The position numbers and the translations under genes were made by a program. Below are positions 1 through 64,000 of a stretch of DNA of 64,000 bases, piece after piece. Source of the DNA: Streptomyces sp. NBC_00285 (GTDB taxonomy: Bacteria > Actinomycetota > Actinomycetes > Streptomycetales > Streptomycetaceae); assembly GCF_036174265.1 (NCBI RefSeq), contig NZ_CP108055.1:10168001-10232000 (forward strand), in the 5' to 3' direction. Under the pieces are notes generated by a model. It had not been told where the DNA came from. It saw only the letters and a program-made list of their open reading frames with translations, and ran no database searches. The stretch's first letter is position 1. Each line of letters begins with the position of its first letter.

Positions 1-8
1 TCCACACC

Positions 9-374
9 TCACATCTCGCCACGAGCTCGCGATGACCGATCTGGCCTTCGTCGCCACCACGATTTCGCGTCGGTGTCCGCCGCGGCCTCGCTGCGGTCGT
101 CACGGCAGGCGGCCCAGGCCAGGCAGGCGCCGGCACGGCGGGGCCAGCGCGACCAGCGTGGCGGACAGTCGAACCCCCTCAAACTGCCTGGAAGCCACAA
201 CGCCAGCGCCACCGTCGCCACTTGCAGGACTGTGCAGATGATGGCTGCCCGGCGGATCCGCGATCGTTGCACCGGGCGCATGGTCGCCAGCCCGCCCCGT
301 GACAGCCAGACGATCGTCACCTTCGGTGCCGGATCGTGACCGGACGTCGCATACCCAGCGCCGTACACAGACAC
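9..374 (-). CDS. possible small membrane protein or fragment
   Basis: An open frame of about 120 codons from a GTG. It has one hydrophobic stretch (near ICTVLQVATVALALWLP) followed by a basic, low-complexity tail. I do not recognise a family. The tail reads like out-of-frame GC-rich DNA, so either the gene is frameshifted after the membrane segment or the frame is fortuitous. An internal ATG near 281 is an alternative start. Confidence 0.2.
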   Translation of the reverse strand: MSVYGAGYATSGHDPAPKVTIVWLSRGGLATMRPVQRSRIRRAAIICTVLQVATVALALWLPGSLRGFDCPPRWSRWPRRAGACLAWAACRDDRSEAAADTDAKSWWRRRPDRSSRARGEM

Positions 375-504
375 AAAGGACGACCGTCCCTACTGCTGGA
401 GGGCACCGCCCCTCACGTCCAGAACCGGGCCCGAGGGTCCGCGCCCCCTACCCACGGCTGGATCGCCACCCCGAGGACATCCCCGCCGGGACCACCGCGC
501 CGCG

Positions 505-576
505 ATGTCGATGCACGCTCTGCAGCACACGTACGGGGTGACCTGGCAGACGGTCCGCAAGGCACCGGCGCTCCTG
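505..576 (+). pseudogene. IS21-type IstA helix-turn-helix scrap
   Basis: The short frame contains YGVTWQTVRKA, which resembles the N-terminal recognition helix of IS21-family IstA transposases. No other part of a transposase follows. The hydrolase gene starts 85 bases downstream, so this looks like an IS edge left in front of it. The match is short, hence the low confidence. Confidence 0.3.
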
Positions 577-660
577 ATTTCCCTCCGAGCGATGACTTTG
601 CAAAGCCAGGCAGGTCCAAGTGGTCGAACACCAAGGCATCGCACTGCGCCAGGAGGAATT

Positions 661-1494
661 TTGACAGCCGATTCGACCGACATCGTCACGGCCCACACCC
701 TTGAGGTCCCCGGCGCGCGCCTGCACTACGAGGTGCGCGGCCAGGGCCCCCTCATTGTGCTCGTCGGTGCCCCGATGGACGCCAGCGCCTTCGCACCGCT
801 GGCCGACGTGCTCGCCGCTGATCACAGCGTGCTCACTACCGACCCGCGGGGCATCAACCGCAGCAAACTCGATGATCCCGACCAGGAATCCACCCCGCTC
901 CTGCGCGCCGACGACCTCTCCCGGCTCCTGGCGCACCTGGACGCCGGCCCGGCCGCGGTTCTGGGCTCCAGCGGCGGCGCCGTCAGCGCACTGGCCCTGA
1001 CCCAATCTCATCCCGACCAGGTCCACACCGTCATCGCACACGAGCCCCCACTGGCCGAGCTGCTCGCCGATCGTCAGGAGCTCCATGCCCAGACCGACGA
1101 CATCATTGCCACCTACCTCACGGGTGATCTCATCGGCGCCTGGACCATGTTCATGATCCAGGCCAACATAACCCTGCCCACGGGCGCGATCGAGGCGATG
1201 TTCGGCGGGGTACGCGATCCGCAACACGTCGCGGACGAACACCGCTGGTTCGCCCACGAACTGCGGGCCACCACGCACTGGCAGCCCGACCTGACTGCTC
1301 TACGCTCGGCCGGCACCCGCATCGTGGTCGGCATCGGCGACGACTCAGCCGAACAGCAATGCGACCGCACTTCCCAGGCGCTCGCCCAGGCCCTTGGCAT
1401 CGAGCCGACATCCTTCCCCGGCGGTCACACCGGCTTCGTCGAGAATCCCGACGCCTTCGCCACCCGCTTGCGCGACGTCCTGCGCCAAAACTGA
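661..1494 (+). CDS. alpha/beta hydrolase
   Basis: A 277-residue alpha/beta-fold hydrolase, probably cytosolic, substrate unknown. The nucleophile elbow is G-S-S-G-G (Ser about residue 104), the Asp-bearing strand and the C-terminal GGHTGF (His near 257) follow in the usual order, and length is normal for the family. I chose the TTG at 661 because AGGAGGA lies just upstream (651-657). The frame is open from 505, but that extension encodes an IS21-like scrap and no hydrolase sequence. Family-level call is firm; the reaction is not predictable. Confidence 0.85.
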   Translation: MTADSTDIVTAHTLEVPGARLHYEVRGQGPLIVLVGAPMDASAFAPLADVLAADHSVLTTDPRGINRSKLDDPDQESTPLLRADDLSRLLAHLDAGPAAVLGSSGGAVSALALTQSHPDQVHTVIAHEPPLAELLADRQELHAQTDDIIATYLTGDLIGAWTMFMIQANITLPTGAIEAMFGGVRDPQHVADEHRWFAHELRATTHWQPDLTALRSAGTRIVVGIGDDSAEQQCDRTSQALAQALGIEPTSFPGGHTGFVENPDAFATRLRDVLRQN

Positions 1495-1539
1495 CCCCTG
1501 AAACGGCACCCCTGAGGGCGGTGTGCCAAAGCACCGTAG

Positions 1540-1884
1540 CTGTCACCGGCGGAGTCGGACGGCGCTGCCAGCTGGCCGTGGGTCGGCGACTGGGAGAGGG
1601 TCACCACCGACCTCATGCAGCTCGTCCGTGCAGGGCAGTGTGACGCTCTCAGCCTCGGCTTGCCCGAGATCGGGCGTGCCCTCGTCTGCTCGGGCCCGGA
1701 CTCCGGCGTGCGTGCCCTCGATGTCGCCCACGCCGACCAGTCCAACACCTACGGGCCGAAAGAACATGCCGCAGTTCTGGCCGAGGTCGCCATGCTCCTC
1801 GCCTGCTTCGTCGCCGAGCGGGACTTTTGGCCGGGCGATGGCCTGCTGCCCCCGCTCGTGCGCCACAGGACTGAACGTCCGTAG
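1540..1884 (+). pseudogene. hypothetical protein fragment
   Basis: After a stop at 1537 the frame reads a plausible globular sequence (VGDWERVTTDLMQLVRAG, later FVAERDFWPGDGLLPP) with good codon bias. It has no convincing start with a ribosome site; the first ATG is at 1615. It looks like the C-terminal part of an unrecognised Streptomyces protein. The antisense frame is a weaker alternative. Confidence 0.3.
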
Positions 1885-2183
1885 CGCGAGGGCCGCTTAC
1901 GGTCAGAGCATGGACCTCGTCAGCATCGCGTACCCGCGCTTCTGCATCAGCTTGAGTTTTTACCTGTGTGCGGGAGCTCCTCGGCATGCCGGGGCTGAAA
2001 CTGGCCGGTCGGTTGTCCTCACGGCAGACCGCCACGTGAGCGGAAGCGGGTTCGGGAACACCAGGAAGGCGAAGGCCCGCCCTGCTGGTGTTGCGTAACC
2101 TCTGGGGCGCTCAGCGTGAATCGCCCCGGTTCGAATAGAGACTCCGGACTGCCCCGAGTCGAGTGGAGCCGAGTTGCTTGGTT

Positions 2184-2350
2184 TCAGGCTACTGGCGCGG
2201 TGCGGAGTTCGTACTCCACCGGGCTGAGCATGCCCAGCGCGGAGTGTCTGCGCTGTCGGTTATGGAAGATTTCCAGGTACTCGAAGAGCGCGGTGGACAG
2301 CTCCAGGCGGGTCCGCCACCGTCTGCGGTTGAGTAGTTCGACCTGGACCC
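2184..2350 (-). pseudogene. IS3-family transposase C-terminal relic
   Basis: The minus strand encodes LNRRRWRTRLELSTALFEYL and HNRQRRHSALGMLSPVEYE, the hallmark C-terminal end of IS3-family OrfB (the catalytic Glu lies further upstream and is missing). Only about 55 codons survive. The PAS-phosphatase gene begins right after it on the other strand, so the IS edge may supply its upstream region. Confidence 0.8.
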
Positions 2351-2468
2351 GCGCCCGTTCCGGCCAGGAAATGTCACGAAAGGACACTTCACTACAAGGC
2401 GCCCGCCCTCGCTGCAGTCGATGCTGAGATATGCCATGGAACCAGGCATGCGGGAGAGGCACCCCAAC

Positions 2469-4385
2469 ATGATCCCTATGGCCGAGGAACCGTTTCGCGC
2501 CCTGCTGGAAGCGGCCCCCGACGCGATGGTCATCGTGGACGACGCAGGCGTCATCCGCCTGGTCAATGCCCAGACCGAAGCCTTGTTCGGTCATCCCCGC
2601 AACGAATTGCTCGGCCGCCCCATCGAGATGCTGGTCCCGGAGCGTTTCCGCGCTCAGCACCCCGGTCACCGTCTGGGCTACTCCGCAAACCAGCAGGTTC
2701 GTCCGATGGGCGCCAACCTGGACCTGTACGGGCTGCGCCGCGACGGAGGCGAGTTCCCGGTCGAGATCAGCATCAGCCCGCTGCAGACCCCCGACGGACT
2801 GTTGATCTCCGCCGCCGTACGGGACGTCAGCGAACGCAAGGCCGCCGAAGCGCGTTTTCGTGCCCTGTTGGAAGCCGCCCCCGACGCCATCGTCATCGTG
2901 GACGACACCGGAACCATCCAGCTGGTCAACGCACAGACCGAGGCCCTGTTCGGCTACCGACGGGAAGAACTCCTGGGACAGCAGGTGGAGATCCTGGTCC
3001 CCCAGCGGTTCCACCATCACCACCCCGCCCACAGGCACGGCTATGTCGACAACCGACGGGTACGCCCCATGGGCGCCGGACTGGAGCTGTACGGGTTGCG
3101 CCAGAACGGGGTCGAGTTCCCCGTCGAGATCAGCCTTAGCCCGCTGGATACCCCGGAGGGCACACTGGTCTCCGCCGCCATCCGTGACGTCACCGAACGC
3201 AAGAAGGCCGAAGCTCAGCTCGCCGAACTCTACGATCAGCAGCGCCACGTTGCCCTGACGCTCCAGCGCAGCCTGATGGGCTCACCCATCCCCCTGCCCG
3301 GCATGGACACCTCCAGCCGCTATTTCCCCGCCCGGCAGGGACCCGGCGTGGGCGGGGACTGGTTCGACCTGATCGCCCTGGGCGGCGGCCGCATGGGAGT
3401 ACTGATCGGCGACGTCATGGGCCGCGGCCTGGAAGCCGCCGCCGTCATGGGCCAGCTGCGCTCGGCCTCCCATGCCCTGGCGAAGACTGGCATGCCGCCC
3501 TGGCAGCTGATGCGGGCCCTGGACGCGGTCGTCAGTGAACTGCCCGACCAACTCGTCACCTGCTGCTACCTGGTCCTGGACCCCGACGAGAGCGCCTTGA
3601 CCGTGTGCTCGGCCGGTCATCTGCCAGTGCTGGTGGTGGATCCCACCGGACAGGTTCGCAGGCTCCCGGTCAGTGTCAGTGTGCCGCTGGGCGTCGGCGA
3701 CATACCACACCAGGAGACCCGGATCACCGTCCCGCCATCCTCAGTGCTGGCCCTCTACACCGACGGCCTGGTGGAAACCCCCACCAGCGACATCGAACTG
3801 CAGATCGACGCACTCGCCATCGCTCTCGAAAAAGCCGTTGCCGATACCGCCTGTCTAGAGCGGGCCGCCGACTCCGTTCTCACCGCCCTGCTGCCCGACC
3901 CCCAGGACTACAGCGACGACGTGACCCTGCTCCTGGCCCGCATCCCGCCCGCTCCGGTGACCGCCGTGTCCGCACTCCTGCCGGCGCAGCCCATCAGCGT
4001 GCGGGAAGGACGCCAATTCCTGCGCCGCACCCTGCAGGACTGGAACTGCGAGCCCCTCACCGACACGGCATGCCTGCTGGCCTCCGAGCTGCTGTCCAAC
4101 TCGGTGCGCCACGCCTGCGACCCCCTGCGGCTGCGCCTGCGACGCACCAGGGACGAACTCCACATCGAAGTCTGCGACGGCAGCCCGGTGCTGCCCCGCG
4201 CCAGGACCGCGGGCCTCGACGAGGAGTCGGGCCGTGGACTGGCCCTGCTCGACCAACTCGCCTCCACCTGGGGCACCCTGCTCGCCGAGGAAGGCAAAGC
4301 CGTGTGGTTCTCACTCCCCCTGCCCAGTTCGCCCCATCGCCAAGGCGAGAGCACGCCGGCAGACGCGAGCGGTGCTCCGGAGTAA
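2469..4385 (+). CDS. PAS-PAS-SpoIIE phosphatase with HATPase domain
   Basis: A multidomain signalling protein of about 638 residues, with no membrane segments. Two PAS domains (residues about 10-120 and 130-245) are followed by a SpoIIE/RsbU-type PP2C phosphatase (about 270-475; GGDWFD, GDVMGRG and DDVTLL metal-site motifs are present) and a C-terminal HATPase_c anti-sigma-kinase-like domain (about 490-620; [10 protein letters not shown] and GRGLALLD). Such proteins dephosphorylate STAS anti-anti-sigma factors and control alternative sigma factors. The two PAS copies are strikingly alike, a tandem duplication. GGGAGAGG at 2450 favours the ATG at 2469; ATGs at 2421, 2436 and 2478 are possible. 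The gene stands alone, with IS debris on both sides. Confidence 0.92.
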
Positions 4386-4699
4386 CCCTTCCTGCCCCAG
4401 ACAGCTACCCGGACCTGCTCTGTCGGCCGCCGAATCCGGAGAAGTGAGCGGCCGTCGCCGAGCCCCGGCCGTGGCAGCGGCAGGAGTCTCAGCCTCCACC
4501 CCGCCTCACGGGATGCCCCCGACTCGGACTCCGATCGGGACGGGCAGTCCACCCACGACAGCCAGGTCCTGCCCGGCATCCTCACCCGTCTTGCCCGCCC
4601 CCTCGCCATCGACCTGCGCCGCCCCTGGGAACGCGCCGTCCCCTCGAACAGGCTCACCCCTGCCCGGGGCCGCTGAGGGTTCCGACACCTGCGGACCAA
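4386..4699. other. no gene recognised
   Basis: About 310 bases between the phosphatase stop and the helper-protein fragment. The open frames here are low-complexity and disagree between strands. It probably holds the broken coiled-coil part of the downstream helper gene, but I cannot read it. Confidence 0.4.
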
Positions 4700-4987
4700 G
4701 ATCTCAACGCCAGTCGGAGTGTGCAGGTCGCGGGCCGGTCGGTGCTGAAGGTGCCGCACCGCAGCGAGGTGGTGGATGCGGCCGCGCTGCCCGCCGACTA
4801 CCAGCGGATGCTTGAAATCGTGAAGGCAGGGGGCGGGCCGGTGATGGTCAAGGCGGTCGGCGCCGAGCTGGGGATCGACGCCTCGGTGCCGGGCCGGCTG
4901 GAGCCGTTGCGCGGCAAGCTGTCGAAGCTGGCCGATCGTGGCTGGCTACACAAATTGCCGAACGGCATCTTCACCACCCGGCTGTGA
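4700..4987 (+). pseudogene. transposon-associated winged-helix helper, C-terminal fragment
   Basis: About 80 readable residues: LPADYQRMLEIV, then GPVMVKAVGAELGI and RGKLSKLADRGWL, the pattern of a small winged-helix domain. The same pattern occurs in the frameshifted gene at 54821-55356 (LPDVYRDIVEVI, GPMQAKQI, RGKLKRLLERGWL), which has an N-terminal coiled coil that is missing here. Both copies lie directly upstream of a transposase gene on the same strand. I infer a mobile-element accessory protein; its role is unknown. Confidence 0.55.
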
Positions 4988-5039
4988 TCCGCGGCCCGCA
5001 GGCCGTAACGGGCGGGCCCCCGGCCCGGGTTGATGATGT

Positions 5040-5873
5040 ATGCCTACAAAAACCGTCCCGGCCGGGGACCACAGCGAGGTTGTCCACCAGGGCCGGCTGC
5101 CGCTGTCCACGCAGACCCTGCGCTACCTGACCGGGCTGCTGAGCGCCCACTTGAAGAAGTTCGGCTCCCGGTGGCGCAAGCTGCCGGCCGGGCGGATCGC
5201 GGTGCTCGTGCTGGCCGCGTTGCGGCATGACCAGCGCCTGTCCGACCTCGCCGGCGGCAACGACCTCTCGCGCACCACCCTCGACCGGTGGCTGAAGGAG
5301 ATGACCGAGCTGCTGGCCGCCCGGGCCCCCAGACTTCAGCGCGTGCGGGCGAGAATCGCCCGGGAGGGTGGCAGTGTCGTCCTTCTCGACGGCTCGCTGA
5401 TACCCACCCAGCGCCGCACCGGCCTGCCCATGAGACGCCGCTGGTCCGCGAAGCACAAGCGGCACGGGCTGCTGGTCATCGCGCTGACCGACGTCAAGGG
5501 GCGGCTGTTGTGGACCTCCACCGCCCGCCCGGCCCGCGGCTCGGAGATCACCGCCTGCCGCCACGACGACCTGGTCGGCCGGCTGCGCGAGGCCGGCCTC
5601 GCCGCCATCGCCGACCTCGGCTTCGTCGGCCTGGACGACGACGCCGGCGACCCGGCAGCCATCACCGGCTACAAGAAGCCAAAGGGCAAGCAGTTCCTGC
5701 CCGCGAAGAAGCTGGTCAACCAACTGATCGCCGCGGAACGGGCAGTGTGTGAGCACGCGTTCGCGCACCTGAAGAACTGGCGCGTGCTGACCAAGCTCCG
5801 CCTCGACGTGAAGCGGGCCACCCGGCTCGTCCGGGCACTGATGATCCTCAACCAGCACGAGATCGCCCGCTGA
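5040..5873 (+). CDS. IS5-like (DDE_4/HARBI-type) transposase
   Basis: A 277-residue DDE transposase that appears intact. The acidic triad can be placed at VLLDGSLIPT (D), IADLGFVGLD (D) and ERAVCEHAFAHLKNW (E), the DDE_Tnp_4 arrangement. An N-terminal helix-turn-helix segment (LSDLAGGNDLSRTTLDRWL) precedes it. A second, badly decayed copy of its last 50 codons and downstream end lies at 7590-7800, so both belong to one IS type. The start is the ATG at 5040, without a strong ribosome site. Confidence 0.85.
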   Translation: MPTKTVPAGDHSEVVHQGRLPLSTQTLRYLTGLLSAHLKKFGSRWRKLPAGRIAVLVLAALRHDQRLSDLAGGNDLSRTTLDRWLKEMTELLAARAPRLQRVRARIAREGGSVVLLDGSLIPTQRRTGLPMRRRWSAKHKRHGLLVIALTDVKGRLLWTSTARPARGSEITACRHDDLVGRLREAGLAAIADLGFVGLDDDAGDPAAITGYKKPKGKQFLPAKKLVNQLIAAERAVCEHAFAHLKNWRVLTKLRLDVKRATRLVRALMILNQHEIAR

Positions 5874-5982
5874 CCGACGATCTTCACACCAGACAGGTCC
5901 CGCCGACCAGCACGAGCACGCCATCACCCGCCCACGCCACCACCAGGATCGGGTAGGGGCTGATTGCCCTGGCCGGGATCGT

Positions 5983-6321
5983 TCAGGCGGGGAGGGCGTC
6001 TCCGGGGAAGCCGTGGCACGGGTGGACCTCGCAGCGCATCATTCCAGCTCGCACGCAGGGGTCGCCGGCCATGATCTGCGTGGCTTCCTCGGTCGGCACG
6101 GTCATGATCGCGATGCCGGCCATGGTGTCGGAGGCGACCGGGCACAGGATCGCGATCACTCCCTCAGCGCGCAGCGACACCATGCGTCGCTGATGCTCGA
6201 GTTCGATCGCGTCCGCACCGTCCATGGTCCGCTCCGGTCCCCATCGAAGGAGCGCCACGCTATAGGGCTTCGCGGTCGCGGCCAGAGCCCGAATCTGTTC
6301 GTCAGTCACGTGCGCGCTCAT
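5983..6321 (-). CDS. YCII-related domain protein
   Basis: A 112-residue single-domain protein of the YciI/dimeric alpha-beta barrel type. It begins MSAHVTDEQIRAL, with a central HQRRMVSLRAEG segment (the family His) and a later GIAIMTVPTEEAT segment. YciI proteins are small ferredoxin-like enzymes of poorly known function, often near VOC proteins, as here. The gene follows the VOC gene by 9 bases on the same strand, so the two form an operon read away from HxlR. Confidence 0.75.
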   Translation of the reverse strand: MSAHVTDEQIRALAATAKPYSVALLRWGPERTMDGADAIELEHQRRMVSLRAEGVIAILCPVASDTMAGIAIMTVPTEEATQIMAGDPCVRAGMMRCEVHPCHGFPGDALPA

Positions 6322-6330
6322 GGGGCCTCC

Positions 6331-6774
6331 CTACTTCTCGATGTGCTCGGCCAACGAGACGATGATTCCTTCGGGCCCGCGGACGTAGGCCATCCGCCAC
6401 ACGCCCTCGTATTCGCCGATGCCTCCCACCATGCCGTAGCCGTCGGCTGCGGCATGGTCGACCGCGGCTTGGAGGTCGTGCACCTCGAAGGCGACGTTGC
6501 GCAGGCCCAGCTCGTTGGCCGGCGCAGCAGGTGAACCCGGGAGGTGGTTCGGCCGGGTGAAGCTCGACAACTCCAGCGTCGTACCTCCGCCGGGCGCCCG
6601 CAGCATGACGATCTCGGTGCGGGCGTCCGTCATGCCGATCACCGTGTCCAGGAACTCGCCTTCGACGGCCATCTTCCGATCGGCCTCCAGACCGAGGCTG
6701 ACGAAGAACGCAGTCGCTGCGTCAAGGTCGGCGACGGTGATGCCGACGTGGTCGAAGCGCCTGATGAGTGTCAT
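6331..6774 (-). CDS. VOC-family (glyoxalase/dioxygenase superfamily) protein
   Basis: A 147-residue vicinal-oxygen-chelate protein. It has two beta-alpha-beta-beta-beta modules: RRFDHVGITVADLDAA at the N-terminus with a metal-ligand His, LRNVAFEVHDLQAAV at the second module, and a C-terminal GPEGIIVSLAEH. Most VOC proteins bind a divalent metal and act on small molecules such as methylglyoxal, antibiotics or aromatics. It is the first gene of a two-gene operon (VOC-YCII) divergent from an HxlR regulator, so it is probably repressed by that regulator. Confidence 0.88.
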   Translation of the reverse strand: MTLIRRFDHVGITVADLDAATAFFVSLGLEADRKMAVEGEFLDTVIGMTDARTEIVMLRAPGGGTTLELSSFTRPNHLPGSPAAPANELGLRNVAFEVHDLQAAVDHAAADGYGMVGGIGEYEGVWRMAYVRGPEGIIVSLAEHIEK

Positions 6775-6824
6775 CGGATCCCTTTCGAGGTTTCTTCAAG
6801 AGACGCTGAGGAACGTAGCACTCT

Positions 6825-6843
6825 GGGTTCCTTAAAGGAACCC
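6825..6843. promoter_or_regulatory. palindromic operator, HxlR/VOC intergenic region
   Basis: A perfect 19-base palindrome, GGGTTCCTTAAAGGAACCC, centred on A6834 in the 88-base gap between two divergent genes. It ends 19 bases before the HxlR start. The position and symmetry fit a binding site for the dimeric HxlR protein acting on both promoters. Confidence 0.7.
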
Positions 6844-6862
6844 CACTTGTTAGATTGCTTCC

Positions 6863-7312
6863 ATGCAGCGAACGAGGTTCGGGGAGATGACGTGTTCCAT
6901 CGCGCGTACGTTGGACGTGATCGGCGAGCCATGGTCGCCGCTGATCCTGCGCGACGTGTGGGGTGGGGTGTGCCGCTTCGACCACATCCAGGCTGACCTA
7001 GGGATTTCCCGCAAGGTACTCACCGAACGGCTCAACCACCTGGTCGAACAGGGTGTGCTCGAGCGGCTGCCCTACGACGCCCGCCCCCGCTACGAGTACC
7101 ACCTCACCGCCAAGGGCGCCGACCTCGTCGAGATGCTCATGGTGATGGCGCGGTGGGGTGACCGCTGGCTCGCCGGCGAGGCCGGGCCTCCCGTCCTGTA
7201 CCGCCACCATGCCTGCGGGCAGATCGGCCACGTCGACCCGCGCTGCAGTCATTGCGGAGAGCCGATGCACGCCGACGACGTCGACCTCCTCCCTGGCCCG
7301 GGTTCAGCCTGA
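6863..7312 (+). CDS. HxlR-family transcriptional regulator
   Basis: A 149-residue winged-helix regulator. The N-terminal CSIARTLDVIGEPWSPLILR and the later KVLTERLNHLVEQGVLER match the HxlR domain (residues about 12-100). A C-terminal tail carries Cys pairs (HACGQIG and CSHCGEP) that could bind zinc. HxlR proteins often sense aldehydes, quinones or other electrophiles through a conserved Cys; here a Cys lies at about residue 11. It is divergent from VOC-YCII across a perfect palindrome, so autoregulation and control of that operon are likely. Confidence 0.9.
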   Translation: MQRTRFGEMTCSIARTLDVIGEPWSPLILRDVWGGVCRFDHIQADLGISRKVLTERLNHLVEQGVLERLPYDARPRYEYHLTAKGADLVEMLMVMARWGDRWLAGEAGPPVLYRHHACGQIGHVDPRCSHCGEPMHADDVDLLPGPGSA

Positions 7313-7590
7313 TGGCCAAAGGCCGTGACGCCGGCTTCCAGGTCGTGACCTTCGATCGGAGCTCGTTCACGCACGACGAGAAGCAGGTCGACGCCGCGCT
7401 GAGCACCACGATGATGGAAGACTCCTTCAAATGCATCAAGGCGTCCAACGGCGAGCGGCGGTGTTGACCGCTGGGGACGGAGATTTCCTGCCGACGATCC
7501 AGTCGTTGCAGGACCGTGGCCTACAGGTGAGGGCCGAGTCCCGGTCCCACGCGGTCAGCCGACGTTTGCGCGACGCGGCCAACGAGTTCA
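7313..7590 (+). pseudogene. NYN-domain (LabA-like) protein, broken
   Basis: Two adjacent frames together give a recognisable NYN/PIN-like nuclease segment: FDRSSFTHDEKQVDAALSTT in the first, then LTAGDGDFLPTIQSLQDRG and RRLRDAANEF in the second. A one-base frameshift near 7463 separates them. The N-terminus is missing, with the sequence starting against the HxlR stop, and the C-terminus runs into an IS5 relic at 7590. It is non-functional. Confidence 0.65.
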
Positions 7591-7746
7591 TCGAAGCTGA
7601 TCGCGTCCGTGCGCGCGGTCTGCGAGCACGTGTGCGCGCACCTGAGGAACTGGCGCATCATCACCAAGCTCCGCCTGCACGCGCGTCACGCAACCGCACT
7701 CCTGCGCGCCCTGCTCGTGCTGACCAACATCGAAGTCGCACGCTGA
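7590..7746 (+). pseudogene. IS5-like transposase C-terminal relic
   Basis: A short frame ends with VRAVCEHVCAHLRNW and then RLHARHATALLRALLVLTN and a stop at 7744. It is clearly homologous to the end of the intact transposase at 5040-5873, including the Glu motif. The 50 bases after the stop also resemble those after the intact copy (5874-5930). It has no start and is a dead IS edge. Confidence 0.75.
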
Positions 7747-7849
7747 CAGACGATCTTCGCCGCAGACAGCCGCCCACGACCAGCATGAGCATCCCGGAGA
7801 CCGTTCACACCAGCCCCTTGATCTGCGACTTCAGGATGAACAGAGCTCA

Positions 7850-8130
7850 GTCGTCGCCAGCAGATGATGCCGCAGGCCAGGCTGAGGAAGGCTCCGTGGA
7901 TGTCGTCCCCGCGGATCTACCAGCGGATGCGCAGTCCGCGGAACCAGTGCAGCAGTGCAAAGCTCTGCTCGGCAACTCAGCGGTGCACGCCCAGTCCGGA
8001 ACCGTGTTCGACGCCGCGCCGCGCGATGACCGGGGTGATTCCCAGGGCTCGCACCTTCCCTGAGTTCGCGCATTGCGACGCGTCCAAGGTGACCGTTTCG
8101 ATCAGCATCGAAAGGGTGGCAGCCGTGTGA
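7850..8130 (-). pseudogene. IS5-family transposase C-terminal relic (second type)
   Basis: On the minus strand the sequence reads ALGITPVIARRGVEHGSGLG, a stop, then FALLHWFRGLRIRWEIR, the C-terminal end of an IS5-family transposase. It matches the corresponding part of the transposase at 60781-61629 (GIKPVIARRGVAHGSGLG) and not the one at 5040. In-frame stops show it is decayed. Confidence 0.7.
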
Positions 8131-8262
8131 GGAGGCGACCATGGTGGTGAGCAACATTCGTGCGGTCTACGCGGGTGTCGACAGAGCCGACCGTGCCTTG
8201 CTCTGCCCTCCGGATTGATCCGGTGTCTCCGAGACTGCAGGCAATCTCCAGCAGGGGGAAAC

Positions 8263-8637
8263 ATGCGCAAGGCGATGAGTGCCGCCGCGTTCGCGACCGC
8301 GGCCATGGCAGTGGTGTCGATGAGCGGCGCCGCCCAGGCCGCGCCCGCCGGCGACTCCACGGTGTATGGATGCAGGTCCGGCAACGTGTGTATCTGGCCC
8401 GAGGGCGTCGAACCCTTCAACGACCCGCATCCGACAGTCCAGTACTCCAGCTACGGCTACCACAACCTGAGCAACCAGTACGGGGACCATTGGGTCCTCA
8501 ACAACCAGTACGGTGACGCCACCGCCAACCTGTGCAAGAACTACGGCGGCACCAACTGCGTCGAGATCCTCTTTCAGGACGATTGGGGGTACGAGAACCT
8601 CACGCCGATCAACTCCATCACCCTTAACCGGCCGTAG
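8263..8637 (+). CDS. secreted peptidase inhibitor family I36-like protein
   Basis: A 124-residue exported protein. The signal peptide covers residues 1 to about 27 (MRKAMSAAAF core, cleavage near AQA-AP). The mature part has the spaced Cys/aromatic pattern typical of Streptomyces I36 family inhibitors (YGCRSGNVCIWPEG, then NLCKNYGGTNC). I36 members such as SMPI inhibit metalloproteases outside the cell; inhibition here is inferred. CAGGGGGAA just before the ATG at 8263 supports this start over the longer frame from 8215. Confidence 0.8.
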   Translation: MRKAMSAAAFATAAMAVVSMSGAAQAAPAGDSTVYGCRSGNVCIWPEGVEPFNDPHPTVQYSSYGYHNLSNQYGDHWVLNNQYGDATANLCKNYGGTNCVEILFQDDWGYENLTPINSITLNRP

Positions 8638-8829
8638 CGCACCCTTCGCCACGGGGGAGCGGCCGCCGGGCCGGCCTACACCGGTCCCGTTATCGCAACC
8701 CAGGTGAACTTATGTGCGCGCGATGCTGTGTATCCGAGAGGGAACTTTCCCTCCTCCGCCCTTGCGTGCCTCACGCTGGGTGAACGGGTGCGTGGTGCGG
8801 TGCGCACGCCGCACCACGATGCGCACCGC

Positions 8830-9110
8830 CTGTGGGGAGTGAAGTTTCGCCAACTCGAAGTCCCAAGTCCGGCTTCCTCTTCGAGGGCTTCCTCCCAGGC
8901 GTCGATCCGGGCGCACAGTTCTACTGGCAGGAGGCCGGCGAACGGGTAGATGACCACCTGCTCCGGGTGCAGCACACAGGGCTCGGGCACGAAGCCGTCG
9001 GACCCGACGACCAGCGGCTGCGGCGGCGTGGTCAGCACCTCGCCGACCTCCCACGACCGCCGCCAGCGCAGGTGCAGCTCCAGGTCGTACCGGCTGCCCG
9101 GACCGTGCGC
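8830..9110 (-). pseudogene. hypothetical protein fragment fused to ABC permease relic
   Basis: The minus-strand frame reads RYDLELHLRWRRSWEVGEVL and FAGLLPVELCARIDAWEEAL, a convincing but unrecognised protein. It has no start of its own and joins the broken permease upstream at the PREL-D segment. Towards 8680 the frame degenerates into low-complexity sequence, so I regard it as a recombination scrap. Confidence 0.35.
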
Positions 9111-9647
9111 GTCGAGTTCACGCGGCAGGGAGGTGACGGAGTAGTAGAAACCGAATCATTTTCCACGCCTGCGAGGTGAGAATGGCGAAGATCGACGCGC
9201 ACTCCAGGCCCAGCATCGAGTCGGGGAACAGAACGATGAACCCAGTCACCGCCACGGTCAGGAAGCCCAGCACGGGTACTGACTGCAGGATGTCGAGGGC
9301 GGGGATCAGGAGCCGCTCCAGGCGACGGCTCTTCGCCGCGGCATAGGCATAACCGAAGGTGAACAGGACCGACAGGGCCAGCGAGGCGAACATCCGCAGC
9401 AGCGAACGCGCCGCGTCGTACGGCACTGGGTCGGGTCGGTGTCGACGCGGACATTCTGGTGGGTGCTGAAGGAGAAGGCGGTGCCCTGACCCACGCGCAG
9501 CACCACGTGAAGCAGAACAAGCACGGCAGCAGCGACCGCCGCATCCACCCAGGAGACCTGCGACAAACGCCCGGGCAGTCGCGCAACCGGAGACATACGC
9601 CTCGACGGCGACGTCTCAAGGGCTTTGGTGTCCGTACGGAACGACAT
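9110..9647 (-). pseudogene. ABC transporter permease, frameshifted and truncated
   Basis: The true start is the ATG at 9647 with GGAGG eight bases upstream. A first membrane segment (VDAAVAAAVLVLLHVVLR) is followed by a frameshift near 9425. The next frame carries LLIPALDILQSVPVLGFL and ASIFAILTSQAW, the signature of BPD-type permeases of the nitrate/sulfonate class. A second frameshift near 9150 restores YYSVTSLPREL. The sequence then leaves the family. With no downstream ATPase or binding protein, it is a dead remnant. Confidence 0.7.
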
Positions 9648-10239
9648 CGCGCAAAACCTCCGCCCACACTCTGGGCACACCGACATCGCCCGGCCGAGGC
9701 AGATGCGCCGTCGGCAGGGCTGGGTCACCCACACAGCATGGGAAAGACAGGTACGAGTTGAAGAGGGGTGTGAGCCTGGGGAGCCATCGCCGCCTCATCG
9801 CAAGCGGGCTACGTCCGGCGCGGGAGAATCAGGGCCGACGGCCCGGAGGTACGAAAGTCAGCCAGTACCCGGAAGGCAGCGTGGGCTAGGAGGTTCGGCA
9901 CCCATGGCTGCCTCCGATCCGCGAAGTGACTGTGCCCCGCCGTGCGCTCTCGGCATACGCGGAACCCGACCCCATGAGCGTGCCCATTGTTGCGTCATTA
10001 CTCAAATAGGCGGTGGCTGTCGCGTGTGGCAGCCATCAGCGGGTGTCCGACCATCTCGCGGCCGGAGGCCAAGGACGGGCGGAATGTGCCGATGCCACTG
10101 AACTTGGCTTGCTGAACGCAGCGCTCGCTGCGACCCGCAGGTGAGCCGTCATCGAGGCCCGGGCTGTTGGCCGGGCCTCCTGGCATCGACCTGGCACACC
10201 CGCGGCCAGGGCGGGGTTACGGGTGTGATCATCGCCCCC
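9648..10239. other. no gene recognised
   Basis: About 590 bases with no credible coding frame. One strong hairpin (GAGGCCCGG at 10154-10162 pairing with CCGGGCCTC at 10171-10179) has no T run after it. I see no tRNA fold. Confidence 0.4.
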
Positions 10240-10260
10240 GGCTACGGCATGGCCGTAGCC
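10240..10260 (-). terminator. hairpin downstream of sigma-like gene
   Basis: GGCTACGGC at 10240-10248 and GCCGTAGCC at 10252-10260 form a perfect 9-bp stem with a 3-base loop, 30 bases beyond the stop of the minus-strand gene ending at 10291. There is no poly-T tract, which is usual for actinobacterial terminators. Confidence 0.5.
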
Positions 10261-10290
10261 CAGGCTCGGCCCAACTGCGCGCTTCTTTCG

Positions 10291-12282
10291 TCAACGCCGG
10301 GCGACAGGGACGAGGCCGCGGAGCTGCCCGCCCGTCGACAGGTCCGCTCGCAGAGTGACGTTCGGATGCGGGGGAGCGGGCACGAACAGGGTCCGGCCCT
10401 GTCGATGGGCGGAGACGGCGCCGTCGAGCGTGAGCGCGGTGACGGCGCGGCTGCCGGCCGCCAGGACGTACCACTTGCCCTTCGGTGACCGCCAGCCGGT
10501 GGCGGCCGCCACGTGCTGGCCGAAGCGGGTGCACACCGCGGACGACCGCTCGCGGGAGACGACCCGTGCGGCCTCGTCCGGCTCGTCCCCGGACGTCCGC
10601 AGAGTCACCACCGCTTCGCCCGGGCCGCGCCAGCTGCTGGTGCGGGCGCAGGTCCACACGGCGTGGCCGCCTCCGTCCGGCAGGTCCTGTTCGGCGAAGT
10701 CCCAGGCGTTGACGGCGCGGACACCGGTGTCGCGGAGCTCTCCGAGAGCGCAGGCATGACGGGACCAGGCCAGCAGTGCGGCGGGGCCGGTCGCTTCCCG
10801 GGGCTGGCGTGCGGGTGGTGAGCCGTGTCCGGGCAGCGGGGTGTAGGTGAGGTGGACCGGGGTCAGGTCGCCCACCCCGGCGAGCAGGAACGCGTGGTGT
10901 TCGGCGATCCTTTCCGAGGACCGCAGTTGAAGGACTGGTCCGCTGTCGCAGCCCCCGGCCCGGGGCAGCACCGGAACGGTGCGCGTGACGCCCTCGCCCG
11001 ACACGTCCAGTGGACGCGCCAGGGTGTCGGGTCGCAGCAGGTCCCGGGTCTGTGTCTGCGCGATCCACGGGGCGATCAGGTAACGCACGCCCGTGCGGTC
11101 GAAGGTGAGGGCCACGGCCGCCGAGGTCGTCACGTCGGCATCGTCGACGCGTGCCACGGTCAGAGACCTCGGCACACCAGGAGTGCGGCCCGAGGACACC
11201 GGCTCGCTGTAACGGGCCAGCCGCTGACCGTCGTAGAAGAGGACCACGGCCTGTCGCTGTACGTTCCCCGCGTAGAGGAGCTGCGGTGCCGCGGTGGGCG
11301 GGACGGTGGATGTGGCGCGCGACGCGGTGACGTGTGTGCCATGTGGTGGCCGCGCCCAGGTGTTCAGAGCACGGTCGAGCAGGTCTTGGTCCTGGATGCG
11401 GGAACCGCGCGCGGGCCAGGCCGTGAAGTCGACGCGCGAGGTGTTGTCCCACAGGCCGGCCGGGACGCGGCTGAGATCGGTGGCCCGCAGAACGGGATCG
11501 GTGGTGCCGGACGGGAGGAGGGGCCGCGACGAGTCCTCTTGCGGCGTGCTCATCATCGCCGTCACCGCCGCCACCGCGGCCAGGAGGGCCAAAACCGCCA
11601 CGCCCCCGGCACGCGTCCTCCGACGGCGCCGCAGCAGGTCGGTGGGGCTGGCCTGAAGGGCGCAGGCGTCGAACTCCTGAAGTACCGACGGCCCTGGTAG
11701 CGCCTGCGCCGCGACAACGCGGGCCTCCCGAAGGGCCGTTGCGGTGTCGTCCACGCCGGCCTCGGCGAGCACGTCGGCAGTGGCGTCGTCGGGCATGCCG
11801 TGCAGACGGAGCACGAAGGCGGCCCGGGCGGGCGCGGACAGTTCCGCCAGCGCCTGGGTGAAGGCCAGTTCGTCCACGCTGCCCGAACGCGGGAACAACC
11901 GCAGTCCCAGCACCAGCGGCAGACGGGGAAGCAGGGCGCGCGGCGGGGCCAGCCGGGCCGGCCACCCGGCAGGCCGCCGGCCGTGGGCCAGGGCGTCTTG
12001 CACCACGGTCACGAGGTAGGAGCGTTCCAGGGCCGCCCGCTCCTGGTTCTCCAGGCGCGGCGGAGGAACGGCCGGAGTGACGCGTGCCGGGCGAGCGGCG
12101 CGCAGGGCCCGCTGGACAACGGAGTGCGCGACAAGGACGCGGCGGTGCCGGCCGAGGGAGACGGGCAGCACGACATGTGCCAGGCGGACCAGATCGCCGT
12201 AATGCTCGATCAGGGTCCTTTCGGTCTCCAGGATTCCGTCTCTGGAGTGCTCGGCCGGGTTCCGAAGGGAGCGAAGGCTCAT
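10291..12282 (-). CDS. sigma-factor-like N-terminus fused to a one-pass membrane protein
   Basis: About 663 residues. Residues 1-200 resemble ECF sigma factors: a region-2-like helix set (LVRLAHVVLP, HSVVQRALRAARPA) and a region-4-like segment (LAELSAPARAAFVLRLHGM, then DDTATALREARVVAAQAL). A basic patch, RRRRRTRAGG, precedes a single membrane helix (about 225-245). The rest is a large, probably extracytoplasmic domain with Cys residues. I do not recognise that outer domain. The layout suggests a membrane-tethered regulator or a degenerate sigma relative. The frame opens at a TTG (12330), but the ATG at 12282 is the more conservative start. A hairpin lies downstream. Confidence 0.7.
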   Translation of the reverse strand: MSLRSLRNPAEHSRDGILETERTLIEHYGDLVRLAHVVLPVSLGRHRRVLVAHSVVQRALRAARPARVTPAVPPPRLENQERAALERSYLVTVVQDALAHGRRPAGWPARLAPPRALLPRLPLVLGLRLFPRSGSVDELAFTQALAELSAPARAAFVLRLHGMPDDATADVLAEAGVDDTATALREARVVAAQALPGPSVLQEFDACALQASPTDLLRRRRRTRAGGVAVLALLAAVAAVTAMMSTPQEDSSRPLLPSGTTDPVLRATDLSRVPAGLWDNTSRVDFTAWPARGSRIQDQDLLDRALNTWARPPHGTHVTASRATSTVPPTAAPQLLYAGNVQRQAVVLFYDGQRLARYSEPVSSGRTPGVPRSLTVARVDDADVTTSAAVALTFDRTGVRYLIAPWIAQTQTRDLLRPDTLARPLDVSGEGVTRTVPVLPRAGGCDSGPVLQLRSSERIAEHHAFLLAGVGDLTPVHLTYTPLPGHGSPPARQPREATGPAALLAWSRHACALGELRDTGVRAVNAWDFAEQDLPDGGGHAVWTCARTSSWRGPGEAVVTLRTSGDEPDEAARVVSRERSSAVCTRFGQHVAAATGWRSPKGKWYVLAAGSRAVTALTLDGAVSAHRQGRTLFVPAPPHPNVTLRADLSTGGQLRGLVPVARR

Positions 12283-12412
12283 GGAGCGGGCGGCTTTCGT
12301 CGAGGGACGCGCGGGGATACCCCTCGTCAAACGAGTGAATGACCTTCAGGTCACTCGGGTGGCGGTACCGCCCGCGTGCACGCCCCTCCTGGCCGGCGCG
12401 GTGTCAGCCTTC

Positions 12413-12555
12413 CGGTAGGGGACCGCCGCGCGCGGCCCAGGTCAACAGGGTTCGGGCGTCCCGGAGGGCGGCCTCGTCCAGAGCGTGGTCGTACCCCGTC
12501 CTCCCCAGCCGTTGCACGAGCCGTTCCTCGCACTCGTCGCGCAGGACGTGCGACT
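12413..12555 (-). pseudogene. hypothetical protein C-terminal fragment
   Basis: The minus strand reads RDECEERLVQRLGRTGYDHA and DARTLLTWAARGGPLPEG then stop. It is cut at its N-terminal side by the TnpB relic beginning about 12545. Codon usage is typical of a real gene, but no family is recognised. Confidence 0.4.
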
Positions 12556-12715
12556 GCGGCACGACCCACGACCGGGACGTGAACGCAGCGAAGAACCTGC
12601 TGGCCGCCGGACGGGCGGTGTCGGCCTGTGGAGCCGGTGCAAGACCTCAACGGAGTTCTCCGGACGGGCAGTCGGCGAAGAAGCAGGAAGCCTCACGGCG
12701 CGAGCCGTAGGAATC
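12545..12715 (+). pseudogene. TnpB (IS200/IS605 OrfB) C-terminal relic
   Basis: The reading CDCGTTHDRDVNAAKNLLAA is the zinc-finger/RuvC III end of TnpB, followed by the usual variable tail (VSACGAGARPQRSSPDGQ). Only the last 55 or so codons remain; the rest of the nuclease is absent. In intact elements this 3' part overlaps the omega (guide) RNA, whose scaffold end is preserved in the hairpin just after. Confidence 0.8.
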
Positions 12716-12734
12716 CCCTCCCTTTAGGGAGGGG
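12715..12734 (+). repeat. IS605-type right-end hairpin / omega RNA scaffold relic
   Basis: CCCCTCCC (12715-12722) and GGGAGGGG (12727-12734) form a perfect 8-bp stem with a TTTA loop immediately after the TnpB tail. This is the expected right-end structure of IS200/IS605 elements and the 3' end of their guide-RNA scaffold. Confidence 0.65.
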
Positions 12735-12837
12735 AGCGTCAAAACGAAGGTGTCAGCCAGGAATGCGGGGTCGCATGGGCCGAACAGGGCCTGGCTGGTG
12801 CCCGATCGGCACTGCGTCCCGGGCCTGGACGGGCCGT

Positions 12838-13131
12838 TCAGCCCGCTGTGGCGGAGGCGCCGCCGGACTCCGGCCTGGCGGCCAGGGCGTTCGACAGCCG
12901 TGCGTGGATCTCGAAGACATCGCTGAGCTGGGCGTGGCGCAGGATCCGCAGGAAACCCGCCCCGCCGGTGACGAGCCGGAGCCGTCCGCCCCGGGCCGCG
13001 GTCCGGTTCTGTGCCCGGCACAGGACGCCCAGCCCGGCGCAGTCGATGAACGACAGGGCACGCAGGTCCAGTACGAGATCGGGGCAGGAGGCGGCGGTCA
13101 GCATGTCCAGGCGCGCGGACAACGGCTGTCC
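12838..13131 (-). pseudogene. STAS-domain anti-anti-sigma factor, C-terminal part
   Basis: This is the larger part of a gene cut by the IS110 element. It carries the STAS core: PDLVLDLRALSFIDCAGLGV, where the phosphorylatable Ser of the usual D-S/C-G motif is Cys-Ala-Gly, followed by RLRLVTGGAGFLRIL. Its first 34 codons lie 1.4 kb away at 14567-14669. Removing the element and one GTCC core joins the two parts in frame to give 130 residues. Intact proteins of this type are substrates of HATPase/SpoIIE regulators such as the one at 2469. Confidence 0.85.
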
Positions 13132-13149
13132 TACCTTTCAAGGCGTGGG

Positions 13150-13330
13150 TCTGATCTGATCGTTCGTAGGATCAGAGGGGCCCGGGGGCTCCGGGTATGG
13201 CTGTAAAGGCTGAGCCGACAGATGGCTTACGGGACTTGGCCGCCCAGAGCCCCGCGACGACTCGACCGCTGATTGGGAGACGCGACTCGATCGCTGCTGT
13301 AGGACAACGTCGGCGAGGTCGTCTGCGGGA
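13150..13330 (+). ncRNA. predicted IS110 bridge RNA
   Basis: The left end can fold into a 5' stem-loop (CTGATC/GATCAG, 13151-13176) and two internal-loop hairpins. The first is closed by GGGGCT (13185-13190) with AGCCCC (13248-13253). The second is closed by GACGAC (13256-13261) with GTCGTC (13318-13323). The first loop holds ATGGCTGT (13197-13204) and CTTACGGGAC (13226-13235), which match the left and right sides of the STAS target around GTCC. The second holds ATTGGGAG (13272-13279) and GTAGGAC (13299-13305), which match the right and left ends of the element. This is the target-loop then donor-loop order of known bridge RNAs. Ends are approximate. Confidence 0.78.
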
Positions 13331-13360
13331 TCAATGTCAGACGAACTGGCGGAGGGGCAT

Positions 13361-14551
13361 ATGTCCGAGATCTGGGCCGGGGTGGACATCGGCAAGACGC
13401 ATCATCACACCGTGGTGATCAATGCAGAGGGCGAGCGGTTGCTGTCCCGCCGGACCCTGAACGACGAGAGTGAGCTGCTGGCGCTGATCGGCGAAGTGCT
13501 GGCGATATCCGACGATGCGCTTTGGGCCGTCGATCTCAACCACGGGGGCGCCGCCCTGCTGATCGGCCTGCTCATCGCCCACGACCAGCCAGTCGCCTAC
13601 CTCACCGGCCTGGCGGTTCACCGAGCCTCGGCCACCTATCGGGGCGAGGGGAAGACCGACGCGAAAGACGCCTTCGTCATCGCCGACCAGGCCCGCGTCC
13701 GCCGGGACCTGGGACTGCTCAGGCCCGGGGAAGAGATCGCTGTCGACCTGCGCACCCTGACCACCCGGCGCCTTGACGTGGTCTTCGACCGCACCCGGCA
13801 GATCAACCGCCTCCGGGCCCAACTGCTGGAGATATTCCCTGCGTTGGAACGGGCGCTGGACTTGACCAACAAGGGTCCTGCGATCCTTCTGACCGGCTAC
13901 CAGACGCCGTCAGCGATCCGCCGCGCAGGCGCGAAGCGGATCGAGACCTGGCTGAAGAACCGCAAGGTCAAAGGTGCCGCCGCACTCGCTCACATCGCCG
14001 TGGAAGCCGCCCGGGCCCAGCACACCACGCTGCCCGGCGAGAAACTGGCCGCCGCGATGGTGGCCCGCCTCGCGAAGGCGGTGCTGGCCCTCGACGAGGA
14101 GGTCGCGGAACTCGACGCCCTGGTCGAGGCCCGGTTTTGCGAACATCCCCACGCCGAGGTGATCCGCAGCCTGCCCGGTATGGGGCCCAGGCTCGGCGCC
14201 GAGTTCATCGCCGCGACGGGTGGCGACATGGATGCCTTCGGCAGTGCCGACCGCCTGGCCGGCTTCGCCGGCCTGGCCCCGCAGCCCCGCGACTCCGGCC
14301 GCGTAAGCGGCAACCTGCGCAGACCCCGCCGCTACCACCGCGGCCTGCTGCGGGCCATGTACTTGTCGGCGATGGCCAGCCTCAAGTCCTGCCCCGCCTC
14401 CAAGACGTACTACCAGCGAAAGCGGAGCGAAGGAAAGGGGCACAAGCAGGCTCTCCTCGCCCTCGCACGTCGACGCATCAACGTTCTGTGGGCGATGATC
14501 CGCGACAGCGAGTGCTATCACTCCTCACTTCCCACCACAGAAGCGGCTTGA
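13361..14551 (+). CDS. IS110-family DEDD transposase (bridge-RNA recombinase)
   Basis: A 396-residue recombinase that appears intact. The RuvC-like DEDD half shows AGVDIGK, AVDLNHGG and GKTDAKDA. The C-terminal Tnp_20 half shows IRSLPGMGPRLGAEFIAATG and the catalytic-Ser region near LAGFAGLAPQPRDSG. GGAGGGG at 13352-13358 supports the ATG at 13361; the frame is open from 13334. Proteins of this family bind a bridge RNA from their own non-coding end and recombine donor and target DNA. The nearby guides still match target and donor, so the insertion may be recent. Confidence 0.92.
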   Translation: MSEIWAGVDIGKTHHHTVVINAEGERLLSRRTLNDESELLALIGEVLAISDDALWAVDLNHGGAALLIGLLIAHDQPVAYLTGLAVHRASATYRGEGKTDAKDAFVIADQARVRRDLGLLRPGEEIAVDLRTLTTRRLDVVFDRTRQINRLRAQLLEIFPALERALDLTNKGPAILLTGYQTPSAIRRAGAKRIETWLKNRKVKGAAALAHIAVEAARAQHTTLPGEKLAAAMVARLAKAVLALDEEVAELDALVEARFCEHPHAEVIRSLPGMGPRLGAEFIAATGGDMDAFGSADRLAGFAGLAPQPRDSGRVSGNLRRPRRYHRGLLRAMYLSAMASLKSCPASKTYYQRKRSEGKGHKQALLALARRRINVLWAMIRDSECYHSSLPTTEAA

Positions 14552-14566
14552 CATAAGCATTGGGAA

Positions 14567-14669
14567 GTCCCGTGAGGAGGTCGATCTCGCCGCGCAGTGC
14601 CATGACGGTCGTCCCGGCGATCACACGTTCCGAGGAGTGCAGGGCGGCGGTGGTGTGGATCTCGGTCAT
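14567..14669 (-). pseudogene. STAS-domain anti-anti-sigma factor, N-terminal part
   Basis: The start codon and first 34 residues (ALHSSERVIAG and VMALRGEIDLLTG) of the interrupted STAS gene. The frame runs into the IS110 element at 14567. The ATG at 14669 is 212 bases from the divergent alcohol dehydrogenase start. Confidence 0.8.
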
Positions 14670-14735
14670 GGTGCGAGCCAACCGGCCAGGTGGTCCCGCC
14701 CGGAAGGGCCGACCAGCCCCGTCCACCTGTTCGAC

Positions 14736-14753
14736 CTGGGCCGTTCGGCCCAG
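14736..14753. promoter_or_regulatory. inverted repeat in STAS/ADH divergent region
   Basis: CTGGGCCG and CGGCCCAG flank TT in the gap between the divergent STAS and alcohol dehydrogenase genes. Its symmetry and place fit an operator, but no regulator is identified. Confidence 0.3.
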
Positions 14754-14881
14754 CCCGTGACTGCTCGGTCGTGACGATCCCGTTCGTCCGGCTGATGAGG
14801 GCCGACCGGCCCAAGCCAGGACAGACGGACCCGGACAGGCTGGACTTGCGGGGGCAGTCGACCGAATGGGGAAGGAACGTC

Positions 14882-15979
14882 ATGAAGGGCTTCGTCTTCC
14901 ACGGGCCGGGACAGTCCTCCTGGGACACCGTCCCAGATCCCGGCATCAAGGACGCCACCGACGTGATCGTGCGCGTCGACGCCGTCACCATCTGCGGAAC
15001 CGATCTTCACATCCTCAAGGGCGACGTGCCCGAGGTGCGCCCCGGCACCGTCCTCGGCCACGAGGCGGTCGGAGAGGTCGTCGAAGCGGGCTCCGACGTG
15101 CGTACCGTACGGCCCGGGGACCGGGTCCTGGTCTCCTGCATCACCGCCTGCGGGCGCTGCGCCTACTGCCGCAAGGCCATGTACGGCCAGTGCCGCGGAG
15201 GCGGCGGCTGGATCCTCGGCCACCTCGTCGACGGAACCCAGGCCGAGTACGTGCGCGTCCCGCACGCCGACCTCTCCGTCCACCCGCTGCCCAGCACACT
15301 GGACGCCAAGGACGCCGTCCTGCTGGCGGACATCTTCCCCACCGGCTACGAGGTGGGTGTACTCAACGGACAGGTGCGCCCCGGCGACACCGTCGCCGTC
15401 GTCGGAGCGGGTCCGGTCGGACTGGCGGCGATCGCCACCGCCCGGCTGTTCTCGCCCGAGCGCGTCGTCGCCGTGGACCTGGCCCCCGCCCGGCTGGACG
15501 CGGCGAAGAGGTTCGGCGCCGACGCGGTCGTGGACGCCCGCGAGACCCCCGAGCAGCTGATCGCCGACCTCACCGACGGGCTCGGTGCCGACGTCGTCAT
15601 CGAGGCGGTCGGCGTGCCGGAGACCTTCGAACTGTGCACCCGCATGGTGCGCCCCGGCGGCCATGTCGCCAACGTAGGCGTGCACGGCAAGCCCGCAACC
15701 CTGCACCTCGAAGACCTGTGGATCAAGAACATCACCATCACCACCGGCCTGGTCGACACCCACTCCACCCCCACCCTGCTGCGCATGGCCGCCGCCGGCA
15801 GGCTGCCCACCGGCGAGCTGGTCACCCACACCTTCCCGCTGGACCACATGGAGGAGGCGTACGAGGTCTTCGCCAAGGCGGCCGACACCGGCGCCCTCAA
15901 GGTCGTGCTCGGCGGGACCCGGCACGAGGAAGTCGCCGTCCCGGCGGCAGGACGAAAGGAAGTGACCAGCCATGCCTGA
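14882..15979 (+). CDS. zinc-dependent alcohol dehydrogenase (MDR superfamily)
   Basis: A 365-residue medium-chain dehydrogenase/reductase. Catalytic zinc ligands are seen in TICGTDLH (Cys), GHEAVGEV (His-Glu) and the structural-zinc Cys cluster CGRCAYCRKAMYGQC. The Rossmann fold has VAVVGAGPVGLAAI. The family oxidises alcohols or reduces aldehydes with NAD(P). GAAGGAACGTC precedes the ATG at 14882. The stop overlaps the start of the XRE-PNPOx gene by 8 bases, giving a translationally coupled operon. The position next to STAS and PNPOx-fold genes suggests a stress or dormancy role. Confidence 0.92.
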   Translation: MKGFVFHGPGQSSWDTVPDPGIKDATDVIVRVDAVTICGTDLHILKGDVPEVRPGTVLGHEAVGEVVEAGSDVRTVRPGDRVLVSCITACGRCAYCRKAMYGQCRGGGGWILGHLVDGTQAEYVRVPHADLSVHPLPSTLDAKDAVLLADIFPTGYEVGVLNGQVRPGDTVAVVGAGPVGLAAIATARLFSPERVVAVDLAPARLDAAKRFGADAVVDARETPEQLIADLTDGLGADVVIEAVGVPETFELCTRMVRPGGHVANVGVHGKPATLHLEDLWIKNITITTGLVDTHSTPTLLRMAAAGRLPTGELVTHTFPLDHMEEAYEVFAKAADTGALKVVLGGTRHEEVAVPAAGRKEVTSHA

Positions 15980-16721
15980 CCCGTTCCCGCTGAACGTGAC
16001 AGATGGTTCACCCGCGGGTGACCTCGGACGCCGGATCGCCGTACGGCGCACGGCACTTGACCTCTCCCGGGAGGAGACGGCCGACCAGGCCGGCGTGGCG
16101 GCGAGCTACCTCCAGTACCTGGAGGAGTTTCCCGGTGCAGCTCCGGGCCGGAGCGTTCTGCTCCGGCTCGCCGAGGTCCTGCGTACCACCGTGACCGACC
16201 TCGCCGGAGGCGACAGCGACCGGACGCCCGGCCAGGGACGAGCCGGCTCCGACCCCGAGTTCACCGAACTGACCGTCCAGGAGTGCCGCGAGCTGCTGTC
16301 GACGCACGGGGTGGGCAGGGTCGCGATCCCCACCGTCTCGGGACCCGTCATCGTCCCCGTCAACTACAGCGTGGTCGACGGCGCGATCGTGTACCGGACC
16401 GCTCCCGGTGCGATGCCGTCCCGGGCGGCGGGCTGCCAGGTGACCTTCGAGATCGACCGTATCGACGACGCGTTCAGCGAAGGCTGGAGTGTTCTGGCGC
16501 TCGGCCGGGCACGGACCGTGACCGACGCGGACGACGCACGGCGTCTGACGGAACACGCGTTCAGCACGCCGTGGGCCGGCGGCCCACGCGAGGAGTGGGT
16601 CCGTATCGACGCGCTGAGCCTCACCGGGCGCCGGATCGCGACGCGGCGAGGGACCGTCTCCGGCCCGAGCGGGACCGATGGCCTCTCACCCTCGGACCCC
16701 GCGCGGCGCAGGCTGGCCTGA
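15972..16721 (+). CDS. XRE helix-turn-helix fused to PNPOx-like split-barrel domain
   Basis: A 249-residue fusion. Residues about 18-75 form an HTH_XRE domain (LGRRIAVRRTALDLSREETA, then YLQYLEEFPG). Residues about 95-225 form a pyridoxamine-5'-phosphate-oxidase-like split barrel (LSTHGVGRVAIPTVSGPVIV, later EEWVRIDALSLTGRR) that binds FMN, F420 or haem in relatives. This layout suggests a regulator sensing a flavin-type or redox ligand. It overlaps the dehydrogenase gene, and a second single-domain PNPOx-like gene follows 40 bases later. Confidence 0.85.
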   Translation: MPDPFPLNVTDGSPAGDLGRRIAVRRTALDLSREETADQAGVAASYLQYLEEFPGAAPGRSVLLRLAEVLRTTVTDLAGGDSDRTPGQGRAGSDPEFTELTVQECRELLSTHGVGRVAIPTVSGPVIVPVNYSVVDGAIVYRTAPGAMPSRAAGCQVTFEIDRIDDAFSEGWSVLALGRARTVTDADDARRLTEHAFSTPWAGGPREEWVRIDALSLTGRRIATRRGTVSGPSGTDGLSPSDPARRRLA

Positions 16722-16761
16722 CACCGCGCAACCCCGCACCAGGCGACAGACGGGCTGGCTG

Positions 16762-17208
16762 ATGTATCCCAACGACGGTTTCCGCGAACTGGAACGACAC
16801 GAGTGCCTATGCCTGCTGGCCAAGGTGCCCGTCGGCCGTATCGTGCACACCCGCCAGGCCCTGCCCGCCGTACTGCCGGTCAACTTCCGTCTGGACGACG
16901 ACGGCGCGGTGCTGCTGTGCACCTCGGCGGCCTCGGAGCTGGTGCGGGCGATCGACGGCTCGGTGGTCGCCTTCGAGGCCGACGAGGTCGACGCCGTCGC
17001 GCACTCCGGCTGGAGCGTCGTCGTCACCGGGTCGGCCACCGTGGTGACCGACCCGGCCGAACATGAACGCCTCGTCCGAACCGGCCCGACCTCCTGGGTG
17101 CCCTCGCCCCAGGAAGTCTTCGTCCGGGTCGAGCCCGAGCTGGTGACGGGACGTGAACTCGTCGGCGGGCGCTCGATGTACGGGGTGGATCTCACCGGCG
17201 CGACCTGA
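16762..17208 (+). CDS. PNPOx-like split-barrel protein
   Basis: A 148-residue protein of the pyridoxamine-5'-phosphate-oxidase-like fold: CLCLLAKVPVGRIVHTRQAL, then VLPVNFRLDDDGAV and FVRVEPELVTGREL. It resembles the C-terminal domain of the preceding gene, so the pair probably arose by duplication. I took the ATG at 16762; the upstream open frame is a shadow of the preceding gene. It is likely co-transcribed with the dehydrogenase. Cofactor unknown. Confidence 0.85.
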   Translation: MYPNDGFRELERHECLCLLAKVPVGRIVHTRQALPAVLPVNFRLDDDGAVLLCTSAASELVRAIDGSVVAFEADEVDAVAHSGWSVVVTGSATVVTDPAEHERLVRTGPTSWVPSPQEVFVRVEPELVTGRELVGGRSMYGVDLTGAT

Positions 17209-17276
17209 TGAGCGGGGCCGGCTTGCTGTCTGTAAACCCTTAGCCCCGGCGGGGGGTAGTTGGCGCAATCCGACTT

Positions 17277-17700
17277 GTGGGAACGGCACAACAAACATCA
17301 CGACAGCACCTTGTCTCCCAGGTCCTGCTCAGACAGTTCACGATGCCTGGGCCGAAGGGCAGCGGTCGGCAGCTACTTCCGTTCGACCTGCTGAACCCGG
17401 GGCGCCGGAACAAGCTGAAAGGCACACGAGCATGCGGCTGGGTCGAAAACTTCGTCGCATTCGACTCCGAATCCGCCGAAGAGCTGTGGTGCGCAGTAGA
17501 GCGACGCGTCCCGGCAGCGTTGTCCGCCGTACATGCCGGCACCCCCTTCGCCGACCCGCTTCACGTGGATGCCCTTCACGACCTGGTCGTGCTCCACTAC
17601 GTCCGGTCGTACCACTACCGCCGTGTGCACATCGACGCCTTCACTCGGGCACGCGTGGGCTTGGTCGGCCAACTGGTCAGGAAATAGCCGGCGCAGTTGG
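17277..17700 (+). pseudogene. DUF4238 protein, 5' part
   Basis: The 5' half of a DUF4238 gene: RQHLVSQVLLRQFT is the family N-terminus, and HDLVVLHYVRSYHYRRVHID follows. An in-frame TAG lies at 17685-17687, 15 bases before the IS256 insertion, so the gene carries both a nonsense codon and an insertion. The 3' half resumes at 19569. Start is GTG 17277 without a clear ribosome site. Confidence 0.75.
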
Positions 17701-17820
17701 GAGCAATGCTCAGGACTTGTGGATCGGCTCCGGGAGGGCATGCAGAGGGCGTACTTCCCGAATGATCCGTAAGGTCTCCGAGTAGGCCCGCGTTGCAGCG
17801 CGGGTCGGGAAGGCACGCCC

Positions 17821-19071
17821 GTGCTCAGCGTAGTCACCGACGACGGCTCCACCCAGTCAGGTTCCCTGATCGACGAGATCATGCGGGAGGGCGCCCGCCG
17901 AATGCTTGCCGCCGCGCTGGAAGCGGAAGTCAACCAGTACATAGCCGAGTTGGCGGCCGAGACCGATGAGTACGGACGACGTCTCGTTGTCCGCAATAGC
18001 CACCACCGGCCCCGGACGGTGGTCACCGCGGCCGGCCCGGTCGAGGTTAAGGCCCCGCGGGTGAACGACCGCCGCGTCGATGAGGAGACCGGCGAGCGCA
18101 AGCGGTTCTCCTCGAAGATCCTGCCGCCGTGGTGCCGCAAGTCCCCGAAGATCTCCGAAGTTCTGCCGCTGCTCTACTTGCATGGCTTGTCGTCCGGCGA
18201 CTTCGTCCCGGCGCTGGAGCAGTTCCTCGGCGGCACCGCCGGCCTCTCGGCCGCGACCGTGACACGGCTGACCAGGCAGTGGGGCGAGGACCACGCTGTC
18301 TTCCAGAATCGGGACCTGTCGGATCGCGACTTCGTCTACGTATGGGCTGACGGCGTGCACCCGAAGGTCCGGCTGGGCCAGGCCCACTCGTGTGTCCTGG
18401 TCCTGCTCGGGGTCCGGCTGGACGGCACGAAGGAGCTGATCGCCCTGGCCGAGGGCCTGCGGGAGTCGACCGAGTCGTGGGCCGACCTGCTGCGCGACTG
18501 CCGCCGCAGGGGCATGCGCGACCCTGAGCTGGTCATCGGCGACGGTGCCATGGGCCTGTGGCGGGCGCTCGCCGAAGCGTTCCCGGCAGCCAGGCCGCAA
18601 AGGTGCTGGGTTCACAAAGCTCGCAACGTCGCGAACTGCCTGCCCAAGTCCGCGCAGCCCGGCGCGACGAAAGCGATGCAGGAGATCTACAACGCCGAGG
18701 ACCGCACCCACGCAGAGAAGGCGATCGAGGCGTTCGCGAAGACCTACGGGGCGAAGTTCCCGAAGGCCGTCGCGAAGATCACCGAGGACCGGGGCGAACT
18801 GCTCGCCTTCTACGAATTCCCAGCCGAGCACTGGATTCACTTGCGGACCACCAACCCCATCGAGTCGACCTTCGCCACGGTCAAGCTCCGTACCAAGGTC
18901 ACACGCGGCGCGGGCAGCCCGGCGGCCGCCCTCGCGATGGTGTTCAAGCTGGTCGAGTCGGCTCAGGCGCGATGGCGTGCGATCACCGGAGCTCACCTGG
19001 TGTCCCTGGTCCGCGCCGGTGCACGATTCGAGAACGGCGTCCTGGTCGAGCGCGAGGAGCAGGTCGCATGA
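17821..19071 (+). CDS. IS256-family (mutator-type) transposase
   Basis: A 416-residue transposase, full length for the family. The DDE triad is visible at YVWADGVHPKVRLG (D), LVIGDGAMGLW (D) and RTTNPIESTFATVK (E), with the RCWVHKARNV segment typical of the family. It starts at GTG 17821, about 120 bases inside the left terminal repeat. Its stop overlaps the passenger gene start (ATGA). A decayed relative occupies 21762-22232. It appears functional. Confidence 0.93.
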   Translation: MLSVVTDDGSTQSGSLIDEIMREGARRMLAAALEAEVNQYIAELAAETDEYGRRLVVRNSHHRPRTVVTAAGPVEVKAPRVNDRRVDEETGERKRFSSKILPPWCRKSPKISEVLPLLYLHGLSSGDFVPALEQFLGGTAGLSAATVTRLTRQWGEDHAVFQNRDLSDRDFVYVWADGVHPKVRLGQAHSCVLVLLGVRLDGTKELIALAEGLRESTESWADLLRDCRRRGMRDPELVIGDGAMGLWRALAEAFPAARPQRCWVHKARNVANCLPKSAQPGATKAMQEIYNAEDRTHAEKAIEAFAKTYGAKFPKAVAKITEDRGELLAFYEFPAEHWIHLRTTNPIESTFATVKLRTKVTRGAGSPAAALAMVFKLVESAQARWRAITGAHLVSLVRAGARFENGVLVEREEQVA

Positions 19072-19535
19072 ACGTCCACGACATCCTGCAGAATCCGGAC
19101 GAGCACGTCCGCTTCGCGGCCTACCTCGACAAGCTGGAGCACGTTGCCGAGGCGACCGAGATTGACCTGGTCAGCCGCGTGCTCACCGATGCAGACCTAA
19201 CGATGGCCCAGTCTGCTGTGCTGCGGCACCTGGACCGTCGAGCCGCCGCCCTCTACCCCGATCCCGCCTACGAGGGATGGGCGCAGGCGATGACCCAGGC
19301 CACGATCGACCACCCCTTCCTGGCTCAGCGCCTGCGGGAGTGGTCACTGTTCCGCGCCATCATGCTCAAGCTGCCTTGGCAGCCGGAGAACCTGCTCGCG
19401 TCAACCAACTGGCTCCAGCTCAAGACCGCCGTCGGGACGAACACCGAGGCCATCGAGATCCTCGCCGAAGCCGGCCGCACCAAACGGATCCGCAACACCG
19501 CCAGAATCAGCCTCAACCACCGCAGCGAGAGCTGA
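19068..19535 (+). CDS. IS256 passenger gene, unknown function
   Basis: A 155-residue, mostly helical protein (begins MNVHDILQNPDEHVRFAAYL; later RLREWSLFRAIMLKLPW). I do not recognise its family. It overlaps the transposase stop by four bases, is translationally coupled to it, and ends 33 bases before the right terminal repeat, so it moves with the element. It might modulate transposition or be an unrelated cargo; the sequence does not decide. Confidence 0.75.
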   Translation: MNVHDILQNPDEHVRFAAYLDKLEHVAEATEIDLVSRVLTDADLTMAQSAVLRHLDRRAAALYPDPAYEGWAQAMTQATIDHPFLAQRLREWSLFRAIMLKLPWQPENLLASTNWLQLKTAVGTNTEAIEILAEAGRTKRIRNTARISLNHRSES

Positions 19536-19568
19536 AGTCAGCTCACCCACAACTCTTGACGATTGCTC

Positions 19569-20098
19569 CGCAGTTGGGCCGCGAGGCGCTGCGCGTAACT
19601 GGGCTGCATCTGACCGGCTCGGACTCGCTGGGCGCCTTCGCCGAGCGCCTCATCGACCGGTCCGCGGTCGTCCGAGACCATGAGAGCGGGAAGATCTTCC
19701 GCACCAGCATCGAGGACATGTTCCACAAGGTACGGGCCATGGCTTCGACTTGGCGGCTGGAGGTGCTCATGCCCGAGACGGGCCAGTTCCTGATCGGGGA
19801 CAACCCCGCGGTGACCCTATGCCGGGACGGGACGAACACTTCGTACGGTGTGGCCTTTGGCGACGCCAACACTCTGGTCCTGCCCATCGGTCCGGGGCAT
19901 CTGCTGGCGCTGGGACCGGAGAACGCCATGGGCACTGTGCCCCGTTCCGTCGTCGACGAGCTCAACACCGTGCAGGTCCACGCAGCCGACCGCTATGTGT
20001 ACATGCAACACAGGAGCGGCCTGCAGGCGTTCGCCCAGGACGCGGCACAGTGGCGAACCGGCAAGGACGTCACTGAGCACTCGTCAGCTGGTTGTTGA
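19569..20098 (+). pseudogene. DUF4238 protein, 3' part
   Basis: The continuation of the interrupted DUF4238 gene. It reads PQLGREALRVTGLHLTGSD, FRTSIEDMFHKVRAMAS and LMPETGQFLIGDNPAV, typical of the family's C-terminal half (the GDNP motif is characteristic). It joins the 5' part in frame across the repeat CGCAGTTGG and ends with a TGA at 20096. Confidence 0.75.
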
Positions 20099-20293
20099 GG
20101 GCGCCCCTGAACGGCCTTGGGGGATGGTCGCCGACTCGTACAGTGACAGAAATGCTTCAGGGACAGTCTGTGAGCGAGCAGCGACACGGTGCCTGGTGGG
20201 CGCCCGAATCCGAGTTATTGTCAAGACCTGTGGATCGCTCGACGAGTCGCCTGCGGCCCTCGATGGAGAGCGGTGCGTTGGCATGGGTGGCCA

Positions 20294-21091
20294 TCAGATG
20301 GCGGCGAGGTTGTTGAGCAGGTGGCCAAGCTCTGCCGGCGCCTGAATGTGGGCCAGATGGCCCTGCCCGGCGAGTTCGTGGACTCCGGCGTGAGCGATGT
20401 GCTGCCGCACGTTGTCGAACGACGTTCCGTAGGGGGCTGTTCCGCGGTTGCACTGGCCGATGATCAGGTCGACATGACCTGCCTGTCGCGCCATCACATC
20501 CGGAGGCGGCGCTGCGTTGAGCGCGCCGAGTTCGGCGTACAGCGGTCCGCTCAAGCGGCGCAAGATCGCCCAAGCGGAATGATCGGCCCGAAGGTCCTCG
20601 ACGTGCGCAGCGGAGAAGCCGGAGATCTGCCGATTGACGATCTCGACGCAGCGATCCCAGTCCGCTGTCTCCGTGGCGCTCTTCAGGTCCGGCAGTGCAT
20701 GGTGTCCGAACGGCTGCATCACCGGCTCGTAGGCGATCACCTGGGGAATCGGGTGTTCGTTGGCGGCCAGCAAGGTGATCAAGCCGCCGTAGCTCCAGCC
20801 GAAGAGCGCCCTCGTGCTGTCGAACTCGTCAAGGACCACACCGAGGTCCTCAACCTCTGTCCGTAGTGAGTAAGAGTTGGTCAACGGCCCCGAGGAAGCC
20901 CGTCCCCGACGGTTTACGACTACCACTGAGGGCCAGGCGTCGATGGCGCCCGCAACACGGCGCCACGTATGCGCATCGCTCATCACGCCCGGGACGACGA
21001 CGAGGCCCGGAGCGTCCGGCTCCCCGTACACATCGACCGTGACCCAGCTGTCCCCGCCGACTGCAAGCTTCTTCTGAATCGTTCGCTCCAT
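20294..21091 (-). CDS. alpha/beta hydrolase
   Basis: A hydrolase of up to 265 residues: VVVPGVMSDAHTWRRV (oxyanion region), nucleophile elbow LFGWSYGGL (Ser), and GQGHLAHI near the C-terminus (His). The fold is that of epoxide-hydrolase/esterase relatives; substrate unknown. It is divergent from a TetR gene, and a 37-base palindrome covers the ATG at 21091. A start a little downstream is therefore possible. The TetR protein very probably represses it. Confidence 0.85.
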   Translation of the reverse strand: MERTIQKKLAVGGDSWVTVDVYGEPDAPGLVVVPGVMSDAHTWRRVAGAIDAWPSVVVVNRRGRASSGPLTNSYSLRTEVEDLGVVLDEFDSTRALFGWSYGGLITLLAANEHPIPQVIAYEPVMQPFGHHALPDLKSATETADWDRCVEIVNRQISGFSAAHVEDLRADHSAWAILRRLSGPLYAELGALNAAPPPDVMARQAGHVDLIIGQCNRGTAPYGTSFDNVRQHIAHAGVHELAGQGHLAHIQAPAELGHLLNNLAAI

Positions 21092-21114
21092 AAATCTATT
21101 ATGGAGCGAACGAT
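21078..21114. promoter_or_regulatory. TetR operator palindrome covering both divergent starts
   Basis: Perfect 16-bp arms (21078-21093 and 21099-21114) around a 5-base centre. The inner arm is TTCGCTCCATAA. Both divergent genes have an ATG inside it, so both frames open with the same residues, MERTI. A TACAAT hexamer at 21116 follows on the plus strand. Confidence 0.85.
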
Positions 21115-21127
21115 CTACAATGCAAGC

Positions 21128-21751
21128 GTGACCGAACGCAACCGTGGACGCCCCCGAGCCTTCGACCGCGACCGTGCGGTCCTTGACGCCGCTCGCCTCT
21201 TCTGGCGACGCGGCTACTCCGGCACCTCGACCCGCACCCTGACCGCGGCCCTCGGGCTCTCCACCTCCAGCCTCTACGCCGCCTTCGGCAGCAAGGCCGG
21301 ACTGTTCGAGGAAGCGGTGCGGACCTACGCCGAGCGTTACCGCGAGATCTACCAGCAGGCTGTCGCCGAGAAGAACATCCAGACGGTCATCGAACGCATC
21401 CTCACCGACTCGGTCCACGAGTTCACCCAGCCAAGCGACACGCATCCCGGATGTCTCATCAGCAGCGCCGTGATGACCGACAGCACGAGCACCCTCGATA
21501 CCAGCGCCTACGTCGCCGAACTGCACAGCTCGAACGAGCAGGCCCTCCTCGTGCGCATCGAACGAGCGATCCAGGACGGGGAACTAGCCGCGGGCACCAA
21601 CGCAGCGGTCCTGACCGGGCTCATCCAATCCGTCTGGTACGGATTGTCAGTGCGGTCCAACGTCGACACGGCTCGCGAGGACCTGCTCGCGACGGCACAA
21701 CTTGCTCACCATCTGATCTGCCAACAACTCACGTCCTCACCAACGTCCTGA
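21128..21751 (+). CDS. TetR-family transcriptional regulator
   Basis: About 207 residues. The N-terminal HTH is clear (RAVLDAARLFWRRGYSGTST, then LGLSTSSLYAAFGSKAGLFE), followed by a ligand-binding domain of the TetR_C type. I chose GTG 21128 because the ATG at 21101 lies inside the operator and a TACAAT -10-like hexamer sits at 21116-21121; with GTG 21128 the transcript would be leaderless or nearly so. The longer 216-residue form from 21101 cannot be excluded. It probably represses itself and the divergent hydrolase. Confidence 0.85.
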   Translation: MTERNRGRPRAFDRDRAVLDAARLFWRRGYSGTSTRTLTAALGLSTSSLYAAFGSKAGLFEEAVRTYAERYREIYQQAVAEKNIQTVIERILTDSVHEFTQPSDTHPGCLISSAVMTDSTSTLDTSAYVAELHSSNEQALLVRIERAIQDGELAAGTNAAVLTGLIQSVWYGLSVRSNVDTAREDLLATAQLAHHLICQQLTSSPTS

Positions 21752-21761
21752 CCCGCAACAG

Positions 21762-22232
21762 CTAGGCGGCGTGGACTTTGGGACGTTCGACGAGCTCGCC
21801 GCGTTCGAAGCGGGCTCCGGCATGGACGAGGGCGACGAGATGGGGCGCGTTCACGGCCCGCCAGCGAGCCTGGGCGGACTCCACGAGCCTGAAGACCATC
21901 GCGAGAGCGGCGGCCCGGCTGCCCGCTCCCTTGGTCACCTTCGTCCGCAGCCGCACGGTCGCGAAGGTCGACTCAATCGGGTTTGTGGTCCGCAGATGGA
22001 TCCAGTGCTCGGCCGGGAAGTCGTAAAACGCCAGCAGCTCGGCCTCGTCATCGACGATCTTCTTGACCGCTTTGGGGAACTTCGCGCCGTACTGCTTGGG
22101 GAACGCGGCGACGGCCTTGGCTGCGTGCTCGCGGTCCTCGGCGTTGTAGATGTCCTGGATGGCCCTCTTCGCCGCGGGCTGGGCCGACTTCGGGAGGCTG
22201 TCGAGGCAGTTGGCCGTTTTGTGAACCCGTAA
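21762..22232 (-). pseudogene. IS256-family transposase C-terminal relic
   Basis: About 155 codons reading VHKTANCLDSLPKSAQPAAK, then RTTNPIESTFATVRLRTK (catalytic Glu) to a normal C-terminus. It aligns closely with the last third of the transposase at 17821-19071 but differs throughout, so it is another member of the family. The first two catalytic Asp residues are missing. Confidence 0.85.
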
Positions 22233-22236
22233 AGAA

Positions 22237-22611
22237 TCAACTTGTCGGTGTGTCGGCTTCTTCGTCTGCGGCGGCAAGCAGGTCGGGGGCGGTGCGGTAG
22301 CGGGTGGTGGCTGGGGGCGGGAGAAGTCCGCCTTCAATGAGCAGGGGTCGGATCTCGCGGACGAAGTTCCCGATCGAGGACCTGCTCACGTCTCCCAGGG
22401 CGTCGGCGAGGACGTCCAGGGTGCACAGTTTCCGCAGGTAGAGGAGGGCAACCACGACACGCTCTTTGTCACCGAGCTTCTGAGGGAAGACGCCACCGCG
22501 GCTGCCTGGCTGGCGATCGGCGCCCCGGCGCTGATAGGAGGCCCGTTCGACCTGGGCAGCCTGGCGTGGGCCGAGACGGCGAGTGAGCTCATCGAGTTCT
22601 GCGCGGGACAT
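22237..22611 (-). pseudogene. transposase N-terminal helix-turn-helix domain (ISAzo13-like)
   Basis: A 124-residue frame: RRLGPRQAAQVERASYQRRG, then KLGDKERVVVALLYLRKLCT and SRSSIGNFVREIRPLL. This HTH domain precedes the catalytic domain in ISAzo13-type transposases, which is absent here. It abuts the IS256 relic on one side and a truncated MFS gene on the other. It could still make a small DNA-binding protein, but I read it as a relic. Confidence 0.55.
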
Positions 22612-22619
22612 CCCGGTCA

Positions 22620-23096
22620 GCCGTGGATGGGACAGTCGCCTCGGTCCTCATTGGTGCTGCGCTGTCCCGACGGATCAACGAGCGGTTGGGGATGGGGCGC
22701 GCGCTTGTACTGACCCACTCCATGCTCGCTCTCGCGTTTGGGTTGCTGCCGACAGCCATGCTGGGCAGCACGTTTTTCGGGTTCATCGTCGTCGTGGTGT
22801 CCCAGGCCATCTCCAACTTCACCATGCCCATCACGAACGTGGCCGTCATGACGCTCATCCAGAAGGCAACGCCATCAGACATGCTGGGGCGGATCACCGG
22901 TGCCGCACTGCCGTTCGTATGGGGTGCCAACGCGCTGGGCCCAGTCATGGGCAGCGCCATCGCGGCGGCCACGAGCAACGTGGTGGCGTTCCTCCTCGCT
23001 TCTCTGCTCGCCGGGACAGCCGTCGTGTGGATCCTCGTTGGCGCCCTCCACCGACTGACCGACGAAGTGCCGGAGCATCTCCGGGTCAACGCATAG
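22620..23096 (+). pseudogene. MFS transporter, C-terminal fragment
   Basis: About 157 residues with five or so membrane segments (ALVLTHSMLALAFGLLPTAM, FFGFIVVVVSQAISNFTM, VVAFLLASLLAGTAVVWILV) and a TPSDMLGRITG loop typical of MFS exporters. The first half, including the GxxxD signature loop, is missing because the transposase relic ends at its edge. It is unlikely to transport anything. Confidence 0.75.
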
Positions 23097-23330
23097 CGCG
23101 TGGGCTAGACAGACAGTCGCATCGGGCTGGTCACCGTGATGGTCACGGCGCGTGCTCGGGAAGGCCGTCGCCTTTATACGGGGTGTGGACTGGACGGTCT
23201 GCCGTCCGACAGCCGCTCTGTGTGAGCTCACCAATAAGCCTGAGCTGATGACCCACGGCGCCTTCACCGCGATTGTTGACCTGACCGCGGCAAGCACGCT
23301 GAGCTGGTCGTCATCGACCGCCTGCAGGTA

Positions 23331-23648
23331 ATGACTGCAGAAGAAGAGGATCAACGCCCGCTGTCGCGCCCCGAGCAGGTGGAGGCGGTGTCGATTGCGC
23401 TGAAACAGACGGCCATGAACGAACTGCTGGGGCAGCCACCCATCCTGCTCCTGGCCCGCCTCGAACGCCCGCGCCGCGACGGCCAGCCCCTAGACATCGA
23501 GGACCTCGGCATCGCCGCAGAACTGGAATACCACGCCGATTCAGATACTCTCGCCCTCCTCGACCGAACCCGCCCATCCGAAGTCGACATCCTCGTTGCC
23601 AAAGACCGCTCGGGGCCCGCCCCTCGACGCCTCACCGTCACCTGGTAG
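23331..23648 (+). CDS. hypothetical protein
   Basis: A 105-residue, charged, soluble protein (begins MTAEEEDQRPLSRPEQVEAV; central PPILLLARLERPRRDGQ). No family recognised. The ATG at 23331 lacks a strong ribosome site. It sits alone between a dead transporter and another hypothetical gene. Confidence 0.5.
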   Translation: MTAEEEDQRPLSRPEQVEAVSIALKQTAMNELLGQPPILLLARLERPRRDGQPLDIEDLGIAAELEYHADSDTLALLDRTRPSEVDILVAKDRSGPAPRRLTVTW

Positions 23649-23797
23649 TGCCAGCTCAACGCAGGTGGCATGGCCTATACCGCGGTGGAGCATGGGCAGG
23701 ACAGCTCCTGACCATCCAGGCCGAAACGCGGTGCCGAACGTGGCCGGATGCGGCGTTCCAGCCATGCTGCCGTCGACGGGTCGGTAGCTTCCGCGCC

Positions 23798-24337
23798 ATG
23801 AGCACACACCGAGCATCGCCTGCTCAGCCGTGGCCGGGCTGGTCGACCAGCAGGGCGGCTCAGGCCGCGTACGGCAAGCACCTGGTCCGCATCGGCGAAC
23901 TGATCCCGGCACTGCTGTACATGCACGTCATGGATCGCCGCGACCTGGCGGCTGCGCACACTGCCCGCCACCAGGACTCCATCGACACCCACGTTGCTGG
24001 CCTGGCGCTGGAGTGCCGGGACGACCTGCTGGTGACCGCCGCCGTCCTGGACGCGATCGCCCTGTGCCACGGACACGGCAGCTACCTGCCGCGCCCCTAT
24101 ACCGACGAATCCCTCGACCGGGCGCCCTTGGGCGTGGAACTACGCACGGACGCCTCCGACCTCGCCGGCGAACTCGTTCGACACGATCACGAGCATGGGA
24201 CCAGCACGACCGGGGACATCCCGCCAGCTCTGGACGAAGACTGTACTGAACCGTCCGGCGGTGATATCCGTGCACCTTCCCCGTCGGCGTCCGGCACACC
24301 GGACACGCCACCGCCACATCCCGCGTGCGAGCCGTGA
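23798..24337 (+). CDS. hypothetical protein, C-terminus replaced by IS sequence
   Basis: The first 140 residues look real (AAQAAYGKHLVRIGELIPAL, VAGLALECRDDLLVTAAVLD) and are rich in helix; no family recognised. After about 24225 the frame is antisense to an ISL3 transposase N-terminus and becomes proline-rich low-complexity sequence. The gene has therefore lost its natural end. Confidence 0.5.
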   Translation: MSTHRASPAQPWPGWSTSRAAQAAYGKHLVRIGELIPALLYMHVMDRRDLAAAHTARHQDSIDTHVAGLALECRDDLLVTAAVLDAIALCHGHGSYLPRPYTDESLDRAPLGVELRTDASDLAGELVRHDHEHGTSTTGDIPPALDEDCTEPSGGDIRAPSPSASGTPDTPPPHPACEP

Positions 24338-24431
24338 CCACCACCGCGTCACCACAGTCCACCACGTCCTCGACGACCAGCAACGACAACCCGGAAAACA
24401 CCGTGCTTACAAGGGAGTTGACATCCATCAC
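24225..24431 (-). pseudogene. ISL3-family transposase N-terminal relic
   Basis: Begins with an ATG at 24431 and reads FSGLSLLVVEDVVDCGDAVV, then CPVCRTPTGKVHGYH, the zinc-binding N-terminus of ISL3 transposases. It stops after about 70 codons where it meets the hypothetical gene. The upstream TACGGGCCAGAGCCG lies where the ISL3 end is expected. Confidence 0.7.
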
Positions 24432-24519
24432 AAGATCATGATCAAGGACGGCTGCCCGGCGTCACCACCGACTACGGGCCAGAGCCGAAGACCGTACAGA
24501 CCCGCGCCCAGCGGCCGAG

Positions 24520-24687
24520 ATAGCGATCAGGGTGCGGTGTCGCTTTTTCCTCGCGGGCGTTCTGCTCGGCGAAAATCTCGCGATCGACGTACGGGTCGAC
24601 GACGGCGAGGACCAGGCGCTGGAGTTCGTCGGGCTCGAGAGCTCCAACCTCCCACTTGCCCTGCCGACACTGCCTTACTGGCAGCAT
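24520..24687 (-). pseudogene. hypothetical protein fragment
   Basis: The frame reads GKWEVGALEPDELQRLVLAV and DPYVDREIFAEQNAREEK. It is a convincing segment of a protein, without a start, cut at its C-terminal side by the ISL3 end. Family not recognised. Confidence 0.35.
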
Positions 24688-24693
24688 CTGGAT

Positions 24694-27186
24694 CTACGTG
24701 CGAGGCGGAGGAGCCCACGAGGATGTCGAGCCGTCCGGTTCAAGGCCCGAGCGACGCAGTGAGTCTGCTTCAGCAACCCTGCCAGCATCCTGCATCCAGT
24801 TGATCAGTTGCAGCAGGGAGCGCCTGCTGCCTGCCACGATGTGCTGCCGCAGAGCTGCTTCGGCTTGAACTTGGCGCCCCGTTCGCCACCAGAAGCCCAT
24901 CAGACCTGTGTGCGCGCCGAAGCGCTCGGCCAGCTGCTCATACCTCTGTTCCGCTCGATCCAGCACTCCGGCGCGTTCCAGAATCCAGGCTTCCTCCTGG
25001 AGTGCTGTCACGCCGCCGAGTTCACTGACGCGGCTGAGTTCCTCCCAGTGCTGCGCCTGCGCAGCCATCTCCTGCAGGCGGCCACAGACCTCGTCCACCA
25101 AGGTGCCAGCGGCCAGGGCGCGTTCGAGGAGTTGCCGCCGCTCTTCCACGTTGCTCGGTTCGTTGGCGTCGACCTGGTTCTCCATGCACCAGACAAGGCC
25201 AAGGCCCGTCTGGATGTCCTCAGTGGAGTAGGCGCGCAGAACCTGGTTCAGGAGGCTTGTTCGCCCAGGACTGCGGTCGCGGTAGTGACCTTCCAGGTCG
25301 TCCCACAGCTCGGCGTACCAGGCGTACCAGTCGTCGCCGATGTCCAGTTTGGCGCGGACGTCGGGACGGTCCTGTAGTTCCTCGACGGCGGCCTTCGCGT
25401 ACAGCCCGATACGCGGGGGGCTGTTGAACCCCATGATGTGCTCAGTGAGGGGATCCATTTCCCTCTCGTCCTGAAGGAGAACCTCTTCAATGCCGTCCAG
25501 CACAGCGTCGATATCGTCGAGATCAGCGGAATTGGGCTCCGAGTGCGCGATGGTCGACGTTCCGATGGAAGCGGGAGCCGGCCTGGTCCAGTGCACCTCG
25601 TCGAGCAGGCGTTCCAGTGCACGGCCTGCATGCTGGGGCTGCAGTAGTCGGGCGCGGGCGAAGTACCGGTATGCCCAGCTGTACACGGCGCGGCTGTGCG
25701 CAGCGTGGCCGAGGAGCATCAGCTGGTCGCCGTCGGCCACGTTGTCGTGAAGGGCCTGCCAGACGCGCGTCGGAATGGGCGCTTGCTGGCGTTCACGGTG
25801 GTTGACGAGGTAGGGCGATACATCGAATCCCTCGACCTGGTAGACCGATGAGTCGTTGACGGGGTAGAGCGCCGCGACTTGCCCGCTGACTCTGCAGCTG
25901 GCGGCATCAAGAGCGTTGGACAACCACGTGTCTCCCGTTCTCGCGCGCTCGTGACGGTCCAGGTGGGCGAAGGCCGCATCAGCCAGGAGGGCGTTCGTCA
26001 AGGGCGCGGTGTGTCCCAGCCGTCGGCAGTCGGTGGCACCGAGGATGAGCGCGCGCGTCTCTGGGGCCAGACGGGTGAGTCGGCTGACCAGCTGAGGCCC
26101 GCCGGTGATCATCGGAATGATGCGGCCGGAGTCAGCCGCAGCCTCCAGAGCATCTCTCAGCTGCGGGTCTACCTTGGCCGCATGACGTGCGTCGGTCAGG
26201 TCGGGAAGCTGCTCCTCGACCTGGTGGATGACCTCGATCAGGCTCAGGGCCCGTTTGGCCCGCCCGTCGCGTTCGGGATCGTCGGTCAGCTCCTCGAATT
26301 GCCCCAGCGTCAGCGGATGGACGGTGAGGAGCACGACCACCGGCTCGCTACGTTTCAGAAGGTGCTGTAGCCGACGGACGACTTCGTGGAGTTCAGGCTC
26401 CTTGAAGTGCCGAGCGGCATCGTCCAGGAACACGACAGAGCCCACCGGGACTGGTCCGGCCAGCAAGTCCAGCAGTTCACCGGCGTCCTCAGGCCGGGCC
26501 AGCAGAGTGTCGGCGGGCAGCACCGCGGTGGCCGCGGCCCAGGCCGAGCGGGTCTTACCGACCGAAGACCATCCGCTCAGCGCGATACACCTGGGGGCGA
26601 CCCCGTGACCGTGTAGCAGGTCCGCGCGCAGGCCCTGGTCGAAGGTGCGCGGCAGATACACCGGGCCGACGTCCTGGGCGGTGGAGGGGTACTGCGAGGC
26701 CACCGGAGCCTGCACCCCGAACGTCCTCGGCGTCCAGTCGGCAAGCCTGCGGAATTGGGCGGATAGAACTCGATCCACAGCCATGATGCGCTCATCCTGC
26801 GAGCTGGTGAGCATGAATGCGGCTTCGGGCTCCTGCGGGTCTTCGGCAAGGTCCACGAGGCCTTCACGCCGGAGTGCAGCCTGCTCGAACAGCGCGTCTT
26901 CCAACAGTGTGCGTGCGCGCTCCCAGGCTCTCAGGTCGAAGGCGCTGTCGGGCAGGCTTCGGCGGCGCTGCGCGTGGTCGCGACACCGCTGAACGTACAA
27001 CTCGACGAAGGCCTCCGCGGGCGCCCGGGAGCCGACGCCCCGCTCCTTCGCCGAAATCGTCTTGACGCTGAAGTCTGCGGCCTCGGGGCTTGCCACCTGT
27101 CTCTGTGACAGGCCTGAACCGCGCCGCAGCGCCAGCAGTTTCAACCCGAACGCGATCAGCAGCTCGTTCTTGGTCTCTGCGACCAC
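24694..27186 (-). CDS. XRE helix-turn-helix / P-loop NTPase / helical-repeat regulator (STAND-like)
   Basis: About 830 residues from GTG 27186, which has AGGAG nine bases upstream. Residues 1-75: HTH (KLLALRRGSGLSQRQVASPE). Residues about 200-430: P-loop ATPase with Walker A GWSSVGKT (205-212) and Walker B SVVFLDDA (about 250-257). The rest is helical with TPR-like repeats (WILERAGVLDRAEQRYEQLA, LINWMQDAGRVAEAD). The layout is that of large ATP-switch regulators or of STAND-type defence sensors; I cannot tell which. No effector domain is visible. It is divergent from a small membrane protein, with no other operon partner. Confidence 0.8.
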   Translation of the reverse strand: MVAETKNELLIAFGLKLLALRRGSGLSQRQVASPEAADFSVKTISAKERGVGSRAPAEAFVELYVQRCRDHAQRRRSLPDSAFDLRAWERARTLLEDALFEQAALRREGLVDLAEDPQEPEAAFMLTSSQDERIMAVDRVLSAQFRRLADWTPRTFGVQAPVASQYPSTAQDVGPVYLPRTFDQGLRADLLHGHGVAPRCIALSGWSSVGKTRSAWAAATAVLPADTLLARPEDAGELLDLLAGPVPVGSVVFLDDAARHFKEPELHEVVRRLQHLLKRSEPVVVLLTVHPLTLGQFEELTDDPERDGRAKRALSLIEVIHQVEEQLPDLTDARHAAKVDPQLRDALEAAADSGRIIPMITGGPQLVSRLTRLAPETRALILGATDCRRLGHTAPLTNALLADAAFAHLDRHERARTGDTWLSNALDAASCRVSGQVAALYPVNDSSVYQVEGFDVSPYLVNHRERQQAPIPTRVWQALHDNVADGDQLMLLGHAAHSRAVYSWAYRYFARARLLQPQHAGRALERLLDEVHWTRPAPASIGTSTIAHSEPNSADLDDIDAVLDGIEEVLLQDEREMDPLTEHIMGFNSPPRIGLYAKAAVEELQDRPDVRAKLDIGDDWYAWYAELWDDLEGHYRDRSPGRTSLLNQVLRAYSTEDIQTGLGLVWCMENQVDANEPSNVEERRQLLERALAAGTLVDEVCGRLQEMAAQAQHWEELSRVSELGGVTALQEEAWILERAGVLDRAEQRYEQLAERFGAHTGLMGFWWRTGRQVQAEAALRQHIVAGSRRSLLQLINWMQDAGRVAEADSLRRSGLEPDGSTSSWAPPPRT

Positions 27187-27354
27187 CGCGGCTCCTGTTC
27201 CAGAGCGAATCCAGAGGTGGATCTCTGGATAGGTGGTGACGTGCTGCTCTTCCCGGGCCGTCCAGAGCGACTGCCAGGATCTCACGCGCCTATCAAGGCA
27301 GGTCCGAGATTTGGAGCAGCTCGCCGACGTTCCGAGGGCCGGAGCACAGCGCGG

Positions 27355-27594
27355 GTGACTCGGGAGGTCCTGGTGCTCAGCGCACTCAAGTTTCTCGGCA
27401 TCGCCGGGGTGTTGGCGATCTTCGTTCTGGATGCCGTGCTGGCCGGCGTCATCGTGGGCCTGGTCGAGTGGCACGACCACTACCGTGTCACCAGGGCGAT
27501 CCTGCGCGGCTTGAAGGCTTTCGCCGCCGCGATCGGCCTGCAGATTGGCCTTGCCACGTTCATCGCACTGCTCGTGAAGATCCTTTTCCTCTAG
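27355..27594 (+). CDS. small two-helix membrane protein
   Basis: About 79 residues from GTG 27355 with GGAG upstream. Two hydrophobic segments (LGIAGVLAIFVLDAVLAGVIVGL and AAAIGLQIGLATFIALLVKI, shortened here) flank a charged loop EWHDHYRVTRAIL. No family recognised. It is divergent from the XRE-NTPase gene (168 bases between starts) and ends just before a very strong terminator. Confidence 0.6.
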   Translation: MTREVLVLSALKFLGIAGVLAIFVLDAVLAGVIVGLVEWHDHYRVTRAILRGLKAFAAAIGLQIGLATFIALLVKILFL

Positions 27595-27610
27595 CGAGGG
27601 GGAACCCGGA

Positions 27611-27656
27611 ACGCCCTGGGGCGCGCATCAAGTGGATGCGCGCCCCAGGGCGTTTT
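27611..27656 (+). terminator. strong intrinsic terminator
   Basis: A perfect 19-bp stem (27611-27629 with 27635-27653; inner part GGGGCGCGCATC) with loop AAGTG, followed by TTTT overlapping the stem end at 27653. It lies 17 bases after the small membrane protein stop, between convergent genes, and could act in both directions. Confidence 0.9.
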
Positions 27657-27736
27657 CCGTGCGTGTGCGCCGCGACCCGCGCCAGCGCTTCCGAAGAAGG
27701 CCGCAGCCTACGGGGGTCCGGGCGCGCGCCCGCCGG

Positions 27737-28290
27737 TCAGGCGGGCTCGAGGAGGTCGACGACGGAGAGCCCGGTCTCGCCGTTGACGAGCTTGAGCGCG
27801 ACTTCGGCGCGGGCCGCGAGGTCGAGCGGGTCGAGGTCTTCGGCGTACGCGGCGTGCACGATGCGGTCCAGGCCTGCGCCGACCAGCGGGGCGGCGGTGC
27901 GCAGGGATGCCTCCAGGGCCACGCCTTGAGGGGCGCCGCCGTGCAGGACGATGTTCCGCGTCCGGTAGAGCCTGCGCAGCGCGATCCGGAAGGCCCCGGC
28001 GACGTCTCCAAGCACCGGGCGGGGGTTCTGGACCAGGTCGGCCATCCGCTGGGCAGCGGGCCGGTCACTGTACTTGGTGGAGGCCCCGGTGAAGTCCAGA
28101 GCGGAGGCACCGCCCGAATGCAGTGCGTCGGCTGCCAGGCGGGCGCGCTCTTGGTTCGTGGTGCAGGCCGCGATGTTCCGGGCGAGATCGTTCCTCGTAC
28201 GGGGTTTGTGGTGGTGCGCGAGGGCGGTGAGCTCGGCGCGGGGCCATGAGCAGGCGATGATGGCGGCCTTTCTTCTTGCCCGAACACCTT
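27737..28290 (-). pseudogene. HEPN/Apea-like protein, N-terminally truncated
   Basis: About 180 readable residues. The segment LYRTRNIVLHGG contains an R-x4-H motif in the setting seen in Apea-type HEPN domains, which are often RNases in toxin and defence systems. ERARLAADALHSGGASALDF precedes it and AYAEDLDPLDLAARAEVALK follows. No start codon exists before the frame enters the divergent antitoxin gene region, so the N-terminus is missing. The HEPN assignment is by motif only. Confidence 0.45.
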
Positions 28291-28325
28291 CGGTGAGACC
28301 CGGGCCCGCTGGTACCGTCGCTCGT

Positions 28326-28625
28326 ATGGACCAGAACGGACGCCAGGTTCCGCCCTTCGCGGCAGAGGAATACGCGCGCGTCGAGGCGGCCGCCCACCTC
28401 GCCGGCAAATCCCCGGAGGACTTCGTCCGCGACGCGGCGCTCAAGGCTGCCGACGACCCGTTCCTCAAGGCCCTCGGTAGGACCCGCGACCGCGTTCCGC
28501 AGCTTGCCGAGGTCTTCGCCGCGCAGGACACCCAGGCCGCCGACACCAGCGCTGCCTGGCCTGACCCCGCTCCCATGGGCAGCCGCGACCTGCGCGAGAG
28601 CCAGCAGCACGGTCACGCCGCGTGA
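28326..28625 (+). CDS. antitoxin of a Fic-type toxin-antitoxin pair
   Basis: A 99-residue protein. AEEYARVEAAAHLAGKSPED followed by FVRDAALKAAD resembles a ribbon-helix-helix/CopG-like DNA-binding N-terminus, and the C-terminal half is flexible and acidic. Its stop overlaps the start of the Fic-like gene (GTGA), the standard coupling of antitoxin and toxin. It probably represses its own promoter. Confidence 0.7.
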   Translation: MDQNGRQVPPFAAEEYARVEAAAHLAGKSPEDFVRDAALKAADDPFLKALGRTRDRVPQLAEVFAAQDTQAADTSAAWPDPAPMGSRDLRESQQHGHAA

Positions 28626-28993
28626 CGCGGTTCCTCAGCACACAAGAGCTTCTGCAGATCGCACAGACCCTCCCGGGCGACCCGGCCTGTCTCGACCTGG
28701 GGGTGCTGGACGCCGTCTGCGCCCGGGTCCAGTCCCACTACATGGGCCGCGACGTGTACGCCAGCGACTGGCTCAAGGCCGCGGCCATGCTGGAAACGAT
28801 CGCGTTGCACGAGCCGCTTGAGGCGAAGAATGAATTCTTCGCGTGGCTGGCCGCCGAGACCTTCCTCAACACCAATGGCCAGTACCTGAACTACGAGCCG
28901 GAGGAAGCCCTCGCGCTCGTCATGCGGGCGAAACACAAGGGCGCCCGGGTCCAAGAAGTCGCCGCACAACTGCGCGACTGGTCAACCGGCTGA
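28622..28993 (+). CDS. Fic/Doc-type toxin with degenerate motif
   Basis: A 123-residue Doc-like protein: LDLGVLDAVCARVQSHYMGR, then IALHEPLEAKNEFFAWLAAETFL, shortened here, and NYEPEEALALVMRA. The family motif HPFxxGNKRxAW reads HEPLEAKNEFFAW, so the phosphate-binding GN and the Arg are changed. Fic/Doc enzymes AMPylate or phosphorylate targets such as EF-Tu; this one may have altered or no catalysis. It starts at GTG 28622 inside the antitoxin stop. Confidence 0.75.
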   Translation: MTRFLSTQELLQIAQTLPGDPACLDLGVLDAVCARVQSHYMGRDVYASDWLKAAAMLETIALHEPLEAKNEFFAWLAAETFLNTNGQYLNYEPEEALALVMRAKHKGARVQEVAAQLRDWSTG

Positions 28994-29014
28994 TACCCGC
29001 GGCCGCAGCCGGGT

Positions 29015-29734
29015 CTACCCCTTCTCGTCATCGTCAGGCACGGCGAACGTGATGGCTTGCTCGTTCTCCGCTTTCTGCGCGGCACTCAGGCGCTCGATCT
29101 TGTACTTCTCGTCCAGGACCTTGGCCTTCAGCCCCCAGGACAGAGCGCGGGCCCGCATTCCGTTGTCCCCGGTGACTACCGTGACCGGGGCCGGGGCGAT
29201 GGCCTGCTGCAGATAGCAGGCGCGCGCGACGATCTCGTCGTCGTTGTTCGGCAGCCGTACGTGCCAGGGCTCGTCCCGCAGGACGTCGATGACGGTCTCC
29301 CCGTTGTTGACGACTGCCCGGCCATCCGTCTCGATCTGGGTGAGGACCTGTTCCAGGAGCACAAAGACGGCGCGCGCTCGCTTCCGGACGCTGGTGTCAT
29401 GCGTGTCGTACGGCTTCTTGTCGATTTCGTCGATCACGACGTGCGGAATCACCACGGAGGTGTCGGCGCCGTAGATCCGCTGCCACGGGATCTTGTCGAA
29501 GCGCATATAGTGCAACAGGTGGTTGGTGTCCAGTACCACCGTCCGCACACGGTGGCGGCTGAAGCACTCTTGAATCCGCCGCAGTTCGTTGGCCAACTCC
29601 ATGAAATAGGTGCGGAGTTCCTGTAGTTCGGTATGCATCAGGTTGGCGTGCCGGTCTGCACTGAACCGACGGTGCATGATCGCGTCGTAGCGGTCGCCCC
29701 GAAGGCGGCCTGCCACCGACCGGTCGGCGAACAT
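29015..29734 (-). CDS. PIN-domain ribonuclease-like protein
   Basis: A 239-residue protein. Residues 1-65 are helical; a PIN domain follows with acidic residues in VVLDTNHLLHYM (D), PHVVIDEIDKK (D/E), NDDEIVARACYL (D/E) and VVTGDNGMRARA (D), the PhoH-N/VapC-like arrangement. PIN proteins are metal-dependent RNases. The frame remains open upstream to about 29757 (GTELLEMFADRS), so the ATG at 29734 may not be the original start and the N-terminus may be lost. No partner antitoxin is seen. Confidence 0.75.
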   Translation of the reverse strand: MFADRSVAGRLRGDRYDAIMHRRFSADRHANLMHTELQELRTYFMELANELRRIQECFSRHRVRTVVLDTNHLLHYMRFDKIPWQRIYGADTSVVIPHVVIDEIDKKPYDTHDTSVRKRARAVFVLLEQVLTQIETDGRAVVNNGETVIDVLRDEPWHVRLPNNDDEIVARACYLQQAIAPAPVTVVTGDNGMRARALSWGLKAKVLDEKYKIERLSAAQKAENEQAITFAVPDDDEKG

Positions 29735-29953
29735 CTCCAGCAGCTCGGTCCCGGCCTTAAGAACCCGTCTCTGAACCTCTACTGAGGTGCTTCTGCCTCA
29801 TCGGATGGTTGGACGCACGGAGTTCGCTTGGTTCACTCGCCGGTGGTTTTGCGCTGCTCCAACTGGATGTTTCTGGGGTGTGCGCTAACTCAGGGATCCT
29901 GATCCAGAGCACGCTGAGGCGGACAGGTGTATCTCCCATGAAGAGGTGGATTC

Positions 29954-30508
29954 GTGCGTTCTCGCTCGAAGGCATGGCGTGTTCTGACCGTCCTGGGTCT
30001 GGCGGCTGCTGCGATGGGGCCGCTCACCGCAGCCCAGGGGGCCCAGTCGTCCTCGATCGAAAGTGGTGCGACGTACGAGATCCGGAGTCAGGCGTCCGGC
30101 AAGTGCCTCGATGTGAAGGACGCGAGCGAGGCGGACGGCGCGTCGATCGTCCAGTGGACCTGTAACGGAGGGACCAACCAGCGGTTCGTACTCTTCCAAG
30201 AGGCCAACGGGTACTGGTCATTCCAGACGTTCGCCCACAAGTTCCTCGCGGTGAAGGACATCGAGAACGCGATGGACGGCTCGCCGATCACCCAGATCCC
30301 CCAAAGCGGCACAACGGAAGCCAACTCGACCTTTGACATCGTGTGGGATGGCAGCGCCGCCGACGTCTACCGGATCGGGGTGCCGGCCAACGACGCCAAC
30401 AGGTTCTTCGACGTGAAGGACGGCAGCCAGGCGGACGGCGCGCCGATTATCCAGTACGTGCACACCGAGGGGCCCAACCAACTGTTCAAGGTGGTCAAGG
30501 TCGCGTAG
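29954..30508 (+). CDS. secreted ricin-type beta-trefoil lectin
   Basis: A 184-residue exported protein. Signal peptide residues 1 to about 30 (VLTVLGLAAAAMG core, cleavage near AQGAQ). The mature part is a single RICIN domain with repeats SGKCLDVKDASEADGASIVQW and FFDVKDGSQADGAPIIQY (shortened), the Q-x-W/F type motifs. It likely binds polysaccharide. GTG 29954 has AGAGGTGG upstream. The next gene encodes an exported trypsin fold, but 195 bases separate them. Confidence 0.85.
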   Translation: MRSRSKAWRVLTVLGLAAAAMGPLTAAQGAQSSSIESGATYEIRSQASGKCLDVKDASEADGASIVQWTCNGGTNQRFVLFQEANGYWSFQTFAHKFLAVKDIENAMDGSPITQIPQSGTTEANSTFDIVWDGSAADVYRIGVPANDANRFFDVKDGSQADGAPIIQYVHTEGPNQLFKVVKVA

Positions 30509-30703
30509 TCGCTTATCGGCATCGGACCTGCACCAGCGCCAGCCGAGACTCGTCTTGCCCATCCAAGTCCAAGTCGGGCGGGGCGGGCTCGTGACTTGCG
30601 CCGCTCCATGGCGCACAATTCGCGCCTCCTTCGCTACTTTGCGTGACGAGGTTCGTTATTGCTGTCGTTCGCCGTTCAGGATCTGTACTCAAGGAGCTGT
30701 CTG

Positions 30704-31462
30704 ATGCTGCGCAAGGTCGTTGTCTGTGCTGTGGCGGTGCTGGGTTCAGCCGCCCTGAACGCGGTACCCGCGACCGCCATCGTCGGCGGGAGCCCCGCCA
30801 CGCCGGAATCCGCTCCCTACCAGGTCAGCGTGCAGTTGGAAGGCTGGCACGGGAAGTCCCACGTGTGCGGCGGCTTCTTGCTCGGTGCGAACAAGGTGAT
30901 CACCGCCGCCCACTGCGTCGACGGTGCCGCCCCCTCCAAACTGGAGGTGAAATGGGGCGGGCTGAACCGTGACAAGCTGCCGATGGCGAGCTCGGTCACC
31001 AAGATCAGCATTCACCCGCAGTACACCTCCGTCGGCCTGGCCAACGACGTCGCGGTTCTGACCCTCTTCAAGACGGCTACCGAGGCCGACGGCGTCAAGT
31101 TCGCACATCTGGCCACCAGCGACCCCGCAACCGGCGCGGATGTCACCGTCACGGGCTGGGGCCGCAACCAGCGCGACAGCACGAACGTGCCCCAGCAGCT
31201 CCAGGCTGCGCAACTGCCAGTTCTGAACCGGGACTCCTGCGCCGGCGTCTACACCGAGCCCGGCGCACCCTTCGACACCACAGGCAGGTTCTGCGCTGGC
31301 CCGGCAGGCGGCGAGCAGGCTGTCTGCAACGGCGACGCGGGCGGCCCCGCGGTCCTGAACGGCGTCGTCGTCGGCATCACCTCCGGCGGCGGCCCCGGAT
31401 GCGCCAAGCCTTCCCTCTTCAGCAGCGTCGCGTACTTCAAGCCGTGGCTCGAGTCGCAGTGA
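30704..31462 (+). CDS. secreted trypsin-like (S1) protein lacking the catalytic serine
   Basis: A 252-residue exported S1-family protein. Signal peptide residues 1 to about 25, then the mature-type start IVGGSPATPESAPYQVSVQL. Catalytic His is present (ITAAHCVDG) and Asp is present (LANDVAVLTL). The serine motif reads CNGDAGGPAV where S1 proteases have GDSGGP: codon GCG at 31336-31338 encodes Ala. The protein is otherwise full length and well preserved, so it looks like a pseudoprotease. AAGGAG precedes the ATG at 30704, and a strong terminator follows. Confidence 0.92.
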   Translation: MLRKVVVCAVAVLGSAALNAVPATAIVGGSPATPESAPYQVSVQLEGWHGKSHVCGGFLLGANKVITAAHCVDGAAPSKLEVKWGGLNRDKLPMASSVTKISIHPQYTSVGLANDVAVLTLFKTATEADGVKFAHLATSDPATGADVTVTGWGRNQRDSTNVPQQLQAAQLPVLNRDSCAGVYTEPGAPFDTTGRFCAGPAGGEQAVCNGDAGGPAVLNGVVVGITSGGGPGCAKPSLFSSVAYFKPWLESQ

Positions 31463-31481
31463 GCCACCGTCAGACCCGTAC

Positions 31482-31524
31482 GCGAGACGCCTCGGACCGG
31501 CTGTGCCAGTCCGAGGCGTCTCGC
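31482..31524 (+). terminator. strong intrinsic hairpin after the trypsin-like gene
   Basis: A perfect 16-bp stem (GCGAGACGCCTCGGAC at 31482-31497 with its complement at 31509-31524) and an 11-base loop, 20 bases after the stop codon. Confidence 0.85.
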
Positions 31525-31580
31525 CGGCGCCCGCTGCAGGAGGCAGTACCGGGACTACTTCACGCACATAGCGAACGCGC

Positions 31581-32135
31581 GTGCTGTACTACCACTTCCA
31601 CCAGCCGCACCGCTCCGACCCGAGCGTGCCCGAGTACGGGCTATGGATGAGCAAGGTCTACGACGCCTGGCTCGCCCGGCCCGAGTACCAGCACAGCATC
31701 CGGATGCTGGAGGACATCGTGGCCCTCAGCTCTGGAGTGCGCGGTTCGGTGGAGACTCTCGGCCTGGCCCCGCCGACGAGCGTCGTGATCGAGTCCGACG
31801 GCTCCATCGAGGCTGTGGACACCCTGCGGTCGGTCGAGGAGGGCGCCACCTGGCTCGGGCTCGACGTCCTCCGCCACTCCTTCGATGAAGCGCTGTCGCA
31901 TCCGAAGCTGCTGCACCGACAGCACGGCAAGGAAGCGCTCGCCGAGCAGTGCCGCGCCTGCCCACTCGTGGACGTGTGCGGCGGTGGCTACCTTCCGCAC
32001 CGCTTCAGCGAAGCCCAAGGCTACCGGAACCCGTCTGTCTACTGCGCGGACCTGGAGTACCTCATCCGACACGTCCAGGGCTCCCTACGGCAGCACGGCT
32101 GGAACGCGTATGCGCAGGCCGCCTCGCCGCCGTAG
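31581..32135 (+). pseudogene. radical SAM/SPASM (FxsB-like) maturase, C-terminal fragment
   Basis: About 184 residues of the C-terminal half of a radical SAM peptide-modifying enzyme. The SPASM-type cluster region is visible: EQCRACPLVDVCGGGYLPHR and NPSVYCADL, preceded by SVVIESDGSIEAVDTL. This pattern is typical of FxsB-type maturases of RiPP systems. The N-terminal radical SAM core with CxxxCxxC is absent; the frame starts just after the terminator. It cannot be catalytic alone. Confidence 0.75.
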
Positions 32136-32227
32136 ACGCGTGTGCCGTACCGCCAGGAGGGGATCACGCGCTGGAACGAACGAGTGCAGCAGTGACCGAA
32201 GCTACCGAGGAATGACAGGAGGCGCCG

Positions 32228-32707
32228 ATGAGCGTGACGATCCGCCCTGCGGAGAAGCGGGACGTCCCGGCCATGGCCGAGCTGATCGAGGAGATCGAGC
32301 GGTTCTACGGTGCGACCGACACCGACATCCAGCCACTGGAGGAACGCCGAACCCAGGTCGAAGAGGCGCTGTTCGGCTCGCCGCCGCTGGCTTCCGCGTT
32401 GCTCGTCGAGGACGAGACCGGGGACATCGTCGGACTCGCCGCGTATTCCTTCCTCTGGCCGGCCGCCGGCTCCTCGCACTCCCTGTTCCTGAAGGAGCTC
32501 TACGTCCGCGACACCCTGCGTCGGCAGGGCACCGGTGCTCGCCTCATGGACGAACTCCGTGCCATCGCCGCAGGGCGCCCCGGGTGCAGCCGCGTGGAAT
32601 GGATGACCGACAGTGACAATCCGGGAGCACGGGCCTTCTATAAGTCACTTGGGTTCGCCGAGTTCGATGGGAAGATCGTCTACCGGGTCGACTCCGGCAC
32701 GGCGTGA
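32228..32707 (+). CDS. GNAT-family N-acetyltransferase
   Basis: A 159-residue acetyltransferase with all GNAT motifs: IRPAEKRDVPAMAELIEEI at the N-terminus, LFLKELYVRDTLRRQGTGAR (acetyl-CoA pyrophosphate loop R-R-Q-G-T-G), and NPGARAFYKSLGF. ACAGGAGGCGCC precedes the ATG at 32228. Substrate unknown; the family acylates amines of antibiotics, proteins or small metabolites. It may be part of the neighbouring RiPP remnant. Confidence 0.88.
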   Translation: MSVTIRPAEKRDVPAMAELIEEIERFYGATDTDIQPLEERRTQVEEALFGSPPLASALLVEDETGDIVGLAAYSFLWPAAGSSHSLFLKELYVRDTLRRQGTGARLMDELRAIAAGRPGCSRVEWMTDSDNPGARAFYKSLGFAEFDGKIVYRVDSGTA

Positions 32708-32723
32708 GGGTGGTACGAGGTCA

Positions 32724-33098
32724 GTGGAAGTGGAGCGCTGCGACGAGTGCGGCGGCAAGATCGTCATCGGGCTCGGATGCGAGTGTCCGCCGGGCTCGTC
32801 GGCGTCGGCGTCGGCGACCCCACGTTCGGTGCGTACGTTCGTGAGGACGGAGTGGCGTACTCACCCGGAGGACACGATCCTGATCTCTCCTGCCCAGTGC
32901 GCGCACAGACCGGGATGGTGCGACCACGTGACCGAGGACGACGTACAGCCGCCGCGCTGGGGGTGGATCCCGAATCCTCCGCCCGGGCTCTGGGAGCGGT
33001 TGAGCAGTGCTTCTCCGGCGACCGCCACCGCGGGCAACCCCAGGCGGCGAGCCGTGCGACGGTGCACCACCTGTGAGGCGAACCTCGCGCCGAGTTGA
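32724..33098 (+). CDS. small zinc-ribbon-like hypothetical protein
   Basis: A 124-residue protein. It starts VEVERCDECGGKIVIGLGCE, a C-x2-C knuckle with a further CxC, and ends RRCTTCEANLAPS, a second C-x2-C. The middle is W- and P-rich (PRWGWIPNPPPGLWERL). I chose GTG 32724, 17 bases after the GNAT stop. No family recognised; zinc binding is inferred from the Cys pairs. Confidence 0.5.
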   Translation: MEVERCDECGGKIVIGLGCECPPGSSASASATPRSVRTFVRTEWRTHPEDTILISPAQCAHRPGWCDHVTEDDVQPPRWGWIPNPPPGLWERLSSASPATATAGNPRRRAVRRCTTCEANLAPS

Positions 33099-33180
33099 CC
33101 ACCGTGCTGCAACATCGCTCTGTTCTCGCTTCGGTGGGCGCGGCCTCACCCGTCGACGGCCGCGCCCGCCCGCGTCAGGA

Positions 33181-34404
33181 TCAGTAGCTGATGACGAGCC
33201 GCACGGAGGGCCGGTTGATCACGGCTCCGTCGGCGAGGTCGCTGTCCGGTGTGTCCGCGGGGTAGGCCGTGACGACGGGTTCGGCGGTCCGGGCCGCGCC
33301 CCAGGCGCGGATCTGCGCGCAGATCCGCTCGGCGAGACCGGCGCCGGCCGGGCCATAGCCGACGGCTCCCAGCCGGAACCGGGGTTCAGTCTCGGGGTCT
33401 TCGGCGGTCCGCTCCAGGGTGAGGTACGCGATGGAGTCCCCCTCGACGAGGGCGGGGCTCAGGGCAGGTGAGGCGGGCCGGTGGAGACCGGCCTCCATTG
33501 CTGCGGGCTTCACGGTGATGCGGCAGGTCACTCGCTCCGTGGCGCTCAGCCGTAGCCAGACGCCGTCGAACGACTCGACGGGGCCGACCATCACATCGGT
33601 CCAAGCGACCGACTTCGGTCGGGTGAGCGCGTCGCGAAGGAGTTCCGGGGCGATGGACTGGTCCTCGTCCCAGTAGAGCCTGACGAGCCGGTCGTCGTCG
33701 ATGTAATCGTTCCGCTCCCCGTCCTGGCCGATCACCGGGAGGAAGCCGCACATCTTGACGGAGTCGGACCGCATCAGCCCCTCCTCGCGTTGGAAGGCCA
33801 CGGCCCTGGAGAGCCCGCGCCACCGCAGCGGGACCACGAGGCGTCCGCCGACGACGAGCTGGTCCCACCAGGCGCCGGGGAGATCCCACATGCCGACCGT
33901 GGCGATCATTCGGTCGTACGGGCTGAACTCAGGGGCGCCGAGGGCGCCGTCCCTCGTGACCACGCGAACGTCTTCGTATCCGTTCGCGTCCAGAGCCCGG
34001 CGGGCGTAGACGGTCACGTCGGGGGCGACGTCGCACGTGGTGACCTGTCCAGACTTCCCTGTGAGGTGCTTGAGCAGGGCGGCGTTGTAGCCGGTGCCCG
34101 CCCCGATCTCGAAGACGTTGTCGCCTTCGCGGACGGCGAGCTGGACCAGCATGAAGTGCACGACATCGGGCTGGGAGGCGCAGCTCAGCGGGAGTGCGTC
34201 CTCGTCGGGGTTCTCCTTGATCGTCACGCTCTTGTTGGCGTACGCCTCCTCGATGGGCGCGTCGGGGAGGAAGGCGTGGCGGGGTACGGTCCGCATGGCG
34301 GTCTCGACGCGTGCGTCGTGGAGGCCGGAGAGGTCCTCTTTCAGGATGGCGTCGACCAGGCGGTTGCGCAGGTCCTCGGGGGAGGCGCCAGTGGTGGTGT
34401 TCAT
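33181..34404 (-). CDS. FxLD-system methyltransferase (PIMT-like)
   Basis: A 407-residue enzyme. Residues about 10-220 form a protein-L-isoaspartate O-methyltransferase fold: MRTVPRHAFLPD, then VFEIGAGTGYNAALLKHL (SAM motif I) and LVVPLRW. The C-terminal 180 residues are the extension typical of the methyltransferases of FxLD lanthipeptide systems. Relatives methylate Asp in the modified peptide to give aspartimide or isoaspartate. It is the last gene of the operon precursor-LanB-LanC-methyltransferase, 87 bases after LanC. AAAGGA lies upstream of the ATG. Confidence 0.88.
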   Translation of the reverse strand: MNTTTGASPEDLRNRLVDAILKEDLSGLHDARVETAMRTVPRHAFLPDAPIEEAYANKSVTIKENPDEDALPLSCASQPDVVHFMLVQLAVREGDNVFEIGAGTGYNAALLKHLTGKSGQVTTCDVAPDVTVYARRALDANGYEDVRVVTRDGALGAPEFSPYDRMIATVGMWDLPGAWWDQLVVGGRLVVPLRWRGLSRAVAFQREEGLMRSDSVKMCGFLPVIGQDGERNDYIDDDRLVRLYWDEDQSIAPELLRDALTRPKSVAWTDVMVGPVESFDGVWLRLSATERVTCRITVKPAAMEAGLHRPASPALSPALVEGDSIAYLTLERTAEDPETEPRFRLGAVGYGPAGAGLAERICAQIRAWGAARTAEPVVTAYPADTPDSDLADGAVINRPSVRLVISY

Positions 34405-34491
34405 CGCGTCCTTTCGGAAGGTGCCCGGCTGTGCGTACGGCAGGGGTAGATCGTTCTCATTTGTTCTGGTGTGCGGATGCGGTTCGCGGCG

Positions 34492-35667
34492 TCACCCTGT
34501 CAGGAGCAGGCAGCGGTCCCAGGGGGCGGTGATCGCCGTGTTGACGGGGTCGGTGAGACGGACCAAATGGATGCCTGCCGTGCCGTCCATCAGGCCGGCG
34601 CCGTCCGGCAGTCCGTGGTGGTCCAGGTGCTTGTTGAGCCGGACGTTGAGGCGGCGTAGGTGCGACGCGAGTTCGTCGTCGAGGGCGTCGGCGGCGGCAC
34701 GGGAGACGGTCTGTATGAGCCCCGCCCAGCCGTGGCAGAGGGAGGCGTCGGTGAGCTGGGCGAGCTGCTGGTCGTCGGCCAGACATCCGGCCAGGGCCTG
34801 CTCGGCTTGCCGTTGCCGGTCACGGTCGCCGAGGGCGAGGCCGGCGAGTTGTTGGGCGCGGACGATGCCGGGGGTGCCGTAGCACCAGGACGGGCGTCTC
34901 GGTCCTGGACGCTGGAGTTCGCCGCGTCGGTGTTCGGCTCGGGTGATCAGGTCCGGCCACCAGGCGTGCGAGTCGGTGCCGTTGCGCCACCGGTCGAGCC
35001 AGTCGCAGATCCGGGTGATGGCTTGCGTCTGTCCGGGCACCCAGTGGTGGTGTCGCAGGGCCGTGGCCAGCAATGCCAGCGGTCCGGTGATGCCGTGGGC
35101 GAGGCCGAAGTTGCCGTGTCCGCCGGGCCATCGCGGCGTCGGTCGCAGATCGGGGCTGTCTCCCGTCCACCAGCCGGGCAGATGTTGCGCCTCGGTGGTG
35201 ATCGGTTCCGTCAGCCGCGCCAGGTAGGCGAGGACGTCCCGCAGCTCCGTCTTGTGGCCGCGGTGCAGGTGGTACACGCCCAGCCCGGTCAGGCCGCTGA
35301 TGAGGTCGAACTCGCCCAGGGTGGGCAACGCGCCGCGATCGATGCGGGCGTGTGCCCGCTGGAGTCGATGGCGTGTGACGTCGGCGAGGTGTGTGTCCAG
35401 GGTCGCCAGGGCGCGCGTGGCGGTGTTCGTGTGCGTGAAGCTGAGGACGTACGCGACGGCCGGGGCGCCCTCGTACAGACCGCATGCTTCGGCGGCGGCC
35501 TGGATAGGGCCCTTGAGCATGGCGGCGGCCCACGGCCGGAGCGCGTCCCGGTCCTCTTCGCCGGTGTGGGCCCTGACGGCGTGCAGCAGGGCGACTCCCG
35601 CCGCGCCGGAGTACAGCGACTGCCCCCAGCCGGGCCCGGTGGGTGTGGGCGGCGCGTCGTAGTTCAT
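34492..35667 (-). CDS. lanthipeptide cyclase (LanC-like)
   Basis: A 391-residue class I cyclase. The zinc ligands are in RPSWCYGTPGI (Cys) and DASLCHGWAGL (Cys-His), and the earlier GGHGNFGLAHGITGP carries the catalytic His. LanC closes thioether rings by adding Cys thiols to dehydroamino acids. The start ATG (35667) shares its A with the TGA of LanB, so the two are translationally coupled. The frame is open far upstream, but that is the shadow of LanB. Confidence 0.92.
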   Translation of the reverse strand: MNYDAPPTPTGPGWGQSLYSGAAGVALLHAVRAHTGEEDRDALRPWAAAMLKGPIQAAAEACGLYEGAPAVAYVLSFTHTNTATRALATLDTHLADVTRHRLQRAHARIDRGALPTLGEFDLISGLTGLGVYHLHRGHKTELRDVLAYLARLTEPITTEAQHLPGWWTGDSPDLRPTPRWPGGHGNFGLAHGITGPLALLATALRHHHWVPGQTQAITRICDWLDRWRNGTDSHAWWPDLITRAEHRRGELQRPGPRRPSWCYGTPGIVRAQQLAGLALGDRDRQRQAEQALAGCLADDQQLAQLTDASLCHGWAGLIQTVSRAAADALDDELASHLRRLNVRLNKHLDHHGLPDGAGLMDGTAGIHLVRLTDPVNTAITAPWDRCLLLTG

Positions 35668-38600
35668 CAGCGGCTCTCCCCCGGCCAGGCGGCCCATGCG
35701 ACGGCGGACTGACGGGCAAGGCGGCGGCAAAGCCTCTCGTCCTCCCGGTCCAGACCCCGCAGGCGGTTGTGGTGCATGTGCAGCAAGGATTCCAGGACGG
35801 AGTCGAGGTCCATGCTCTCGGCGAGGCCCTCGCGATACAGCGCCAGGGCCACGGCGCGACGGTGCCACGCTTGGGCGACCTCTTCGCCCCAGCACCGGGC
35901 ATGAGGCGTAGCGCGGCGAACGAGTTCGATGGCCTGGTCGCTGACGCCTCGCTCGACGCGAGCCGGAGGCGCGGGCCGGTTCGCCAGCCACCTCATGCCC
36001 TCGTCGGGGCCGAGCAAGCCGCAGGCAATGTCCACCATGCCAACCGCGGCCAGCGCCCGTCCGTCGACACCGCCGCCCTGCAAGGCGGCGAGGGCGTAGG
36101 CCGAGTCGGCCGTGAACACCGCCTCGGCACAGCGCAGGGCGGCGCCTGGGCCGTAACGGCCGATCTCGGGGGTGTACGTGTCGAACACCAGCCTGCTGAT
36201 GAGCCCTTCGCGGCGCAGGCCGGCGGCCCATCCGGCGACGAGCTCGGTGCAGGCGGCGTGCTGTCCGGGGCTGCCGGTGCGGATGCGCAAGCGGAGGTGG
36301 TCGAGGTCGTGCGGGGTGCGGTAGCGGATGAACCACCACTCGGGTGTACCTGGGAGTTGGAGCACGAGCCGCGCGAGGTGCGTGCCGATCAGCTCCTCGA
36401 ACTGTTCTGGGTGGCTGTAGATCTTGGCGTTCAGCCAGGGTGCCTGCACCGCCCCTGGTACGGGTCCGAGGGTGCTGTTGGTGAGCACGGGGAGGAAGCC
36501 GGAGAGCGGGTCGGGTATCGGTCGGCGGGTGCTGGTCATCGGCAGGGCGATCTCGTGGACGTGGCCGCCGATCCAGCCGTAGGTCTCCTCGGCCGGCGCC
36601 TCCGTCAGCACGGCATGGCCTTCCCGGTCCAGGTGGGCACGCAGGACGGTGGCGTGTGCGGGCACGTCGAGTTGGAGCCGACGTGTCCGGTCGTCCTCCC
36701 GCAGCTCGACGGCACCGTGGCAGTGCCACCGCTTCCGCCACCGGCCGAGGCGATCGGTCCACTCCCGCATGTCCGCGGCGCGGCTTGGAAGGTCGTCGGC
36801 GGTCAGGTTCCAGCGACTGGGAGAGAGGATCACGCGCCCGTAGCGGACGCGAGGCAGGAACGGCAGCCGTGCGCCGTGCGGCCCCCAGTCGAAGCCGGTC
36901 CAGGCAGGCCCGAAGGAGCGGGTCAGGTGGGCCAGGAACCTGGCCAGGGGCGGGGGTTGCTTGTCCAGGGCCATGGCGTGGAAGACCTGCGGGTCCACCA
37001 AGCGGCGGCGGGAGATGCTGACCAGGTACAGCCGGGTGTGCGTGGCCGTGACCGCGAGGTCGTCGACGTCGATGAGCGTCGTAGAGGTGTCGTCGGGGCT
37101 GCGGTGTTCGCCCAACGGGATCACGTGTGGGAGATAAGCGGGGATGCGGGCGACGTTCTCCGTGTGCGGGTACAGCGGCGGGAAGGACAGCTGCGCGGTC
37201 AGCGCGTTCTCGACGCCCGTGGGAACTTGGCGGTAGACCTCGTCGAGTCCCGTGCCGGTGGCGACCGGAGTGAACCGGGAGGTGAGTGTGCCCGCGGCAC
37301 GGGCCGGTGTCACCGTGAGCGTGAAGTCCCCGTCCTCCAGGGCGGACAGGCTGTCGGCGTGCAGGCGCGCGCACATCTCCACGTGGGGCGGTACCTCCTG
37401 CCCGGTCGGCGCATCGCCGGCCAGGCGGTCAATCAGGTCGTCGGTGAGGACGATCTCTCTGCTGCCGTCGGCCAGTGCCTGCCAGGCCAGAGCCAGCAGC
37501 GCCTCGTCACGCTCGGAGACTGTCGGGGGCGGTGCGGTCATGCGGCTGCCGGGGTACTCGGCTGGATAGCCGAGCCCGGACGCCGGGTCGACGACCTCCT
37601 TCACCGGAACGAGCGTGCCGGTGCCATACCGCTCCCAGAACGCGACCTGGTACTCCTTCCACACGCCCTGGCCCGCCGGTCGGCGCGTGAGCCGCAGTAG
37701 AGCATCGGCAGCCCTTTCCATCTCCTGCGCGACGCTCTCGGGGATCCGTACCTCGGCGTCCAGCCTCAGGTCGACGGCCAAGGGGCTTCGGCCCGCGTCG
37801 GAGAGCCCACGCAGTCGACCCGTGAGTTCCTCCCGAGCCGGGCCTTGCGCGCTCGCCGGGCGCCGGTTGTGCTCGTGTACGGCGCATTGCACAGCTTCCA
37901 GTTCGTGCAGAACCTGCGCGACCTGCGGCACCGCGCCCGCGTCTGCGCCGTGCAGCCGCTGGATCAGGTGGGACAGCGGATCGGTGTTGGTCATCGGCGC
38001 GCGCAAGCTGGTGATCAGGAATTTCTCGCGCACCAGCGCGCCGAGCAGTGTGCGGATGTTCTGCGGCTCGGTTCGGGGGAAGGAGGCGGCCAACTGCTCG
38101 GCGAGGGCGGCGAATCGGACCGGCCCGCCCGCGAGGCGCTCGATCACGCGTACCGCACTGGTGCGCCGGACGGTGGCCCCCATCTGTCCGCCGTGCGGGA
38201 CATGCAGCCGTCCGCCGCGGCGCGCCGCCAGGTTGTTCAGGACGACATCCAGGCGCTCCAGCAGGATCGGGCACGCCTCCAGGCGGACGATGACGTCGTC
38301 CAGCCACTCGGTGTCCACCCGCGCCACGGCCTGGTGTGCGTCTCCCCACCTCACGTGCGGCGTCGAACCCACGCTGGCCGCGGTGACTCCCGCGAAGAGG
38401 CCGAACGGCGTCGGTCGCCCGCCGGCGCGCAACAAGTATCGGACGGTGGCCATGGCGGCGCGCCGGACCTGCTTGGAGCGTGTCGGCTGCCCGGCGCAGA
38501 TCGCGTCGACCCGCGTGGCGAGATCGCCGCTCGCCTGCCGGACGGCGTCGGCGAACCGCGCATCGGCCCAGACCTGCCTCAGCCACCTGCCGCACGCCTC

Positions 38601-38714
38601 TGTGTCGGACGGGTCAGGCCACCATGTCGGCAGACGCGTCAGCGGCATCTCGGCGGCCCGGAGCAGTGCCGCGCCTGTGTGCTGGTAGAGCTTTCCGTCG
38701 CTTCCCATCCCCAT
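35667..38714 (-). CDS. lantibiotic dehydratase (LanB), full length
   Basis: A 1015-residue class I dehydratase that has both domains: the glutamylation domain (about 40-700; PFGLFAGVTAASVG near the N-terminus, RVRYGRVILSPSRWNL later) and the SpaB_C elimination domain (about 740-1010; EWWFIRYRTPHDLDHLRLRI). It uses glutamyl-tRNA to dehydrate Ser/Thr of the precursor. In many actinobacterial systems the two domains are split; here they are fused. GGCGGAGG lies upstream of ATG 38714/38708. It lies 73 bases downstream of the precursor gene. Confidence 0.93.
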   Translation of the reverse strand: MGMGSDGKLYQHTGAALLRAAEMPLTRLPTWWPDPSDTEACGRWLRQVWADARFADAVRQASGDLATRVDAICAGQPTRSKQVRRAAMATVRYLLRAGGRPTPFGLFAGVTAASVGSTPHVRWGDAHQAVARVDTEWLDDVIVRLEACPILLERLDVVLNNLAARRGGRLHVPHGGQMGATVRRTSAVRVIERLAGGPVRFAALAEQLAASFPRTEPQNIRTLLGALVREKFLITSLRAPMTNTDPLSHLIQRLHGADAGAVPQVAQVLHELEAVQCAVHEHNRRPASAQGPAREELTGRLRGLSDAGRSPLAVDLRLDAEVRIPESVAQEMERAADALLRLTRRPAGQGVWKEYQVAFWERYGTGTLVPVKEVVDPASGLGYPAEYPGSRMTAPPPTVSERDEALLALAWQALADGSREIVLTDDLIDRLAGDAPTGQEVPPHVEMCARLHADSLSALEDGDFTLTVTPARAAGTLTSRFTPVATGTGLDEVYRQVPTGVENALTAQLSFPPLYPHTENVARIPAYLPHVIPLGEHRSPDDTSTTLIDVDDLAVTATHTRLYLVSISRRRLVDPQVFHAMALDKQPPPLARFLAHLTRSFGPAWTGFDWGPHGARLPFLPRVRYGRVILSPSRWNLTADDLPSRAADMREWTDRLGRWRKRWHCHGAVELREDDRTRRLQLDVPAHATVLRAHLDREGHAVLTEAPAEETYGWIGGHVHEIALPMTSTRRPIPDPLSGFLPVLTNSTLGPVPGAVQAPWLNAKIYSHPEQFEELIGTHLARLVLQLPGTPEWWFIRYRTPHDLDHLRLRIRTGSPGQHAACTELVAGWAAGLRREGLISRLVFDTYTPEIGRYGPGAALRCAEAVFTADSAYALAALQGGGVDGRALAAVGMVDIACGLLGPDEGMRWLANRPAPPARVERGVSDQAIELVRRATPHARCWGEEVAQAWHRRAVALALYREGLAESMDLDSVLESLLHMHHNRLRGLDREDERLCRRLARQSAVAWAAWPGESR

Positions 38715-38787
38715 GCCTCCGCCGTCAGTGCTGTGAACGAGCGGGGCCGGGGGCGGCAGCGCCCCCGACCCCGTGCACGGGCCGTCG

Positions 38788-38991
38788 TCAGACGGCGCTG
38801 GCGCAGGACGAGGCGCAGGAGGCCGCGCACCCGTCGCCGGTGCCGCACGCCTTGGGGAGCAGGTCGGCGCCGATCTCCGTGACGATGGTCAGGTCGATGT
38901 CGAACGGGTCGGCGGGCGCCTCGGGGGCGGCCGTCGCAGCGGACGCCCCGGTGGTGGCCGTTGTGATCGGGGTGAGCATGGTTGCGGTCAT
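38788..38991 (-). CDS. FxLD-type lanthipeptide precursor
   Basis: A 67-residue precursor. The leader (1 to about 37) is rich in Ala/Thr and has the FxLD-like box F30-D-I-D-L. The core (about 38-67) has Cys at 49, 55, 59 and 63 and Ser/Thr at 51, 58, 61, 62 and 65 for thioether rings, plus an Asp-Gly pair (53-54) between Cys 49 and Cys 55. It heads the operon LanB-LanC-methyltransferase. GAGGAAG lies 5-11 bases before the ATG at 38991. Confidence 0.88.
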   Translation of the reverse strand: MTATMLTPITTATTGASAATAAPEAPADPFDIDLTIVTEIGADLLPKACGTGDGCAASCASSCASAV

Positions 38992-39095
38992 CGCACTTCC
39001 TCTCTGTCGGAAGGTTCCGAACGGTTCGTCGCGCCGCCCGGCCTGCGTATGGATTGCCGCAGGGCCGGGTTTCTGCGTTCGCACCTTGGGTGCGG

Positions 39096-39154
39096 CCCCT
39101 CTCCGGTTGACCGGATTCCGTGGAAGACATGGATTCGGAGCATCCGGAGAGGGG
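39096..39154. repeat. long-loop inverted repeat upstream of the precursor gene
   Basis: CCCCTCTCCGG (39096-39106) and CCGGAGAGGGG (39144-39154) are perfect 11-bp arms 37 bases apart, between the small membrane gene's stop and the precursor promoter region. It may terminate the upstream transcript or control the operon. Confidence 0.4.
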
Positions 39155-39174
39155 GGCGAGGACACGGGCCGGGG

Positions 39175-39351
39175 CTACCGGAACTGGCCCGCGTAGAGCG
39201 TGGTCAACGTTGTGCCGGTCACCAGGACGGGCAGGAACAGCACCTGGAAGGTGCCGAAGCCGAACCGACCGACGTACGTCGCCGGATGCCGCAGCACCCA
39301 TCCGGCCTGGCCGAGCAGCTGCAGGAGCGACCGTTGCCGCATCCGGGCCAT
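39175..39351 (-). CDS. small hypothetical membrane protein
   Basis: A 58-residue protein (MARMRQRSLLQLLGQAGWVL, then VLFLPVLVTGTTLTTLYAG), with one or two weak membrane segments. Its ATG overlaps the stop of the preceding gene (TGATG), which argues that it is translated. It lies directly upstream of the lanthipeptide operon; a link in function is not shown. Confidence 0.55.
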   Translation of the reverse strand: MARMRQRSLLQLLGQAGWVLRHPATYVGRFGFGTFQVLFLPVLVTGTTLTTLYAGQFR

Positions 39352-39758
39352 CACGCCGCCGACCTCCGTGCGACCGTGGCGCCTGCGGCATCGACGACCG
39401 CCCACGGTGTCGTGATCAGCGCTCCGGTCCGAGCCTGCGAGGCAGCGAGGTTCGACTTGTCCTCCTCCAGATGCCCCAGCATCACGAGTAGAGGGGTGGC
39501 GATCCCGGCCGCCTTCCCCTGCTCGACCGCGGCCAAAGCGTTGTGCCAGCCCTCGCACAGGGCGCGGCTCTCGAACGGTGCCGCCCGGTCGACGTACGTC
39601 TCGACCGCCTCCCAGCCGGCATCGGCCACGTACCGCCGTGCGCTGGCCACGCTGTGGTCGCCGGCCTCACTGAGTGACGCGGGCAGACAGGCGTACAACA
39701 CCAGGCGCGTGCCCGGGGGCACCTCGTGTGGTGCGGTCTGCCTCGCACTGCCGCTCAT
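39351..39758 (-). CDS. hypothetical protein
   Basis: A 135-residue protein (TRLVLYACLPASLSEAGDHS, AGWEAVETYVDRAAPFESRA, ATPLLVMLGHLEEDKSNLAA). The alternation of beta strands and helices and the early Arg/Tyr pattern faintly resemble the fold of serine-recombinase N-terminal domains, but the catalytic Ser is not evident. It is coupled to the 58-residue gene. Function unknown. Confidence 0.65.
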   Translation of the reverse strand: MSGSARQTAPHEVPPGTRLVLYACLPASLSEAGDHSVASARRYVADAGWEAVETYVDRAAPFESRALCEGWHNALAAVEQGKAAGIATPLLVMLGHLEEDKSNLAASQARTGALITTPWAVVDAAGATVARRSAA

Positions 39759-39837
39759 TCCGCGTTACCTCCAGCCAGGTGAGCCGAGACGCCAAGGGTC
39801 CGGCGCCTCGACGAAGAGCCTCGTCGGGGGCAGTCGA

Positions 39838-39913
39838 CGGCGGTACGCCGTGAGCACGCCGTTCGTCCGCCGTCCGGCGGCGCGCGAGGAGGCGGAGGCG
39901 CGGCGTACCGCCG
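39838..39913. repeat. 13-bp inverted repeat between divergent genes
   Basis: CGGCGGTACGCCG (39838-39850) and CGGCGTACCGCCG (39901-39913) are perfect arms 50 bases apart in the 212-base gap between the hypothetical gene and the HATPase gene. A cruciform or a regulatory element is possible. Confidence 0.35.
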
Positions 39914-39970
39914 CGGCTCAGGCGTAGCGAGGCTGATCGGTCCAGTGCCAAGCGGAAACGAGAAGCGGCG

Positions 39971-40516
39971 ATGGACGCGGTGGACGAAGAGCGCCTCTGC
40001 AGGCGGACGCCAGTACGGCGTCATTGGGTGAAGCTGGCCGATTGCACCGAGCCTTCGGGCCTCGCGCGCAGACACGTACGAGAGCTCCTCGAGGGCCATG
40101 CCGCGCCGGAGCGGGTCGACGACGCCGTTCTGATCGCCTCGGAGCTCGTGGGCAACGCGCTCAGGCACACAGCCGGCGGACCGGACTGCATGTGCGTGGA
40201 GGTCTACCGGGACATGGCGGTACTACGAGTCCATGACGCGGGACGGGACGTCTCCAGGGTCCGGGCACGCTCCGCGGCGGAGTCAGTGGATGAGTTGAAG
40301 GGCAGCGGTCTCGGACTGCTGCTCGTCGCGGAGTTGGCCTCCGCGTGGTCCGTCCGGCCAACCGCGATCGGCAAGGAAGTAGTCGTAATTCTCGCCCTGG
40401 ACGCCAGCGGGCTACCCGAGCGCGACGTTCCTCCGCACATCCCAGCGGTACGTCCGCCCCTCACGGCGGAGCTCCACCAACTGGACGGCGGACACGGAGA
40501 GTTCGACAGCCGGTAG
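39971..40516 (+). CDS. HATPase anti-sigma-like ATP-binding protein
   Basis: A 181-residue protein with a GHKL ATPase fold: VDDAVLIASELVGNALRHTA (N box), VHDAGRD (G1) and LKGSGLGLLLVAELASAW (G2). Streptomyces encode many such RsbW/SpoIIAB-like proteins, which bind sigma factors or STAS proteins. The ATG at 39971 is used. Its last 105 bases overlap the 3' end of the convergent RNA-ligase-like gene. Confidence 0.85.
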   Translation: MDAVDEERLCRRTPVRRHWVKLADCTEPSGLARRHVRELLEGHAAPERVDDAVLIASELVGNALRHTAGGPDCMCVEVYRDMAVLRVHDAGRDVSRVRARSAAESVDELKGSGLGLLLVAELASAWSVRPTAIGKEVVVILALDASGLPERDVPPHIPAVRPPLTAELHQLDGGHGEFDSR

Positions 40517-41116
40517 AGCGCGAAGCCCTGAGACCGTCTCCACAACGGGCGCGGCGGGGCGCCGACGGTTGTTGTACGCGAGGCTCAGATGCGGCCGGAA
40601 AGCGGACGTCGGCTTCTTCGGGGCCAGACCGACACTGCTCCCCGCCTTGGCCAGCGCGTGATGCAGCCGGAGCAGAGGTTCCCAGGGGCCGAGGGACAGC
40701 CGGACGGCGCCACGGGAGCCGGCCAGCGGCATGGCGCGTACGAAGAAAGCGGAGGGCAGCAGCGCCTCGGCGTCCCGCGCCAAGCTGTCCAGCTGGCCGG
40801 GGGTGACGACGCCCGGCGTTCCGACTCGGGCGAGGGTGATGTGCAATCCGTCCGTCGGCACCGGGTCGAGGCCGAGGGGCGCCAGCTCCTCCTGGCAGTG
40901 CCCGGCGAGAGCAGCGAGCCGCTGATCATCCGGAAAGGTCAGCATCCAGTAGTACGCACGGCTGCCGTCCGACCAGCCGGGGCGTGCCCAGTGGTCGGTC
41001 ATCTCATCGAGTGCGCTGAACGCCGCCCAGTCGTGGGCCGCGGTGACCGCCGGATCGTGCGTGTCGGCGGGAGGCTCGGCGGGGAACGCGGCGGGATCGG
41101 CACTGAGCAGGGGCAC
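40412..41116 (-). CDS. 2'-5' RNA ligase-like (2H phosphoesterase) protein
   Basis: A 234-residue protein with the two H-x-T/S motifs of the 2H superfamily: TDGLHITLARVG and AFRPHLSLAYNN. The family includes 2'-5' RNA ligases and cyclic phosphodiesterases acting on RNA or nucleotides. GTG 41116 with AAGGAG upstream is preferred to the longer frame from 41350. Its 3' end overlaps the convergent HATPase gene by 105 bases. Confidence 0.82.
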   Translation of the reverse strand: MPLLSADPAAFPAEPPADTHDPAVTAAHDWAAFSALDEMTDHWARPGWSDGSRAYYWMLTFPDDQRLAALAGHCQEELAPLGLDPVPTDGLHITLARVGTPGVVTPGQLDSLARDAEALLPSAFFVRAMPLAGSRGAVRLSLGPWEPLLRLHHALAKAGSSVGLAPKKPTSAFRPHLSLAYNNRRRPAAPVVETVSGLRALPAVELSVSAVQLVELRREGRTYRWDVRRNVALG

Positions 41117-41171
41117 CCGACGTACTCCTTCGGCTTCACACTGCCCCGGAGCACGACGACATCGACAGCGC

Positions 41172-42512
41172 CTAAGACGCGGATGACGCCATGGCCAGGG
41201 CCGCTGGCTGCGAGCTCCAGGTCCGGAACTCATCGCCATAATCGCGTACCGCCGAGTGATCACGCCACGGCCCGGCCTGCTCATGCAGGTCACGGGAGCG
41301 TTGGTAGACGGAGCTGATCGGTGTGTCTCCGCACAGCCGCAGGGCCTCACGGCCCAGCGCCATCGCGTGCTCGATGTCGGGCGTGCGCTGCTGCAGCAAT
41401 GCGGTGGCCACGTCGAGGCGTACGAGCGAACGGCTCCAGGAGGAGGTCGAGTGCTCCACCAGATCGTCGATCTGCTCGGCGTCGCGCAGTACCTGGGCCG
41501 TGTTGCGCAGCGCCACGTGTGACGTGACGGCGTTGGCCAGCGTCCGGGCCCGTCCGTACGGCTCGAAGGAGATGCAGGAGGTCAGCCCAACGGGTACCCC
41601 ATGGAGGTCGGAGAGGCGGAGTGCCTGTCCAATGGCCTGATCGACGGCACGCCGGTCGTCGGACTTGGCGAGGGACCGGGCCCGGCCGTTGGCGAGCAGG
41701 CGGATGCACTGGGCGTGGTGCGGGGCTCGCTCGACGGCCGCGGCCGCGCAGGCGTCCGCCTCGTCGTACCGGCCGGCGTAGTAGAGGCCGAAGGAGAGGG
41801 TTCCGCACGCCCAGAGGTCGGTGTCCAGGTCGCCGATCTCACGGCTGAGATCCCGGGCCTCGGTGCAGTACGCCACCGAGAGCACGAAGTCTCCCGTGTT
41901 CACCGCCATGTAGCCGAGCAGGCCGGAGGCGCGGGCAGCGACGCGGAAGAGCTCCCGGCGTGCGCGTGGGGGCTGGCGGCCGTCAAGGAGGGTGTGGGCG
42001 AGCTGCCGTACCTGGCGGGCCTGGGGACGGAGGACGTACGGCCCGTCCTGTTCGTACCGGCTGGCGATGCCCTCCAACGAGGCGTCAAGGAAGGCGAGCG
42101 TCGCGTCGTCGGCGTTGCTGGCCGTGAGCTGCCGGGTCCGGGTGACGATGTCCAGCGGGTTCTCGTCGCCCTCACGTGGCGAAGACGCCCTCGTCGCCTG
42201 CCGACCCGTGCTCGACTCCTCGTCGCGGTCGTGCACGGAGTCGCCGTCGTACGCCGTGGAGAACAGCTCGGACACAGGTCTGCCCAGCATGTGCTCCAGC
42301 ACCCGGCAGGCGTCAGGACGGGGCAGAGTCAACAACTCCCCGCCGTACCAGCGGTCGAACTGACGTGGAGAGACCTGGAGAGACCCCAGGCGGGGGTCTC
42401 GGTCGAGCTCCGCCAGCCGGGCGGCGGCCCGCTCGTACTGGGCGGCGAAAGCCTCGTGCGTCGTCAGGTGCCGTTGCTGGAGCAGCTGCCGAAGCAGCGT
42501 TGTCCGTGGCAT
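41172..42512 (-). CDS. helix-turn-helix regulator with TPR-like repeats
   Basis: A 446-residue protein of a kind common in Streptomyces. The first 80 residues form a degenerate XRE-type domain (VSPRQFDRWYGGELLTLPRP, ACRVLEHMLGRPVSELF). The rest is helical repeats with TPR spacing (LSFGLYYAGRYDEADACAAA, NTAQVLRDAEQIDDLVEHS). It may bind DNA and a peptide or protein ligand. GGAGGG precedes the ATG at 42512. It lies upstream of the RNA-ligase-like gene on the same strand, 55 bases apart. Confidence 0.78.
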   Translation of the reverse strand: MPRTTLLRQLLQQRHLTTHEAFAAQYERAAARLAELDRDPRLGSLQVSPRQFDRWYGGELLTLPRPDACRVLEHMLGRPVSELFSTAYDGDSVHDRDEESSTGRQATRASSPREGDENPLDIVTRTRQLTASNADDATLAFLDASLEGIASRYEQDGPYVLRPQARQVRQLAHTLLDGRQPPRARRELFRVAARASGLLGYMAVNTGDFVLSVAYCTEARDLSREIGDLDTDLWACGTLSFGLYYAGRYDEADACAAAAVERAPHHAQCIRLLANGRARSLAKSDDRRAVDQAIGQALRLSDLHGVPVGLTSCISFEPYGRARTLANAVTSHVALRNTAQVLRDAEQIDDLVEHSTSSWSRSLVRLDVATALLQQRTPDIEHAMALGREALRLCGDTPISSVYQRSRDLHEQAGPWRDHSAVRDYGDEFRTWSSQPAALAMASSAS

Positions 42513-42734
42513 GGCCCACCCTCCTGGTGCGGCGTGCGGAACCGACGCGGAGGCGCTTGCCGGTAGCGAGGTCGTGGCCATGCTCGCCCATCGGTCGGCT
42601 GCGACGCACGCCCGTACGAACGCGCGCCGCGACTCCTGACAGCATGCCGAGGCAACCACCAACTAGGCAATATGTCTGGAGAAGTTGACCCGTATGGGTT
42701 GTAGAGGTGTCGCAGGTACGGAGAGACTTCCGAC

Positions 42735-43616
42735 ATGGCCTTGAAGAGAAGCCTGGTCCCGCAGTCGGTGTACCGGCGACAGCTCGCGGCACGGATGAAG
42801 GAACTGCGTGACGCGACCGGGCTCACCCTCACCGAGGTCGCCGACCAACTGGAGGTCAACCAGGGGTCGCTGAGCCGGATCGAGAACGGCGAACGCGGTA
42901 CGACGCCGGTCCTCGTCCGGGCACTGCTGGACCTGTACGGCGTCAAAGACGAGGACCGCCGCGCCGACGTGCTCGACCTCGTACGGGCAGACAAGGAGCA
43001 GCAGAAGCCCTGGTGGCGGAAGTACTCGACAGTGCTCACCCCGACCCGCTACGACGGATACCTCGCGCTGGAGGCCGGCGCGACACACCTCGCCAGCTAC
43101 CAGCCGATGCTCGTGCCGGGGCTGCTCCAAACCGAGGATTACGCGCGTGCCGTGATCTCCCAGATGAGGAAGGACCTGTCCCCGCCGCAGGTCGAGTCCC
43201 TGGTCAGGGTCCGCATGGAGCGGCAGAACAGCCGCCTGGGCGGTGAGACCCCAGCCAGACTCTGGGCGATCCTGGACGAAGCCGTGCTGCGCAGGACGGT
43301 CGGCTCCGTGGACGTGATGCGCGACCAGATGCGGAAGCTCGCGGAGACGAGTGAGCGGCCGAACGTCACCGTGCAGCTCCTGCCGTTCTCGCTCGGCGCG
43401 CATCCGGGGCTGTACGGCCCGTTCGTCATCCTGAGGTTCCCGCACCCGACACCGGACCTGGTGTGGCTGGAGAACCCCAAGAACTCCGTGTATCTGGATT
43501 CCACCGAGGACGTGGACAACTACACGGAAATCTTCGATCAGTTGAGAGACAGCGCCCTCGACCCGTCGGAGACTCGCACCCACATCGCACGCATCAGCAA
43601 GGAGCTCGAAGAGTGA
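42735..43616 (+). CDS. XRE-family regulator with DUF5753 domain
   Basis: A 293-residue protein. Residues 15-75 are HTH_XRE (LTEVADQLEVNQGSLSRIEN). Residues about 100-285 are DUF5753 (YQPMLVPGLLQTEDYARAVI, NVTVQLLPFSLGAHPGLYGP). Such genes are paired with a DUF397 gene and regulate development or antibiotic production in Streptomyces; the pair behaves like a toxin-antitoxin module in the Scr1/Scr2 case. The next gene starts inside its stop (GTGA). Confidence 0.93.
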   Translation: MALKRSLVPQSVYRRQLAARMKELRDATGLTLTEVADQLEVNQGSLSRIENGERGTTPVLVRALLDLYGVKDEDRRADVLDLVRADKEQQKPWWRKYSTVLTPTRYDGYLALEAGATHLASYQPMLVPGLLQTEDYARAVISQMRKDLSPPQVESLVRVRMERQNSRLGGETPARLWAILDEAVLRRTVGSVDVMRDQMRKLAETSERPNVTVQLLPFSLGAHPGLYGPFVILRFPHPTPDLVWLENPKNSVYLDSTEDVDNYTEIFDQLRDSALDPSETRTHIARISKELEE

Positions 43617-44278
43617 GCACGCCCAGCACGACTGCCCCGCACGACGTCGATCTCGCGCACGCGCGGTGGCGGAAGAGCTCGTATAGCGGGGGTGCGAACG
43701 ACTGCGTGGAAGTCGCGGAACTGGGCGAACACGCCGCAGTGCGCGACTCCAAGGACATCAGCCGCCGGGCGTTGCTCTTCTCGAAGGCGGCGATGCGGGC
43801 TCTGGTCAGCGGGATCGCGCGCGAGCCAATCGGTGAGGGCTGGGGCGGCATTGGACGTGCCAACGAAGTGAGCATGAGAAGGCCCCGCTGGGGACGTCCC
43901 AGCGGGGCGATGGTCGGTGGGGTGTCGCTGTGGTCGGCAAGGTGGCGGTGGGGTTCAGTGGGTGAGGGCGTCTGGGAGTTCGTCGAGGGAGTGGATGACG
44001 CGGATACTGCCGTTGGTGGCGTTGCCGGAGTTGATGTTCGCCCGGTCGAGCCAGTAGGCGTGCAGCCCCGCGTCGTGGGCCCCCACGGCGTCGAGCGTGT
44101 ACTTGTCTCCGACGTAGGCCACTTCGTGTGGTGGGAGGCGGAGCGCCGTGCAGCCCGCGAGGAAGATGCTCGGTGCAGGTTTGGCGGCGCCGTGCTGGTC
44201 GGAGCAGATGAGCGCGTTGTCGAAGTAGGGCAGCAGGCCGATGGCGTGGAGCTTGTCGCGCTGGTGGTCGCCGGATGA
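43613..44278 (+). CDS. DUF397 protein with read-through C-terminus
   Basis: The first 75 residues are a normal DUF397 domain (RWRKSSYSGGANDCVEVAEL, AVRDSKDISRRALLFSKAAM). The usual stop is missing: the frame continues through the terminator hairpin at 43882-43908 and antisense to the HAD gene for about 140 more codons. The natural protein was probably about 80-85 residues, ending near 43860. It is coupled to the XRE-DUF5753 gene by GTGA. Confidence 0.7.
   Translation: MSTPSTTAPHDVDLAHARWRKSSYSGGANDCVEVAELGEHAAVRDSKDISRRALLFSKAAMRALVSGIAREPIGEGWGGIGRANEVSMRRPRWGRPSGAMVGGVSLWSARWRWGSVGEGVWEFVEGVDDADTAVGGVAGVDVRPVEPVGVQPRVVGPHGVERVLVSDVGHFVWWEAERRAAREEDARCRFGGAVLVGADERVVEVGQQADGVELVALVVAG
43882..43908. 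terminator. bidirectional hairpin between DUF397 and HAD genes
   Basis: GCCCCGCTGGG (43882-43892) and CCCAGCGGGGC (43898-43908) form a perfect 11-bp stem with a 5-base loop between convergent genes, 47 bases beyond the HAD stop. Confidence 0.7.
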
Positions 44279-44674
44279 GTTGGAGACGATGCCGAGGCGG
44301 TAGTCCGGTGCGAGTTTCCTGAGGACAGGCTCGGCATCGGGAAATGCCGCCCAGGCTGCGTTGCGGTGAGCCTCGTAGCTGGCGAACCAGGCAGCCGCTT
44401 CGTGGTCCGGCATGCCCGAGGTGTCCTGCCCGAGGTGGGAGAGGAATTGACGGGTGCGTTCGAGCCGCTGTTCGGTGAAAGTGAGCTCGCCGTTGAGGAA
44501 GCGTGCGTACTGCACTTCCATGATCTTCCGCCAGAAGGCGAGTGCCGTGGCGGGGTCGGGGAACTGATCGAGCGGCCGTTGCTCCCGCAGGTGGGCGAGC
44601 ACGCCAACTTCTTCCGAGGTCGAGTAGTCGAACAGAGTGTCGTCCACGTCGAAAAGTACACCTTGGATCGGCAT
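43955..44674 (-). CDS. HAD-family hydrolase
   Basis: A 239-residue haloacid-dehalogenase-fold phosphatase. Motif I GVLFDVDDTLFD has the nucleophile and acid Asp, motif II is LGIVSNSSGD, motif III is the Lys in GAAKPAPSIF, and motif IV is VAYVGDKYTLD. A helical cap lies between motifs I and II. It is probably a phosphatase on a small metabolite. I chose ATG 44674, because the frame upstream encodes an unrelated ATPase relic. Confidence 0.88.
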   Translation of the reverse strand: MPIQGVLFDVDDTLFDYSTSEEVGVLAHLREQRPLDQFPDPATALAFWRKIMEVQYARFLNGELTFTEQRLERTRQFLSHLGQDTSGMPDHEAAAWFASYEAHRNAAWAAFPDAEPVLRKLAPDYRLGIVSNSSGDHQRDKLHAIGLLPYFDNALICSDQHGAAKPAPSIFLAGCTALRLPPHEVAYVGDKYTLDAVGAHDAGLHAYWLDRANINSGNATNGSIRVIHSLDELPDALTH

Positions 44675-44699
44675 GAGATCGCCCCTTCTGGCCCTGGTA

Positions 44700-45135
44700 G
44701 AAACCGCTTCCGGCATGGGTGAGCCTCCCACGAGTGCGGTGGGGAGTCGGTCGCCGACCACCTCGCTCACGGACGCGCGGGCGGCGGTCTCGTCGGCCAG
44801 GTTCTTCCCGGTCGCGAAGGCGGTGACGAGGGCCTGCAGGGAGAGGTTGTTGACCGCCCGCGGGTAGCGGCGCGAGGTGGTGTGGATCAGTGTGAGGGCG
44901 TCCTCGGTGAACAGTTGGTCCGGGCGCCCGGCGACCTTCAGGTGGTGGGCGACGTAGCTGGGCGTCTCTGCCGAGGTCATGCCGGGCATGGTGTAACGCA
45001 GCGCGGTCCGCTGCTCCAGGGCGGCGAGGACGGCGAGTTTCATGGTGCGTCTGAGTGTCGGTTGGCCGACCAGCAGGCAGGACAGCGGGGAGTCCTGGTC
45101 CATGCCCTGGTTGGTCAGCATCCGCATGGTTCTCA
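44700..45135 (-). pseudogene. ExeA/TniB-like transposition ATPase, C-terminal relic
   Basis: About 140 codons reading SPLSCLLVGQPTLRRTMKLA (end of the Walker B/sensor region), then PSYVAHHLKVAGRPDQLFTE and TSRRYPRAVNNLSLQALVTA. This is the C-terminal half of AAA ATPases that accompany DDE integrases in actinobacterial transposons. The Walker A half is missing, and it runs in frame into the HAD gene. Confidence 0.65.
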
Positions 45136-45356
45136 CGTGGAAGGACGAAGACGAGTACGCGCACGTACGACGGCTCGGCATCGTCACCGACACCGAGCAC
45201 CGGGCCGTGGACGCCGCCTGCACTCAGGTCCTCGCGATGATCCAAGAGCCCTCCGGCCCCTTCGTGGACCTCGCCGCGTGGGCCGGCTGGCGATGGGATC
45301 CGACCTGGCCCCTGCCCCGCCTGCCACAGCCCCTCCCGGCTACGCCCAGCGCGTGA
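45126..45356 (+). pseudogene. hypothetical protein fragment
   Basis: Reads VLTWKDEDEYAHVRRLGIVT and DAACTQVLAMIQEPSGPFVD, ending WDPTWPLPRLPQ. It resembles a real protein end but has no ribosome site, and it starts at the edge of the ATPase relic. Family unknown. Confidence 0.35.
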
Positions 45357-45429
45357 TTGGAGGCGGCTGTCCCACTCGGGGGAGAGGGCACCGGGCAACG
45401 CCCTCATGACCTGTACCCGTAGCCTCCTT

Positions 45430-45682
45430 AGCCACCCGTACCCACAGGAAGGACTGCAGGCGTTGGCGTTCTGTCCGGTCACCCCCCCCGCCTGGCAACC
45501 GGTGACTCCTACGGCACGGTGCGGGTCTGCGATTTCACCACCTCTCAGCGAGTCCATGAGCTGGACAGGCCGGCCCATATCGACCACGGGGTCACTGAGC
45601 TGGCGTGCACCGCCGACGGAGGCCTCCTTGCGGCAAGCTCGGGCGTCAAGGGATCAAGCTGTGGGCTATGGCCTGACGGTGC
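45430..45682 (+). pseudogene. WD40-repeat protein fragment, frameshifted
   Basis: Across frames the plus strand reads HPYPQEGLQALAFCP, then TGDSYGTVRVCDFTT and GVTELACTADGGLLAASSG, and after a frameshift near 45655, IKLWAMA. This is the pattern of one or two WD40 blades. Upstream blades and start are missing. Confidence 0.5.
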
Positions 45683-45803
45683 ATTGCACCCTCCGAACGC
45701 TGCAGTCAGGCGTATCGATCACCGCCGCTGGGTCCAGCGGCTCGCACCGCTCCGGCGCCCGGCCCGTTCGATCCGCCGCCGGTCGGACCGGCGCGGGCTG
45801 CGC

Positions 45804-46240
45804 ATGTGGTCCATCCGCCTGGTGCTGCCTCTGACGTTCGCCGCTGCGGTTTTGGTGGCGGCCGCGGTGTTCTACTCCGTATGGGACCTGCTGGGTGCCC
45901 GGGAACTCAAGCCCGAGCGCCGCATCGACTCCACGACGCTCTTCGACCTGGTGAAGTTGGCCTTCGGCGTGGTCGCCGAGGCCGGCGCCCTGGTCGCCCT
46001 GGTGGTGGCCTACCGGCGCCAACGCATCGACGAGGACGGCGCCCTGCGCGAGGCCACCCGCCTGCACACCGAACGCTTCACCGCCGCCGTCTCCCAGCTC
46101 GGTGACGACTCCGCGGCCGTCCGCCTCGGCGGCGTGCACGCCCTGGCTGGCCTTGCCGACGACGCCCCCACCCGCGAGCTGCGCCAGACCTGCATCGACG
46201 TGCTGTGCGCTTACCTCCGCCTGCCCTACACCGCCGAGAC
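45804..46240 (+). pseudogene. pentapeptide-repeat membrane protein, 5' part
   Basis: The first 145 codons: two membrane segments (VLPLTFAAAVLVAAAVFYSV; LAFGVVAEAGALVALVVAY), then FTAAVSQLGDDSAAVRLGGV and ELRQTCIDVLCAYLRLPY. This N-terminus is common to Streptomyces pentapeptide-repeat proteins, including the one at 49779-50705. It is cut at 46240 by the IS21 element; removing the element and one GCCGAGAC gives an in-frame join and a protein of about 309 residues. Confidence 0.85.
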
Positions 46241-46371
46241 TGGCTGTGACGTCGTTCATCGGCCCCGGCATGTTGGCTTCGAGCGGCCCCAGTTGATGAA
46301 GGTTGTGTAGCTTCCCGACGTCCTGAAGTGGCCCCGGGAATTGGCTTGCGCCGGGACCAGCCGCAGCGCGG

Positions 46372-46863
46372 TCAGCTCCGCGTGGTGGAGAACGGCATGG
46401 CGTCGGCCCATTCCCAGAAGGCGCCGGCCTCGTCAACTTCCCGTTGCAGCAGGGCGGACAACGGGCTCATGTCGGTGCCGGGAGGGACGTCGATGGCGAC
46501 GAAGTGCTCCCCGTGCCATTCGCTGAGCAGCCTGGATTCCTTGATCGAGTTCTTGATGAGGCTGATGCTGCGGTCAAGTCGTGCAGCGTCCGTGCTCGGC
46601 CTGAGCAGTGTGCGCAGGACGCGGTGTCCGCTCGCCTGGGCAACTTCGACCACGCGAGCTTCTGGTGACAGACGGACCCGGTCTCCAAGAGCGAGGCCGT
46701 AGGTCATGAAGGGGATGCAGGCCACCTTGTATGTGCCGTGCTCTTCGGGCTGGAGCCACAGCTGTTCGATCTGTCCGTCGAGGTCGAAGGGGGTCAGATC
46801 GGCCTGGGCGATGTAGTTGCTCTCGGCTCGACCGACCGGGTCCTCGTGCACGATGTACTGCAA
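46372..46863 (-). CDS. DUF4265 passenger protein
   Basis: A 163-residue protein: NYIAQADLTPFDLDGQIEQL, FMTYGLALGDRVRLSPEARV, LSEWHGEHFVAIDVPPGTDM, matching the DUF4265 pattern as I recall it. It lies inside the IS21 ends, downstream of istB on the same strand (76 bases), so it is cargo. Function unknown. Confidence 0.7.
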   Translation of the reverse strand: MQYIVHEDPVGRAESNYIAQADLTPFDLDGQIEQLWLQPEEHGTYKVACIPFMTYGLALGDRVRLSPEARVVEVAQASGHRVLRTLLRPSTDAARLDRSISLIKNSIKESRLLSEWHGEHFVAIDVPPGTDMSPLSALLQREVDEAGAFWEWADAMPFSTTRS

Positions 46864-46939
46864 CTCCGCCCCCTCCGCCTGCTCATCTCAGCGAAGATCG
46901 TCCCATGGCGTCGGCTGGCGAAGCTGATCGGGTGCGCTA

Positions 46940-47731
46940 CTACTGCCTGCCCTTCTGTTCCGCCCTGGTTTTGGAGCGAGCCAGGCGGTAGGACTCGGTG
47001 CCGGTCTCGATCAGGGTGGCGTTGAAGGTGAGCCGGTCCACGATCGCCGCGCAGAGCCGTGGATCGGTGAAGGTCCTGCTCCAGCCGGTGAACGCCTCGT
47101 TGGAGGCGATCGCGATACTGCTCTTCTCCTCACGCTCCGTGAGAACCTGGAAGAGCATTTCCGCGCCGCGGCGGTCGAGTTCGAGATAGCCGAGCTCATC
47201 GATTTCGAGCAGGTCGACGCGCCCGTAGCGGGCGATCGTCTTGCCCAGTTGCTTGTCGTCTGCCGCCTCGACCAGCTCGTTCACCAAGGCTGCCGCAGTG
47301 GTGTAGCGGACGCGGTAGCCGGCCATCGCTGCTGCGGTGCCCAGCCCGATCAGCAGGTGCGACTTGCCGGTGCCCGAGTCTCCGATGAGACACAGGGGGT
47401 AGCCCTTGGCGATCCACTCGCAGGTGGCGAGATTGTGGATCACTGCCGGATCGACGTTGGGATTGACGCGGTAGTCGAACTCCCGCAGCGACTTCTCGCG
47501 GGGAAAGTGAGCTGCCCGGATGCGTCGCTCGGCCCGGCGGCGGTCCCGGTCCTCGCACTCGGCCATCAGCAGCTCGGCGAGGAACCCTGCATAGGACAGG
47601 CCCTCGCGTTCGGCCCGGGCGATCGTGTCGGTGGCCTGGGCTCGCATGGTGGGCAGGCGCAGCAGCCGGCAGGCGGTGTCGATCGCCGCGTCGGATGCCT
47701 GTGCGGTCAGCGCGTGGTGGGCGGTGGTCAT
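46940..47731 (-). CDS. istB: IS21 transposition helper ATPase IstB
   Basis: A 263-residue AAA+ protein with Walker A CLIGDSGTGKSHLLIGLG, Walker B VDLLEIDELGYLELD and the sensor region SSIAIASNEAFTGW. IstB forms a decamer on DNA and selects target sites for IstA. The ATG at 47731 overlaps the istA stop (ATGA). It appears intact. Confidence 0.93.
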   Translation of the reverse strand: MTTAHHALTAQASDAAIDTACRLLRLPTMRAQATDTIARAEREGLSYAGFLAELLMAECEDRDRRRAERRIRAAHFPREKSLREFDYRVNPNVDPAVIHNLATCEWIAKGYPLCLIGDSGTGKSHLLIGLGTAAAMAGYRVRYTTAAALVNELVEAADDKQLGKTIARYGRVDLLEIDELGYLELDRRGAEMLFQVLTEREEKSSIAIASNEAFTGWSRTFTDPRLCAAIVDRLTFNATLIETGTESYRLARSKTRAEQKGRQ

Positions 47732-48756
47732 GAGGAGTCCTTCCGGCGAAGCTGCAACAGCTCGTCCCACTGCTCCAGGCGGGGCAGAGGACGCTGATCG
47801 GAGGGCAGAGCACGCGCGAGACGTCGCGACGTCAGCGGTGTGACCGGGACTGGGTCCAGATCCAACGGCTCCGGGGCAAGGGAGCTGGCGGTGACGGTCG
47901 GTGCCCGCCCGGCCGCCTGGGCCGCCTTGCGGGCCTCCAGGGCGATGACGTCCTCGTTGAAGGTGCCTGCCGCGAGGGCCGCGCGGATCCCGGTCACCAC
48001 GTCGGCGTGCTGCTGGTGGCGGTGCAGCAACAGCACTTTGACGAGGGCTTTCGTTCCTTCGATGTCTCCGAGGGCCTTCTTGGCCGTGGCCCAGAACGCT
48101 TCGTGGACGGCCGTGAACGTGCCCCCGGCGCGGGCCTGGTGGAGTGCCTCGGAGCGTTCCAGTGCTCCCGGCTTGGTCAGCAGAGCTTCCAAGTAGTGGT
48201 CCAGCACGAGGTGTTCGGCACCGCGGCCGGTCAGCCGCCGGTGGCGGGCGATCTCCCGCCGGCCGTCATAGACGGTCAGGTCGTCGCAGGTGAGCGTGAC
48301 GGTGACCTTGCGGTCGATGAAGCGGACCGGGACCGAGTACCGGCACATCTTCACGGTGATCATGCCGTAGCGGTCGACGCGGGGCGTGAGGGTGATGCCG
48401 GTGGCGAACGGATCGTCCGGCAAGGGCAGCAGATGGCCGGCCTCGCGGGCGAAGTCCTGCGCGATCGTCCGCATCCTCGCCCCGATCCGCCGCTCGTCCT
48501 CCTTCGCCTCGAACTCGGCCAGCCGGGTGTTGAGTTCATCCACGCTGTCCACCTGCGGCACCGGGGTGAGGTAGTTGCGGCGGAAATAGCCGACCTGGCC
48601 CTCGACCCCGCCTTTCTCGTGGGCGCCGCGCAGGCCCGGCTCGCAGTAGAACGGGGTGAACCCGTAGTACTTCTTCGACAGAGCCCGGATCGACAACTGC
48701 CGCTGCCAGCTGTCCCGCCGGATCCGGTCGAACAACTCCTGCTTGGACAAAGACAT
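47728..48756 (-). CDS. istA: IS21 transposase IstA, internally deleted
   Basis: A 342-residue frame that should be about 500 or more. It begins normally (MSLSKQELFDRIRRDSWQRQ) but jumps at residue 30-31 (SKKY-YGFTPFYCEPGLRG) straight to the end of the integrase core. The region carrying the HTH and the first two catalytic Asp residues is gone; the Glu side (GAHEKGGVEGQVGYFRRN) and the C-terminus remain. The junction (48664-48669) has a TAC-TAC repeat that suggests slippage or recombination. The frame is kept, so a defective protein may be made, and istB remains coupled. Confidence 0.85.
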   Translation of the reverse strand: MSLSKQELFDRIRRDSWQRQLSIRALSKKYYGFTPFYCEPGLRGAHEKGGVEGQVGYFRRNYLTPVPQVDSVDELNTRLAEFEAKEDERRIGARMRTIAQDFAREAGHLLPLPDDPFATGITLTPRVDRYGMITVKMCRYSVPVRFIDRKVTVTLTCDDLTVYDGRREIARHRRLTGRGAEHLVLDHYLEALLTKPGALERSEALHQARAGGTFTAVHEAFWATAKKALGDIEGTKALVKVLLLHRHQQHADVVTGIRAALAAGTFNEDVIALEARKAAQAAGRAPTVTASSLAPEPLDLDPVPVTPLTSRRLARALPSDQRPLPRLEQWDELLQLRRKDSS

Positions 48757-48917
48757 CCGCAGCACCGCCCCTGTCGGAAACCACAGGAACCGTCTCACCG
48801 CAAGAGCCAAGGTGGGGCCACTTCGCCCCGTCACCACCCCTCAATGCACCCGTGCGACCCGCCAACTGGGGCCGCTCGAAGCCAACATGCCGGGGCCGAT
48901 GAACGACGTCACAGCCA

Positions 48918-49418
48918 GCCGAGACCGACCTGCCCCAGGGGGACGCGGCAGCCCGGCACGCCTACCTGTCCCTGCGGGAGGTCCGGCGCACCGTCATCCG
49001 CCTCGTCCGCGACCACCTCCGGCTGGCCTCCGAGCACGCGCACTCCTGGCAGGGCCACGACTTCGACTTCACCGACGTCACGTTCGACGGAGCAGACCTC
49101 TCCGATGCCCGGTTCTCCGGCGGCACGGTCAGCTTCGCCGGGGAGGAGTTCTCCGGCGGCACAGTCTCCTTCAGCGGGGCGGAGTTTTCCGGCAGCGCGG
49201 TCGACTTCTGGGCGAGGTTCTCCGGCGGCACGGTCTCCTTCAGCGGGGCGAGGTTCTCCGACGGGACGGTCGGCTTCGACTCGGCGACGTTCTGCGGTAG
49301 CGCCGTCGACTTCACTCATGCCCTTGGCTCGGCACCATCTGGCCTGGTGCCGCCGAACGAGTCGTCTTTGCCGACCGGCCTTAGCCTGCCCTCAACCTGG
49401 CATCCGGCCGGCTCCTGA
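48918..49418 (+). pseudogene. pentapeptide-repeat protein, 3' part
   Basis: The continuation of the gene cut by IS21. Translation from the join reads TDLPQGDAAARHAYLSLREV, a short helical segment, then repeats of about ten residues around F-S-G-G-T-V-S-F (for example DFTDVTFDGADLSDARFSG). It ends at TGA 49416. The repeat region would fold as a right-handed quadrilateral beta helix. Frame-coherent with the 5' part. Confidence 0.85.
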
Positions 49419-49567
49419 TGAGGCCGACGGATCGTCGGCCCTGGGCTCCGGAAACGTGAGCGGTGGCCGGTGCAGGCCGGGAAGGAGACGCGGATCGGAT
49501 TGAGAGGCAGTCGACCTGGTCACCACCCGGGGCGAAATAGCGGGGCGTAACCCGGATTGGACAGGAT

Positions 49568-49795
49568 CGGATCGGCTCACAGCGGCCTCGGCTCAGCGAG
49601 ATCATCCGCAACCTCTCCGAGCGCATCGCAGAAGCGCGGACGAACGGCTGGATCGGCGAAGTCCAAGGACTCCAGGTCAGTCTCACGAAAGCCAAGGAGA
49701 AACTCACTGCGCTCGACCGCAGCCTGGAGCGCACACGCGATTCCGGCCAGAGCGGCCACACCGACCTCGGCATGCCAGTCATTCGGCTCCAATAG
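49568..49795 (+). pseudogene. tyrosine recombinase-associated C-terminal relic
   Basis: With no start codon, the plus strand reads RPRLSEIIRNLSERIAEART, NGWIGEVQGLQVSLTKAKEK and GMPVIRL then stop (49793). This coiled-coil tail is one I associate with Streptomyces site-specific integrases. Everything upstream is lost. It overlaps the end of the convergent pentapeptide gene by 17 bases. Confidence 0.5.
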
Positions 49796-50705
49796 GCTCG
49801 CCGGCGATGCCGGGAGGCAGCTTTGTGTCGTCGTCGAGCAGGGCCTTTTGTAACTGCTCCGCTGTGCAGCCACTGGCCGTCGATAAGTCGGCTTCGTGTA
49901 GTCGTGCGCCTTCGAAGTAGGTGTCTTGCAGGCTGGCTCCTCGCAGGTCGGCTGCTCTGAGGTTTGCGTCCTTGAGGTGGGCTCGATTCAGCCATGCTCC
50001 TTCCAGACGGGTTTCCTGCATCCATGCTTCCTCTAGGTGGGCTTCCGTCAGGTCTGCCTTTTCCAGGTTGGCACCAGCCAGGCGTACGCGTTCTAGCCGG
50101 ACTGCCTTAAGGTCCGCGCCCCGCAGGTTGATGAACCGTAGATCGATACGGAAGGGTTCCTCGCGTTGGGGTCGCCGCCCGAGGACGGTCAGGGCAGCCT
50201 GGACATACTCCGTCGGTCGGGAGTAGGAGCCGTCCGGTTGCGACGCCTGATCGGGCGCAGATGCGTGCTCCCGGATGAATGCGGCCAGGACCTCGACAAC
50301 AGTTAGGTGGTCTTTCGAGGAGTCGCGCATGATGCGCTCCAACGAGTAGATGCCTCCCAGGCGTTCAACTGTCCGATCGGAACCAAGCAGCTTGATGGCC
50401 TCCACATACCGGTCGGTGACCTGACTCTCGCGCGATAACTCGACCTGCTCGCGGTCCCGGTCGCGGGTGTGCCGCAGAGTGCGATCGGTGTAGTACAGAC
50501 CGGCTGCAGCAACTGCCCCAGCGCCAAGCGCGACCAGCGCAGTACGGAAACCCGTGATCACCGCGCCATCCGCTGGCTGTAGGTCCCGCTTCCGCAGATG
50601 CCCGCCGTCCAACCACCATGGTCCTTGCCACAGCAGGACGGCATAGCCGACGAAGAGTGTGACGAGTATCGCTAGCACCCCTGCGATTTTCCAGCTCGAC
50701 TTCAT
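49779..50705 (-). CDS. pentapeptide-repeat membrane protein
   Basis: A 308-residue protein. Two N-terminal membrane segments (AGVLAILVTLFVGYAVLLWQ; FRTALVALGAGAVAAAGLYY), a linker with VTDRYVEAIKLLGSDRTVER, and then pentapeptide repeats A(D/N)LxX (LRGADLKAVRLERVRLAGAN, LRAADLRGASLQDTYFEGAR). It is a paralogue, in layout, of the IS21-cut gene 4 kb away on the other strand. Function unknown; the fold is clear. Confidence 0.88.
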   Translation of the reverse strand: MKSSWKIAGVLAILVTLFVGYAVLLWQGPWWLDGGHLRKRDLQPADGAVITGFRTALVALGAGAVAAAGLYYTDRTLRHTRDRDREQVELSRESQVTDRYVEAIKLLGSDRTVERLGGIYSLERIMRDSSKDHLTVVEVLAAFIREHASAPDQASQPDGSYSRPTEYVQAALTVLGRRPQREEPFRIDLRFINLRGADLKAVRLERVRLAGANLEKADLTEAHLEEAWMQETRLEGAWLNRAHLKDANLRAADLRGASLQDTYFEGARLHEADLSTASGCTAEQLQKALLDDDTKLPPGIAGEPIGAE

Positions 50706-50744
50706 ACGCAGGAAAATGTCCAGTAGCCCCCTGGAATACGCACC

Positions 50745-51416
50745 TCACGCCGCCATTTGGTAGTCCGGATAATCGTCGGACATCGCCTTCGAGGCGACCG
50801 CCGGGCGGGGCAGGAAGTCGGTGGCCACCCGAGCGGCCACGTGGTCGTCGGCGGCCAGGTCGTGGATCGCGTCCACCTTCTCCTGGACGTTCTCGGGGGT
50901 GTCGACCTTCCAGCCGACGATCCGTTTCGCGCTGTCGTGCGTCCAGCGCGCGGGCCCGCCGCGCGGACTGGCCGGGGGGTTGTCCACCGCCTCGAACCGT
51001 TTCTGCTCGTCGGGGATGGAGGCGAGGGTCTTGTGGATGGTGTGGGAGACGTCCGCCCGCCGGTGTTCCTTCGGCCAGCGCGAGGCCTCCCACCGGTAGT
51101 CCCGGACCGTCGAATACGCCAGGCCGACGTCCTCGGCGAACATCCGGATCGCCTCGCTGACCGTGAACAACTCCTCGCTCCCCGACGGGTTGGTGCCTCC
51201 GTAGGAGCGCATCGGTTCGATCTCCACGGCCGCGTCCCCGAGCTGCCACTGGACGCTGCTCATCATCTCGCCCCAGTCCCGCCCCAGCTTGACCAGCTCG
51301 TCGTAGCGCTGCCGGGTCACACTGTCGACCATCCCGGTCATCCGGACATGGCTTCGTAACTGACGGGCCGTCCAGTCCTCATCAACGGTTACGGCAGGAT
51401 CGGCTATCTCACCCAT
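50745..51416 (-). CDS. hypothetical regulator-like protein (DUF6192-like)
   Basis: A 223-residue protein. An HTH-like segment (MFAEDVGLAYSTVRDYRWEA) is followed by SHTIHKTLASIPDEQKRFEA, a combination I associate with plasmid-borne Streptomyces proteins of the DUF6192 type; the name is tentative. The C-terminus may be short for the family. ATG 51416 is used. Confidence 0.6.
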   Translation of the reverse strand: MGEIADPAVTVDEDWTARQLRSHVRMTGMVDSVTRQRYDELVKLGRDWGEMMSSVQWQLGDAAVEIEPMRSYGGTNPSGSEELFTVSEAIRMFAEDVGLAYSTVRDYRWEASRWPKEHRRADVSHTIHKTLASIPDEQKRFEAVDNPPASPRGGPARWTHDSAKRIVGWKVDTPENVQEKVDAIHDLAADDHVAARVATDFLPRPAVASKAMSDDYPDYQMAA

Positions 51417-51529
51417 GCCAGCACCCTAGGCATCACCCGTCAGGGATGTGCTTGGACCGTCAAAAGTCTCCCGCGACCGTCAAGCAAGTCCAGCAACAAC
51501 CGCGTCAAGCATGACCTGGGACTGCACAG

Positions 51530-51640
51530 TCACTGAGGAATATCGAGTGTCTTGTCGTCGCGGGTGGCCAGCCCCCGCCATTCCTTGAGCTTGTTGATGG
51601 CGCGCTCGACTGTGTTGCGGTCTTTGCAGAGCGTGGCGTC
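51530..51640 (-). pseudogene. IS5-family transposase C-terminal scrap
   Basis: The minus strand reads LCKDRNTVERAINKLKEWRG and LATRDDKTLD. NTVER-IN-LK-WRG-ATR is the Glu-containing end of IS5-family transposases. About 35 codons remain. Confidence 0.6.
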
Positions 51641-51900
51641 GTGGCTGCTTTACCTGATGCATGTCAGCAGTGAGGACCCGGAGGTGGTCGGGATGTGCGC
51701 ATGCTTCGCCGACGAGGCGGCCTTCGAGCGCGCCGTGTCACTGATGACAAGCGGAGGTCACCAAACGTCTCCACGAACTCTGCATCGCAGGGACGGAGGT
51801 GTACCGGCTCGGCCTGGTCGCCGGGAAGGGGCTCCCTCGGCGCCTTGAGGCAACGCGCGTCCCGACGGTCAGGCGCCGCAGGCCCCGTTTCCGCCGAGGC
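51640..51900 (+). pseudogene. frameshifted hypothetical fragment
   Basis: Two frames give LMHVSSEDPEVVGMCACFAD then, after a frameshift near 51755, EVTKRLHELCIAGTEVYRLG. Both look like protein, but the family is unknown and no start is present. Confidence 0.3.
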
Positions 51901-52561
51901 TGATCATGGCGCGGTACAGCTGCTCCTCGGTGAGCGGCGGTGCCGGCAGCGGGTGGGCGCGGTCGGTTCGGAAGCCGTCGAGCAGAAGGTAGAGGTGGCG
52001 GCGCCAGGCGTCCGGGGCGATGGCGTGGGTGGCCTCGGTGACGCGGCTGTGCGACCAGATGACGAAGGCAAGGTCCTCGGGGGTGAGGTCGGGGCGCAGG
52101 CTGCCCTGCTCCTGCGCACGCTCGACGATGTCTACACCGAGTTCGCGGATGCGGGTCTGGGCGCCCGCCAGGCAGGCGCTCTCCGGCAACCGCATGGAGG
52201 CCAGATCGTTGAACCCCCGGTCCTGTGACTGGAGTTCACACATGGTCTCCAGAAAATGGCACAGCCCTGCCCAGGCGTCATCCATGGTGACGGCCTTCTC
52301 GGCGGCCTCCCGCCAGGCGGCCAGCTTCTCGGCGAAGGTCGCCTGCACCAGGTCCAGCCGGGTGGGGAAGTGCCGGTACAGCGTGCCGATGGCCAGCCCG
52401 GCTCGCTTGGCCACCTGCTCCAGGGGTGCCTCCAGGCCCTGCTCGGCGAAGCAGGAGCGGGCCGCGGTGAGCAGGACCTCGCGATTGCGCTGCGCGTCGC
52501 GCCGCAGGGGGCGGACAGGGGCCGGGTTCCCGGCGGAGGCGGACGGAGGGTCGATGGCCAT
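51869..52561 (-). CDS. TetR-family transcriptional regulator
   Basis: A 230-residue regulator: REVLLTAARSCFAEQGLEAP, then LEQVAKRAGLAIGTLYRHFP (HTH), and a C-terminal domain of the SbtR type (HAIAPDAWRRHLYLLLDGFR). ATG 52561 is used. It is divergent from an SDR/deazaflavin-oxidoreductase operon across a 12+12-bp palindrome and probably represses both. Confidence 0.92.
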   Translation of the reverse strand: MAIDPPSASAGNPAPVRPLRRDAQRNREVLLTAARSCFAEQGLEAPLEQVAKRAGLAIGTLYRHFPTRLDLVQATFAEKLAAWREAAEKAVTMDDAWAGLCHFLETMCELQSQDRGFNDLASMRLPESACLAGAQTRIRELGVDIVERAQEQGSLRPDLTPEDLAFVIWSHSRVTEATHAIAPDAWRRHLYLLLDGFRTDRAHPLPAPPLTEEQLYRAMISLGGNGACGA

Positions 52562-52588
52562 GTCACTCAGCCTACCAACCGGAGGGAT

Positions 52589-52625
52589 GCCTCATGTTCT
52601 CTGCTACAATCCAAGAACATGAGGC
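52589..52625. promoter_or_regulatory. TetR operator with embedded -10
   Basis: Perfect 12-bp arms GCCTCATGTTCT (52589-52600) and AGAACATGAGGC (52614-52625) with a 13-base spacer that contains TACAAT (52605-52610). A bound TetR dimer would cover the -10 of the plus-strand promoter for the SDR operon. Confidence 0.75.
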
Positions 52626-52710
52626 TACCCTCGACTTTCAGTCCTGGCCGCTGTCGTGGCGGGAGATGCCCCTCATCGATCCGACCCGTCCGACCACAGG
52701 AGCACCACCC

Positions 52711-53382
52711 ATGCCCGTCATCGCCGTCATCGGGGCAGGCCCAGGCCTGGGCCTGTCCATCGCCCGCCGCTTCGGAAGGGAGGGTTTCCAGGTCGCCCTG
52801 GTCTCCCGGACCCAGGACAAGCTCGACGCGCTCGCCGCACGGCTCGCCGAGGACGGCATCGAGGCCGCGGGCTTCGCCGCGGACGTGACGCATCCCGACT
52901 CGCTCCAGTCGGCGCTCGCCGCGGTCGCCGACCGGTTCGGGGCCGTCGACGTACTGGAGTACTCGCCCGCCGACCCCACGTTCGCCGGCGCCGCCGCCGT
53001 CGACGCCACGGCGCAGGACCTCCACAAGCAGCTCGACTACTACCTGAACGGAGCGGTCGCCGCGGTCCGTCAGGTGCTGCCCGCCATGCTCGAACGCGGC
53101 AGTGGCACCCTGCTGTTCTCCACGGGTGCCTCCTCGGTCCGGCCAAGCGGCGGCGCGTTCGGCAGCGTCGGCGTCGCGGCGGCGGCCCTGCGCAACTACG
53201 CCATGGCCCTGGGCATCGATCTCGCCGAGCGCGGGGTGCACGCCGTGCACGTGGCGATCGGGGTGTTCATCGGCAGCGGTCCCGGCACCGAGCCCGAGAC
53301 CATCGCCGAGCACTACTGGGACGCCTACACCAAGCGCGACCAGGCCGAAATCGTCCACACCGTCCCCGGCGGCATCCGGTGA
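52711..53382 (+). CDS. short-chain dehydrogenase/reductase
   Basis: A 223-residue SDR. The cofactor motif is AVIGAGPGLGLSIARRFG and the dinucleotide-binding acidic region follows. The usual catalytic Y-x3-K is not evident: the segment after FSTGASSVRPSGGAFGSVGV (Ser present) continues ALRNYAMALGIDLAERG. It may be an atypical or inactive SDR. CAGGAG precedes the ATG at 52711; the longer frame from 52594 covers the operator. Its stop overlaps the next start (GTGA). Confidence 0.87.
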   Translation: MPVIAVIGAGPGLGLSIARRFGREGFQVALVSRTQDKLDALAARLAEDGIEAAGFAADVTHPDSLQSALAAVADRFGAVDVLEYSPADPTFAGAAAVDATAQDLHKQLDYYLNGAVAAVRQVLPAMLERGSGTLLFSTGASSVRPSGGAFGSVGVAAAALRNYAMALGIDLAERGVHAVHVAIGVFIGSGPGTEPETIAEHYWDAYTKRDQAEIVHTVPGGIR

Positions 53383-53879
53383 ACACCTCCGGCACGCCCG
53401 CGGCGAACACGACCAGGCCACCCATGGTGAAGATCTTCCGAGCCGCCAACAAGGTCGTACGGCCGCTGCTCGCCTCCCGCTTCCACAAACCGCTGAGCGG
53501 GCGCCTGATGCTGCTCACCTACAAGGGGCACCGGACGGGTCGCCAATTCACGGTCCCCATCGGCTACTTCGACTGGGATCCCGGCACGGTGCTCGCCATG
53601 TCCTCCCAGCTCGGCTGGATCCCCAGCATGCGCGAAGGGTCCGCCGTCCAGCTGCGCATCCGGGGCCAGGACCACAGCGCCGTCCCGACGGTCGTCGAGG
53701 ACCCTGAGGGAGTCGCCGCCCTGCTGGGTGCGTTCGGCCGGCGCAAAGGGCCCAAGGCCGCCAAGGGGCTGATGCTCGGCCTCTCAGGCGACCGGCAGCC
53801 CACCGACGACGAGCTGCGCACGGCCGCCGCGAAGACCCGCTTCGTCTGCTTCCGGACGCGATCCTCGACATCCGCCTGA
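53379..53879 (+). CDS. nitroreductase-family deazaflavin (F420)-dependent oxidoreductase
   Basis: A 166-residue split-barrel protein of the Ddn/FDOR type: KPLSGRLMLLTYKGHRTGRQ, TVPIGYFDWDPGTVLAMSSQ, AVQLRIRGQ. Such enzymes use F420H2 and reduce nitro compounds, quinones or enones. GTG 53379 overlaps the SDR stop, so both are one TetR-controlled operon. Confidence 0.85.
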   Translation: MNTSGTPAANTTRPPMVKIFRAANKVVRPLLASRFHKPLSGRLMLLTYKGHRTGRQFTVPIGYFDWDPGTVLAMSSQLGWIPSMREGSAVQLRIRGQDHSAVPTVVEDPEGVAALLGAFGRRKGPKAAKGLMLGLSGDRQPTDDELRTAAAKTRFVCFRTRSSTSA

Positions 53880-53890
53880 ACCTCTTCCGC

Positions 53891-54320
53891 ATGCCACCCG
53901 GCTGGCGAACCCCCCGCCTGGGCACCCTCAACGCCTGGCAACGCCTGCTGGACACCCTCAACCGGGCACAAGCAGCCGACCGCCCCGGCGCCTGGCTACA
54001 CGCCGCCGCCGTCATCAGCGACCTGGTCGCCGTCTACACCGCCCACCGCAGCCTTGACCTGCTCGCCTCCACAGTTGGGAACCCGGCCACCAGCGCCTCC
54101 AGCCCACCACCAGCCTCCGCCGGACTGCACGCCGTCCTGGCCCCGCGTGTTGAACAAACCCTGCTCGCACACGAGGGCGGACTGGCCCTGCTCGACCAGT
54201 GGCTCGATGAGCTGCGAGCCGCACAGGACACCGACCAGGAGCCCACGGCACCCCTTGTCCGCGAACAGGCCGCCGCCCTCCGCGAGGCACTGATCGCCAG
54301 AAGGGGCGACCCCCGCCCAA
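53891..54320 (+). pseudogene. hypothetical protein truncated by ISKra4 end
   Basis: About 140 residues from ATG 53891 (LGTLNAWQRLLDTLNRAQAA, LLDQWLDELRAAQDTDQEPT), helical and acidic; family unknown. From 54326 the frame enters the IS terminal repeat and continues as antisense to the transposase, so the native C-terminus is lost. Confidence 0.5.
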
Positions 54321-54328
54321 AATCTGAA

Positions 54329-54374
54329 GGGTGTGGCTCTCCTTCAGGAACGTCCCTGAAGGAGAGCCACACCC
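54329..54374. repeat. perfect 20-bp hairpin at the element's left end
   Basis: Arms 54329-54348 and 54355-54374 (GGGTGTGGCTCTCCTTCAGG and complement) around a 6-base loop. The left arm is the element's terminal repeat. It is probably a terminal repeat joined to an inverted copy after internal deletion. Confidence 0.75.
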
Positions 54375-54759
54375 GTGAGAGTTCCGCATCGGCCGGGTGC
54401 ACGCTGGTCCGGCCCTTGCCCCGCCATGCGGTCCGCGTCACGGTGACCGTGCCGAACACACAGGCCAGCAGGCGGGAATGCCCCATCTCGTGGTGCGGGC
54501 GGACGCGTCCGTCCGCACCACGAACCACCTGGTCTTTCGTCTGCCGCAGTTGTTCACGCTCCCGCTTCTCCCGCAGGTCGAGGTGTGCTTGGAACAGAAG
54601 CCGCAGCAGTTCACGGCCTTGAAGCCCGACAAGGTCCTCGAGTTCGTGATGGGACAGCGCGGCCGACTCCGGCCCGGCCAACGCGCCTTTCAGGCAGTCG
54701 AAGGCCCTTGTCGCGGCAGTGAATGGATCGATGGCATCGAAGGCGTCGTAGGGTTCCAC
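54375..54759 (-). pseudogene. ISKra4-family transposase, N-terminal part
   Basis: Begins at ATG 54759: AFDAIDPFTAATRAFDCLKG, SHHELEDLVGLQGRELLRLL, then HSRLLACVFGTVTVTRTAW, the conserved start of ISKra4 transposases. After about 130 codons it meets the hairpin. No catalytic residues remain. Confidence 0.75.
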
Positions 54760-54820
54760 CGGCTCTTCTTTCAGCGGCTTCGGTTTGGTGTGGTACCTCC
54801 GAAGTTAGAGAGAAGAGCCT

Positions 54821-55356
54821 TTATCGTTCCGCGAGTTCACCGATTCCCCGCCAGCCCGGATGAGCAGGTGCGAACCGTCCGGGCTGGTCCTCGATCAGCC
54901 AGCCCCGTTCCAGCAGCCGTTTCAGCTTCCCCCGCGTCCCCTCGATCTTCGCGGTCACCGCGGCAGCCCGATCCGGGGCACGATCTGCTTGGCCTGCATC
55001 GGCCCCGGCGCGTCCGCGATCACCTCCACGATGTCCCGGTACACATCCGGCAGGACGTCCATAGTGAGACCTCCCCGCCAGTGCGGCACCATGACCGCCC
55101 CCACCACCCTCACCTCGGGCTCCACCGGTGCCTCCGCCGCCACCGGCTCGCGCAACGGCGCAGCCTCGGCCCCGTCCTGCCCGGACAGCTCGGCCAGCAC
55201 CTGGGCCACCGTTTCTCGCGTCACCCGCAGCCGCGACCACACCTCACGCTCACCCGCCAGCCGTGTGGTCAACTCGGCTATCTCCGCCTCGAGTTCCTCC
55301 ACCCGGACACGCGCTGCCGCCTCCCGCGTCTCCAACTCCTCGATCAACGACACCAT
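54821..55356 (-). pseudogene. transposon-associated coiled-coil/winged-helix helper, frameshifted
   Basis: From ATG 55356: a coiled coil (ARVRVEELEAEIAELTTRLA), a linker, and a winged-helix start (LPDVYRDIVEVIADAPGPMQ). A frameshift near 54965 moves the rest (GTRGKLKRLLERGWLIEDQP) to another frame ending at 54821. It is a fuller copy of the fragment at 4700-4987 and again precedes a transposase on the same strand. Confidence 0.65.
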
Positions 55357-55479
55357 CGACGCCCCCTACTCCACCCACCACAGTAGAAGGACGCCTACCC
55401 CGAGCACACCGTCAACCAGCGTTCTCCCAGCTCAAGGGCTTCCCCGCAGGAGAGCTACACCCTTCGGCGATGGTCCAGC

Positions 55480-55654
55480 AGTTCTTCCGCGGCAGGTCCG
55501 CGAGCAGTCCCAGGACCAGGTGGCGTGGTCGGCGTCGGGGTTCGACCCGGGCGAACCTGCCCGCGATGCGGTCCATCAGGCCCTCGAACGCTTCCTGCCA
55601 GCGGGCAGCGTCTACGCTGTGACCTGCGGCCACCGCGTGATCGTTTGTCTTCAC
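55480..55654 (-). pseudogene. IS701-family transposase N-terminal relic
   Basis: Reads RWQEAFEGLMDRIAGRFARV and LGLLADLPRKNCWTIAE, the strongly conserved N-terminal block of IS701-family transposases. It is truncated after WTIAE at the edge of the ISKra4 element. Confidence 0.75.
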
Positions 55655-55724
55655 ACACCGATGATCAACGGTGGCCGCACCTGCCAGCGCCAGCGGGGTG
55701 GAACGGCTCGTCGAAGGAGACGCA

Positions 55725-56273
55725 GTGCTGGAATTGCTGGGCTTCTACGACGAACTCGACACCCGCTCCGGCCAGCCGAACGGATCGATCCGCGACGCCG
55801 TCCGGTCCGTCGGCGAGCCGGATGAGGCGGACCTGGTGGCCTACCTGGACGCCGGTCACGTCCTGATCGACGTCATGGAAGGGGGCCACGACATCATCAC
55901 CGGCAACGCCCATCGACACTCTTCGGGATGCTCGTCGCTGGTGACTGATGGCACCTGGTTGTGGCGCCAGGACTTCCCGCACTACCTGGAAACCCACCAC
56001 GTCTCGCTGCCCCAGACGTTCCTCGAACACGTCCGCAGTCTGAACCACCAGATGCCCGCCATCGCCGTCGCGCAGTTCGCCCCGCACTACGACGAGACCA
56101 TGCCCCTGGTCGGTTGGGCCTCAGCAATCCCGTGGCGATCGATGGCGACCACGCTCCTACCTGAACCACGAGCAGTGAACAGCAAGGTCCAGTTCGACGC
56201 GGCGATGCTGGCCCAGGACCGGAGTCGGCCGCAAGGCAGCTGGGGCAGGCGGCGCAAGCCACGGAAAGCGTAG
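55725..56273 (+). CDS. hypothetical protein
   Basis: A 182-residue protein from GTG 55725 with AAGGAG upstream. Reads ELLGFYDELDTRSGQPNGSI, LVAYLDAGHVLIDVMEGGHD and VTDGTWLWRQDFPHYLETHH. No family recognised, though the DGTWLWRQDFPHYL segment looks like a conserved block of Streptomyces hypothetical proteins. The last 45 residues are basic and of lower quality; the end may be altered. Confidence 0.6.
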   Translation: MLELLGFYDELDTRSGQPNGSIRDAVRSVGEPDEADLVAYLDAGHVLIDVMEGGHDIITGNAHRHSSGCSSLVTDGTWLWRQDFPHYLETHHVSLPQTFLEHVRSLNHQMPAIAVAQFAPHYDETMPLVGWASAIPWRSMATTLLPEPRAVNSKVQFDAAMLAQDRSRPQGSWGRRRKPRKA

Positions 56274-56309
56274 GATCCAGCAGCTCAAGAGCGATCTACA
56301 GCTGGAGTA

Positions 56310-56864
56310 TTAGCGCCTGGATGTCAGCTCGGTGAGCGCACCTGGTGGGATCCCCAGCAGAGCCAATCGGGACAGGAGTTCTGCTTCCTGTTCCTGCGTG
56401 ACCTCAATCCACAGGGACGTTCCCGAGTCACTGGCACTGAAGACCAGCCGACCGTCCCACCAGCCTTCAGCGTGGATCGTGTAAGGAACCAAGTCGGACA
56501 GCACTTCGAACTGCCCGTCGTCCCGGACATCAATGTCGATCCCCATCCCAGGATCGGCACGCCGGGAGCGGCTACCGCGCGCGACCTCCTGCTGAGCCAG
56601 CAACAAGGCACGCTCATACGAGTGCAGAACCTCTGGCGGCCAGGCGTCGCCGCTGTAGGCGTCGATGTGCGCGGCGTCGATGCTCGAACGCAGCACGTAG
56701 AGCGCTTCGCGATGAACACGCACAACGTCTGTAGGGCGAACTCCGTCCCCGAGTACGAGCTCCCGGACCCGGACGCCATCCTGACTGATCACATGCAGGA
56801 CCCTCCCACATGCGACCAGTCGACTCCACAGAGAAAGCCGCGCAACATGATCATTATCAGACAC
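56310..56864 (-). CDS. hypothetical protein
   Basis: A 184-residue protein (DHVARLSLWSRLVACGRVLH; PPEVLHSYERALLLAQQEVA; DLVPYTIHAEGWWDGRLVFS). It seems to be a mixed alpha/beta soluble protein. Family not recognised. ATG 56864; 87 bases from the divergent HTH gene. Confidence 0.6.
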   Translation of the reverse strand: MSDNDHVARLSLWSRLVACGRVLHVISQDGVRVRELVLGDGVRPTDVVRVHREALYVLRSSIDAAHIDAYSGDAWPPEVLHSYERALLLAQQEVARGSRSRRADPGMGIDIDVRDDGQFEVLSDLVPYTIHAEGWWDGRLVFSASDSGTSLWIEVTQEQEAELLSRLALLGIPPGALTELTSRR

Positions 56865-56951
56865 GGCCTAGCGGCGGCGGGAAACGCGGTCTGCTGCGGC
56901 GCCTGTTGAATGCCGCACTGGCGTCCGGTTCTGGCAGCTGATGGGCGGGCG

Positions 56952-57761
56952 ATGATGGCGCGTCCGGAATCGCCGGTCGACCACACCGTGCCGGCCTTGG
57001 GCATGCTCGCCGAGTACCTGCGCCGACTGCGTCGGACGGCGGGCCTTTCGTACGGCGAACTCGCCGTACGAAGCAATTGCTCGGCTGCCCACCTCAAGCG
57101 TGCAGCCGGCGGCAGGACCCTGCCTGCCCACCCGGTGATGCTCGCGTACGTGGGGGGATGCACAGGTGACTCCAGGCATCGCCTTTACACCGAGCTCATG
57201 TACGGAAGAGCTGTGCGAGCTGTTGAGCAGGCCAAGCGAGACTTCCGCCGGTCCGGTGTCCGGCCCGACCTGCAGAGCGTCGAAGACGTCGCCGGTCTCA
57301 GCCAGGCGCTGCGCAACGCCTGGGCGCAGAGGGGCCGCCCGGTGTCTCGGACGTTGGCGCTGTCCTCACGGTGGTTGCCGCGCAGCACCGCCCACGCCAT
57401 TACCACCGGCCGTGTTCCCCGAGACCTCCGGCAGTACGTCGCCTTCCTGCAAACCTGCGGGATCGACGACGAGTCGCTGGCGCCCTGGTTCCGCGCCTGG
57501 TTCAAGGTATTCGGTCGGCTGTCCGCCCGCGACGCGGCGACGACACTGGAAACCTTGGAGGCAAGCTACGACGCTCTACGTCGCCCAGCTCATCGGGCAC
57601 GCGCCCAGGCCCTGAGCTCCTCGAGGGCGAGCCCAGCCGTGGGAGGGTCGGGCCCCGGAGCTGACCGAGATGGCAGGCAAGCTCAGTGGTTGCGGAATGG
57701 TTCCCAGGGGTCGGAGAGGGGTGCAGTGGGGTCTTCGCCTTCGGTGGACAGGTCGACGTAG
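56952..57761 (+). CDS. helix-turn-helix domain protein
   Basis: Residues about 15-65 are an HTH_31/XRE domain (LAEYLRRLRRTAGLSYGELA, VRSNCSAAHLKRAAGG). A helical region follows with a second HTH-like part (SVEDVAGLSQALRNAWAQRG). The last 50 residues, after about 57610, are low-complexity and overlap the convergent HEAT-like gene by 79 bases, so the natural end may have been earlier. ATG 56952 is chosen; 56910 is also open. Confidence 0.7.
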   Translation: MMARPESPVDHTVPALGMLAEYLRRLRRTAGLSYGELAVRSNCSAAHLKRAAGGRTLPAHPVMLAYVGGCTGDSRHRLYTELMYGRAVRAVEQAKRDFRRSGVRPDLQSVEDVAGLSQALRNAWAQRGRPVSRTLALSSRWLPRSTAHAITTGRVPRDLRQYVAFLQTCGIDDESLAPWFRAWFKVFGRLSARDAATTLETLEASYDALRRPAHRARAQALSSSRASPAVGGSGPGADRDGRQAQWLRNGSQGSERGAVGSSPSVDRST

Positions 57762-58492
57762 GCGCGCAGGGCTGGGCGGGTGCCGGGGAGGCTGTACTGG
57801 GTGAACCGTTCGTGGAGGTCTGAGCCGAACGGCACGGGCTGGAAGTCGGCGGCGGTCAGCAGCTCGGCCAGGACCTTCAGCAACTCCCGGCGTCCGGGGG
57901 AGAGCTCGGTGAACGCCGGTGCGGTGTCCGCGGGGTCGAACAGGGCTTCCAGCAGGTTCTCGGCGCGGACCGCCAGCGGGCGGGGCACGACTCTGGTCTC
58001 CTTGATACCGGGCAGGGTGCGGACGATCTGCAGGAGGACTCCGTCCGGGTCCTTGGCGGCGCCCATCAGGTGGAGCAGGCTGCGGACGGTGTAGCTGTGC
58101 AGGTCGCCGGCGTGGTGGGCGGTGGCGGACTCGGGGGCGGGCCCGGCGCCGAAGGCTGCCAGCTCGGCGGCGATGCGCTCCGCTGGCGGCAGGCCGGGTG
58201 CGGCGGCCGGGTGCGCGACCAGCAGGCGGGTCAGGGCGGTGGCGGCGGCCCAGCGCGGCAAGGGGTGCTCGTGGTCGAGGTGGTGCCGGAGTCGGCCGTC
58301 CGGGTCGTGGTCGGCGAGCAGCCCGACCGCGACGAGGACCGTGGCGGCGCACACGGGGTCCCGCTCGCCGTCGAGGCAGGCCAGCAGCGGGGGCAGGGTG
58401 GCGTCGGCCTCCTCGGGGAACCAGCCCAGGAGGTACGCGGTGACGGTGATGGTGACTGCGCAGGACGCCGGTGGACGGTTGCGAGGTGACAT
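57683..58492 (-). CDS. HEAT-repeat-like protein
   Basis: A 269-residue, mostly helical protein with HEAT-like units (LACLDGERDPVCAATVLVAV; PRWAAATALTRLLVAHPAAA; SYTVRSLLHLMGAAKDPDGV). HEAT proteins are scaffolds. The N-terminus begins within a repeat-like segment and no upstream domain is seen, so it may be N-terminally short. ATG 58492 with GAAAGGTCGAC upstream. Confidence 0.7.
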   Translation of the reverse strand: MSPRNRPPASCAVTITVTAYLLGWFPEEADATLPPLLACLDGERDPVCAATVLVAVGLLADHDPDGRLRHHLDHEHPLPRWAAATALTRLLVAHPAAAPGLPPAERIAAELAAFGAGPAPESATAHHAGDLHSYTVRSLLHLMGAAKDPDGVLLQIVRTLPGIKETRVVPRPLAVRAENLLEALFDPADTAPAFTELSPGRRELLKVLAELLTAADFQPVPFGSDLHERFTQYSLPGTRPALRAYVDLSTEGEDPTAPLSDPWEPFRNH

Positions 58493-59011
58493 TGTCGACC
58501 TTTCATGTGGGAGCGGGTTGTTGTTTCTGACGCGAGGCAGCCGGTAGCCCTGACCCGGCCACCGGCCATGAAGGCCCGACCACGGTCACGAAGGGGATGC
58601 AAATGTGTGGTCGGGTCCGTGGTCGCCCCGACCACGGCCCCGACCGGGGCGTTTCGCACCCCTGGCGGGGTCTTGTTGCGATATGCCGGGTCACCTGGCG
58701 ATCGGGGTTGGTGGCGCCCGGTGCGTAATGCGGGGTGCACTCCTGCGGGTGTGCGGCCCTGCGGGACTCCCGCGCTGGGGGACTGTGCAGTGGCAGGCGG
58801 ATGTGCAGTGGCAGGGGGATGCGCAGCCGGCTCCCGAGCATCCGGGTGGGGGCTGCGCATTCACACGCGTACGTGGATTGCGCAGGATCCGCGGCCTGGT
58901 GCGCAGTGTCTGCGCACCGGCCCGTGGGGGGTGCGCAGTTGGCAGTGCGTACCGGGTGCGCAGCCGGATCGGATCGTTGTTCGCCGCGGGCGGCGGGGCA
59001 CGGGTCGGCGG
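58493..59011. other. gene-free region with TGCGCA array
   Basis: About 520 bases with no credible gene. The plus strand is G-rich, with near-repeats of GTGCAGTGGCAGG at 58784-58815 and the TGCGCA array listed separately. Confidence 0.5.
58820..58962. repeat. array of seven TGCGCA palindromes
   Basis: TGCGCA starts at 58820, 58854, 58879, 58900, 58911, 58932 and 58957. The inner spacings 21, 11 and 21 are near whole helical turns. Most copies are followed by G or C (TGCGCAG). It could be a protein-binding array or an origin/transfer region; which is not shown. Confidence 0.55.
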
Positions 59012-59278
59012 TCAGGCTGCCGGCGTGGGTGGGTTCATTCCGTGCTGGTATCTGTGAGGAGGGTGTTGCGGATCGTGGCAGCGACCACGTGGAGTGTTCC
59101 GGGGAACGTTTCGCGGGTTGCGGTCAGGCCGGTGTTCTTCGCGATGTCGTTCCGGTCTGTGGTCTTTCCGTGGTCTTTCCGTGGTTTTGTCCCGGGCTTT
59201 TGTGGCGGGCTGCGGCGGATGTGCACCGACTGCTGCGTCGGGGGTGTCGGGGTTGGGGGTGTGCTGTTCGTTACTCAT
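59012..59278 (-). CDS. small hypothetical protein, possibly frameshifted
   Basis: ATG 59276 area with GGAGAAGCACA before it gives an 88-residue frame starting MSNEQHTPNPDTPDAAVGAH; its second half is Arg/His/Pro-rich. An alternative frame (59035-59226) gives a more protein-like end (NDIAKNTGLTATRETFPGTL). The switch lies at a tandem repeat of the 11-mer GTGGTCTTTCC (59159-59180), so slippage probably broke the frame. Confidence 0.4.
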   Translation of the reverse strand: MSNEQHTPNPDTPDAAVGAHPPQPATKARDKTTERPRKDHRPERHREEHRPDRNPRNVPRNTPRGRCHDPQHPPHRYQHGMNPPTPAA

Positions 59279-59632
59279 TGTGCTTCTCCAGGTGCTGGAT
59301 CGGTTCGGAAGGGTTCGTGGTGTCGGATGGGGAGGGCGGGGAGGGTGGTGGAGAGCTCAGGGGTGAGTGCCGCGACGTGATGTGTTGATGTGTGTGTCGT
59401 CGGTTCGCGGTACGAGGAACGCGAGGCTGGGGCGGGGGCCCTGGGCCCGCCACTGGGCCGTGCCCGGGATCCGAAGGTTCCGGAGAGGCCGTTCGGCGCC
59501 TGGGTGGCCGGGCGCGCATAAGTCCGTGCGGGCGTGGCAGGGGCTTGCTTGGGGCTTGACTGATCGTTTCGAAATGGTTGGTGTTCACATAGCGGCCTAC
59601 GGTGTCCGAGGTGGTGGTGGCAGGATGCCGGG
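59279..59632. other. no gene recognised; possible IS5-type end
   Basis: About 350 G/T-rich bases without a credible gene. ACTGATCGTTTCGAAATGG at 59559-59577 resembles the right end of the IS5 element near 61588 (TGATCGTTTCAAAATG on the minus strand), so an IS edge may lie here. Confidence 0.35.
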
Positions 59633-60754
59633 GTGGAGTCGATCTTGCGTGCCGCCGGTGAACTGTTGGGTGTCGAGTTGTCCGGTCCGGTTGATCTGGG
59701 TGGCAGCTCGCGTAGCATCGTGTTGCGTTGTGAAACGGCCGGTGGCGGCAGTGTGATCGTCAAGGCGTTCGGTAACGAGCGGGAGTCCCTGCGCGGCTTC
59801 ACGGCTGAGGCCGCTGGGCTGTCTCTCGGGATCGCCGGTCCTGAGGTGCTGGGTGTGGACCTTGAGGTTCCCCTGCTGGTCATGGCGGATCTCGGGGACG
59901 CGCCTACTCTGGCGGATGTTTTGCTCGGGAGTGATCCGGCGGTTGCGGAGAGCGGGTTGCTGGCCTGGGCCCGCGGGCTTGGGCAGCTGGCTGCCGCGTC
60001 GGTGCACCGGCGTGCCGATCTCGCGCGGCTGTGGTCCCGCTACGACAAGGGCATGCTGTCCTGGGGGGACGAGCCGTGGATCGCGCGGAGGGCCACCGAT
60101 CTGCTCGTGCTGCTCGACGGCGCCGGAATCGCAGTTCCGCAGGGCCTTGCCGGGGAGTTGGCCCGGATCGGGACAGCGGGTGGGCAGGAGTATCCGGCCT
60201 TCACCCCGGGCGACACGTGTCCCGACAACAACCTGCTCACCTCACAGGGGCTGCGGCTGATCGACTTCGAGGCGGCCTGCTACCAGTCGGTGTTCCTGAC
60301 GGCCGCGTACTGCCGGATGCCGTTCTCCAGTTGCTGGTGTGTCTTCACCCTGCCGGCCGGGATCGCCGCACAGATCGAGCAGGCGTATCGCGCGGAGGTC
60401 GTCGGTGTGTACCCGGCGCTGGCCGAGGACGAGGTGTGGCAGGCCGGCATGCGGCAGGCCGTAGCGGTCTGGACGGTGGACGCGACGGTGAGGATGCTTC
60501 CTCGCACCGTGGAGGACGAGCCGCTGCACCGGACTCGGCGTCCGGTCCCGACGAGGCGTCAGGTGCTGAGGCATCGCTGGGAGATGGCGAGCACGCTGGA
60601 GGAGTTCCCGGCGTTCGCGGAGACGATGCGGTTGTTGTTGCGTGAGGTCGCCGGAGGCTGGGAGGTGGCCCCGCTGCCGGGGTATCCGGCTTTCGGAAAC
60701 CGAGGGGAGAGTCGGTCGTTTCAGGCACCGGCCGATGTAACGACTCCCGGCTGA
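59633..60754 (+). CDS. APH-like phosphotransferase family protein
   Basis: A 373-residue kinase-fold protein. IVLRCETAGGGSVIVKAFGN is the nucleotide-binding lobe with the Lys; FTPGDTCPDNNLLT corresponds to the catalytic HGDxxxxN loop with Pro in place of His, and LRLIDFEAACYQ carries the metal Asp. Relatives phosphorylate aminoglycosides, choline or other small molecules. GTG 59633 is the start. The last 20 residues enter the IS5 end, so the C-terminus is probably altered. Confidence 0.78.
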   Translation: MESILRAAGELLGVELSGPVDLGGSSRSIVLRCETAGGGSVIVKAFGNERESLRGFTAEAAGLSLGIAGPEVLGVDLEVPLLVMADLGDAPTLADVLLGSDPAVAESGLLAWARGLGQLAAASVHRRADLARLWSRYDKGMLSWGDEPWIARRATDLLVLLDGAGIAVPQGLAGELARIGTAGGQEYPAFTPGDTCPDNNLLTSQGLRLIDFEAACYQSVFLTAAYCRMPFSSCWCVFTLPAGIAAQIEQAYRAEVVGVYPALAEDEVWQAGMRQAVAVWTVDATVRMLPRTVEDEPLHRTRRPVPTRRQVLRHRWEMASTLEEFPAFAETMRLLLREVAGGWEVAPLPGYPAFGNRGESRSFQAPADVTTPG

Positions 60755-60780
60755 AGGTATGTCGGGGCAGGATCTGCCGC

Positions 60781-61629
60781 ATGTCTGCCGATCTTGTTCC
60801 TGATGACCTGTGGGAGCGGATAGTTCCGTTGCTCCCGCCGCGGCGTTCTCGGCGGTACCGCAATCCTGGGCGGTTGCCGGTACCGGACCGGGTTGCTCTG
60901 GCCGGCATCGTCTACGTGCTGCGGAAGGGCGTCGCATGGCGGGATGTTCCTGCTCAGGTCGTCGGCTGCTCAGGGGTGACACGTTGGCGTCGGCTTCGGG
61001 ACTGGACCGAGGCTGGTGTCTGGCCCCGCCTCCACAACGCTCTCCTTGGTGCATTGAGAGCATGGGGACTGCTCGCGATGGACGACACCGCGATGGACGG
61101 CTCTCACGTCCGCGCTCTGAAGGGGGGAGACCCTGTCGGTCCTTCACCTGTCGATCGTGCGCGTCCTGGCTCCAAGCACCATGTGATCGTCGACCAGCAC
61201 GGCACACCGCTGGCCGTCTTGGTGACCGGGGGAAATCGGCACGACGTCACGCAGCTGATCCCGTTACTGGAAGGGATCCCACGTATGAGGGGATTGCGCG
61301 GTCGTCCCCGCAATCGGCCCAAACGGCTGTACGCCGACCGCGGCTACGACTTCGACAAGTACCGCCGCTTGTTGTGGGCGCGCGGGATCAAGCCCGTCAT
61401 CGCCAGACGCGGGGTCGCACACGGCTCGGGCCTTGGGCGCACCAGGTGGCTAGTCGAGCGCACATTCGCCTGGCTCCATCAGTTCAAACGGCTGCGGATC
61501 CGCTACGAGCGCCGTGCCGATCTCCACCAAGGGCTGCTGGAGCTGGCCCTGCGGAATCATCTGCCTTCGCCGACTCCGGAAGGCATTTTGAAACGATCAG
61601 TAAGAGGTCAGACCCGAGATCTTCATTGA
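60781..61629 (+). CDS. IS5-family transposase with frameshifted end
   Basis: A 282-residue transposase: DDLWERIVPLLPPRRSRRYR at the N-terminus, MDDTAMDGSHVRAL (D), KRLYADRGYDFDKYRRLL (D) and RWLVERTFAWLHQFKRLRIR (E). After LLELAL the expected ending GIICLRRLRKAF is in the +1 frame with a stop at 61589, so a one-base change near 61553 gives an abnormal 29-residue tail. All catalytic residues precede it. A relic of the same type is at 7850-8130. Confidence 0.85.
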   Translation: MSADLVPDDLWERIVPLLPPRRSRRYRNPGRLPVPDRVALAGIVYVLRKGVAWRDVPAQVVGCSGVTRWRRLRDWTEAGVWPRLHNALLGALRAWGLLAMDDTAMDGSHVRALKGGDPVGPSPVDRARPGSKHHVIVDQHGTPLAVLVTGGNRHDVTQLIPLLEGIPRMRGLRGRPRNRPKRLYADRGYDFDKYRRLLWARGIKPVIARRGVAHGSGLGRTRWLVERTFAWLHQFKRLRIRYERRADLHQGLLELALRNHLPSPTPEGILKRSVRGQTRDLH

Positions 61630-62088
61630 AGGGCGGGTCACGTCACCGTCTTGGCCAGATGATGCGGGCTGTACCAAGGCGCTGGGACTGCTCGGTGAAG
61701 AGGCCCTGGAGTGCGAGCGGCAGGGCCCCCCTCGGCGGTAGGCGATCACCTGACTCTGCCTGTCCGCCGGGCTCCACAGGCCGACCTCGCGGAACGGCCT
61801 GCCCGTCTCGTGGCGCATAGGTCGTGGTCGGGGGTGTGGTCGGCCCGGCCATGGGCCGGACCGTGGCAGCCGAGTGCGCATGGTGCCGGATCGTGATGGG
61901 TGGTCGGGGGTTGTGGCCGCCGTGGTGGTCGGTATCGGCGGGTGGGCTGCCTGCATGGATCTCGCGCATGTCCCTTCTACCGCAGGTACCGGCCGTCTCG
62001 CTTCCGTGAGCGGTGTGGGATGCCCCGGCTGCGGCGCACACAGTGCGCCCAGTGCGCCCAGCGTGTCGAGTGCGCTGGGGGGCGCGTG
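61630..62088. other. no gene recognised
   Basis: About 460 bases upstream of the tandem winged-helix gene. A possible minus-strand scrap (GRPFREVGLWSPADRQSQVI) is seen near 61720-61816 but has no context. AGTGCGCCC is repeated in tandem at 62042-62059. Confidence 0.35.
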
Positions 62089-63525
62089 ATGACCGGTGCG
62101 CGGATTCGTCGCGGTGTGATGGCCGGGGACCGGTTCACGCAGATCGCCAACGGCCTGTTCCGCGACCACCGCGTCAGCTTCAAGGCGAAAGGCCTCTTCG
62201 GATACATCAGCACCCACCAGAACGGCTGGCAGGTGACCGTCGCCGGCCTCGTCCGCTCCGGACCCGACGGACGGGACGCAGTGCGCACCGGGCTGAAGGA
62301 ACTTCAGATCCACGGCTACCTGTTCCGCGAACGCCTGCGCCGCACGAACGGCACGCTCGGCGAGGCCGTCTACTCCATCACCGACCACCCCGTCTTCGCC
62401 GACGCTCTCATGGCGGACGCCGCCACAGCGCTCCACGCGCCGTCGGCACCTGCGGACGGCCGGGGCGGCTACGGCATGGGCATCCGCCGCGGTGTGATGG
62501 CCGGCGACGGGTTCACGCAGATCGCCAACGGCCTGTTCCGCGACAGGCGCATGTCCTTCAAGTCGAAGGGCCTGTTCGGTCTGATCAGCACCCATCGCGA
62601 GGGCTGGCACCTGACGGTCGCGGACCTGGCCCGGCGGGGGCGCGAGGGTGTGGACGCGGTGGCGGCCGGGCTGGGGGAGCTCGAGCGGCACGGATTTCTG
62701 CGGCGGGACCGCGACCGTCATCCCGACGGCACCCTCGGCTCGGCCACGTACGTCATCACCGACCTGCCTGCCCTGCACAACACCAGGTCCGGGCCAGAGT
62801 CGGGAAATCCAGGACTGGATAACCCTGCGTTGGCCGGCCGCCCCGCAAAGAACACCAGCAGTAAGAAGACCAACCAGCAGAAGACCAGTTCCCTCCCTCC
62901 GTGCGCCCGCGGCGCTCGCACGAGCGGCCGCCCGGCTGTGCCTTTGCAGCGGACGGACACGCCGGCGCGGCAGGATCTCGATCCGGGCACCCGGCTGCTG
63001 CTGTCGATCGGGTCGGCCCACCCCGGACTGCTGCTGCAGGAGAAGGCCTTGTACGACCAGGGCCGGGTCATGACCGCGATGCTGGAGGCCGGCTGGAACT
63101 CCGCGCAGCTGCGCCACGTCATCACCGGCCGCCCGCTGCCGAACAGGATCCGCACCTCCGTCGACGCGATCGTCGCCGCCCGGCTGCGCTCCGCGCAGCT
63201 CTACCCGCCTCCTGCTGCCCGCTTCGACGACGCCGGCCCGGGCGGGGCCTCGTGGACGACGCAGCCCTCCACCACGTCGTCGTCCGCCGCCGCCCGCACG
63301 GTCGGCCAGGCGCTCACCTACCGGGCGCTCGTCGAATGCGCAGGCTGCGGCAGGCCCGGTACCGCCCCCGGTGAAGACCTCTGCCCGGCCTGCCTCGGCT
63401 GGCCGCTGTGCCGCACCTGCCCAGGCCCCACTCCCCGTCGCGCGCACCCCGACGGCGACGGCCGCTGCGCCACCTGCACCTCCGCCCTGACCGGGACCGG
63501 CTTTCTGGAAGCGAGCACCTCATGA
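62089..63525 (+). CDS. tandem winged-helix protein with zinc-finger tail (plasmid/ICE type)
   Basis: A 478-residue protein. Two near-identical winged-helix modules (about 1-110 and 120-230): RRGVMAGDRFTQIANGLFRD and RRGVMAGDGFTQIANGLFRD, each with an F-K-x-KGLFGxIST helix and an ITD end. A basic linker, a helical region (TRLLLSIGSAHPGLLLQEKA) and a C-terminal set of Cys pairs (CAGCGRPG, CPACLGW, CRTC, CATC) follow. The module is common on Streptomyces plasmids and integrative elements and suggests a replication or maintenance regulator. ATG 62089 follows a GGGGGG ribosome site. Confidence 0.8.
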   Translation: MTGARIRRGVMAGDRFTQIANGLFRDHRVSFKAKGLFGYISTHQNGWQVTVAGLVRSGPDGRDAVRTGLKELQIHGYLFRERLRRTNGTLGEAVYSITDHPVFADALMADAATALHAPSAPADGRGGYGMGIRRGVMAGDGFTQIANGLFRDRRMSFKSKGLFGLISTHREGWHLTVADLARRGREGVDAVAAGLGELERHGFLRRDRDRHPDGTLGSATYVITDLPALHNTRSGPESGNPGLDNPALAGRPAKNTSSKKTNQQKTSSLPPCARGARTSGRPAVPLQRTDTPARQDLDPGTRLLLSIGSAHPGLLLQEKALYDQGRVMTAMLEAGWNSAQLRHVITGRPLPNRIRTSVDAIVAARLRSAQLYPPPAARFDDAGPGGASWTTQPSTTSSSAAARTVGQALTYRALVECAGCGRPGTAPGEDLCPACLGWPLCRTCPGPTPRRAHPDGDGRCATCTSALTGTGFLEASTS

Positions 63526-64000
63526 CAGACACGCTCCACACACCCCGGACGGCACCCCAGCAGCCGCTGCGGCCCTTCGCCCGCGATCCTCGACGGTGGG
63601 AGGAAGAACAATCCCGCGCCCTGCGAACCGGCCACGTCTGCACCGGCACCACGTGCACCGGCACCACGTGCACCGGCACCACGTGCACCGGCACAGGCGA
63701 GCCCGCGCTCGTGCACGAGCGCACCGGGTGGGGATGGCTGACCTGGACCGTGCCCGGCAACGGCACCCTGCCCGGCCTCCCTCGACAGATCGGGGTCCTC
63801 ACCCCGGGCGCGACGCTCACACAGCGGCTGGCCCTGCGCCGGCTGACCCGGCACCCCGCGCACCGCATCGCGCCGACCGCCACGAGCCCCGCAACCCTGC
63901 GTTTCTCCACCGTCCTCGTGGGGATCATCAGCCTCTTCGCCGCCCTGCACGCCCTCAGCCACGACGTGCCCACCGACGTCGTCCTGCCGGCGATGCTGCT
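63522..64000 (+). CDS. membrane protein, partial at window end
   Basis: Starts at ATG 63522, overlapping the previous stop (ATGA), and stays open to the end of the window. Residues 1-35 are basic; then four C-T-G-T-T-like repeats; then a conserved segment (TPGATLTQRLALRRLTRHPA) and a hydrophobic segment (LVGIISLFAALHALSHDV). It is coupled to the winged-helix gene and probably belongs to the same plasmid/ICE operon. Family not recognised. Confidence 0.7.
   Translation, partial: MTDTLHTPRTAPQQPLRPFARDPRRWEEEQSRALRTGHVCTGTTCTGTTCTGTTCTGTGEPALVHERTGWGWLTWTVPGNGTLPGLPRQIGVLTPGATLTQRLALRRLTRHPAHRIAPTATSPATLRFSTVLVGIISLFAALHALSHDVPTDVVLPAML
63639..63698 (+). repeat. 15-bp tandem repeat, four copies, in coding sequence
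   Basis: TGCACCGGCACCACG is repeated exactly three times from 63639, with a fourth copy differing in its last bases (63684-63698). It encodes C-T-G-T-T units. The unit length is a multiple of three, so copy-number change would keep the frame. Confidence 0.9.

Follow-up and report, generated by a model that had tools for sequence, protein, structure and literature searches.

Predicted bridge RNA of an IS110-group element from Streptomyces and its relatives: translation starts and the end of another insertion sequence as probable addresses

The left end of an IS110-group element located in a 64,000-nt stretch of Streptomyces sp. NBC_00285 (contig NZ_CP108055.1; hereafter the window) very probably encodes a bridge RNA that guides the element, its relatives with a CAT in their left guide addressing translation starts and the branch of the window copy addressing the end of another insertion sequence (IS). 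In the proposed mechanism, the first loop of this RNA would pair with both sides of the target around a GT core and the second with the joined ends of the element, the RNA presumably being made and acting as in IS621. The novelty would lie in a start-codon programme whose left register varies, and in the loss of that programme in the branch of the window copy.

The element, its relatives and the predicted RNA

The window element is a member of the IS110 group by the domains of its recombinase (PF01548, E 3e-46; PF02371, the IS116/IS110/IS902 C-terminal domain, E 3e-18), by its long non-coding left end (243 nt before the recombinase gene) and by its short right end (15 nt after it). Assignment to the IS1111 group was rejected, as the fold and the guides precede the gene and merely these 15 nt lie behind it. 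All six copies in the window genome are 1,437 nt long and identical to one another, with different flanks, which suggests recent activity of the element. The window copy interrupts a STAS-domain gene (Table 1) and, at the sister copy L003, the joined flanks form a single 325-codon frame. Just two phage records matched the element, covering 8% of it. As for the surroundings, a remnant at 12339-12735 retains a C-terminal TNB domain (PF07282, 28.1 bits for a cut-off of 26.3) of TnpB/Cas12f1-like type and is followed by a G/C-rich hairpin (12716-12732) resembling the right end of an IS605/IS1341-type element; a Mutator-family (IS256-type) transposase gene (17821-19068, PF00872) lies about 3.3 kb to the right of the IS110 element, and the window itself is close to the end of a 10.26-Mb contig.

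Table 1. Features of the window copy and of its predicted bridge RNA (window coordinates)
Feature	Position	Strand	Remarks
IS110-group element	13130..14566	+	Begins with CCTAC and ends with GGGAA; flanked by GT cores
Interrupted STAS-domain gene, 3' part	12841..13128	-	Frame resumes at 14571-14642, minus strand
DEDD recombinase gene	13373..14551	+	PF01548, PF02371; start codon picked via alignment with relatives
Element left end	13130..13139	-	Reads GAAAGGTAGG, Shine-Dalgarno-like; putative role concerns the CAT-guide relatives
5' stem-loop of predicted bridge RNA	13157..13174	+	Compensatory changes in 3 of 5 pairs
Target-binding loop (predicted)	13185..13253	+	Closed by 13185-13201 with 13239-13253; compensatory changes in 7 of 15 pairs
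Donor-binding loop (predicted)	13254..13326	+	Closing stem 13254-13269 with 13309-13326; encloses an inner hairpin at 13282-13294
Left target guide TAAAGGCTG	13204..13212	+	Variable stretch; replaces 13197-13204
Left target CAACGGCTG	13120..13128	+	Matched by the left target guide, empirical p 0.0033 (short match, GC-rich DNA, window-derived null)
Right target guide, effective part ACGGGAC	13229..13235	+	97-100% match per position, 66 insertions
Right target GTCCCGT	14567..14573	+	Matched by the right target guide
Handshake bases TT	13236..13237	+	Complement the donor AA before the core
Left donor guide ATTGGGA	13272..13278	+	Equals the element right end
Right donor guide GTAGGAC	13299..13305	+	Complements the element left end
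GT core, left junction	13128..13129	+	Left and right junctions share the dinucleotide in 84 of 86 insertions
GT core, right junction	14567..14568	+	Equal cores in 84 of 86 insertions

Relatives were gathered by recombinase similarity (the best 80 of 304 loci; the genera of origin include Streptomyces, Amycolatopsis, Rhodococcus and Actinacidiphila) and from same-genus genomes, of which 107 out of 295 matched, six were searched in depth and not every match became a locus. From 144 loci, 118 left ends were readable, the other 26 loci having no recognisable one, and removal of duplicates by guide and flank left 101 insertions (100 in the start-codon test), that is 77 of clade 1, to which the window element belongs, and 24 of its sister, clade 2, with recombinases 61-66% identical plus L133 and L144. 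L035 went into the group of other guides; its left flank resembles the left end of the element itself, through assembly or a nested copy. Cores, the right donor guide and handshake bases were counted over 86 insertions, 29 rows having been dropped for an unreadable right end. As CCTAC, GTAGG and ATT[GA]GGA were fixed in the search patterns, evidence was drawn from the varying letters only, and insertions of one element have a common history.

The stretch 13157-13326 is predicted to encode the bridge RNA. In an alignment of 48 left ends picked for their differing left guides, the consensus fold comprises a 5' stem-loop and two stem-closed loops, the second of which contains an inner hairpin; pairing is observed in 97.5% of cells and compensatory changes in 14 of the 39 pairs. 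The fold score was reached by 0 of 500 shuffles on four of five measures and by 1 of 500 on the fifth, and when partners were slid by 1-3 columns pairing fell to 28-47%. Conservation among relatives of the two-loop fold, a check put forward by the first-pass annotation of this DNA, is thus borne out over these 48 left ends. Folding of the window sequence alone performed no better than shuffles (z -1.23) and was dropped as uninformative, and no family of Rfam 15 matched the predicted RNA.

At the junctions, the core is the dinucleotide GT, and GT, GC or TC in the relatives, rather than the GTCC initially proposed, a reading explained by a CC that happens to be common to the target of the window copy. 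The right donor guide was expected to pair with the left junction and does so, its two core letters tracking the core in 84 of 86 insertions in the guide/core combinations AC/GT, GC/GC and GA/TC. As regards the left donor guide, the match of ATTGGGA to the right end stands, guide and end switching together between ATTGGGA and ATTAGGA in 48 out of 48 located (of 50), but the eighth base formerly included differs in 30 of 48. In 86 out of 86 insertions the handshake bases are complementary to the donor bases that precede the core (TT/AA, AT/AT and CT/AG), with a search pattern that let only the core-adjacent base vary. L037 and L042 are the sole two of the 86 with unequal cores, and in both the right core is that of the donor; this agrees with top-strand cutting after the core, two cases being few.

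Target guides and the sites they address

The right target guide is effectively 7 nt long. Over 66 clade-1 insertions, the two core letters and the next five positions match at 97-100%, and the distal three at 27-35%, in other words at background, so that the 3 additional nucleotides matching in the window copy constitute no general signal; of the pairing formerly proposed for CTTACGGGAC (13226-13235) with the right flank, the seven element-proximal positions are hence kept and the three distal ones given up. Over 20 clade-2 insertions, the core and four bases match at 82-100%. For comparison, the two strands of the window contain 7,456 GT sites, 11 of which continue with CCCGT.

On the left side, where the p values concern short matches in GC-rich DNA and the null was taken from the window itself, the two clades behave differently. 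With the left guide placed on the variable stretch (Table 1), the match in clade 2 amounts to 0.863 in a single register, compared with 0.480 +- 0.033 when guides are swapped, and reaches p<0.05 in 22 of 24 insertions and p<0.01 in 19, all 19 in one register. For clade 1, 69 of 77 insertions reach p<0.05 and 44 p<0.01, over five registers. No left match at p<0.05 was found for the remaining 8 clade-1 and 2 clade-2 insertions. Clade-2 guides thus appear to use one register, and the left spacing in clade 1 appears to be variable, a variation that is explained once the sites are read on the minus strand, where a Shine-Dalgarno sequence and a start codon emerge. In most of the clade-1 relatives examined the right guide is indeed Shine-Dalgarno-like (AAAGGAC, AAGGAAC, AAGGAGC or GAAAGGC, for example), and most of the left guides of this clade contain CAT, i.e. 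ATG in reverse orientation. An ATG 3-8 nt from the core and opening a frame of at least 60 codons was found at 48 of the 54 CAT-guide insertions, at 0 of 23 insertions with other clade-1 guides, at 2 of 23 in clade 2, at 159 of 6,480 positions picked at random within these flanks and at 0 of 42 sites that share the right-target motif but have no insertion. The six CAT-guide insertions without such a frame are L032, L033, L050, L055, L104 and L139, an ATG being present at L050 and L104 with shorter frames (40 and 56 codons, respectively). A Pfam scan of all 48 frames returned a family above cut-off for 38 and none for 10, and the targets include response regulators, short-chain dehydrogenases, a CoA-transferase, amidohydrolases and two Rho-like proteins. 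Besides, L015 and L140, two elements with different guides, have each landed ahead of the start codon of a Rho-like gene; the two genes are similar and belong to different genomes.

An artefact of short matches, behind which a fixed register would be used, is an unlikely explanation of the varying left register, even if the matches are short, the p values of single insertions modest, and one register is used by clade 2 and by 11 of the 13 insertions of the window's guide group. The register spread of clade 1 comes partly from differing guide lengths, which makes the counts within one guide the fair ones: within a given guide, for example, L130 scores 10 and L100 scores 8.5 one base apart, TAAAGGCT is more distant from the core by two bases in L004 compared with L012, and more than one spacing, or CAT-to-core distance, occurs for 6 of the 8 guides known from more than one site. 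The variable register being preferred, the left guide would tolerate a gap of unpaired target bases on the core side of its match, and through this tolerance one guide could address many genes.

It is also conceivable that the start-codon sites are chosen by something other than the guide, be it the recombinase, open DNA at expressed genes or the survival of harmless insertions, as many unrelated targets have a translation start in common and insertions at other places may disappear. Such an origin is very unlikely in view of the bases after CAT, which are better fitted by an insertion's own guide (0.755) than by swapped ones (0.477 +- 0.028; 51 of the 54 insertions, those with CAT near the core), of the absence from starts of all 23 clade-1 elements with other guides, and of the guide letters, which themselves spell the translation-start signal.

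With respect to the window copy, the four strings quoted in the first-pass annotation were all found where it had placed them. The exact reading built on them, with ATGGCTGT (13197-13204) as left guide, a GTCC core and a fixed register, has an even slimmer chance of being right. It fits the window copy with seven identical letters and one wobble out of eight, and this left guide reaches 0.78 in the 13 insertions that make up the window's guide group, where GGCTG is present twice, which explains the score. Read in the same register against the left flanks of other groups, it drops to 0.47 (54 CAT-guide insertions) and 0.37 (24 clade-2 insertions). Its letters, notably ATGGC, are near-constant across the family whereas the left flanks vary, three of them sit in the closing stem (G13199-C13201 with G13239-C13241, unchanged in 48, 48 and 46 of 48 left ends, the other two having a wobble), and the GC and TC cores of relatives contradict GTCC. 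The candidate was consequently rejected in favour of 13204-13212. With the guides so corrected, the view that the guide still matches its site is retained, since 7 of 7 positions pair on the right and 8 of 9 on the left, one via a wobble, and so is the view that the element moved with a two-loop bridge RNA, which is well supported by the conserved fold together with the tracking of flanks by guides over six sister copies and 95 other insertions; the left match of sister copy L003 was found merely in a far register (p 0.033). Chance matches with no functional RNA behind them have a negligible probability: the unremarkable single-sequence fold and the lack of an Rfam match speak for them, the compensatory changes and the tracking of flanks by guides in many insertions against them.

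Consequences for the target gene and retargeting in the branch of the window copy

A CAT-guide insertion splits the Shine-Dalgarno sequence from the start codon. Towards the latter, the left end of these relatives presents GAAAGGTAGG or a variant thereof, which may serve as a substitute ribosome-binding site leaving the gene behind it translatable. Over 36 insertions with both flanks available (L013 and L014 being omitted for misread or incomplete flanks), the best anti-Shine-Dalgarno duplex has a mean of -8.20 kcal/mol before insertion and -11.34 kcal/mol after it, a strengthening observed in 33 of the 36, compared with an average of -5.30 for 720 random 20-mers from the flanks. Copies of the window element keep these Shine-Dalgarno-like letters without hitting starts, so that the letters may serve donor recognition alone. 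For the gene targeted by L130, the three nearest homologues (84-86% identity, in other genomes) have a comparable stretch before their ATG and no insertion; the idea that this M20-peptidase target is essential was dropped, as at least three related genomes have a second, more distant match. The signal so addressed, a translation start, is present in nearly every bacterial gene, and the element end could spare the gene concerned.

The branch of the window copy seems to have left this programme. Its guides TAAAGGCTG and ACGGGAC, or near variants, are common to 13 insertions, 11 of which use one register, so that variable spacing is mostly a trait of the relatives. In genome G193, TARRGGCTGTCCCGTA occurs nine times at one mismatch at most, six of these sites forming three inverted pairs 1.3-1.5 kb apart, and a frame with HTH_Tnp_4 and DDE_Tnp_1 domains lies inside one of the pairs, similar frames, as judged by eye, lying behind other TARRGGCTGTCCCGTA sites. 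Inverted pairs around a transposase frame indicate that a guide of the window type fits the terminal repeat of another IS. The window genome contains no TARRGGCTGTCCCGTA site at one mismatch at most, and its six copies occupy imperfect matches. Accordingly the window site is an imperfect match for its predicted guide, the family of which fits the terminal repeat, TAAGGGCTGTCCCGTA, of another IS. In a recombinase tree of 68 rows, obtained by a quick search and with no bootstrap, a single branch (SH-aLRT 89) unites the five rows that have a window-type guide and lies inside a 27-row group (SH-aLRT 99), 21 rows of which have CAT guides. The simplest reading is that the branch of the window copy would have been retargeted once, from translation starts to the end of an IS; none of the 23 clade-1 insertions with non-CAT guides, those of the window's guide group among them, lies at a start codon.

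Further guide types exist in clade 1, namely TGAGCTTGT (L046, L049, L107, L111 and L132) on the one hand and CAGTGCCTGT and CAGTGCGTGT (of the CAGTGC/CAGTGCG type; L118, L136 and L141) on the other hand, with no target assigned to them. Altogether, one recombinase scaffold would carry guides that were retargeted in nature, with start codons, the terminal repeat of an IS and two further targets as their series of addresses.

Comparison with known systems

In the accessible parts of the papers on IS621 (PMC11208160, PMC11208158), the bridge RNA is located in the left end, with the target loop before the donor loop, the left guide pairing with the bottom strand and the right guide with the top strand and the core dinucleotide lying inside the pairings; covariation of guide and target is reported over thousands of elements, and longer right guides for some orthologues. 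The handshake guide is described in the accessible text of PMC11208158, which also gives the CT core as highly conserved in IS621 and related orthologues. As far as these parts go, the window element resembles IS621 in its IS110 group, left-end RNA, loop order, strand pairing, core inside the pairings and handshake, and the features characteristic of that system were found here, that is a two-loop fold with compensatory changes, target guides tracking the sites, and donor guides and handshake tracking the ends. It differs in its GT core (GT, GC and TC in relatives) instead of CT which, CT being conserved in IS621 and the related orthologues covered there, amounts to a difference within the kind, and in having relatives with a start-codon programme. 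In the accessible descriptions, bridge RNAs appear as target readers of fixed register, whereas the natural insertions compiled here point to a variable spacing of the left guide, and such changes in spacing may be a possible off-target route for bridge recombinases used as tools.

The seekRNA of ISEc21 and IS1111-type IS is presented, in the accessible part of PMC11187229, as a short RNA of a non-coding region matching both target strands, the bottom-strand match coming first in the IS110 type, and natural reprogramming is reported there. The RNA predicted here would resemble it on all these points; start-codon targeting and variable spacing, as proposed for the CAT-guide relatives, are mentioned nowhere for seekRNA in that part of the paper.

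IS900 is the closest parallel to consider for the CAT-guide relatives, although it is known here by a motif and a title: the accessible part of PMC8141618 prints the target motif as CATGNNNNNNTCTCCTT, and its reference list includes Doran et al. 1997, "IS900 targets translation initiation signals". The CAT-guide relatives share with it the kind of site and the order of its signals, as far as that source goes, and the window's own copy differs in not being at start codons. On the minus strand, an ATG 6 nt inside the right end opens 316-475 codons in 8 of the 27 CAT-guide elements listed (L038, L040, L041, L047, L048, L050, L104 and L114) and about 10 codons in most of the others, the row of L014 having been misread in this listing. 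In these eight elements, the ATG placed behind the Shine-Dalgarno sequence of the target is reminiscent of the hed frame of IS900; as a general claim, an IS900-like antisense frame was rejected, as it is not conserved in the other CAT-guide elements. No link between IS900 and a bridge RNA was found in the literature searched, a coverage that excluded most subscription papers and the whole of bioRxiv. On balance, and with moderate confidence, we favour the broader view that this IS110 branch has a generic gene address, made of a Shine-Dalgarno sequence and a start codon in an elastic register, and an element end acting as a ribosome-binding site that spares the target gene, that this would be the missing RNA mechanism of IS900, and that the RNA of the window element may have been rewritten to hunt the ends of another transposon. 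If true, the target choice printed for IS900 would be explained by the same kind of guide as that of the CAT-guide relatives.
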